From contig JAFGWI010000327.1 of assembly GCA_016937215.1 (NCBI GenBank), positions 1 through 35,248 of the forward strand: DNA of 35,248 nt. Reading direction: 5' to 3'. Below the pieces are notes generated by a model that saw nothing but the letters and a program-made list of their open reading frames with translations, was not told the DNA's origin and searched no databases. A program made the translations under genes and the position numbers. The number at the start of each line of letters is the position of its first letter. Position 1 is the stretch's first letter. The stretch is from Spirochaetales bacterium (GTDB lineage Bacteria > Spirochaetota > Spirochaetia > SZUA-6 > JAFGRV01). Positions 1-35,248 of this stretch are shown in pieces.

Positions 1-1
1 A

Positions 2-64
2 TATGATCTCCAATATCAACAAGAAATAAAGGAAAAAATCGAAAAGAATAAATTATGTGCTTGA
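2..64 (+). CDS. Possible C-terminal end of a gene entering from the left
   Basis: An open frame runs from the window edge for 20 codons to a TGA at 62-64. It is rich in Lys, Glu and Gln, as a helical protein tail would be. There is no start inside the window and too little sequence to name a family. It could equally be chance, since the DNA right after it belongs to a repeat element. Low confidence. Confidence 0.3.
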   Translation, partial: YDLQYQQEIKEKIEKNKLCA

Positions 65-207
65 CTTTATCATAGGGGATTGAAGCGGAAACCCCACAGC
101 AGACCGGATGAAGGATTTTATATTGAATTGCCTATTCAGCTTTTGACTTTTTTTCTGACTCTGCGAGGAGTTGAAGCGAAAAGCCCGGCCTGAAAGCCCC
201 GGGGTCA

Positions 208-296
208 GCCATTCCAAATATAAACCATTTTGTATAAAAATATATTTCAACCGATGGTTTTTGACTGCATTAATAATAGTTTATATTTGGAATGGC
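208..296. repeat. 89-bp segment with 18-bp perfect terminal inverted repeats
   Basis: The ends are GCCATTCCAAATATAAAC (208-225) and its exact reverse complement (279-296), flanking about 53 AT-rich bases. The form resembles a miniature inverted-repeat element. Part of it (274-308, minus strand) recurs at 35131-35165 with 32 of 35 bases identical. No target-site duplication could be assigned with confidence. Confidence 0.6.
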
Positions 297-320
297 CACT
301 GCACCGAACGAAAATAAAGC

Positions 321-358
321 GCAATTCGTAATATTTGTACTCAAATATTACGAATTGC
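321..358. repeat. 17-bp perfect hairpin
   Basis: GCAATTCGTAATATTTG (321-337), a 4-base loop, then its exact reverse complement (342-358). It lies inside repeat copy A, next to the 89-bp inverted-repeat segment. There is no T-run, so it is more likely part of the repeat than a terminator. Confidence 0.6.
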
Positions 359-467
359 TGCCCTGGGCTTATCAGGCAACGCCCAAAAAAATCAACCAAA
401 GAGCCTTCACAAGATTCAAATAGGTTCAAAATTTTGAGTTTTGGCAAAGCACAGTGCTCCATTTCCA

Positions 468-496
468 TTGCAGGCAGCTAAATGATAGGATATAAT
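468..496 (+). promoter_or_regulatory. Sigma-70-type promoter of the glutamine synthetase gene
   Basis: TTGCAG (468-473), a 17-base spacer, then a perfect TATAAT (491-496). Transcription would start near 503, giving a leader of about 29 bases that carries GGGAGGA ahead of the ATG at 532. No sigma-54 element with correct spacing was found here. Confidence 0.65.
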
Positions 497-531
497 GTGG
501 AACATTTTTGAAAACCAGGGAGGATATAGCC

Positions 532-2628
532 ATGAGGATTAACAAAATTTTCGGGGAACTAAGCTTTAACCAAAAAGTCATGGAAGAACGACTTTCTTCG
601 GAAACTTATCAAAACTTCATGGAAACCCTGCATATTGGAAAACCCCTCGACCGATCACTGGCCGATAACCTCGCGCATAGCATGAAAGTCTGGGCAATAG
701 AGCAGGGAGCCACCCATTTTACCCACTGGTTCCAACCCCTTCGTGGGGGCACAGCAGAAAAGCACGATGCCTTTATTTCATATAATGAAAATGGCCACCT
801 GATCGAACATTTTTCCGGCAGCCAGCTTATCCAGTCAGAACCCGACGCATCGAGTTTTCCTTCTGGCGGAATCCGTTCAACCTTTGAGGCCAGGGGTTAT
901 ACAGCCTGGGACCCCAGCTCCGAGGTTTTTCTGCTTGAATCCGGACACAGTAAAACACTGGTTATTCCATCGGTTTTCCTGTCTTGGACCGGCATGGTGC
1001 TTGACCACAAAACACCTTTTCTGCGATCCCATCTGGCTTTGGAAAATTCGGTTATTCGCCTCCAGCGATTATTGGGGAATCGTCATGCTAAAAGGGTCAT
1101 TGTTCACATGGGCCTGGAGCAGGAGTATTTTCTGGTTCCCAAGGATTTGTATTTGAAGCGACGGGACTTGCAAATAACCGGGCGGACACTTTTCGGTTTA
1201 CCAGCGGCCAAGGGCCAACAGATGGAAGACCACTACCTGGGCACCATCAAGCCAAAGGTGCTGTTATTCATGGAGGAGCTTGATCAACAGTTATACCGTT
1301 TGGGAATACCGGCCAAAACAAGGCACAATGAAGTGGCTCCCAATCAATTTGAAATCGCGCCGCTTTTTGAAGAGGGGAATCGCGCTATTGACCACAATCT
1401 TCAGATCATGAATCTGATGGAGATTATTGCAGACAAACACGGTCTCACATGCCTGCTCCATGAAAAACCTTTTCAGGGGATTAATGGTTCCGGCAAACAC
1501 CTTAATTGGTCCATTGGCGACAATACGGGAAGCAATTATCTGGAACCCTCTGCCTCTCCATTGAAAAATATCACTTTTCTCATGACCCTTTCAGCCATCC
1601 TTCTGGGTGTTCACAAATACGGCGGACTTTTGCGCGCCTCGGTTGCCGACGCTGGCAACGATTTGCGTCTTGGCTCTAATGAGGCTCCGCCTGCAATCAT
1701 GAGTGTGTATCTGGGTAGTTATTTAACAAAGCTGTTGGAAGATATTGAAGATTCCAAGGCCTTTAACGAAAAAAAAATTAGTGAGATCAGTCTGGGAATT
1801 CGCCGCCTCCCCATGATACAGCGGGACACTTCTGACCGTAACCGGACTTCACCTATAGCTTTTACAGGCAACAAATTTGAATTCAGGGCCGCCGGGTCGT
1901 CCCAGAACTGCTCGGAAAGCGCCACGGTCATCAACCTAATGCTTACTTATGGTTTTGATTACGTTTACAAGGAATTATCTATAATGTCAGGCGACAGCAA
2001 GCAGAATGCCTTGAAAATCATTAAATCCATACTCAGCAATACCAAAGATATTCGATTTGAAGGTAATAATTATGATGATCAATGGGTTATCGAAGCCCAG
2101 AAAAAAGGCCTACCCTACTACAAACAAACGCCTCACAGTCTCGAAGAATTGACCAAAGAGGAAACAATCAAGCTTTACAAGAATTATGGGGTACTTTCAA
2201 AAACCGAACTGGAATCAAAAAAGGAGATTCGCCTTGACCATTATTGCAAAACAAAAATAAACGAATTCAAAACAGCTGTTAACCTGTGCCACAGCCAGAT
2301 CCTTCCCTGTGTTGAAGAATATATAAGTGAAATCAGCGACATTCTACTAAAACTCAAAGAGCTGGAAAAGGAATCACCGGCCATGCAGGACAAGCTTGAA
2401 ATATTATTGAAAAATTATGAAGAGATTCAAAAAAGCATCAATTTTATAGAAGAACAGCTTATCCATTTATCCCAGATCGCTAATTTTGATGCAAAGGCAA
2501 AGGAGATACATTCAAAACTGGAACCATCTTTCATTCAATTACGCGGTCTTGTTGACAGTACTGAAAAAATAATCCCGGGAAGCCTTTGGCCACTCCCCTC
2601 ATATCAGGATCTTTTATCACGCTTTTAA
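532..2628 (+). CDS. glnN: Glutamine synthetase type III
   Basis: ATP-dependent cytoplasmic ligase that joins ammonia to glutamate to form glutamine. The 698-residue length is typical of type III enzymes, against about 470 for type I. Visible motifs: RGGTAEKHDAF near residue 75, the metal-binding GLEQEYFLV near 194, the glutamate-site NGSGKHLNWS near 317, and the ATP-site RTSPIAFTGNKFEFRAAGSS near 437-457. An in-frame TTG at 508 would add 8 residues, but it lies about 5 bases after the predicted transcription start. The ATG at 532 has a strong GGGAGGA at proper spacing, so I chose it. The gene converges on the urease operon, and its product would assimilate the ammonia that urease releases. 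The C-terminal 150 residues are helical and charged, as is usual in the family. Confidence 0.95.
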   Translation: MRINKIFGELSFNQKVMEERLSSETYQNFMETLHIGKPLDRSLADNLAHSMKVWAIEQGATHFTHWFQPLRGGTAEKHDAFISYNENGHLIEHFSGSQLIQSEPDASSFPSGGIRSTFEARGYTAWDPSSEVFLLESGHSKTLVIPSVFLSWTGMVLDHKTPFLRSHLALENSVIRLQRLLGNRHAKRVIVHMGLEQEYFLVPKDLYLKRRDLQITGRTLFGLPAAKGQQMEDHYLGTIKPKVLLFMEELDQQLYRLGIPAKTRHNEVAPNQFEIAPLFEEGNRAIDHNLQIMNLMEIIADKHGLTCLLHEKPFQGINGSGKHLNWSIGDNTGSNYLEPSASPLKNITFLMTLSAILLGVHKYGGLLRASVADAGNDLRLGSNEAPPAIMSVYLGSYLTKLLEDIEDSKAFNEKKISEISLGIRRLPMIQRDTSDRNRTSPIAFTGNKFEFRAAGSSQNCSESATVINLMLTYGFDYVYKELSIMSGDSKQNALKIIKSILSNTKDIRFEGNNYDDQWVIEAQKKGLPYYKQTPHSLEELTKEETIKLYKNYGVLSKTELESKKEIRLDHYCKTKINEFKTAVNLCHSQILPCVEEYISEISDILLKLKELEKESPAMQDKLEILLKNYEEIQKSINFIEEQLIHLSQIANFDAKAKEIHSKLEPSFIQLRGLVDSTEKIIPGSLWPLPSYQDLLSRF

Positions 2629-2683
2629 TTAATGGTACCTCTTCTGACAAAGTACTTTTCTTAATCAGAAGAGGTACCATTAA
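2629..2683. terminator. 19-bp perfect inverted repeat between convergent genes
   Basis: Arms 2629-2647 and 2665-2683 are exact reverse complements (TTAATGGTACCTCTTCTGA on the left), with a 17-base loop, beginning one base after the glutamine synthetase stop. No T-run follows the right arm, so it is not a canonical intrinsic terminator. It may still act as a transcript-end hairpin for glnN, or on the minus strand for the urease operon. Confidence 0.5.
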
Positions 2684-2870
2684 GGCTATTTGCAATTTGT
2701 TCATGGTCATTGGGTTATAGAACTTTTTATTTTTTTATAGAGCTGCTAAATTGCAATAATTTCTTCAGCACATTATCGATCTTATTTGGCAGTGAGTAGA
2801 TTCAGCAAACAGTGCAGAGCGGGTTAGTAAGTGGAAGTTGTTGCATAGGTTCAAAAAACCCTTAAGGAAC

Positions 2871-3623
2871 TCAGGTTACCTTTTTCGGAAGCCGGGAAAG
2901 GTAAGTTCCAGCAAAATCCAGAATTTTGATATTCCATACATCCTGCCCCAATTCTCCCTTTGTCCAGTAAGTACCCCGACCAAAATCTTTAAGATAATTT
3001 TCAATAAAAGAAAGGTATTCCTTGCCTTTCAACAATACCGTTGCCCAAAGCTTTGCGCCTTGAAAACCTGCTTTCCCTGAAGGATAATCATCTTTTGTAA
3101 TTTTAAATTTTTCAAAAAGTAATGGTTTGGAGTTGATATAAAATTTTAAGTTGAAAAGGTATTCCTCAAATACCCATTCTTCACCATAACCAACTCGTCC
3201 AGGGGAAAAAACATCAAAATAAAAAATGCTTGAACTATCAGCTATATTGATGACAACCTCACGTTTTATCCGACTTTGAGCACATGGAATAAACGCAGGT
3301 TCAACCAAAAACAAATCCGCATTTTCTGCGAGTCTGATCTGCGCATCCAGACCAACTGCATCTTCAGCATTCATTCCAGGATAACAAAGAGTGCTTGCCG
3401 GAGGTAACCAGGATAATGAGCTATCCGGACCAAGATCGATCTGCAAATCAAGCTGATCACCCCCGCGCAAACCACCTCCAGTATCACTGGGATAGGCATT
3501 AAAACTGATTCCTCGCCTGAGCACTCTCAGGTGCCCGGGCGGATGAAAAAAGCTGTTGTATTTGCCATTTTCAATTTTTAAAGAAATTTTACCTTTATGA
3601 AACAAGCTTGTCCTAGTGCTCAT
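2871..3623 (-). CDS. ureD: Urease accessory protein UreD (UreH)
   Basis: Part of the UreD-UreF-UreG complex that loads nickel and CO2 into apo-urease. The 250-residue product has family features such as the segment reading [18 protein letters not shown] near residue 50, the [11 protein letters not shown] region, and [12 protein letters not shown]. The chosen ATG ([11 protein letters not shown]) is translationally coupled. It overlaps the end of ureG by 11 bases in another frame, inside the codons for the histidine tail of UreG. A longer reading from 3701 would extend through ureG and is unlikely. It is the last gene of the array, whereas ureD often comes first in other bacteria. It is slightly short for the family (about 260-290). 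Confidence 0.88.
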
Positions 3624-4308
3624 GATCGTGATCGTGGTGGTGGTGATGGAGCGTTGAACTTTGCAAAGTAGGTTTTCCTGCCCAAAAGGCTTCTTTTTCA
3701 ATCATATTGTCACCCAACAAAGATTCGATCCAATGACAAACAACATTCACACCGGTATTTATTTTCAGATTAGTCATAACAAACCCCAAAGGCCCTCGGG
3801 CGGCGAGAATATCGCTTTCCATTTGTGCCAGGTCCACTTCAACATATGGCGCCAAATCAATCTTGTTAACAACCAGCAAATCGCTTCGCGCTATGCCAAT
3901 ACCTCCCTTTCTGGGTATATCGCCTCCTTGCGCCACATCAATAATATAAATCTGATAATCCACCAGATCAGGGCTAAAGGTAGCTGAAAGATTATCTCCG
4001 CCGCTTTCGATAAATGCGAGTTTCGCATCGGGAAATTTCTTTTTCATCATCATCAATGCATCATTATTTAATGAAATATCATCGCGAATAGCGGCATGGG
4101 GACACCCTCCGGTTTCAACGCCCATAATCCTTCCCTGCTCAAGGGCTTTTTGATTTGTCAAAAACTGAGCATCTTCCCTGGTGTAAATATCATTGGTTAT
4201 CACGACCATGGAATATTTGTCACGAAGGGTTTCGCATATTCGCAATAACAAATGACTCTTCCCTGAACCTACAGGCCCCCCAATTCCGATTTTAATCCAA
4301 TCACTCAT
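3613..4308 (-). CDS. ureG: Urease accessory GTPase UreG with histidine-rich C-terminus
   Basis: SIMIBI-class GTPase that drives nickel insertion into urease. It has the P-loop [12 protein letters not shown] near residue 10, [14 protein letters not shown] near 65 (the metal-binding CPH of UreG), the [15 protein letters not shown] segment, and NKIDLAPYV as the guanine-specificity motif. The last 12 residues are mostly His and Asp ([11 protein letters not shown]). Many UreG proteins carry a histidine-rich stretch at the N-terminus instead. No ureE, the usual histidine-tailed nickel chaperone, lies in the cluster, so this tail may store or hand over nickel. That last point is inference. A ribosome site TAGGAG precedes the ATG, 9 bases after the ureF stop. 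Confidence 0.95.
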
Positions 4309-4317
4309 AAAACACTC

Positions 4318-5025
4318 CTAACTTCGAAAATAACGAGCCTTTAATGACTCGTGCCCCATCTGGGCCATATCGTATCCCAATGAACATTGAGAGACCATGT
4401 CCAGACTGACTTGGCCGGCCAAGCAGCTCATTTCCAAAAATATCATTTCATTCATTTCTTTTATATAGATCTGAGATTCTCTTTGTCCAAGGGGTAATAT
4501 CCTGACAGCCACCTGCGCCCACTGTCTGAAAAATCCCGATAAAAATGAAATTAAAATATCAGATGATTCAATATCTAGGCACCCTCCCACTACTCCCCAA
4601 GCCACACCATGTTGAATGGGCTGGTTTTCCAGCTCACTGTAAATATAGTTTTTTATGGTGTCCAGAAATTCAATTTTATATACATCAGCAACCAAGCTCA
4701 CCAAGGAGCGACCAATTTGAGCAGAAGCCTCCCGGGATTGATGTGAGGGGCGGTAGAGCCTAGAAATATCATCCAACAAGTGGATTTTTTGCAAATCATT
4801 CTTTTTTGCCGCTTCATAGGCAAGCAGAATAAAAATGGCCTCACCTTTTATCAGCGAATGATAAAGAACCTCTTTTGAAAATTCCAGAAGATCTTCCAGC
4901 CCCTTAATCCATTTCATTGTTATGGCATATTCCAAACCAAATGAATGGCCGAAGGCACCAGTTGGAAAAGCAGAATCCGAGAAATGGAGCAAGGTTAATA
5001 ACTGCCAGGATTTATCGCTTGCCAT
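4318..5025 (-). CDS. ureF: Urease accessory protein UreF
   Basis: All-helical protein that joins UreD and UreG on apo-urease and gates GTP hydrolysis during nickel delivery. The 235-residue product opens with the family signature LLHFSDSAFPTGAFGHSFGLEYA. It also contains the RSLVSLVADVY segment and the QHGVAWGVVGGCLDI region, and ends in the conserved SLGYDMAQMGHESLKARYFRS. It starts 8 bases after ureC and is followed 9 bases later by ureG, consistent with one transcript. The ribosome-binding site is weak (AGGC), which suggests translational coupling to ureC. Confidence 0.93.
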   Translation of the reverse strand: MASDKSWQLLTLLHFSDSAFPTGAFGHSFGLEYAITMKWIKGLEDLLEFSKEVLYHSLIKGEAIFILLAYEAAKKNDLQKIHLLDDISRLYRPSHQSREASAQIGRSLVSLVADVYKIEFLDTIKNYIYSELENQPIQHGVAWGVVGGCLDIESSDILISFLSGFFRQWAQVAVRILPLGQRESQIYIKEMNEMIFLEMSCLAGQVSLDMVSQCSLGYDMAQMGHESLKARYFRS

Positions 5026-5033
5026 GGCTGCGC

Positions 5034-6752
5034 CTAAAACAGAAAATATCGCTGGGCCAGAGGAAGCTCAGACATGGGTTCGCAAACGAGAAGTTCACCA
5101 TCAGCCCTTACCTCATAGGTCTCGGGATTAATTTCCATCACCGGCAATGCATCGTTTAATGGCAAATCCTTTTTTGTGACGGATCTGACATTTTTCAAGG
5201 CCACAGCCCGCTTTTGAAGGTCCAACATTTTCGGAACAGCACGATCCATAGCAGCCTGGCTCAAAAATGTCAAACCGGTTGAATACTTGGCGCGACCATA
5301 AGAACCAAACATCCTTCGTCCGTAAACCGGCTGAGGTGTCGGGATGGACGCATTAGCATCACCCATAGCCGAGAAAGCTATAAATCCCCCTTTGATAACA
5401 ATTTCAGGATACACACCAAAAAAAGCAGGGTCCCACAATGTCAAATCAGCTATTTTTCCGACTTCAACCGAACCAATGTAATGATCCATACCATGGGCAA
5501 TAGCCGGGCAAATCGTATATTTGGCCACATAACGCTTGATTCTGAAATTATCATGCTGGGCTGGGTCCTGAGGCAAACTTCCTCTCTGCACTTTCATTTT
5601 ATGTGCAGTCTGCCAAGTCCTGGTGATAACTTCACCAACACGACCCATAGCCTGGCTATCACTGGACATTATACTGATTGCACCCAAATCATGAAGAATA
5701 TCCTCGGCAGCAATGGTTTGAGGCCGAATTCGGCTGTCAGCAAAGGAAACATCCTCAGGTATGGAGGGGTCAAGATGATGACATACCATAAGCATATCTC
5801 TATGTTCAGGAATTGTATTAATCGTAAAGGGGCGTGTAGGATTTGTGGAACTCGGCAACACGTTCATTTCTCCGCATACCTTTAAAATATCCGGCGCATG
5901 ACCGCCACCGGCGCCTTCAGAATGAAAGGTATGAATAGTACGACCCTTAAAAGCAGCTATTGTGTCTTCGACAAATCCGGCTTCATTCAAGGTATCAGTA
6001 TGAATGGCCACCTGAAGCCCGGTTTTCTCAGCCACATCCAAACAGCAATCAATGGCTGCCGGTGTCGTTCCCCAGTCTTCGTGAAGTTTGAGCCCGCACG
6101 CACCAGCCTCAACCTGTTCCATAAGGGCGTCGGGCAATGAACTGTTTCCTTTTCCAAAGAAACCCATGTTGGTGACAAAATCTTCAGAAGATTCGAGCAT
6201 CCGATGAATATTCCAGGGCCCTGGAGTACAGGTCGTCGCAAGAGTGCCTGTGGCAGGTCCTGTGCCACCGCCCAGCATCGTGGTCACACCGCTCAACAAA
6301 GCGGTTTCAATCTGCTCCGGGCAAATAAAATGAATGTGCAGATCCAGGGCGCCTGCAGTAAGTATTTTACCTTCGCCTGCTAGCACTTCAGTGCCTGGGC
6401 CGATCTCCATACCTCGGGTGATATTTTCCTGAACACCCGGATTACCGGCATTACCGATAGCCGAAATGCGCCCCTCTTTTACGGCAATGTCAGCCTTATA
6501 AATACCCGTGTAATCGATGATTAAAGCGCTGGTAATCACGAGGTCCGGTGCTCCTGATTTTGAAGTTGCCCGAGGGTCCTGACCCATACCGTCTCGAATG
6601 ACTTTTCCGCCGCCAAACTTCGATTGATCGCCGGCAACGGTCAAATCCTTTTCAACTTGGAGCACAAGAGCTGTATCTCCAAGCCTCATTCTATCGCCAG
6701 TGCTTGGCCCATACATATCAGCATAATTTTTTCCGAATATTTTAATTCCCAT
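5034..6752 (-). CDS. ureC: Urease catalytic subunit alpha
   Basis: Nickel metalloenzyme subunit that hydrolyses urea to ammonia and carbamate. The 572-residue length matches the family. The sequence shows HIHFICPEQ (nickel-1 histidines), GLKLHEDWG with the carbamylated lysine at about residue 222, [24 protein letters not shown], the mobile-flap MVCHHLDP, and [12 protein letters not shown] carrying the nickel-binding aspartate. The start at 6752 ([21 protein letters not shown]) is preceded by GGAGGAG, embedded in the last codons of ureB. The frame stays open to 6815, but those extra residues read through ureB in another frame. All catalytic residues I can place are present, so the enzyme should be active once matured. 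Confidence 0.97.
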
Positions 6753-7149
6753 GGCCAGCTCCTCCAAAACCCCTTTCAGATGCTTTTTTAAACGCCTTTT
6801 TTCTGACACTTTCACTATTTAATGAACCATTTACAAGCCCGTTCAAGCCATAGCAATAACGTTCGCCTTTGATATCTATCAGGTCCACATTCAAACTCAT
6901 ACCTGGTTCAAAACGCATAGCAGTGCCCGAAGGAATAGCCAAACGCTTTCCATAAGCAAGGGTTCTATTAAAATCCAAAAATTTATTAACCTCAAAAAAA
7001 TGAAAATGACTCCCGACCTGTACTGGCCTGTCACCCCGATTAACAACGGTTAAAGTGACGTTTTCACGGTCACTTAATAAATCCTTTTCCTTATCTGATA
7101 CCCATATTTGGCCTGGAATAATTGAATTTTTATCATGATCGCCTTTCAT
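6742..7149 (-). CDS. ureB: Urease subunit beta
   Basis: Structural subunit of the urease (alpha-beta-gamma)3 assembly. The 135 residues include the family core [60 protein letters not shown], and the C-terminal GLVNGSLN. It is a separate gene rather than fused to ureA, unlike the Helicobacter arrangement. The last codons overlap the ureC start by 11 bases and contain its ribosome-binding site. The N-terminal MKGDHDKNS extension is a little longer than usual. Confidence 0.95.
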
Positions 7150-7157
7150 AGATCCTC

Positions 7158-7457
7158 CTATTGTATAGGTTCATGCACAGTAACCAGTTTGGTTCCATCG
7201 GGAAAGGTAGCTTCCACCTGGACACTGTGTAGCATTTCCGGAACCCCTTCCATCACTTCGCTTCGGGAAAGAATATCAGTACCACGATTCATAATATCTA
7301 CTACCTGCTTTCCTTCCCGAGCCCATTCCAGAATTTGACTTGTTATAAGTGAAACAGCTTCTGGATAATTCAACAGAATACCTCTTTCCTTTCGGTCCCG
7401 AGCTATCATGGCTGCCAGGGAAATAAGCAATTTTTCCCGTTCTCTTTCAGTAAACAT
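7158..7457 (-). CDS. ureA: Urease subunit gamma
   Basis: Small structural urease subunit of 99 residues, the normal length. It begins [26 protein letters not shown] and contains [22 protein letters not shown], then [28 protein letters not shown]. The chosen ATG sits one base beyond the stop of the P-II gene, and its ribosome site (AAGGAGGA) lies within the final P-II codons. This ties the two tightly in translation. A longer in-frame reading to 7565 would duplicate P-II sequence and is rejected. Confidence 0.95.
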
Positions 7458-7458
7458 A

Positions 7459-7785
7459 TCACACGTCCTCCTTGGACTTTTCTCCTGTTCTGATAGTGTA
7501 TTCTTCCCCAACATCAACGACAAAAATTTTTCCATCGCCAATATTCCCGGTTTGTGCGGTCTCAATCACGATTTTTATTATTTCTTCGTAATCCTTATTT
7601 TGACAAACGATAATTACCATTTCTTTGGGAAGCTTATCATAAATCATATTTCCGATATGTATTCCCCGTTGCTTACCTCGACCTCTAACACTCATCTCCG
7701 TCAATGAGCTGAATCCCTTGCTGTCCAAAACTGTGGTTACATCCTTAAGCTTTTCAGGTCTAACAATTGCAAAAATCATCTTCAT
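7459..7785 (-). CDS. P-II family nitrogen regulator, NifI1-like T-loop
   Basis: Trimeric signalling protein of the P-II family, 108 residues, expected to bind ATP, ADP or 2-oxoglutarate. The B-loop TGNIGDGKI (79-87) and C-terminal IRTGEK (98-103) are intact. The T-loop reads [22 protein letters not shown] (35-56, two pieces joined). Compared with GlnB it is about four residues shorter and lacks the tyrosine (Tyr51) that is uridylylated in enteric GlnB. The GRGKQ-G...YD-LPK pattern matches the archaeal and anaerobe NifI1 group. It lies between urtE and ureA, with AGGAGG upstream, and no nitrogenase gene is in view. Its likely target is the Urt transporter or urease expression, which is inference. 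Cyanobacterial P-II is known to bind UrtE. Confidence 0.9.
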
Positions 7786-7932
7786 ATTCTGGCCTCCTTT
7801 TCACAATTCAATAAAATTTATTCTCTGCCATTCACCGAATTCAAACACAGTTTACCGATCACCTGTCATATTCCTTGACTTAAAACAAATATACAAAAAA
7901 CTCCCGTTTTGCCTGCCATATTTTTTAGTGTT

Positions 7933-7998
7933 GCCTGACAAGCCCGGGGCTTTCAGGCCGGACTATCCGGATAGCACCTGTACAGCAGGTGGCTTTTT
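7933..7998 (+). repeat. Intergenic repeat family, copy B (compact)
   Basis: GTTGCCTGACAAGCCC followed by GGGGCTTTCAGGCCGGAC. The arms GCCTGA+AAGCCC (7933-7945) and GGGCTT+TCAGGC (7947-7958) form a nearly perfect stem matching copy A without its insertions. A second hairpin, CACCTG...CAGGTG, and a T-rich run (GGCTTTTTCTTTT) follow. It occupies most of the 285-base space between urtE and the P-II gene and may affect read-through or mRNA processing. Confidence 0.6.
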
Positions 7999-8070
7999 CT
8001 TTTAGTAAACTAATTTTCATTTGTTTACATCTCAACAAACCAATAACACATTATCAATACAGAATTAATT

Positions 8071-8772
8071 TCAAATTGAAATATACTTTTGAACCTCAAT
8101 TCCTTCCAGGTTTCCCATATTATCATGCATCACAATTTCCCCATGATCCATAACATAACAAAAGTCTCCAAGCCTGAAAGCCATTTCCATATATTGTTCA
8201 ACTAATATAATAGTAATCTTTTGCTGCTCTTTAATGGCACGTATGGCATACTCAATACTCTGAACGATTGATGGCTGTATGCCCTCGGTTGGTTCATCAA
8301 ATAAAATCAATTTTGGATCAAGTATCAACATACGGGCAATTGCCAGCTGCTGTTGCTGGCCGCCGCTCAAATCACCCCCTTTTCGTTTATACAATTTTTT
8401 GAGTTCTGGAAACATAATAAAAATATCATCAGGTATTTCTTGATTTTTTATGGATCGGGCTGCCAGACCCAAAATTAAGTTTTCATAAACAGTCAAATGG
8501 GGAAAAATTTCTCGCCCCTGGGGAACATAGGCGATACCTCCATGGGCCCTTTTTTCTGTGGGCCATTGAGTAATATTTGCTCCATCATATTCTATGGAAC
8601 CAGATTCAACCTTGATTAAGCCCATCAAGGTTTTTAATAAAGTTGTTTTTCCAACGCCGTTTCTCCCCATCAACGCAACGACCTGCCCCTTATCTGCCTT
8701 TAGAGAAACTTGATGAAGCACCTGAGTAGTACCATAGCCACTAACAATAGAATTAACTTGCAGCAGACTCAT
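8071..8772 (-). CDS. urtE: Urea ABC transporter ATPase UrtE
   Basis: Second nucleotide-binding subunit of the high-affinity urea importer, on the cytoplasmic face of UrtBC. Of 233 residues, Walker A is GRNGVGKTT near 37, the signature is LSGGQQQQLAIAR near 135, and Walker B is LILFDEPTEGIQPSIV near 155. The GIQPSI after Walker B is characteristic of UrtE. The start MSLLQVNSIVSGYG has GGAGGT in front and overlaps urtD by 20 bases. The frame is open further upstream to 8811 but duplicates urtD sequence. The UrtE paralogue LivF is the main alternative, but the urease neighbours settle the substrate. Confidence 0.93.
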   Translation of the reverse strand: MSLLQVNSIVSGYGTTQVLHQVSLKADKGQVVALMGRNGVGKTTLLKTLMGLIKVESGSIEYDGANITQWPTEKRAHGGIAYVPQGREIFPHLTVYENLILGLAARSIKNQEIPDDIFIMFPELKKLYKRKGGDLSGGQQQQLAIARMLILDPKLILFDEPTEGIQPSIVQSIEYAIRAIKEQQKITIILVEQYMEMAFRLGDFCYVMDHGEIVMHDNMGNLEGIEVQKYISI

Positions 8773-9520
8773 GTTTACCTCCATCTCGGCCAAGATACAC
8801 ATCGATAACATAGGGATCCTTTTTTACCTTTTCATAGCTACCATCACTTATCACTCGGCCCTCGTGCAAAACAGTAACAGTGCTTGAGAAACGCTCAACA
8901 AACTTCATATCATGTTCAACAACGATAACCGAACAGTCCTTAGCAATTTTTGTTAAAAGAATCCCGGTTTTATCACGTTCCCCTCCAGTCATGCCTGCCA
9001 CAGGTTCATCTACTAATAACAACTTCGGTTTTTGAATAATTGTTAATCCGATCTCGAGCCATTGTTTTTCACCATGCGCCAATTGAGATGCCAGCCAATT
9101 TCGTTTTTCAGTTAAGCCAACTGTTTCCAAAACTTCATCCACTGTTTCGATCGAACCCTTTTGATTATCGAAAAAGGATGAAAACAACTCTCTGTTTTTG
9201 GGAATTGATAATCTTAAATTTTCTTCCACAGTTAGAGAACCAAATACCGAGGGGGCTTGAAATTTTCTGGAAATTCCCGCTTTGCAAATTTTTGAAGGCT
9301 TCATACGTAGTAAATCAAATTCTTCATTATAAAAAACACGCCCCATATCTGGTTTTGTTTTACCGCAAATCACATCCAGCAATGTTGTTTTTCCAGCACC
9401 ATTAGGTCCAATAAGAAATCTCAATTCTCGCTGTTTAATGAACAAATTAACATTATTCAAAGCCTTAAAACCATCAAAACTGACAGACACCGCTTCCATA
9501 TATAAAACATCATTTTTCAT
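8753..9520 (-). CDS. urtD: Urea ABC transporter ATPase UrtD
   Basis: First ATP-binding subunit of the urea importer, 255 residues. It has Walker A GPNGAGKTTLLDV near residue 38, followed by the Urt-typical CGKTKPDMGRV. The signature LAHGEKQWLEIGL replaces the classical LSGGQ, as is usual in UrtD. Walker B LLLVDEPVAGMT is followed by the H-loop VEHDMKFVERF. The gene overlaps urtC by 11 bases and urtE by 20, which indicates coupled translation. Confidence 0.93.
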   Translation of the reverse strand: MKNDVLYMEAVSVSFDGFKALNNVNLFIKQRELRFLIGPNGAGKTTLLDVICGKTKPDMGRVFYNEEFDLLRMKPSKICKAGISRKFQAPSVFGSLTVEENLRLSIPKNRELFSSFFDNQKGSIETVDEVLETVGLTEKRNWLASQLAHGEKQWLEIGLTIIQKPKLLLVDEPVAGMTGGERDKTGILLTKIAKDCSVIVVEHDMKFVERFSSTVTVLHEGRVISDGSYEKVKKDPYVIDVYLGRDGGKHESAAS

Positions 9521-10607
9521 CCACAGCCTCTTTTCTGGAGACTGGGCTTACTAATGTCTTAATCTTTTCAAATAAACTGCCCAAACCTTTTGGTAGAAAC
9601 ATGACTGATAAAATAAAAATAACGCCAAAAACATACCACCATGCATCGGGAAAAGTTTCACTTAAACTTGTTTTAACAATATTCACCACAAATGCGCCGA
9701 TTATCGCACCCTTAAGAGTCCCTCGTCCTCCAATAGCAACCCAGATTGCAATTTCGACCGATGGTAATATCCCCATAGCAGAAGGATTTATTATCCCAAC
9801 TTGCGGAACAAACAAAGCACCGGCGATTCCCGCAATAGCAGCTGACAATGCATAAATAAAGACTTTATAAGAAACCGGATCATAACCCAAAAATTTCAGC
9901 CTGTTTTCACCTTCTCGAATGGCAATCAGGATTCGTCCTGTTTTTGATTGTATCAATAATTTTGAAAGGAAATAAACCAAAAATAGAATTATCACACTGA
10001 TGATATACAAGGCAATTTTCGTTTCACCCTTGTAAAGCGAGAATCCAGCTATGCTTTCAAATCCGGTTATTCCATTTGTCCCGCCTGTATAGGGTTGCTG
10101 CCCGATAAAGAAAATGGAAAGCGATAAAGCCAGAGCTTGCGTTAAAATTGTAAAATAAACGCCTTTGATACCAGAGCGAAATGCCGGAAATCCGATGACA
10201 AGCGAAAATAAAACCGGCACAACAATAACCATTATTATAGTAAAGGCAAAATTCGAAAAAGGCTCCCAAAACCAGGGCAATTTTGTTAATCCGCTCCATG
10301 TCATAAAATCGGCCAAACCCTGAGCTTGAAAATCAGTTGTTTGTGTTTTTAAGTGCATGGCCATCATATAGGCTCCCAGACTGAAATATACACCATGCCC
10401 AAGGCTGAGAATCCCGGTATAGCCCCATAACAAATCAAGACCAAGGGCTACAATGGCATAGGTGACGAATTTTCCAATCAATGCCAACCTGAACTGGCTC
10501 AATGCCAAAGGCATTGTGAGTGCAAGAATAATGACAAAGGTTGTGGTTACAGGAAATTTTTTGCTAATCGATTTATAAAATTTAATAATATTATCAATAA
10601 TTTTCAT
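9510..10607 (-). CDS. urtC: Urea ABC transporter permease UrtC
   Basis: Inner-membrane permease of the urea importer, 365 residues with about nine hydrophobic segments, in the LivM/UrtC fold. Recognisable elements are YAIVALGLDLLWGYTGILSLGHG, the cytoplasmic loop with GRILIAIREGENRLKFLGYD, and VAIGGRGTLKGAIIGAFVVN. It follows urtB by 9 bases with AGGAG before the ATG. The N-terminus includes a short cytoplasmic stretch before the first helix. Confidence 0.92.
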   Translation of the reverse strand: MKIIDNIIKFYKSISKKFPVTTTFVIILALTMPLALSQFRLALIGKFVTYAIVALGLDLLWGYTGILSLGHGVYFSLGAYMMAMHLKTQTTDFQAQGLADFMTWSGLTKLPWFWEPFSNFAFTIIMVIVVPVLFSLVIGFPAFRSGIKGVYFTILTQALALSLSIFFIGQQPYTGGTNGITGFESIAGFSLYKGETKIALYIISVIILFLVYFLSKLLIQSKTGRILIAIREGENRLKFLGYDPVSYKVFIYALSAAIAGIAGALFVPQVGIINPSAMGILPSVEIAIWVAIGGRGTLKGAIIGAFVVNIVKTSLSETFPDAWWYVFGVIFILSVMFLPKGLGSLFEKIKTLVSPVSRKEAVDEK

Positions 10608-10616
10608 TACAAACTC

Positions 10617-11510
10617 CTAATCCAATGCACGTGATTTAAACGTAACAAAACCCTTTGGTTTTAACTGCAGAAAAAGGATAACCACAATAAATACCAGCAC
10701 TTTTCCCATACTGGAGGTTGTAAAAAACTCGAGAAGAGGGCTGATAATTCCCATCATCAATGCGCCTGCAATCGTTCCCGCCAAACTGCCGACACCACCC
10801 ATAACAACCACCATAAAGGCATCTACAATATAATTCTGGCCAGTAGAAGGACCAATGGACCCTAAAAGACTAACAACACAGCCGGCAAGACCAGCCAGAC
10901 CACATCCGATTGCAAATGTTAATGAATCTACCTTACGGGTCTGGATTCCCATGGAAGCGCCCATGGCCCGATTCTGCATGACAGCCCGCATTTTTAATCC
11001 ATTGGTTGTTTTGTAAATATAAAAATACATGACAGCAATAGCGATAATCGCGATCAGAATAATAAAAATTCTGTTATAGGGAAACTGAATCGTATCTGAT
11101 ATTGATATTCCCCCTTTCAGCCAATCGGGACTTCTAACATCAACATTGGACGCGCCAAAAATATTACGGCTGGCTTGCTGAAAAATCAGACTCAGACCCC
11201 AGGTTACCAAAATGCTCTCATAAGGACGGTTATAAAGATGACGAATAATTGACCGTTCAAGTAGAAACCCCAGACCTGCAGCTATAAAAAATGATGCCGG
11301 TATCGCAAAAATAAAGAAAAAATCACCCCACAAACCATAGGTCAGATTTTGAACAAGATAAACACTATAAGCGCCAAACATCATGAATTCGCCATGGGCA
11401 AAATTGATGATCCCCATAATACCGAAAGTAATACTTAATCCCAGTCCTACCAACAATAATATCGAACTCAAACTTAATCCATTAAACAGCTGCATAACAA
11501 AAGTATCCAT
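10617..11510 (-). CDS. urtB: Urea ABC transporter permease UrtB
   Basis: Inner-membrane permease that partners UrtC, 297 residues, LivH/UrtB type. It contains LLVGLGLSITFGIMGIINFAHGEFMMFGAY, then RPYESILVTWGLSLIFQQASRNIFGASNVDVRSPDWL, which is typical of UrtB. The loop MRAVMQNRAMGASMGIQTRKVDSLTFAIGCGLAGLAGC follows. The start chosen (MDTFVMQLFNG) has AAGGAGA at good spacing, and nine further upstream codons read into the leader. It is separated from urtA by a GC-rich hairpin. Confidence 0.93.
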   Translation of the reverse strand: MDTFVMQLFNGLSLSSILLLVGLGLSITFGIMGIINFAHGEFMMFGAYSVYLVQNLTYGLWGDFFFIFAIPASFFIAAGLGFLLERSIIRHLYNRPYESILVTWGLSLIFQQASRNIFGASNVDVRSPDWLKGGISISDTIQFPYNRIFIILIAIIAIAVMYFYIYKTTNGLKMRAVMQNRAMGASMGIQTRKVDSLTFAIGCGLAGLAGCVVSLLGSIGPSTGQNYIVDAFMVVVMGGVGSLAGTIAGALMMGIISPLLEFFTTSSMGKVLVFIVVILFLQLKPKGFVTFKSRALD

Positions 11511-11537
11511 GGCTTCTCCTTTCGATGATAAAACCAA

Positions 11538-11561
11538 GCCCCGGAAATTTTATTCCGGGGC
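11538..11561 (-). promoter_or_regulatory. GC-rich hairpin between urtA and urtB
   Basis: GCCCCGGAA, a six-base loop, then TTCCGGGGC, followed on the minus strand by TTGGTTTTATC. A strong stem with a weak T-rich tail after the binding-protein gene is the usual arrangement for partial termination or 3'-end protection. It would give more UrtA than membrane subunits. That role is inferred from other ABC import operons. Confidence 0.65.
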
Positions 11562-11574
11562 CATACATTTACAT

Positions 11575-12792
11575 TTATCGAGGACCCATAACACCAGGAG
11601 AAATTACTTTCTGATCAGGAGAAATTAATTCTGGATAAGGATCGGGTTTAACAGGACCATCGGTTGCCCAAACAATTTCAAATTGTCCATCAGACTTCAC
11701 TTTGCCGATTTGAACAATCTTCCATGTATGATTATTCGTAGGCTCGATCTTCACCAATCCTTCAGGGGCCATGTATTCAACACCACGAACAGCTTCACGC
11801 ACCTTTGCGACTTCGTAAGAACCTGCTTTTTTAACTGCTTCTGCCCAAAGGTATACCCCAAAATAACCGGCTTCAATCGGATCGTCCGTTACACGATCAG
11901 CGCCATATTTAGTTTTATAGGCTTTAATAAAGGCATCGTTCTCTGAGCTTTCCATGCTCATGAAATAATTCCACGATGCATAATGACCTGCAATATTTTC
12001 AGCACCAATACCTTTGATTTCTTCCTCAGCTATACTCACGCTCATGACCGGAATTTTATCAGGACCAATTCCAGCAGCCTTTAATTGCTTAAAAAATGCG
12101 ACATTACTGTCTCCGTTCAAGGTATTAAAAATGACATCAGGCTCAGCAGCTAAAATCTTGCTGATAACTGTTGTGTATTCAGTATGGCCAAGAGGAGTAT
12201 ATTCTTCAGCAACCATCTCACCACCTTCAGCCTCAAGTTGAAGTTTGATGATTTTATTGGCCGTGCGAGGAAATACATAATCTGAACCAAGGAGATAAAA
12301 CTTTTTAAAGCCCTTCTCTAGCAGCCAGCTAACAGCAGGCATAATTTGCTGATTAGGAGCAGCGCCGGTGTACACGATATTTTTTGACGCTTCGACCCCC
12401 TCATACTGTACAGGATAAAACAAGAGATGATCCAGGTTTTCAAAGACAGGTTTTACGGCTTTGCGGCTGGCAGATGTCCAGCAACCGAAAACAACATTCA
12501 CCTTATCGACCTCTATCATTTTTGTTGCTTTTTCTGCAAAGGTCGGCCAGTCGGAAGCTCCATCCTCTACAACAGGAACAATTTGCTTGCCTAAAAGACC
12601 ACCAGTTTTATTGATTTCGTCAATAGCCAATAAAGTCGCATCCTTAACCGCCACTTCGCTAATTGACATCGTGCCTGACAGAGAATGTAATACACCAACT
12701 TTTATTACATCATTCTTTTTTTCTGAACAGGAGATGAACATCAAACTGATGCCCAACAAAATCAGGAATGAAATTGATAACATTTTTTTCAT
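11575..12792 (-). CDS. urtA: Urea-binding lipoprotein UrtA
   Basis: Substrate-binding component of the urea importer, 405 residues. The N-terminal 21 residues form a lipoprotein signal ending FISC, with acylated Cys22, so the protein is membrane-anchored in the periplasm. The mature part starts with [16 protein letters not shown] and contains [41 protein letters not shown], and [16 protein letters not shown]. These are hallmark UrtA/FmdD-family segments that separate it from branched-chain amino acid binders. The ATG follows GGAGGTGTTTT. A sigma-54-like promoter sits about 30 bases upstream. It is the first gene of the urt-ure array. Confidence 0.94.
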
Positions 12793-13055
12793 AAAACACC
12801 TCCATAATGTTTCTGTTGACTATGCAAAAAACATACCAAGTCATTATTTTGTATCATTTTGATCCAGTTATCCTGACTTATAACAATTTATCATTGGGAA
12901 TTTACATAATTTATGTTTTGATATAATTATTTTATTACAATATTATATTATTACCAAAAAACCAATACATATTAGTATCACTTTCATAATAATCATACAA
13001 TATTGTATAATTATTTGACAATTTTTCACATAATTTACATTTTTTTTGGATCAAC
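12793..13055. other. AT-rich control region upstream of urtA
   Basis: This stretch has no gene. Besides the sigma-54-like promoter it holds two palindromes: ACATAA-T-TTATGT (12904-12916) and ATACAATATTGTAT (12995-13008). They lie about 80 and 170 bases upstream of the -12 element, distances suited to an enhancer-binding activator. They do not match the enteric NtrC consensus, and no activator gene lies in the window. Confidence 0.4.
12823..12838 (-). promoter_or_regulatory. Sigma-54-type promoter of urtA
   Basis: On the minus strand TGGTATGTTTTTTGCA matches TGGCACG-N4-TTGCW with two transitions and exact GG-to-GC spacing. Transcription would begin near 12812, leaving a leader of about 20 bases that carries GGAGGT before the urtA ATG. 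The fit of promoter, leader and gene function (nitrogen uptake) strengthens the call. Confidence 0.65.
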
Positions 13056-13085
13056 GAAAAAAGCTGGAAAACAATTTCCAGCTTT
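13056..13085 (-). terminator. Hairpin with T-run on the minus strand
   Basis: AAAGCTGGAAA, loop TTGT, then TTTCCAGCTTTTTT on the minus strand: an 11-bp perfect stem with a six-T tail. It could be a second terminator for the gene at 13361-14002, insulating the urt promoter that lies downstream. Confidence 0.65.
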
Positions 13086-13264
13086 GAAGGTAAATAGGCG
13101 ATACCGTTAATACAGGTATAGCAGTGATATTCAGTAAAATAAAAAACTGTGAATCAGACACCCCTTAAATAGACGGGTACCATCTCCATTATGCAAGTCT
13201 CTAAAAAAAACTATTACTAAATTGTAGGAAACTAAAAATCTTTCATCCGCCTATGCTTTAGTAT

Positions 13265-13294
13265 AAAAAAAAAGCCCGCTCCGAAAAGCAGGCT
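13265..13294 (-). terminator. Rho-independent terminator of the 13361 gene
   Basis: On the minus strand AGCCTGCT, loop TTTCGG, AGCGGGCT, then a run of about nine T. The stem has one mismatch. It lies 67 bases after the stop of the outer-membrane protein gene and is well placed to end it. Confidence 0.75.
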
Positions 13295-13360
13295 CATCCA
13301 TTATCAATAACATATCTTTTACCAAAGGCTGTGGTATCTCATATGAAAGCCTTTACAACC

Positions 13361-14002
13361 CTATTCCCACTTCACATCATTGTGTTTTTTATGCTTGGAC
13401 CCATCCACAGCAATACCAGCATAAAGAATAGCCTGGAAATTGCCTAAGGGATACTCAAGAAAATTTGTAGCAGGCGGAACCGATAATGTGGGGTTATAAT
13501 TCAGCTTGCTTCCAATCACGAACCCGTCAAAATAAAGAGCAAACCCTGTTGTCACATAGGGAAACACAACAAGATGAGTCAATGCTTCATCTTTATGATA
13601 TATTCCGTAGGTTTCATAATCCTTATCGCAAGGCAATAAAACCCTGCCCGCGCTGCCCAAGCCGACCTGAACAAAGGGATCAGCAATAAATGTACCACCT
13701 AAAAAATGAAAGCTCACATAAAAAACTTCAGTGTAAAAATCAATATTCCATTGTTCGACATCATCTCTGAAAAAATCCGCCAAATATGTCCCGCCAAAAC
13801 CAATATGGTCGTCAATAAGCTCCCAGCCTATTCCCCAAAAGGGATTCTTGCCCTTGTTATAAAAAACATCCCATACTGTATCAAAATCAGGTTCCTGCTC
13901 AAAAGTGTTGGCTGTTGCCAATGTTAAACGCATCGACGTATCAGCCGATACCATCGCTGCAATAACTAACATCATTATAATAAATACATTTCTGGTTTTC
14001 AT
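13361..14002 (-). CDS. Predicted exported beta-rich protein, unknown function
   Basis: A 213-residue product with a clear Sec signal peptide (KTRNVFIIMMLVIAAMVSA, cut before Asp). The mature part alternates hydrophobic and polar residues with many aromatics and glycines, for example WGIGWELIDDHIGFGGTYLADFF, YTEVFYVSFHFLGGTF and VFPYVTTGFALYFDGFVIGSKLNYN. This pattern suits a small outer-membrane beta-barrel. It does not end in the usual terminal aromatic residue, since the last residues are HKKHNDVKWE, so either the barrel ends earlier or it is a periplasmic protein. AAGGAGG precedes the ATG, and a terminator follows. It stands alone. I recognise no named family. Confidence 0.75.
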   Translation of the reverse strand: MKTRNVFIIMMLVIAAMVSADTSMRLTLATANTFEQEPDFDTVWDVFYNKGKNPFWGIGWELIDDHIGFGGTYLADFFRDDVEQWNIDFYTEVFYVSFHFLGGTFIADPFVQVGLGSAGRVLLPCDKDYETYGIYHKDEALTHLVVFPYVTTGFALYFDGFVIGSKLNYNPTLSVPPATNFLEYPLGNFQAILYAGIAVDGSKHKKHNDVKWE

Positions 14003-14424
14003 TATTAACCTCCTTGATCGTTGTTAATAAAACACCTCATAATAAATAAATTGTTACTTCTCAAATCAATTATGATCAAGCCCCCTTCTCCCAAAAAAAT
14101 GATAAAATCACCTTTCCTTTTTTTGTTTTTACAGCTAAGTTTACAGAATAAATTAAAAAACAGTAAAACCAATTACAAAACACAAAGCCCTGAACAATAA
14201 AATAAATGTTTTGATTTTTTTTATAAAGATCAAGATAATATGAGGTACATGATTTCACATTGCAAACAGTACAAGCCGCAAGGTTCTTGTAAAACTGAGA
14301 TTTTGCAAAAACCATGATACATGAGAAAGAGTTTTTATTTTATGGTTACCTGCTTATAGCTGAAGTCAGGACTATTATTATCAGCACAGGTGAATAAGAT
14401 TTTCTTCGATGAAAGTGAGGCCTT
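14003..14424. other. Divergent intergenic region, no gene seen
   Basis: AT-rich spacer between the exported-protein gene (minus) and glgP (plus). Short open frames here lack ribosome sites and protein-like composition. It should hold both promoters, but I found no pair of elements with convincing match and spacing. Confidence 0.4.
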
Positions 14425-16974
14425 ATGAAAATTGAATCCTTTACCGTAAAACCCAAAATCCCTGAAAAGCTGCTTCCCTTACAGGAAATGGCCTACAATC
14501 TCTGGACAAGCTGGAATTATGAGGCCCAAAACCTGTTTATACGGCTCGATTACGATTCCTGGATAAAATCGGAACAAAATCCTGTGAAGCTCCTGGCCCA
14601 GGTGTCTCAGAGCAGGCTGGAAAAAATGGCCAATGACGATTCCTATTTGGCAGCTTTGGACAGAGTCTATCATAATTTTCAAAAATACCTGGCTGATGAT
14701 CGCTGGTACCAGGGGTCCTATGATAACCTGGTAGCCTATTTTTCCATGGAATATGGTCTTGATGTGAGTCTGCCTATTTATTCAGGCGGCCTGGGAGTAC
14801 TTTCAGGTGATCATATGAAAACAGCCTCAGACCTGTGCCTGCCTGTAGTCGGAGTAGGCCTACTCTATCGCCAGGGCTATTTCCGTCAGTATCTGAATCA
14901 GGACGGTTATCAACAGGAATATTATCCTGAATACGATTGGTACAACATGCCTGTTAAGCTCTGCCTTGATAAAAAAAATGACCCCCGGAAAATCTCTGTG
15001 CAAATGGGAGACTCACTGGTATTTGCCCAAATATGGGAAGTCAAGGTGGGTAAAGTATCCATCTATCTTCTTGACACAAATGTTCGGGAAAATAACGACA
15101 TTGACCGCAAACTCACCTCATCACTCTATGCCGGCGACAGAGACACACGAATTCGCCAGGAAATCCTTTTGGGAATAGGCGGCATCAGGGCTCTTCGAAA
15201 ACTCGGCATCTATCCGGCAGTTACCCATATGAACGAAGGCCATTCGGCTTTTCTGGCCCTTGAGCGCATCCGGCAGCTCATGGAAGAAGAAAAACTGAGC
15301 TTTGACGAGGCATTTCAGGTTTGCTGGGCCACTAATATTTTTACGACCCATACTCCTGTTCCGGCAGGGAACGAAAGTTTTGCAATCGAGCTGGTTGAAA
15401 AATACCTGAGAAATTTTATTCACGACCTGGGCATATCCTGGACCGATTTCATGGCTTTAGGCAGGGACAATCCCAAACACGCTCAGGACCCCTTCTGCCT
15501 CACAACCTTTGCTCTCAAATCATCGGCCTATAACAATGGAGTAAGCAAGCTCCATGGAGTCATTTCCCGCAAAATGTGGCAGAACATCTGGTATAAATTG
15601 CCCGAACCGGAAATTCCTATTTCACACATCACCAATGGGGTTCACCCCAAAACATGGCTGTCCCCCAGCATGGCTGATTTGTTTGACAAGTACTTTGGCC
15701 CGCGCTTTACCGAGGAGCCATCCAATCTGGAACTCTGGCAACGCATCGACCGTATCAGTGATGAAGAATTATGGCGCAATCATGAAAGGCGGCGGGAAGA
15801 ACTGGTTGCCTACACACGGGAGAGAATCAAAAAGCAGCTCATGCGCGCCGAGCGTGAGGACTTAGCCAGAGCAAATGCCGATGAAATGCTGTCGCCCTAT
15901 AAATTGACCATCAGCTTTGCCAGGCGCTTTGCCACTTACAAACGGGCCAATCTGCTAATGCGCGATCCGGAACGGCTTATCAGATTACTTTCCGACAAGG
16001 AAAGGCCGATTCAGATTATTTTTGCGGGAAAAGCCCATCCGCTTGACGGTCCGGGTAAGGATATCATCAAGGAAATCTATCATTTTTCCCAGGACCCGCG
16101 GGTTAAGGGAAAAATCCTTTTTATAGAAGACTACGACATGACATTGGCCAAATATCTGACCTCGGGCAGCGACATCTGGCTGAACAATCCGCGACGCCCC
16201 CTTGAAGCCTCAGGCACCAGCGGCATGAAAGCCGCCATGAACGGCGTTATGAATCTGTCGATACTCGACGGATGGTGGGACGAAGCCTATTCTTCAGACT
16301 CAGGCTGGGCCATTGGGCGCGGCGAGGAATATGATGACCACCGCCTTCAGGATGAAATTGAAAGCAAGGCACTCTACGACCTTTTGGAACGTGAGGTCAT
16401 TCCCCTGTTTTATAACCGGGGCAGAGATAATTTGCCACGGGGCTGGATACACATGATGAAAAACTGCATTAAACGGAACGGGGAACAATTTTCATCCAAT
16501 CGCATGCTCCTGGAATATTCCAACAAATACTATTTGCCGGCCCTGGAAAATTTCGCGAACCTTAAGGCAAACAACTATGAAAAAGCGCGAAACCTGACAA
16601 GCTACTTACACCGACTAAAGAGCACATGGAAAAACATCAGGGTCCTTCAGATATGGGCTGATAAGGACACCCTTCTCACAGCAGGAGACACCCTGACTGT
16701 AAAAGCCCAGGTTAACCTCGACACCCTTAAACCCGATGATGTTGTGGTGCAACTCTATTATGGAACCCTTAACTCGCAGGGAGAAATCAATGATGCTCAA
16801 ACAATTGATATGGTAACCCTTAAAAAACTAGAAACTGACGCCTGGGAATATCAGGCGGAAATCCAATGTAACCGCACCGGCCGAAACGGATTCAGTGTAC
16901 GGGTTCTGCCTGAACATGCCGATCTAATTCATTTTTTTATTCCCGGAATGATAAAATGGGTCAAAAACCCATAG
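14425..16974 (+). CDS. glgP: Alpha-glucan (glycogen) phosphorylase
   Basis: Cytoplasmic GT35 enzyme that cleaves alpha-1,4-glucans with phosphate to give glucose 1-phosphate, using pyridoxal phosphate. The 849 residues follow the short bacterial and archaeal type with an N-terminal DUF3417 region (NLWTSWNYEAQNLFIRLD near 25). After that come VAYFSMEYGLDVSLPIYSGGLGVLSGDH near 105, THMNEGHSAFLALER near 265, and FARRFATYKRANLL near 495. EASGTSGMKAAMNG carries the cofactor lysine at about residue 602, followed by DGWWDEAY. The C-terminal 150 residues are an added beta-rich portion (VLQIWADKDTLLTAGDTLTV onward). GTGAGG precedes the ATG, and a terminator follows the stop. It is a single-gene unit with no glycogen-synthesis genes nearby. 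Confidence 0.93.
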   Translation: MKIESFTVKPKIPEKLLPLQEMAYNLWTSWNYEAQNLFIRLDYDSWIKSEQNPVKLLAQVSQSRLEKMANDDSYLAALDRVYHNFQKYLADDRWYQGSYDNLVAYFSMEYGLDVSLPIYSGGLGVLSGDHMKTASDLCLPVVGVGLLYRQGYFRQYLNQDGYQQEYYPEYDWYNMPVKLCLDKKNDPRKISVQMGDSLVFAQIWEVKVGKVSIYLLDTNVRENNDIDRKLTSSLYAGDRDTRIRQEILLGIGGIRALRKLGIYPAVTHMNEGHSAFLALERIRQLMEEEKLSFDEAFQVCWATNIFTTHTPVPAGNESFAIELVEKYLRNFIHDLGISWTDFMALGRDNPKHAQDPFCLTTFALKSSAYNNGVSKLHGVISRKMWQNIWYKLPEPEIPISHITNGVHPKTWLSPSMADLFDKYFGPRFTEEPSNLELWQRIDRISDEELWRNHERRREELVAYTRERIKKQLMRAEREDLARANADEMLSPYKLTISFARRFATYKRANLLMRDPERLIRLLSDKERPIQIIFAGKAHPLDGPGKDIIKEIYHFSQDPRVKGKILFIEDYDMTLAKYLTSGSDIWLNNPRRPLEASGTSGMKAAMNGVMNLSILDGWWDEAYSSDSGWAIGRGEEYDDHRLQDEIESKALYDLLEREVIPLFYNRGRDNLPRGWIHMMKNCIKRNGEQFSSNRMLLEYSNKYYLPALENFANLKANNYEKARNLTSYLHRLKSTWKNIRVLQIWADKDTLLTAGDTLTVKAQVNLDTLKPDDVVVQLYYGTLNSQGEINDAQTIDMVTLKKLETDAWEYQAEIQCNRTGRNGFSVRVLPEHADLIHFFIPGMIKWVKNP

Positions 16975-16990
16975 ATCTTGTTAATCCCAG

Positions 16991-17023
16991 GGAGACCCAC
17001 TTCACAGGGTCTCCTTTTCTTTT
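16991..17023 (+). terminator. Rho-independent terminator of glgP
   Basis: GGAGACCC, 8-base loop, GGGTCTCC, then TTTTCTTTT. The stem starts 16 bases after the glgP stop. Confidence 0.85.
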
Positions 17024-17453
17024 AGCCAAAGCCATCACCCTTCCAAAAACCTTGAGGATTGGAATCAGGACAAAGCCTTTTTTCATAAACCCGCTTCTTA
17101 AAGATCTTTGCCTTTTTGTTACAAAGCAGGCAACATGAAAATAACTCCCTCGACAAGCTCGCCAGCAGAGGATAAATAAGTATAACAAGCATTGATAACA
17201 AGCCCCAAAAGATCCGGATTTTTACACTTACTAAAAAACCACAAATTCACAGACATTTTCAGCAAGATTGAATCAGATGACACTCAACTCTGATCAAGAA
17301 ACAACCGATGATTAATTTAACAGATTAACATCGGGAAATCGGGTCAATCGTTAAACAACAATCATGTTGAAGAAAGCAGAAAAGACAAAGCATAGGGTTT
17401 TAAACAAATAAAATCAGGTTGCTCAGTCAATGATGTACTTCAAAACAAAGATG
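17024..17453. other. Intergenic region, no gene seen
   Basis: Between the glgP terminator and the promoter at 17454. A minus-strand frame of 75 codons (16961-17188) crosses the terminator and lacks a ribosome site, so it is not called. Nothing else structured was found. Confidence 0.4.
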
Positions 17454-17482
17454 TTGACAGGAAATTGATCTAATTATATAGT
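17454..17482 (+). promoter_or_regulatory. Sigma-70-type promoter
   Basis: TTGACA (17454-17459), 17-base spacer, TATAGT (17477-17482), one base from consensus overall. It starts transcription about 20 bases before the cysteine-rich protein gene, whose AAAAGGAGG lies in the leader. Confidence 0.8.
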
Positions 17483-17508
17483 AAATTGAAAAAGAAAAGG
17501 AGGTACCT

Positions 17509-17823
17509 ATGGTTGAACTTGCTGAAAACCAGATAGCGGAGAAACCAGAGGGACTACAAAGAAAAGTATTCTGCGCCAACTGCATGCATTGCAAACTTGT
17601 CCGTATTGCAACTGAAACCCAGGGAAAATATCAATTGCGAGTCAAATGCGATGCCGGTAAATGGAGAAAAAAGTTGGGGGAAGAAAAACTTCACAAATAC
17701 TTTACAGTGGCCCGCCGCAGTATTGATCTCTGTGAGTCCTATGTATCCATGGGCTCGGAGCGGGAATTTTTAAAGGATTTGAAGAAAACCCTGCCAATCA
17801 GAGATGAGGAGTACACCTATTAA
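17509..17823 (+). CDS. Small cysteine-rich protein, possible metal-binding
   Basis: A 104-residue cytoplasmic protein without signal peptide. Five cysteines sit at 22, 25, 28, 47 and 75: C-ANC-MHC, then RVKCDAGKW and IDLCESY. The first three and Cys47 look like a zinc-ribbon or iron-sulphur set. The middle, KKLGEEKLHKYFTVARRS, is strongly basic. I recall similar short proteins (FCANC.HC ... KLGEEKL.KYFTVARR) in spirochaetes, with no assigned function; this recollection is not verified. It has an excellent promoter and ribosome site. The next gene starts inside its last codons, in another frame. The two are therefore probably translated together. Confidence 0.85.
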   Translation: MVELAENQIAEKPEGLQRKVFCANCMHCKLVRIATETQGKYQLRVKCDAGKWRKKLGEEKLHKYFTVARRSIDLCESYVSMGSEREFLKDLKKTLPIRDEEYTY

Positions 17824-18202
17824 AGCCATTCGAATTATTTTTTATTTGTTTTTGTTACTTTTTATGTTGTGGTCATGCGCAAGCACTGTTGATCCCCACA
17901 GTCCGGACCTGGAAAAAGTTGAATACTTTCAACTTTCCTATGAAGCTCTTGATAATAATAATTACGATTTAGCCATTTCTTATTACCAAGCCTTTAAGGA
18001 GAAGTTTCCTGAGGATATAGACGGAAACACCTGGGCAGACTATGAAATTGCTTTTATCTATCATAAAAAAGGCGACAACAGTAAAAGTCTGGAACTCTTT
18101 CAAGCCCTCTTGGCTAAATACGAAGAAGCGCCGGCAGATTCCATGCCCCAGGGGCCCAAAGTATTGGCCCAAAAAGTAATGGAAAAAATCAACCAGGAAT
18201 AA
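17804..18202 (+). CDS. TPR-containing lipoprotein
   Basis: A 132-residue product with a hydrophobic N-terminus (residues 8-24) ending in a lipobox-like MLWSC, so Cys25 is probably lipidated. Residues 45-105 contain about two tetratricopeptide-like helical hairpins (YEALDNNNYDLAISYYQAFKEKFP and ADYEIAFIYHKKGDNSKSLELFQALLAKY). This suggests a protein-interaction role at the cell envelope, similar in outline to YbgF/BamD-type helpers but much smaller. It overlaps the preceding gene by 20 bases. ATG is chosen because GAGATGAGGAG leaves little choice, and the ribosome site is weak, consistent with coupling. Confidence 0.8.
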   Translation: MRSTPIKAIRIIFYLFLLLFMLWSCASTVDPHSPDLEKVEYFQLSYEALDNNNYDLAISYYQAFKEKFPEDIDGNTWADYEIAFIYHKKGDNSKSLELFQALLAKYEEAPADSMPQGPKVLAQKVMEKINQE

Positions 18203-18492
18203 ACCGGAGATCAAGGCCCTTTTATTGATCATACACTCTATGACCACTTGCTTCCAGAAAGCCAGTCAGGTATTTAATCCGGCTAGATAACGAGGCAAAA
18301 TGAAATTCGTCCTGTGAATCACTAAAAGGACCTTGAAAAACCCGAAAAACACATCTTCCCTCAGGATTTTTAAAAAAACAACTTTCCACTGATTTTACAT
18401 TTTTTTTACAACTTTTTACCTCACCATGACAACGACAAAATAAAATTAAGCTATGTTTTCATTGTAAGCACCAAATTATCAGGAGGAAAACA

Positions 18493-19599
18493 ATGAAAAC
18501 CATTAAAACCATTTTGATACTAATGACCCTGCTTTTAAGCGCCACCGCACTTTTCAGCCAAAACCGCTCCACCATCCAGCTAGCCATTCTGCTGGACACT
18601 TCCAATTCCATGGACGGCCTCATCAATCAGGCCAAAAGCAATCTGTGGAAAATCATCAACAAATTCGCGGCAGCCAAACGAGAAGGCCAGGCAGCCCGAC
18701 TCGAAGTGGCTCTTTATGAATACGGCAACGACTGGCTGTCAGCAAAAAGCGGCTACATACGAAAGGTCTTGACCTTTACCGAAGACCTCGACGGGCTTTC
18801 CGAAGAACTCTTTCGCCTGGAAACCAATGGAGGCGAAGAATACTGCGGCATGGTTATTCAGCAGGCCATGGCCGAACTTCCCTGGAGCAATCACCAGCGG
18901 GACATGAAAGTTATTTATATTGCCGGAAACGAAGGCTTTAACCAGGGCCCCATGAATTTCCGTGATGTCTGCCAATGGGCTGATAAAAAAAGCATCAAAA
19001 TCAACACCATTTACTGCGGCGACTATAACGGAGGCATCTCGGGCTTGTGGAAAGAAGGCGCCCTTATTGGCGGCGGAAAATACATGAACATCAATCAGGA
19101 CATGGAAATCCGCCATTACGATACCCCCTACGACGACCGCATTCTTGAACTCAACCTCAAACTCAACAACACCTACATCCCCTATGGCCATGAAGGAAAA
19201 AAATTCAAGGAAAGGCAGGAAGCTCAGGACGCCAATGCCATGTCCATAGACAAAAGCGTCCTATCTGAACGGGCCGCTGCCAAATCCACTGGAAAATATT
19301 CCAACTCACAATGGGACATCCTTGACGGCATCACCACCGGCGCCATTGATCTGGAAAATCTGGATAAAGAAGCCCTGCCAGCTGAAATGGCAGAGATGAC
19401 CACATCAGAGCAAAAAGCCTATATTCAGGAAATGAGTGCCCAACGAAAAAAAATCCAGGAGGAAATCGCCGATCTTTCAAGCAAACGGGACCAGTATATT
19501 GCCAAACTTGAAAAAGAAAACAGCAATGAATCCAGCCTGGACAAAGCCATTATCGACAGTGTTGTAGACCTGGGCACAAAAATGGGTTTTGATTTTTAA
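18493..19599 (+). CDS. Secreted von Willebrand factor A domain protein
   Basis: A 368-residue exported protein with a signal peptide through about residue 22 (LLLSATALFS). A VWA domain follows, with the metal-ion site DTSNS at 35-39, ETNGGEEYCG carrying the usual threonine near 113, and IYIAGNEGFNQG near 142, where most family members have a conserved Asp. It thus coordinates a divalent ion and probably binds a protein partner. The C-terminal third is a charged coiled coil (about 300-350, AYIQEMSAQRKKIQEEIADLSSKRDQYIAKLEKEN). AGGAGG precedes the ATG and a strong terminator follows. Function is unknown. It is not next to the MoxR-type ATPase often paired with VWA proteins. Confidence 0.88.
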   Translation: MKTIKTILILMTLLLSATALFSQNRSTIQLAILLDTSNSMDGLINQAKSNLWKIINKFAAAKREGQAARLEVALYEYGNDWLSAKSGYIRKVLTFTEDLDGLSEELFRLETNGGEEYCGMVIQQAMAELPWSNHQRDMKVIYIAGNEGFNQGPMNFRDVCQWADKKSIKINTIYCGDYNGGISGLWKEGALIGGGKYMNINQDMEIRHYDTPYDDRILELNLKLNNTYIPYGHEGKKFKERQEAQDANAMSIDKSVLSERAAAKSTGKYSNSQWDILDGITTGAIDLENLDKEALPAEMAEMTTSEQKAYIQEMSAQRKKIQEEIADLSSKRDQYIAKLEKENSNESSLDKAIIDSVVDLGTKMGFDF

Positions 19600-19624
19600 G
19601 ATTCAAGCCCAAAGGATAAAACAC

Positions 19625-19662
19625 AAAAGCCGCTATTCATCAGGAATGGCGGCTTTTTTTTT
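19625..19662 (+). terminator. Rho-independent terminator of the VWA gene
   Basis: AAAAGCCGCTATTC, 5-base loop, GAATGGCGGCTTTT and a run of about nine T. It starts 26 bases after the VWA stop. Confidence 0.9.
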
Positions 19663-19666
19663 ACCT

Positions 19667-19858
19667 GGGCGTTTCCCCCTGGCAAGCATTTTTAAATACA
19701 GCTACTGATCATAACAGGCCTGCCAGGGGGTCGGGCTTTCCGCTTAAACTCCTCGCCTGCCCCGGCCATTTAAAAGAACAAAAAACTCAAACATCAAATT
19801 GTATCACCCCTCTTTTCAAGCCAGGCAGGCTGCGGGGTAACGCTCCAATCCCTAACGC
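19667..19858 (+). repeat. Intergenic repeat family, copy C
   Basis: GGGCGTTT (19667-19674), then CCCCCTGGCA (19675-19684) paired with TGCCAGGGGG (19721-19730). CGGGCTTTCCGC follows (19732-19743). After about 97 bases comes the tail CGCTCCAATCCCTAACGC (19841-19858). A second stem pairs GCCTGCC (from 19755) with GGCAGGC (19824-19830). The stretch 19600-20203 holds no gene. The element fills a third of it, and the rest is featureless AT-rich sequence. Confidence 0.75.
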
Positions 19859-20203
19859 GAAAACAGGCGGTTAAAATAAATCAAAACCAAGAACTCTCAG
19901 TGCAAGCCTTTTTGATTCAAAACAAATATTCTCATTTTTGATGCACCCTAGAGCTTTTCCCCATTGCTTAAAAGCCTGAAACAGGCTATATTCCATTATC
20001 AACAAAAATACCCCATTCTTTTCCTGTTATTTTTATTGAAAGGGCTCATTGCTAAAATTCTCATATTTGCATTTAGCAAGCAACAGTAAATTAACCACTT
20101 ATTATTCGGTAATAAGATAATTTATCGGCGATTCTCATGATTCTTGCAAAACCTCTGTTTTACAAGAACATCGAACAATATATTTTTCACAAAGAGGTTT
20201 ATT

Positions 20204-20401
20204 ATGGACGGAACAAGACGCTCAAACATCACTACAGGGACCAATGTCGCCATTGTCACAAAGGCTAATCAGAAAAGCGGAGAACTCACCAGCGGCGAAG
20301 TGGAAAGTATTCTTACAAAAAGCGAGACCCATCCCCATGGCATTAAGGTCAAATTAAAAAGCGGTGAAATCGGCCGTGTTAAAATCATCGCGCCTCACTG
20401 A
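20204..20401 (+). CDS. YwbE family protein
   Basis: A 65-residue cytoplasmic protein of the YwbE/DUF2196 family: RSNITTGTNVAIVTKANQKSGELTSGEV..., then HPHGIKVKLKSGEIGRVKII. It is a small beta-rich fold, strongly conserved but without a known function. The start at 20204 is preceded by AGAGG, and a further 20 upstream codons are open but not protein-like. It stands alone and is convergent with the M20 peptidase gene. Confidence 0.88.
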   Translation: MDGTRRSNITTGTNVAIVTKANQKSGELTSGEVESILTKSETHPHGIKVKLKSGEIGRVKIIAPH

Positions 20402-20466
20402 TAAGCTTTTTACACAAGCTTGGAAAACAAAGCTGTTGTCTAAAAACGCTGTGTCACAACACCTTG

Positions 20467-20500
20467 CACCCCAATATACTGAGTCGCGGCAATTGGGGTG
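20467..20500. terminator. Inverted repeat between convergent genes
   Basis: CACCCCAAT (20467-20475) and ATTGGGGTG (20492-20500), 16-base loop, between the ends of the YwbE and M20 genes. There is no T-run on either side, so a bidirectional-terminator role is possible but weakly supported. Confidence 0.4.
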
Positions 20501-20532
20501 TCAGCCGCACGAGAGTTTCTGCTCCCGGGAAT

Positions 20533-21876
20533 TTACCAGGTAATTTTCTGATAAAAAACAGAAGGCACACGGTAGAAATAATTCACAGCCATGGCCAGGC
20601 TGTCAATGCTGATGCGTTCATCCCGGCCATGGAGCATCTCCACATAGCGTTCCAGTGTCATGTTCTGGTCGTAAAGGGAAAAACCATAAACCCTGGTGCC
20701 CCTCATGCGAAAAAAACGCGCGTCGGTGACTCCTGAAAAAAGCATAGGCACATCGCGGCAGTCAGGATAAATCGACTGCATTACATCGATTGAGGCTTCA
20801 TAAAGGGGGGTGTCCGTTTCACTGACATTGGCGGGAAAATAATCCAGCACTTCAACAGAGAACTGTCCATCAATGATTTTCAGCTCTTTCTCAAGCCAGG
20901 CCACAACCGATTCAATGGTTTGTCCAGGAAGAATGCGGATATCCAGCTCTATAATCCCCTGGTCAGGTATAATATTGATTTTTTGCCCCACCTTAATAAT
21001 GTTGGGACTTAGGGTGGTGTGGGAAATCGCGTGAAGATAACGTGCCAACCCTGGCGAGATCCGCTGAATGCGTTTCAAACCAAGTTTAAATAAAAGCGGG
21101 GTTTTCAGCATTAATTTTGTCAACCAGGAATAGGGCAAGGATTTTATTGTGCTTTTAAAAAGCCCGGAAAGCTCAAGGCGGTTTCCGGCCTTGGCTAATT
21201 TTGCCAGGGCCCTGCTGAGTTTTACAGCCGCGTTATCGCTAAAATAGGGCAAACTACCATGGCCGGCAGTGCCTTTGGCAGAAATGCGCGTCCAGGCCAG
21301 ACCTTTTTCTCCCACTGTCATGTTAAGCGCGCGTTTACCCTTATGCTTGATGAAAAAGCCACCAGCTTCTGTGACCATGTAATCGCATTTTATTTTTTCC
21401 CAATGCTTTTCTACCAGCCAACGCGCCCCGTGGCGGCCGGAAGACTCCTCGTCAGCAGTGGCCAGAAAAATAAAATCACCGGCAAGCTGTTTTTGCTCTT
21501 TCACAATTTCCACAAAGGCAACAGCCGAAGCCGCGGCAATACCCAGCATATCCTGAGCTCCCCGACCCCAAATATAGCCGCCCCTTTCCTCGGCGCCAAA
21601 GGGATTACAACTCCAGTCATCCTCATTAGCTGGCACCACATCAAGATGGCACATGAACATCAAAGAAGGAGCAGTCCGGCTTTTACCGGGAATTCTGGCA
21701 AGAAAATTGGAGCGGTTTTTCTCCTTCTCAAGAATTTCACCCTTAATGCCGTTTTTCTCAAAATACTCCTTTAAAAGCAGAGCATTCCGGATTTCCTGAC
21801 CAGATTCAAGCGTTCCGTCATTCACGCAGGCATTTTGAATCATTTGTTTTAATAGTGTAACAACCTGTTTTTCCAC
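20533..21876 (-). CDS. M20/M25/M40 family metallopeptidase
   Basis: Cytoplasmic zinc-dependent peptidase or deacylase of 447 residues. First metal ligands are His77 and catalytic Asp79 (MFMCHLDVVP), then GRGAQDM with Asp109 and DEESSG with Glu143/Glu144, and GTAGHGSLP in the dimerisation domain near 205. The closest relatives I recall are carboxypeptidase PM20D1-like and acetylornithine deacetylase/succinyl-diaminopimelate desuccinylase-like proteins. The size and the WSCNPFGAEE stretch favour the former, but the substrate cannot be read from sequence. The start is GTG (21874-21876) preceded by GGATAGGTC. No amino-acid biosynthesis genes flank it. Confidence 0.88.
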   Translation of the reverse strand: MEKQVVTLLKQMIQNACVNDGTLESGQEIRNALLLKEYFEKNGIKGEILEKEKNRSNFLARIPGKSRTAPSLMFMCHLDVVPANEDDWSCNPFGAEERGGYIWGRGAQDMLGIAAASAVAFVEIVKEQKQLAGDFIFLATADEESSGRHGARWLVEKHWEKIKCDYMVTEAGGFFIKHKGKRALNMTVGEKGLAWTRISAKGTAGHGSLPYFSDNAAVKLSRALAKLAKAGNRLELSGLFKSTIKSLPYSWLTKLMLKTPLLFKLGLKRIQRISPGLARYLHAISHTTLSPNIIKVGQKINIIPDQGIIELDIRILPGQTIESVVAWLEKELKIIDGQFSVEVLDYFPANVSETDTPLYEASIDVMQSIYPDCRDVPMLFSGVTDARFFRMRGTRVYGFSLYDQNMTLERYVEMLHGRDERISIDSLAMAVNYFYRVPSVFYQKITW

Positions 21877-22605
21877 TGACCTATCCTAATCATTCTCTGA
21901 GCTATCCGGCTATTTTACTTCCTGGTAAGAAATTTGTCGCGCAAGCTCAAAACACAAGAGTGTTGAGACCTATTTAGTCTGTTTCAATAGTTGACACTCC
22001 CATATAGGGTGTCAATAATATTAATCCTTACTTTGCGCAACAAACCCTACAAAACAAAAAATGGGCTTCTCAGAGTACCCTTCCAAACAAACTCTAAATT
22101 AAATCATGAAAAATGTCAAAAGAAAGTACCTGGTCTTTTCTACTTGTTGCCGAGGTTGTTGCATAACCTCAAAATTCAAAATTGTTGTTGATGAATATAT
22201 TGCCAAAATTCTTTAAGTACCATAGGCCATTTGAAATGCCCATAATTATGGTTACGCAACATTTTCTTCCCTTATCATACTGTTATCATACTGTGAACTG
22301 AAACTATCAACAGAACAGACGCTTACGATTCCCAGTAAGCTTTTGCTTTTTTTTTCAAAAACCAAAAATCATTATCGCCTACTTTGTAAATCGATAAACT
22401 TGTTACCGGAAATTGCAGTCTTGTAATAATTTTTATATTCAATATAATAGAATTTGAAATATTATTAAGAGTTTGCATTTCATCAAATATGCGCGAACAA
22501 TTTTCTTTCCATGATGCAAACATCAAATTTAATAAGTGGAAAAAGAATGATGAAAAGATTCAGCGATATTGAATCGCCATCGGTTTTCATGACAAAATAG
22601 GATAA
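21877..22605. other. Long intergenic region, no gene called
   Basis: Contains the TTGACAC palindrome (21991-22015) and a hairpin GAGGTT-N7-AACCTC (22152-22170). The hairpin core TTGTTGCATA also occurs near 2838. It also holds a 67-codon minus-strand frame (22323-22526) without a ribosome site. The two flanking genes diverge, so both promoters should be here. Possible remnants of a lost element. Confidence 0.4.
21991..22015. promoter_or_regulatory. Operator-like palindrome TTGACAC-N11-GTGTCAA
   Basis: The palindrome reads TTGACACtCC, a central CATATA, then GGGTGTCAA. On the minus strand its TTGACA could serve as the -35 element for the M20 peptidase gene, whose GTG start is about 115 bases away. 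The symmetry suggests a repressor or activator site. No regulator gene is adjacent. Confidence 0.4.
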
Positions 22606-22611
22606 TTGCTT

Positions 22612-25600
22612 TTGACAAATAAAACATCTTCATCCAAATTCAAGGACTCGGAAAACAACGATTTTGAAATCATTCAAGGCATAGCCCCCATTCTTCAATT
22701 ACTGAACAAGCATACCGAATCCAACATGGCTTGCTACAAGCCTACCACCCTTTTCAGACGAATCCAAAGACGCATGGGCCTCTGGCACATTGACAATTTA
22801 AAGGAATGCGAGGACTTTCTTAAGGCAAATCCTGATCAGCTTGAAATTTTATACAAAGATATCATGATAGGGGTAACCCAGTTTTTCAGAGAACCCGATT
22901 TATGGAATTATGTTGAAAAACAGCTTGTTCCCCGCTTTCTGAGGAATATAAACCCGGGCTATAACTTTCGCATCTGGGTGCCCGGTTGCTCCAGCGGCGA
23001 GGAAGCGATTACCATTGCCATGGTTATGGACCATATCATCATGAAGCTTGGCTTAGAAATGGATTATATCATTTTTGCCACAGACATCGATAAAAACGCC
23101 TTGAGTATTGGAAAATCAGGAATCTTTCCAATTTCAAAAATGAAACATGTGCCGGATCATTACAGAAGGCTTTATTTTACCGAGTATTCAGAGCAGTGTC
23201 AGTTAAAACAATCAATTCAACGACGCATACATTTTATTGAGCATAATTTTATCGAGAATGTTCCCTTTTCCAATATTGATATTATTTCCTGCCGGAACCT
23301 GTTTATTTATCTTAAGGTCAATATTCAGAAACATATATTAAAGCATTTTCATTTTTCCCTAAAACCCATGGGCTTTCTGATTCTGGGAAATTCCGAAACC
23401 ATAGGTCAGGAAAACCCTCTTTACAAGATAATCAATCAGAATTACCGCGTCTATCAAAAAACGCCTCAACTCTGTTATTACGATTTTGATTTTTCAGTTT
23501 CAAATCTATTAAAAAAACAAAAGCCAAGTAAGGAGAAAACAATGTCCCCTTCATTCCATAGCCAGATTTCAAAAATTGCCCAGCAGACTCTGTTAAAAGC
23601 CTATGCTCCTGCATCAGTGGTGGTTAACAACAAACAGGAAATTCTTTATTTTTACGGCCCCACTGAAAAATACTTGAACCTTCCCAATGGAGCACCTCAG
23701 CTTAATCTATATAATATCGCTAAATCTGGCTTACGTTTTAAATTAAAAAACGCCTTGAACGAAGCTATTTCTCAGAAAACAAGCATTAAAGAAAAGGATG
23801 TTCAGCTGAAGCGGGGCGATAATTATGTACCCATTGAATTTTCAATTATTCCTTTTCACCACCCTGTAGAAAGGGAATTGCTTTTTCTCATATCCTTTAA
23901 CGATCAAAGCCTTTATCATCCCTCTATTGAAGCCCCTGCTTCAGATCCCAAGGAAAATAATCAAGCCTATATTGCCCAGCTGGAACTTGAACTATTAAGC
24001 GTCAAGGAAGAACTCCAATTCAGCATGGAAGAAATGGAGCGAAAAAACGAAGAGCTCCTGGCTTCAAACGAAGAGATTACCGCGGTTAATGAAGAGCTTC
24101 AGTCCACCAACGAGGAAATCGAGGCTTCCAAGGAAGAGATGAAATCCCTTAACGAGGAACTGAATGCTGTTAACAAGGAATTACAGGAAAAAATTCTGGA
24201 CCTGGAGAAAACCAATAATGACATCATCAATTTCATAAACAGCACCGAAATGGCTACCATCTTTCTTGATAAGGATTTCTGCATCCGCCGCTTCACTCCC
24301 AGCATTACCACATTTTTTAACCTGGTTCAGAACGATATTGGCCGTCCTTTGCAAAATTTCACCCAGCATTTCAGTGACACCGAACTCATGATACAGGCAA
24401 AGGAAGTGATGGAAAATCTTACTCCAATCAGCAAGGAAATCCACACTAGTCAGGACCGATGGTACATCAGGCGTATCCTGCCCTTTAAAACCCAAACCAA
24501 TAAAATCGAAGGCATTATTCTGACTTTTATTGATATTACCAATAGAAAACTGGCAGAAAACGCCTTCAGGGAAAGCGAAGGACGTTTTAGACGAATCACC
24601 GAAAATGCCACTGACATGATTTACCGCATGAGCCTTCCTGAGGGGAAATATGAATATGTAAGCCCCGCTGCCCTGGATATTTCTGGCTATTCCCAGGAAG
24701 ATTTTTATGAAAGCCCCCTATTAATCCAGAAAGCCATTCATCCTGACTGGCAGAATTATATTCGCGCGGAATGGGAAAAATTACTCAGCGGTAAAATGCC
24801 GCCCTATTATGAATATCAGATCATTACAAAAAACGGTGAAACACGCTGGATCCACCAAAAAAATGTGCTCATTCGGGATGATTACGGGAACCCGACTGCC
24901 ATCGAAGGAATTGTCTCAAATATCACCGAAAGAAAACAATCGGAAGTCAAACTCATCGAAAGTGAAAAAAAATATCATTCACTTTACGAATCCATGAATG
25001 AGGGAATGGCTATTCATAAAGTCCATTATAATGAAAATCATGAAATCGTTGATTATGAAATCCTTGATGTCAATTCAGCCTATGAGACTATTCTGGGTCT
25101 TAAAAAAGAAGAGGTTATCAATATTCCGGCATCAAAACTCTACGGAACAGGCGAGCCGCCTTTTCTGGAATACTATGCCAAAGTCGCGGATAGCGGTGAA
25201 CCAAACTATTTTGAAGTTTATTTTCCACCCATGAACAAACATTTTGCCATTTCCGTTTTTACCCCCAAAAAAGACCATTTTGTTACCATATTTTCCGATA
25301 TTTCGGAAAGAAAACGAGTCAGCCAGGAATTAAAAAATCAGAAGGAGTTTTTTGAACACGCCATCAACGCCCAGAATGATACTTTTTTTGTGTTTGACCC
25401 AAAAACCAATCTCCCTGTAATCTGGAACAAAGCCTTTGAAAAAATAAGCGGTTACTCTCCTGAAGAAATAAAAAACATGGAATCCCTCGCGCCCTATTAC
25501 AGCAAAGATGATCTCCAGAGGGTACATGATTTTATTCAGCATTCACTCAAAGGCGACAATAACACCATTACGCTGAATTTGCTTTGCAAAGACAAAACCG

Positions 25601-26760
25601 AAGTACCCTTTGAGTATGCCATTTCGCCTTTTCGTTTTAGCGACCAGAACACCGTGTACCTCATCTCCATCGGCCGTAATATAAGTGATCGCCTAAAGGC
25701 CCAGAATCAGCTGGAAAAAAGCCATCTGCGCTTTAAGAAAATCCTTGATAACAACACCATACCCATGATTGTAACTGACAGTAAATGGAATATCACCCAG
25801 CTCAATCAGCGTTTTATCCAAACCTTTGGATACTCCATGGATGATATTCCTGACACCCTCAGCTGGTTCAAAAACACCTATCCTGAGGCCAGAAAAAAAA
25901 CACTTTCGCTTATCCGCTGGAAAAAGGAATCGGAAAAAGCTTCTAAAAAGTCTCAGCAATTGCCGCCTTTTCATATTGAAATGCTCTGCAAGGATAAAAC
26001 ACAGAAAATTGTCCAGCTTAGTTCTGTGAACATCGCTAATGAGAATATTGTTTCTCTTGTGGATATAACCGATCAGATAAATACCCAGAAAAATCTGGAA
26101 CGGGCACTGACCGAAAAAGAAATACTCCTTAAGGAAATTCACCATCGCGTTAAAAACAATCTTCAAACGGTTTCATCACTTCTGGAGCTCCAGTTATATA
26201 ATGTCAAGGATGATCTCACCATCGACATTCTCAAAGAAAGCATCAACCGGGTCGGTTCCATGGCGGAAATACACAAACAGCTTTATGAATCCGATGATAT
26301 TGCCAATATCGACTTTAACCAGTTTATAAAAACTATTTCACATCAGCTTCTCTATTCTTATCAGAAAAGCGGTATTATCTCAATTGAGTTAGACCTTATC
26401 AAGATAAATATGGACATCAATATTGCTGTTCCCTGCGGCCTGGTTCTCAATGAAATCATGACCAATGCCCTAAAGCATGCCTTTCCTCATCAGAAAAAGG
26501 GGATAATGCGAATTTCTATTACAATAAAGGAGGATTCCTATTACCTGAAGATCAGCGACAATGGCATTGGTATTCCGCCGGAACTGGATACGGAAAACGC
26601 GAAATCCATGGGGCTCACCCTGATCAATCATATCGTAAAAGAACAGCTAAACGGCCAGGTGGAATATGAAAACAATAAGGGGACCCATATCCACATCAAT
26701 TTTCCAGTTAATCCCTATCCTAAAAAAGATAAGGGAACCAAAGTTTCCAGGATGAATTGA
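22612..26760 (+). CDS. CheR-type methyltransferase / multi-PAS / histidine kinase fusion
   Basis: Very large cytoplasmic signalling protein of about 1382 residues with no membrane segment. Domains in order: CheR N-terminal helices and methyltransferase (about 15-285, S-adenosylmethionine site WVPGCSSGEEA near 120, DIISCRNLFIYL near 228); a degenerate PAS-like region (about 320-440); a Glu-rich coiled coil (about 450-535, repeated SNEEI/NEELQSTNEE); a PAS_10-like domain (535-645); four more PAS domains (about 650-780, 783-908, 908-1030, 1033-1160); then a HisKA_2-type phosphoacceptor (KEIHHRVKNNLQ near 1176) with an ATPase domain (NEIMTNALKHAF; DNGIGIP). The CheB domain that often precedes CheR in such fusions is absent. 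Start is TTG: 22612 has AGGA nine bases upstream, and 22606 is also possible. No chemotaxis gene or response regulator is adjacent. Confidence 0.92.
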   Translation: MTNKTSSSKFKDSENNDFEIIQGIAPILQLLNKHTESNMACYKPTTLFRRIQRRMGLWHIDNLKECEDFLKANPDQLEILYKDIMIGVTQFFREPDLWNYVEKQLVPRFLRNINPGYNFRIWVPGCSSGEEAITIAMVMDHIIMKLGLEMDYIIFATDIDKNALSIGKSGIFPISKMKHVPDHYRRLYFTEYSEQCQLKQSIQRRIHFIEHNFIENVPFSNIDIISCRNLFIYLKVNIQKHILKHFHFSLKPMGFLILGNSETIGQENPLYKIINQNYRVYQKTPQLCYYDFDFSVSNLLKKQKPSKEKTMSPSFHSQISKIAQQTLLKAYAPASVVVNNKQEILYFYGPTEKYLNLPNGAPQLNLYNIAKSGLRFKLKNALNEAISQKTSIKEKDVQLKRGDNYVPIEFSIIPFHHPVERELLFLISFNDQSLYHPSIEAPASDPKENNQAYIAQLELELLSVKEELQFSMEEMERKNEELLASNEEITAVNEELQSTNEEIEASKEEMKSLNEELNAVNKELQEKILDLEKTNNDIINFINSTEMATIFLDKDFCIRRFTPSITTFFNLVQNDIGRPLQNFTQHFSDTELMIQAKEVMENLTPISKEIHTSQDRWYIRRILPFKTQTNKIEGIILTFIDITNRKLAENAFRESEGRFRRITENATDMIYRMSLPEGKYEYVSPAALDISGYSQEDFYESPLLIQKAIHPDWQNYIRAEWEKLLSGKMPPYYEYQIITKNGETRWIHQKNVLIRDDYGNPTAIEGIVSNITERKQSEVKLIESEKKYHSLYESMNEGMAIHKVHYNENHEIVDYEILDVNSAYETILGLKKEEVINIPASKLYGTGEPPFLEYYAKVADSGEPNYFEVYFPPMNKHFAISVFTPKKDHFVTIFSDISERKRVSQELKNQKEFFEHAINAQNDTFFVFDPKTNLPVIWNKAFEKISGYSPEEIKNMESLAPYYSKDDLQRVHDFIQHSLKGDNNTITLNLLCKDKTEVPFEYAISPFRFSDQNTVYLISIGRNISDRLKAQNQLEKSHLRFKKILDNNTIPMIVTDSKWNITQLNQRFIQTFGYSMDDIPDTLSWFKNTYPEARKKTLSLIRWKKESEKASKKSQQLPPFHIEMLCKDKTQKIVQLSSVNIANENIVSLVDITDQINTQKNLERALTEKEILLKEIHHRVKNNLQTVSSLLELQLYNVKDDLTIDILKESINRVGSMAEIHKQLYESDDIANIDFNQFIKTISHQLLYSYQKSGIISIELDLIKINMDINIAVPCGLVLNEIMTNALKHAFPHQKKGIMRISITIKEDSYYLKISDNGIGIPPELDTENAKSMGLTLINHIVKEQLNGQVEYENNKGTHIHINFPVNPYPKKDKGTKVSRMN

Positions 26761-27113
26761 TCCTTTTGATAAAGGCAGTTTTGTTGCTTTTCAGCTGATT
26801 TTTTTTCATGTTTTTTGTTGAATCAGCCTGGTGATATTTTTAGAAAAAAGGCATCGGGGCTTTTACAAGTGGCAACCGGGGCAGCATAAGCGTCAGGGAT
26901 TGGAGCGGCAGCCGGCCTTTTTTTCAAAAAAGGCCGGCTGAAGAGCGGGGGCACGGTAATTCCGTGCCCTCGCCTTTGAAACCGCGCAAAGCCCGGCCCG
27001 GGGGAATGACAGCCTGTACATGAGGTAATTGACTCTGAAAAATCAAGACTTAACCTATATTCTGGGATCTGTCATTCCCCCGGGAGACGCCCTGAATATC
27101 AAAAAAAATTACC
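26761..27113. other. Intergenic region mostly filled by repeat copy E
   Basis: No gene. It contains several perfect hairpins, including CAGCCGGCCTTTTTT...AAAAAAGGCCGGCTG (26909-26940) and GGGCACGGTAATTCCGTGCCC (near 26950-26970; 9-bp stem). The former could double as a terminator for the kinase gene because T-runs lie inside it. Confidence 0.5.
26890..27092 (-). repeat. Intergenic repeat family, copy E
   Basis: Read on the minus strand: GGGCGTCT (27092-27085), CCCGGGGGAATGACAG (27084-27069), a 56-base loop, its exact complement (27012-26997), CGGGCTTTGCGC (26995-26984), two more hairpins, and the tail CGCTCCAATCCCTGACGC (26907-26890). Order and spacing match copy C, but the stem sequence is unrelated. 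This copy ends 21 bases before the gpsA promoter. Confidence 0.75.
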
Positions 27114-27142
27114 TTGCCTTGTTTATAAGCTTTGACTATAGT
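27114..27142 (+). promoter_or_regulatory. Promoter of a probably leaderless gpsA
   Basis: TTGCCT (27114-27119), 17-base spacer, TATAGT (27137-27142). The gpsA ATG at 27149 falls where transcription would begin, and no ribosome-binding site precedes it. Confidence 0.6.
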
Positions 27143-27148
27143 TTAGCC

Positions 27149-28261
27149 ATGATAAAAAATAAAAACCATAAAAGCATCACTGTTTTGGGAGCCGGAGCCT
27201 GGGGAACAGCCATGGCCATGGTTTTGGCTAAAAAAGGCCATGATGTTTGCCTCTGGGCCTTAGAAAAGGATGTTGTGGGAGAAATTAACCGCAAACACCA
27301 AAACAGCCGTTACTTGAAAGATGTGAAACTACCCGAAAGCCTTGTAGCTGAAGGAGATTTGCTGAAAGCAGCTGAAAATCGTGATGTCATCATCATTGCC
27401 ATACCTTCGCTTTATGTTCTGGAAAATATCAAACGCCTTTTGAGCGTGGAAAATATTCGTGAAGGAAAAAGCCTGATCGCCCTTCTGTCCAAAGGCTTTG
27501 TGGAAACCGACAAGGGGATACGTTTGCTGGTGGAAACCTGCGAGGACTATTTACCAGGTTTTTATAAAAACAGCTTGATTTATGTGTCCGGCCCTTCTCA
27601 CGCCGAAGAGGTTGCCCAGGGCAAAGTCACGGGGCTTATCAGCGCGTCACTGAGCGGCATTAATGCCATTAAAATCAGGGAGCTTCTGTCAGGGGAAAAC
27701 CTCATGGTTTTTTCATCCTTTGACGTGGTAGGGGTTCAGATCTGCGCGGCTATGAAAAATGTGATAGCCATTGCTTTTGGTATGTTCGACGCGTTAAAGG
27801 AACTGTCTGAAAAATTCGGCGACAACACTGAATCGCTTTTACTGGCTGCCGGCTTGAATGAATTGCAGATCCTGGGAAAAGCCATGGGGGCCTCTCACCC
27901 CGAGACCTTTACGTCCATCGCTGGTGTGGGAGATCTGGATGTAACTTGCCGTTCGATTTATGGGCGAAACCGCCGTTTTGGTCGTGAGATTATTTTAAAA
28001 AAACTGATCGAACCCTATAAAAATATCGATGAAATTAAGGCTCATCTTAACCAGATCGGCTATCTACCCGAGGGCTTATTTGCCGCTGACCTGGCCCATG
28101 AGCTTATTGAAAAGCACCATCTTAAAATGCCTATTACTCAAGGGGTTTATCAGGTGCTCAGCCGAAAGCAAAGTCCCTTGAAGGTGGTGAACGGGATTAT
28201 CTCCAGCTTAACCCGGGGTGCTAATGGTGAAAGTCAAAAACAATCTGAGATAAAACTTTAA
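27149..28261 (+). CDS. gpsA: Glycerol-3-phosphate dehydrogenase [NAD(P)+]
   Basis: Cytoplasmic enzyme reducing dihydroxyacetone phosphate to sn-glycerol 3-phosphate for phospholipid synthesis. The 370 residues include the nucleotide-binding VLGAGAWGTAMAMVLAKKGH near 12, ALLSKGFVE near 110, YVSGPSHAEEVA near 145, AMKNVIAIAFGMFDAL with the catalytic lysine near 206, and GVGDLDVTCRS...RNRRFG near 265. The frame is open another 40 codons upstream, but those codons read through repeat copy E and its promoter. The ATG directly before the GxGxxG fold is therefore preferred. It is about 30 residues longer at the C-terminus than E. coli GpsA. It is probably followed by the deacetylase-like gene and tsaD. 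Confidence 0.93.
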   Translation: MIKNKNHKSITVLGAGAWGTAMAMVLAKKGHDVCLWALEKDVVGEINRKHQNSRYLKDVKLPESLVAEGDLLKAAENRDVIIIAIPSLYVLENIKRLLSVENIREGKSLIALLSKGFVETDKGIRLLVETCEDYLPGFYKNSLIYVSGPSHAEEVAQGKVTGLISASLSGINAIKIRELLSGENLMVFSSFDVVGVQICAAMKNVIAIAFGMFDALKELSEKFGDNTESLLLAAGLNELQILGKAMGASHPETFTSIAGVGDLDVTCRSIYGRNRRFGREIILKKLIEPYKNIDEIKAHLNQIGYLPEGLFAADLAHELIEKHHLKMPITQGVYQVLSRKQSPLKVVNGIISSLTRGANGESQKQSEIKL

Positions 28262-28445
28262 CCTGAAATAATAGCCAAAAGAAGTTTCACGTTGTTAAAG
28301 GGCAGAGGGAATGGGTCAGTACTCTCGTCACATGGGTTCACAACCATGGCAGCTCTTCTCCTGTACAAAAAGTCCATTTGGAGCGCCAATAGAAAGAGAG
28401 ACAGGGGCAGACAAAAGCTTTGTTTTTGGTTATATTTAGCGGGAA

Positions 28446-29375
28446 ATGACTGCGCGACCTCGAAAACGAAAAAAAAACAAGCCCAAAGGCTTAAGAATTA
28501 TCCTCTATTCAGTGATTATCGCCTTAGTACTGGTAACTATTCTCCTGGTGCTTCCCCGCGACAAAGAGGAAAAACTGGCCATCAATCCTTCCGCAACCGC
28601 GACCCCAATCCCCTATATTGATGTACCAGAGGAAACAATAGAACCAAGACAAACACCGGCAAATGATAAGTCAAAACCTCTTGATGATCCATTACCCCAA
28701 AAGGAAAAAAACCGATTGGCGATTGTTTTTGATGACACTGGTAATTCTTTGGCAGATTTAAAGCTGCTATTGGACCTCCCCTACCCTATGACCTTCGCGG
28801 TTCTGCCAGGCTTGGCCAATAGCCGATCTGCTTCTATTAAAGCACATAAAGCTGGCAAGGAAGTGATTCTTCATCAGCCCATGGAAAGCCTGGGCGGAGA
28901 AAACATGGGCCCCGGCGGTATTGATACTACTATGGCTGTCTGGAAGATGCAGGCTGTTCTCACGGACAACCTTGATTCCATTGAATATGAAAGAGGTATC
29001 AACAATCATATGGGTTCCAGGGCAACAGCTGATGTGATCGTGATGGACGCGGTGATGGAAGTGCTTGAATCGCGCCATCTCTTTTTTCTGGACAGCCGCA
29101 CAACATCCGAAACCCTTGCCAAGGATTCGGCCAGGCGTTTTCAGGTGCCCTTTTTACAGCGTTCGGTGTTTTGGGATAACGAGACCAATAAAGCCTATTT
29201 AAAAGAGCAATGGGAAAAAGCCGTGGAGCTCAGCAAAAACCAGGGCCAGGCAATACTGATAGGCCATGCACACAACGCGGCAAAAATAGCCGAAGTGTTA
29301 AAGGAAAATTATCAAAAAGCCAGCCGCTATCTTGATCTGGTTTATTTAAGTGATTTATTAGGAGACAATCGATGA
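28446..29375 (+). CDS. Divergent polysaccharide deacetylase family protein (YibQ-like)
   Basis: A 309-residue protein with a basic N-terminus, one membrane anchor (about 16-36) and a Pro/Thr-rich linker. The catalytic-fold domain lies about 90-305: RLAIVFDDTGNSLADLKLLLDLPYPMTFAVLPGL, HKAGKEVILHQPME, GINNHMGSRATAD, FFLDSRTTSET, and GQAILIGHAH. This is the YibQ/DUF610 family, thought to act on envelope polysaccharide in the periplasm. The FDD and NNHMGS motifs correspond to metal-site residues, but no activity has been settled for the family. Its stop overlaps the tsaD start (ATGA), so the two are co-translated. The ribosome site is weak. Confidence 0.88.
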   Translation: MTARPRKRKKNKPKGLRIILYSVIIALVLVTILLVLPRDKEEKLAINPSATATPIPYIDVPEETIEPRQTPANDKSKPLDDPLPQKEKNRLAIVFDDTGNSLADLKLLLDLPYPMTFAVLPGLANSRSASIKAHKAGKEVILHQPMESLGGENMGPGGIDTTMAVWKMQAVLTDNLDSIEYERGINNHMGSRATADVIVMDAVMEVLESRHLFFLDSRTTSETLAKDSARRFQVPFLQRSVFWDNETNKAYLKEQWEKAVELSKNQGQAILIGHAHNAAKIAEVLKENYQKASRYLDLVYLSDLLGDNR

Positions 29376-30385
29376 GAATTCTAGGTATTGAAACATCCTG
29401 TGATGAATGTTCAGCAGCTGTTGTTGACAATGGGCGCACCATACTGAGCAATATAATCGCCACCCAAATTGAAGCTCACCGCCCCTTTTATGGCGTTGTT
29501 CCGGAAATCGCCTCGCGCATGCACACCGAATGGATCATTCCGGTGGTAAAAGAAGCCATAGAGCAAGCTGGTATTGAAGAAAACACCATTGATGCTGTTG
29601 CCGTGACTTCAAGACCAGGGCTTATCGGTTCTCTTCTGGTCGGAATGTGCTTTGGAAAAGCCTTTGCCTTTTCAAAGGGAATTCCCTTTATTGGCATTGA
29701 TCATATTGAGGCCCATCTTTACGCGCCCCACCTGGAACAGGATATCAGCTACCCCTACATCGGACTTCTGGTTTCAGGAGGCCATTCATTGATCACCTAT
29801 GTGCGCGATTTTGACGACTACGATGTTCTGGGCACAACCATCGACGATGCCTGCGGAGAAGCCTTTGACAAGGTGGCCAAATTTTATGACATTGGCTACC
29901 CCGGCGGAGTGGCTATTGACAGGCTTTCCAAAGAAGGCGATGACAGAGCCTTTAATTTTCCCAAGCCCTCACTTCACAAGGGTGATCATCAATATGATGT
30001 TTCCTATTCCGGTCTGAAAACAGCGGCCGTTAATCAGCTGGATCTTTTCTGGAACGGTGAAGCAGAAAAATCCAGGGCCAATATTGCCGCCTCTTTTCAG
30101 CGCGCGGCTATTGATATTATTGCCAACAAGGCGATTAAAGCAGCCCGGGACAAGGGCGTGAAGAAAATAGTTGCTGGAGGCGGTGTATCGGCCAACAGTT
30201 ATTTACGCAGGAAAATGGCTGACCAAAAGGATATTCAGGCCATATTTCCCTCTTTGAAACTCTGTACCGATAATGGAGCCATGATAGCCGGGCTTTCCTA
30301 TCATCATCTGAAAAAGGGACGACAGTCGGAATTGAACTTGAATGCCTCGGCAAGGGTACCTTTGTTTAAGAAAAATTATCCTTAA
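29372..30385 (+). CDS. tsaD: tRNA threonylcarbamoyladenosine transferase TsaD
   Basis: Cytoplasmic Kae1/Qri7-family enzyme that transfers the threonylcarbamoyl group to A37 of ANN-decoding tRNAs, working with TsaB and TsaE. The 337-residue length is typical. Metal-binding His111 and His115 (HIEAHLYAPH) match the known positions. Other motifs are MRILGIETSCDECSAAVV, ASRMHTEWIIPVV, LLVSGGHSLI, DDACGEAFDKVAKF, VAGGGVSANSYLR and CTDNGAMIAGL. Its start overlaps the preceding gene by four bases. It is convergent with the copper sensor kinase gene. Confidence 0.96.
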   Translation: MRILGIETSCDECSAAVVDNGRTILSNIIATQIEAHRPFYGVVPEIASRMHTEWIIPVVKEAIEQAGIEENTIDAVAVTSRPGLIGSLLVGMCFGKAFAFSKGIPFIGIDHIEAHLYAPHLEQDISYPYIGLLVSGGHSLITYVRDFDDYDVLGTTIDDACGEAFDKVAKFYDIGYPGGVAIDRLSKEGDDRAFNFPKPSLHKGDHQYDVSYSGLKTAAVNQLDLFWNGEAEKSRANIAASFQRAAIDIIANKAIKAARDKGVKKIVAGGGVSANSYLRRKMADQKDIQAIFPSLKLCTDNGAMIAGLSYHHLKKGRQSELNLNASARVPLFKKNYP

Positions 30386-30500
30386 AATGCTCATATACAA
30401 GTAAACCACAAGCTGCATAGAAGGTGCCATTTTCTTTGGTGAAAAAGATAGTTTTTAGAGATGCCCTTATGAAAATCCCTGAATTCCCTATACGATTGGA

Positions 30501-31901
30501 TTATTCCAGGTTAATAGGAAAAATCATTCTAACCAGAGTCCCTTTTCCCTCTTCACTGGAAATCGATATTTCACCTTTCAGCGCTTTGACAATTTCCTTG
30601 CAAATGGCTAAACCGATTCCGGATCCTCCGGTTACTCGTGTCCGTGACGGATCCACCCTGTAAAAACGCTCGAATACATGGGCCAAATGTTTTTCGGAAA
30701 TACCAATACCAGTGTCCCTGAAAAGAATTTTACAATATTTTTTTTCCCTGATTATTTGAATAATTATTTTTCCCCCTTGGGGAGTATACTTAAGACTGTT
30801 TGAAAGCAGATTGCTGAAAACTTGACATAATTTATGTTTGTCGGTCATAATTTCCAGATCATGTTCTGTGTATTCCAAATAAATTTCTTTTTCTGCCAAT
30901 GCAGGTTCAAAGCTTTGTAACACATGAAGCATAAGATCATTCAAATTTTCTCTGGTTAACTCGAGTTTCATGGTTTCCGCGTCATAATGAGAAAGAAGCT
31001 CAAGGTCCTTTACCAAAGCTGACAAACGAAGGATTTCCTCATGAGTACTTTTTAAGCGATCTACATCCAGCTCCCACACACCATCCAGATAAGCTTCAAT
31101 CTGTCCTTGAAGGGTTGTTAAGGGCGTCCTAAGTTCATGGGCAATATCCTGGGTTAAACGTTTTCGCAATTTTTCCTGTATATACAAATGCTCTGAAAGG
31201 TTGTTTATGCTTTGAATCAATTCATTGATTTCCCGAGTACTTGTTACAACTTCAACCCTATGATCATAGCTTCCTTTTGCAATATCAATGGCAGCCAGAC
31301 TAACTTTTTGTATAGGATAACTAATGGCCCTGGAAAAAAAATAGGCCAGTATAAATGAAGTTATAAAAAGAATTATGGTTAAATAAAACAATAAATTGTT
31401 GATGGTATCAATAAAAAACAAATCAGCTTCTGTATAATAAAATGGCCCATAATAGCCTATCACCATGGTCCCTACAGCTTTGTCATGAACAAGAAGTGGA
31501 TATTCCTGATGAGTGAGACCTCCTTTCACGGAAGGATAACGCGAGGTCATACGAAAGGTCATTTGTTGAATCATGTCCTGACAAATGCCGGAATTATAAT
31601 CCACGGCATTCCAGACATCTTTCTTTTTCAAATCCTTCACATGGAGAATCATGCCTTCTTCGAGAACGCTAACCCCGATATCCTGAATCACCTGAGTGTT
31701 CCATCTTCCATCAAGGTATTGATTTTCAATTAATTCACGCACACCTGCATTCTTGTCTTCCTGCTTGCGAATGGCATATTCCTGAAACAAACTTTCCAGA
31801 AAAAAATTCACAAAGACATTCACTGTTATCACCCCCACCATTGCCACTGTCAGGAAAATCAAAAAAAGCTTGAGGCGAAGTGACATATTCATTTTACTCA
31901 T
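30501..31901 (-). CDS. Sensor histidine kinase of a copper-linked two-component pair
   Basis: Membrane kinase of about 466 residues. Transmembrane helix 1 lies at about 11-35, with an extracytoplasmic sensor domain of about 130 residues, helix 2 at about 168-190 and a HAMP domain to about 243. A HisKA domain follows, with phosphoacceptor His about 254 (DIAHELRTPLTTLQ), and then an ATPase domain (NLLSNSLKYTPQGG, DTGIGISEKHLAHVFERFYR, GGSGIGLAIC). The start is uncertain: ATG at 31901 overlaps the regulator's stop by 8 bases, and in-frame ATGs at 31892 and 31886 are alternatives. The sensor domain has few Cys or His residues, so metal sensing is inferred from the copA/copZ neighbours. Typical of CusS/BaeS-type kinases. 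Confidence 0.9.
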   Translation of the reverse strand: MSKMNMSLRLKLFLIFLTVAMVGVITVNVFVNFFLESLFQEYAIRKQEDKNAGVRELIENQYLDGRWNTQVIQDIGVSVLEEGMILHVKDLKKKDVWNAVDYNSGICQDMIQQMTFRMTSRYPSVKGGLTHQEYPLLVHDKAVGTMVIGYYGPFYYTEADLFFIDTINNLLFYLTIILFITSFILAYFFSRAISYPIQKVSLAAIDIAKGSYDHRVEVVTSTREINELIQSINNLSEHLYIQEKLRKRLTQDIAHELRTPLTTLQGQIEAYLDGVWELDVDRLKSTHEEILRLSALVKDLELLSHYDAETMKLELTRENLNDLMLHVLQSFEPALAEKEIYLEYTEHDLEIMTDKHKLCQVFSNLLSNSLKYTPQGGKIIIQIIREKKYCKILFRDTGIGISEKHLAHVFERFYRVDPSRTRVTGGSGIGLAICKEIVKALKGEISISSEEGKGTLVRMIFPINLE

Positions 31902-32586
31902 CCCACTGGAATTTATAACCCAAACCATGCACGGTTAATAAATAACGCGGTTCATGGTAATTGATCTCCATTTTCTTTCTTAAATTCTTGATATAAGTAT
32001 CCATAGTTCTGTCCGCGCCTGAATAGGATTCGCCCAAAGCAAAATGAATTAAATCCTCCCTGGAAAAAATTCGGCCAGGATTAGCTGTCAGTGTTTCCAG
32101 AATTCTGCTTTCATTTGGTGTGAGTTTTAAAACAGCATTATCCCGTCTCACTTCCATAGTTTTAGTATTGATGGTTACTTTTCCCTGATTCAGCATGAAA
32201 ATTTCACGCATCGCTTGTCCTTGGCTTCTTCGAATTAGAGCTTTCACGCGCGTAACCAATTCCCGCGGACTAAAAGGTTTTGTCAAATAATCATCAGCAC
32301 CTTCACAAAAACCTCGAAGCAAATCTTTTTCTTCAACCTTGGCTGTCAGCATAATAATTGGTATACGGGAGAACCCTCGAATCTGACGGCAAACCTTTTC
32401 TCCAGGAATATCAGGCAGCATAAGATCCAGCACCACGCAATGAATTGGCCGCGTTTTTACAATGTCCATGGCCAGGGTTCCATTGACCGCCTGATAAATC
32501 TTAAATCCTTCTTTCTCAAAATAAGAACTCACTATCTCAAGGATTTTTGCTTCATCATCAACAACAAGAATTGATTTTTCTATCAT
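31894..32586 (-). CDS. OmpR-family response regulator
   Basis: A 230-residue cytoplasmic DNA-binding regulator. The receiver domain occupies residues 1-120 with VVDDEAKI, phosphoacceptor Asp near 53 (VVLDLMLPD), MLTAK and DDYLTKPF. The winged-helix output domain is about 130-230 (LTPNESRILETLTANPGRIFSREDL, TYIKNLRKKM, TVHGLGYKF). It starts five bases after copZ and overlaps the kinase gene, so one transcript carries copA-copZ-regulator-kinase. It likely controls this same operon in response to copper or envelope stress, as inferred from gene order. Confidence 0.94.
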   Translation of the reverse strand: MIEKSILVVDDEAKILEIVSSYFEKEGFKIYQAVNGTLAMDIVKTRPIHCVVLDLMLPDIPGEKVCRQIRGFSRIPIIMLTAKVEEKDLLRGFCEGADDYLTKPFSPRELVTRVKALIRRSQGQAMREIFMLNQGKVTINTKTMEVRRDNAVLKLTPNESRILETLTANPGRIFSREDLIHFALGESYSGADRTMDTYIKNLRKKMEINYHEPRYLLTVHGLGYKFQWDE

Positions 32587-32591
32587 AAGGT

Positions 32592-32801
32592 CTAGTTCAC
32601 TATATCATAACCCTGATCTTCAATTGCCTCATATATGCTTTCCAGGCTTGATAGATTCTCATCGTATTGAACAGCTACCAGTTTATTCTCAAGACTGACT
32701 TCAACCGATTCAACACCTGCCAAAGCTTTAACAGCCTTATTGACTGCCATCACACAATGCTGACAGGACATTCCTTCAACTTTTATTTCAGAATTTATCA
32801 T
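32592..32801 (-). CDS. copZ: Copper chaperone CopZ-like protein
   Basis: A 69-residue ferredoxin-like heavy-metal-associated domain protein with the metal-binding motif GMSCQHC near residue 10 and the fold-typical GVESVEVSLENKLVAVQYD. It would carry Cu(I) in the cytoplasm and hand it to the N-terminal domain of the ATPase encoded 51 bases upstream. AAGGAGA precedes the ATG. It is identified as copper-specific from the neighbouring CPC-type ATPase. Confidence 0.92.
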   Translation of the reverse strand: MINSEIKVEGMSCQHCVMAVNKAVKALAGVESVEVSLENKLVAVQYDENLSSLESIYEAIEDQGYDIVN

Positions 32802-32852
32802 AGATTCTCCTTCACACTAAATTGTTATGCTAGTCACAAAAAAAATACTTTT

Positions 32853-35057
32853 CTATTTTATCAAGGCTTTATATGCCTTTAAACGAAGGGAATTGGTTAA
32901 CACCGACACAGAACTGAAAGCCATGGCTCCTCCGGCTATCATGGGGTTCAAAAACCCAAGAGCAGCAACGGGTATACCGATAATATTATAGATAAAGGCC
33001 CAGAACAAATTCTGCTTTATTTTTGCCATGGTTTTTTGCGATAAGCGGATTGCTTCAGGAATCATTCGCAAATCACCGCGCATTAATGTGATGTCAGCAG
33101 TTTCCATAGCAACATCTGTTCCTGTTCCAATGGCCATACCTATGTCACTGGCAGCCAAAGCAGGGGCATCATTAATTCCATCACCAACCATTCCCACAAT
33201 TTTTCCAGCTTCCTTTAGCTTTTGAACCTCCATTTCCTTGTTTTCAGGTAATACTTCCGCAAGAACATTATCTATACCAAGAACAGAGGCAATATACTTG
33301 GCTGTTCTCGCATTATCTCCGGTAACCATGTAAAGATCTATATTCATTTGGCGAAGCAGTTCAACCGCTTCTCTGGATGTTTCCTTGATCGGATCAGCCA
33401 TGGCAAAAAGCCCCATTATTTTATCATCCTCTGTCATGATAACAGTTGTTTTACCCTGGGTTTCGAGAGCATGGATTTTATTTTTAAGATCATCCACGAT
33501 AAAACCACTTTGACTTATAAAATTCTGTGTTCCAATCCTGTAAATTCTACCATTCAGATGAGCTTCAATCCCTTTTCCTGAAACAGCCTTAAAACTGGAA
33601 ACATCGGGTAAATCGGAAAATCGTTCCTTTCCCATATGATAAATGGCTTCACCCAGAGGATGTTCTGAAGCCTTTTCGCAAGCAGCTCCAAGACGCAGAA
33701 GCTCACCTTCCTTAACATCATTCAATGGAATGAGATCGCTTACCATGGGAGAACCTTTGGTAAGGGTTCCTGTTTTATCCAGTATAAGAGCATTGATTTT
33801 GCAGGCTTGTTCAAGGTGCTCACCGCTTTTTATCAAAATACCCAGCTCAGCGCCCTTACCTGTACCAACCATTATCGCTGTTGGAGTTGCCAGGCCCAAA
33901 GCACAGGGACAGGCTATAACCAAAACCGAAACAGCACTAACAAGGGCAGATTGTAAAGATGCGGTAAGCACAAACCAGACAATAAAGCTTATTAAGGCTA
34001 TGGCCAAAACAATAGGTACAAATATACCTGAAACCTTGTCTGCTATCTTTTGAATAGGCGCTTTGGAACCCTGGGCCTCTTCAACCATATGAATAATCTG
34101 TGCTAAAACCGTATTTTTTCCAATTTTCTCAGCCCTGAACACAAGCTTTCCAAAACGGTTTATGCTCGCGGCAAAAACCTTGTCTCCAGCTTGTTTCTCA
34201 ACAGGCAAGCTTTCTCCTGTTAGCATGGATTCATCTATCGCTGAATTTCCCTGAACAATCTCGCCATCAACTGGAATTTTTTCACCCGGCTTGACCATGA
34301 TCATATCACCTATCAATACTTGCTCCAGGGGGATTTCTTTTTCAACACCCTCCCTTATCACCAAAGCTGTTTTTGGCTTAAGGCCCATCAGTTTTTTGAT
34401 AGCTTCCGAGGTTTTGCCTTTGGCCACAGCTTCAAGTAATTTTCCCAATAATATAAGTGTAATCAACACGGCCGAGGCTTCGAAATACAAGGAATGCATA
34501 GTGCCAGCCATGGTTGGAGCAAAAAATCCGGAATAAAGGCTGAAACCATAGGCCGCGCTTGTTCCCAGTACAACAAGTACATCCATATTTGGACTTGCGG
34601 CCTTCAAGGCCTTAAAAGCATGTTTATAAAAGCGAAATCCAATAATAAACTGAACAGGCGTTGCTAAAATCAATTGAAATACCGGATTATGGAGTATACC
34701 AATTCGCAGTCCGAATATCATGGTAATCATTCCTACCAACATTGGAGCTGAAAGTATGGCAGCCAGAATGAAGCGCCATTTCAAATCAAAAATTTCCTTC
34801 TTCCTAAGTTCCTTTTCCTTATCAGCCTGTACTTCCTGCTCTGCTTCAGCCCCATACCCTAAATCGATCACAGTTGAAATAATCCGGCTCAAATCAAGAA
34901 CTTGTTCATCAAAAGAAAGCGTGGCCTTATTTGTGGCCAAATTCACATTGGCCATATCCACACCCTCAAGGCGCTTCAATTTTTTCTCAATCCGATTTGA
35001 ACAGGCAGCACAAGTCATTCCGCTAATGTTTAAGGTGACTTTTGAAATGCTTTCCAT
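32853..35057 (-). CDS. copA: Copper-exporting P-type ATPase CopA
   Basis: P1B-type inner-membrane ATPase that pumps Cu(I) out of the cytoplasm, 734 residues. One N-terminal metal-binding domain ([15 protein letters not shown] near 14), then eight predicted helices. TGES occurs in [13 protein letters not shown], the transport site is [11 protein letters not shown] at about 382-390, the phosphorylated aspartate lies in DKTGTLTKG near 425, SEHPLG near 467, and [16 protein letters not shown] follows. The CPC triad and MTCAAC motif indicate Cu+/Ag+ specificity. It is the first gene of the copper module, with a promoter just upstream and GAAGGGA before the ATG. Confidence 0.95.
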
Positions 35058-35083
35058 AATATTCCCTTCAAAACCTTATTAAA

Positions 35084-35112
35084 AAGATAATCATTTACCA
35101 AAAATAGGTCAA
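35084..35112 (-). promoter_or_regulatory. Promoter of the copper operon
   Basis: On the minus strand TTGACC (35112-35107), 17-base spacer, TATCTT (35089-35084). The leader to the copA ATG is about 20 bases and carries GAAGGGA. I saw no clear CueR or CsoR palindrome, in keeping with control by the encoded two-component pair. Confidence 0.65.
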
Positions 35113-35130
35113 ATAATGACTTAATTTCAA

Positions 35131-35165
35131 TTCGGTGCAGTTACAATTCCAAATATAAACTATTA
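35131..35165 (+). repeat. 35-base repeat shared with the left end
   Basis: TTCGGTGCAGT, four variable bases, then ATTCCAAATATAAACTATTA. It matches minus-strand 308-274 at 32 of 35 positions, so the two copies are inverted relative to each other. The partner inverted arm seen at 208-225 is missing here. Confidence 0.65.
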
Positions 35166-35189
35166 GTATATGTTCAGCTAATGAATTTT

Positions 35190-35248
35190 GGGCGTTGCCT
35201 GCTTCCATTCCATTCCAGCAGGCCGGGCTTTCCGCCACTTCGCTGTCG
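35190..35248 (+). repeat. Intergenic repeat family, copy F (cut by window end)
   Basis: GGGCGTTGCCTGC, 15-base loop rich in TTCCA repeats, GCAGGCCGGGCTTTCCGCC. The stem is GCCTGC/GCAGGC. The 3' tail block would lie beyond the window. Confidence 0.65.

What the first reader, a model, noticed from the sequence alone, without database searches (positions are those of the whole stretch)
76..384. Modular intergenic repeat with conserved flanks and compensating hairpins
At least five copies share, in one orientation, GGGCGTY, a hairpin, CGGGCTTT.CGC, and in three full copies a tail CGCTYCAATCCC about 76-97 bases later. The hairpin arms differ completely between copies (GCCTGC/GCAGGC; CCCCCTGGCA/TGCCAGGGGG; CCCGGGGGAATGACAG and its complement; GCCTGATAAGCCC/GGGGCTTTCAGGC) yet remain complementary. 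That is covariation, so structure is selected or is copied by the mechanism. I recall similar GGGCGTT...CGGGCTTTCCGC palindromes in Bacteroidetes genomes but cannot name a described family. It could be a mobile hairpin DNA, a structured RNA, or a RAYT-type substrate.
Basis: partly seen in the sequence, partly recalled or inferred. Interest (0 to 1): 0.75.

Follow-up and report, generated by a model that had tools for sequence, protein, structure and literature searches.

The report
Mobile three-armed DNA hairpin repeat
The repeats are scattered copies of a short DNA element, related to a sequence catalogued as the orphan bacterial RNA "Flavo-1", whose reverse strand is predicted to fold into a three-armed shape and which has likely spread through bacterial genomes and plasmids as mobile DNA moved by an enzyme not yet identified.

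Summary
The repeat is real: four copies in the window, about 42 in the genome. (2) On the opposite strand P4-P3 is Rfam Flavo-1 (RF01705), an orphan "sRNA"; window copies fall below Rfam's cut-off, and Rfam's model lacks P1 and P2. Covariation is strong (93 double changes, 24.8 in shuffles, at most 35 in slid controls). Copies occur in Bacteroidota and Spirochaetota genomes (up to 150, the scoring cap), 84 Bacteroidales plasmid records and two viral contigs read. Copies end at the P1 stem, lie in unrelated flanks, follow T-rich sequence and show no target duplication: best read as non-autonomous mobile DNA. In this genome one subfamily also rides in a MITE. RAYT is not supported: Y1 transposases are absent from 5 of 12 carriers searched; reverse transcriptases and Rpn nucleases do not track either. 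The mover is unknown; no clean empty site was found; transcription was not testable here.

The parts
74..384 (-). Element copy 1 (the finding). P2 loop of 164 nt with nested hairpins; P1 3' arm lost
   Evidence: R1 hit 74-199(-), 38.7 bits; Flavo-1 model hit at 65-194(+), 31.6 bits, E 1.7e-4; sequence
365..377 (-). copy 1, P2 5' arm GCCTGATAAGCCC
   Evidence: sequence
188..200 (-). copy 1, P2 3' arm GGGGCTTTCAGGC
   Evidence: sequence
171..187 (-). copy 1, first conserved strand CGGGCTTTTCGCTTCAA (P4 5' arm plus internal loop)
76..91 (-). copy 1, second conserved strand TTTCCGCTTCAATCCC (internal loop plus P4 3' arm)
   Evidence: sequence
19667..19859 (+). Element copy 2, complete: P1 GCGTT/AACGC, P2 CCCCCTGGCA/TGCCAGGGGG, P4 GGG/CCC, P3
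   Evidence: R1 40.6 bits; minimum-energy fold of the reverse strand gives P1, P2, P4, P3
19625..19662 (+). hairpin plus nine-T run (terminator-like) just 5' of copy 2
   Evidence: sequence, counted by hand
26889..27092 (-). Element copy 3: P1 GCGTC/GACGC, P2 CCCGGGGGAATGACAG and its complement, divergent P3
   Evidence: R1 hit 26889-27014(-), 21.3 bits, E 0.006; parse
35190..35248 (+). Element copy 4, cut by the contig end: GGGCGTT, P2 GCCTGC/GCAGGC, CGGGCTTTCCGC
   Evidence: R1 15.5 bits, E 0.23, 3' truncated; sequence

Best explanation
The repeat is a high-copy, mostly intergenic element whose reverse strand is predicted to fold into a three-way junction around the Rfam Flavo-1 core, and it likely spreads as non-autonomous mobile DNA placed after T-rich sequence by an enzyme not yet identified. 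Shown: the layout P1 (GCGNN/NNCGC), P2, P4 (GGG/CCC and other paired triplets) and P3, with a nearly fixed internal loop between P4 and P3; covariation in P1, P4, P3 and inside the loop; unit ends at the P1 stem; unrelated flanks; T-rich left flank; no target duplication beyond chance; bursts in some genomes; presence on plasmids and in viral contigs. Inferred: a protein reads the shape and the fixed internal loop, so the stems may drift as long as they pair; the folded strand is the Flavo-1 strand, as single-stranded DNA in replication or transfer; the enzyme acts in trans. In the window genome one subfamily has also been carried inside a MITE.
For: P4: 84 of 86 copies fully Watson-Crick, swapped-partner mean 47.9, maximum 57 of 2000; P1 pairs 82-84 of 86 (15 of 101 anchor pairs dropped for lack of a GGGC start). 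34 representatives: 95.5% of cells paired, 93 double changes vs 24.8 +/- 4.4, 0 of 500 shuffles (rows pre-filtered for P1). Ends: 19 copies of G222/G302 share sequence mostly from about -34 to +113..+118 with unrelated flanks. Two Bacteroides plasmid sites with no other similarity share an 88-bp, 88.8% match that is the 83-bp element plus 3 and 2 nt (the two plasmids have the same replicon type). Left 6 nt 58% T vs 24% right; end repeats of 4 nt or more 8 of 149 vs about 6 expected. Copy number: G068 86 and 96 by two models vs 1-5 in three congeners; Spirochaetales MAGs 147-150 of 150 scored. 84 plasmid records with a match. Reverse strand shows all four tested helices in 42 of 78 folds vs 17 (RNA), 48 vs 22 (DNA). 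MITE units: 9 with both ends, 7-9 bp duplication in 5, of which two have a mismatch and one is a run of A.
Against: No transposase tracks the copies. No precise empty site was obtained: of 10 G222/G302 sites with a matching left flank, 9 are filled in both (one judged by spacing only) and 1 lacks the element, but with unrelated sequence beyond it. At three plasmid sites no listed record shows a clean absence; one record holds only the 3' part (only three alignments read). Folding energies of short copies are not exceptional against shuffles, and base composition may explain part of the strand difference. Stem wobbles do not settle the strand. In g44, 18 of 19 copies have an upstream gene reading into them, which could mean a transcript role.
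Confidence: 0.6

Rival explanations
1. A structured non-coding or 3'-UTR RNA (Flavo-1 as catalogued), duplicated many times, acting as RNA.
For: Rfam lists Flavo-1 as an sRNA and the core matches it; a review counts it among abundant sRNA families (PMC9029176, passages). The Flavo-1 strand folds better. The conserved internal loop on that strand would be A.G/G.A mismatches around pairs, usual in RNA (recalled). 18 of 19 g44 copies follow a gene end.
Against: Passages of PMC9723704 (F. psychrophilum transcriptome) say Flavo-1 hits lie sense or antisense and many outside transcribed regions. Copy number differs about 20-fold or more within a genus. Gene orientation is mixed in G000 (upstream gene reading in at 15 of 40).
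Confidence: 0.2
2. A RAYT (REP-associated Y1 transposase) substrate, a REP-like element.
For: Intergenic palindromes with a conserved foot. PMC6006769 (passages read) reports Bacteroidetes TnpA-REP subclass 2.6 genes flanked by 'atypical secondary structures' copied elsewhere.
Against: PF01797 is absent from G222, G302, G404, G410, G414 (5 of 12 carriers searched) and present in G001-G004, with almost no copies. Of 20 Y1 loci read, one had an element nearby (L096). No GTAG/GTGG foot; a three-way junction, not a hairpin. Subclass 2.6 was not searched apart.
Confidence: 0.07
3. An attC-like site-specific recombination site: folded single-stranded DNA read by shape, recombining copies and moving neighbouring genes.
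For: Shape conserved and stem sequence free, as in attC (recalled). G414 has three same-sense copies separated by small gene groups (PIN, Macro, PDDEXK). In 3 of 10 G222/G302 sites the left side is collinear and the right side unrelated, breaking at the element; one site has the element inverted.
Against: P1 often reads GTT...AAC, the reverse of attC RYYYAAC...GTTRRRY (recalled), and varies freely. No integrase seen by eye among the 25 largest neighbour clusters (not scanned with Pfam). Ordinary homologous recombination between copies explains the breaks.
Confidence: 0.08
4. Only passengers of ordinary MITEs or insertion sequences, with no mobility of their own.
For: 9 units with GTATTTGTTTAGC-like ends in G000, 5 with a 7-9 bp duplication; lineage-specific extended flanks in Spirochaetales MAGs.
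Against: g44 and plasmid copies end at P1 with no such ends; the core stays conserved across two phyla while carriers differ.
Confidence: 0.05

Closest known systems
Flavo-1 RNA (Rfam RF01705)
   Same: Same P4, internal pairs and P3 on the reverse strand; G068, Flavobacteriaceae, Sediminibacterium and Polaribacter copies pass the cut-off
   Different: Rfam's model has unpaired ends: no P1, no P2, no defined boundaries; window copies 1 and 2 score 31.6 and 19.2 bits and a plasmid copy 32.6 against a cut-off of 42; described as an RNA, not as mobile DNA
REP/REPIN elements with RAYT (TnpA-REP)
   Same: Short intergenic palindromes, high copy, patchy, single-strand folding
   Different: No GTAG foot, three-way junction of about 70-320 bp, no tracking Y1 transposase
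CGTC-tagged REPs (PMC3733652)
   Same: In Bacteroidetes and Spirochaetes among others, no dedicated transposase (passages)
   Different: 20-40 bp single hairpins with a CGTC foot; no conserved internal loop
MITEs
   Same: Non-autonomous, high copy; one G000 subfamily is inside a MITE
   Different: Core lacks target duplications; its only terminal inverted repeat is the variable 5-bp P1; arms differ completely between copies
Integron attC sites
   Same: Shape conserved while stem sequences vary (attC features recalled)
   Different: Different end motifs, no integrase seen nearby, no regular cassette arrays apart from the G414 cluster

Membership tests
Flavo-1 (RF01705) | Score at or above the gathering cut-off of 42 bits | tested here: not met
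   Window copies: none at gathering; copy 1 31.6 bits, copy 2 19.2 bits. Met by relatives L259, L518, L538, L542, L544, not by L129 or the plasmid copy
Flavo-1 (RF01705) | P4 / internal pairs / P3 with the two conserved loop strands | tested here: met
   24 G000 matches at E <= 1e-3, 0 of 14 control genomes
Flavo-1 (RF01705) | It is a functional RNA | not testable with these tools
   no RNA-seq; one published transcriptome found no consistent strand (passages)
RAYT/REP | Cognate Y1 transposase in the genome | tested here: not met
   PF01797 absent from 5 of 12 carriers; G000 itself has 2
RAYT/REP | GTAG/GTGG tetranucleotide foot | tested here: not met
   alignment A1: ends are GGGC ... GC
MITE | Target duplication at the core's own ends | tested here: not met
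   seen only in 5 of 9 of the larger G000 units
attC site | RYYYAAC ... GTTRRRY ends | tested here: not met
   P1 types GCGTT/AACGC, GCGCG/CGCGC, GCGAA/TTCGC and others; the attC motif is recalled
attC site | An integron integrase in the genome | not tested
   only the 25 largest neighbour clusters were looked at by eye
Retro-element (RT-copied) | A reverse transcriptase in carrier genomes | tested here: not met
   RVT_1: no match in 11 of 17 carriers; matches in G410, G414, G427, G430 over and G068, G324 below the cut-off

The most novel reading that the evidence does not exclude
A new class of mobile element: three-way-junction DNA recognised by shape plus a small fixed internal loop, inserted after T-rich sequence without target duplication by an unidentified enzyme that is neither a Y1/HUH transposase nor a reverse transcriptase; the Rfam 'RNA' Flavo-1 is its recognition core.
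Probability: 0.3. Interest if true: 0.8.

Novelty: new variant of a known kind. Interest (0 to 1): 0.62.

Why it matters
It turns an orphan RNA family into a testable mobile element with defined ends, gives it a larger structure and shows it at high copy in Spirochaetota and on Bacteroidales plasmids, and warns that covariation alone can make mobile DNA look like a non-coding RNA. High-copy hosts and small gut plasmids offer simple systems in which to find the enzyme.

Tried and rejected
Movers tried: Y1 transposase; Rpn/PDDEXK_2 (near copies in six loci of five genomes, but absent from carriers G102, G306, G404, G410, G079, G334 and present in G001, G003, G004); reverse transcriptase. None tracks. 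Genomes are incomplete, so single absences are weak. A serine recombinase beside the plasmid copy has no relative among the ORFs of the 596 sequences held. Clustering of neighbours within 1.5 kb: the 25 largest clusters printed were judged by eye, not scanned; none looked like a recombinase, one was the Rpn family. Strand from wobble pairs: undecided. P4 counts are contaminated by mis-anchored g44 copies (CCG/CCC, AAT/CCC) and are not used; its copies were also required to pair in P1. Searches are earlier parsers with wrong registers for some copies; one search replaces them. G068 against congeners gave no precise empty site. Paper searches for motif letters, for repeats in Bacteroidetes/Flavobacterium, for attC in Treponema and for Flavo-1 listed no paper that describes it as mobile; Flavo-1 with RNA is in 3 papers of that library, of which I read passages only.

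Full report
Observation. The window holds four copies, not five. The genome (G000, 5.09 Mb, 87.7% complete) has 44 motif matches against one for the reversed control; I judged 42 of 44 real by eye. The R1 model lists 30 in G000 at E <= 1e-3.

Structure. Reading copies side by side showed that the outer ends pair (GCGTTA/TAACGC, GCATTA/TAATGC, GTGTT/AACAC). In G068 the GGG after P2 and the CCC before the 3' end change together (GTG/CAC, ACG/CGT, AGG/CCT). To test this without choosing copies by pairing, I anchored on the two conserved strands, leaving out the P4 letters, and took the 5' end from GGGC plus P2 pairing only: 101 anchor pairs, 15 dropped for lack of such a start, 86 kept. P4 is Watson-Crick at all three positions in 84 of 86 (shuffled mean 47.9, maximum 57): GGG/CCC 63, GTG/CAC 8, GCG/CGC 7, ACG/CGT 4, AGG/CCT 2. 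The five P1 pairs are standard in 82 to 84 of 86. Then 34 loop-trimmed representatives were aligned (rows had been filtered for five of five P1 pairs, so P1's 100% in the next count is by selection). Count: 95.5% of cells paired, 93 double changes against 24.8 +/- 4.4, none of 500 shuffles; slid structures give at most 35; the number of further pair types is not above shuffles (22 vs 23.0). P2 was counted apart (33 of 34 with at least four of five pairs; arms swapped between copies 6.9; the register was chosen by pairing, so this is biased upward). More distant copies show A-T, C-G and G-C beside T-A at the second internal pair, by eye.

Identity. Rfam's own structure line holds P4, two T-A pairs, the central G-C pairs and P3, with unpaired ends. 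So P4 and P3 were known; P1, P2, the unit's ends and the copy-number pattern are what is added here. The Flavo-1 model at E <= 1e-3 gives 24 matches in G000, copy 1 among them, none over the cut-off, and none in 14 control genomes.

Which strand folds. The minimum-energy fold of the reverse strand of copy 2 shows P1, P2, P4 and P3. Over 78 copies of at most 230 nt all four tested helices appear in 42 reverse-strand and 17 forward-strand RNA folds (48 and 22 with DNA parameters). Composition may contribute, and short copies are not exceptional against shuffles. Wobble pairs do not decide it.

Spread. Exact 16-letter pattern: 17 of 392 genomes of the phylum, one control match in all; by eye 12 of the 17 hold true elements, the rest matches inside genes or unclear. 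R1: 78 of 392, 33 of 167 genera (strict filters, 12 candidates scored per genome). R1 counts (150 candidates scored per genome): 147, 148 and 150 in three Spirochaetales/Spirochaetia MAGs, 79 in F. caeni, 96 in G068, 50 in G334, 1 in S. salmoneum. Many matches of one Spirochaetales MAG (JAISQU) lie near contig ends, as near-identical repeats do in assemblies. Plasmids: 84 records with a match, 130 places, Bacteroides, Phocaeicola, Parabacteroides, Butyricimonas; 31 records cover at least 80% of the query, which included flanks. Phage records: 2. Viral contigs: 2 clear elements among the loci read (L129, L166). The tools gave no name for G000; its phylum was not established.

Mobility. In two close genomes, G222 and G302, copies share sequence from the GGGCG end to the CGC end and then diverge, apart from orthologous sites and pairs with longer shared flanks such as L253/L254 (1.3 kb to the right). 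An 83-bp element on 33-kb Bacteroides plasmids has an 88.8% relative on 98-kb plasmids at a site with no other similarity, and the match ends 3 and 2 nt beyond the element; both plasmids are typed rep_cluster_1702, so they are not wholly unrelated. Over 149 flank pairs the left six bases are 58% T, the right six 24% T; end repeats do not exceed swapped flanks. G222 versus G302: 10 sites with a matching left flank (an eleventh, L254, had none); 9 filled in both, L255 by spacing only; 1 without the element in G302 (L246/L579); at one (L248/L082) the element is inverted; at 3 (L251, L253, L257) the sequence right of the element is unrelated; at L066 the other contig ends. One orthologous pair has 9 changes clustered in the P3 tip against 27 in 2645 flanking bases, which looks like conversion between copies (inference); the other pair tested has 2 against 44. 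In G000 one subfamily sits in MITE units with GTATTTGTTTAGC-like ends: 9 units with both ends, 7-9 bp duplications in 5 (two with one mismatch, one a run of A), none seen in 4.

Partner. PF01797 is missing from G222, G302, G404, G410 and G414 and present in G001-G004; G000 has 2. PF12784 is missing from six carriers. RVT_1 has a match in 9 of 23 genomes searched, and none in G000, G222, G302, G334, G404, G102, G428, G429, G432, G436, G437. Genomes are incomplete, so single absences are weak; together they argue against any of these as the common mover. No recombinase was seen to recur beside copies (by eye).

Function. Copies in g44 follow gene ends (18 of 19), those of the mixed other set mostly (16 of 21 with a known upstream gene), those in G000 do not (15 of 40) (ORF-based). 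A published F. psychrophilum transcriptome saw Flavo-1 hits on either strand and often outside transcripts (PMC9723704, passages); Weinberg et al. 2010 (PMC2864571, table passage) list Flavo-1 as a candidate RNA without cis-regulatory signal. I therefore commit to mobile DNA, at 0.6, with the enzyme and the single-strand step inferred.

Noticed in passing
window 6302-6596 (+): Rfam 5_ureB_sRNA hit (77.9 bits) antisense to the urease alpha gene (5034-6815, -); probably coding conservation rather than an sRNA.
   Followed up: partly
L029, L015, L231, L235, L006, L093 (G000): MITE with GTATTTGTTTAGC-like ends and 7-9 bp target duplications; one unit (L093 2122-2336) lacks the element.
   Followed up: partly
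L253, L254, L265, L089, L237, L372: Rpn/PDDEXK_2 nuclease genes near elements in five genomes; in G302 element plus Rpn gene (1.3 kb) occurs twice with different left flanks.
   Followed up: partly
window about 280-310 and about 35140-35175: A TTCGGTGCAGT..ATTCCAAATATAAACTATTA-like stretch occurs inside the P2 loop of copy 1 and just upstream of copy 4: another repeat.
   Followed up: no
L012 and L024 (G000): A second shared stretch (CCCACTTTCCG.ACTAAAATAGTAATTTC..ATATTATAGAGAAATAGAAAAGGC) beside elements.
   Followed up: no
L372 (G414) 7355-11813: Three same-sense elements separate small gene groups (PIN, Macro-domain, PDDEXK_2, winged-helix genes) beside glycosyltransferase genes.
   Followed up: partly
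L595 2500-3170 (B. fragilis plasmid Q1F2-p2): Compact 78-bp element whose first base is the last base of a serine recombinase stop codon; 31 of 32 matching plasmid records, this one included, cover at least 80% of the query region.
   Followed up: partly
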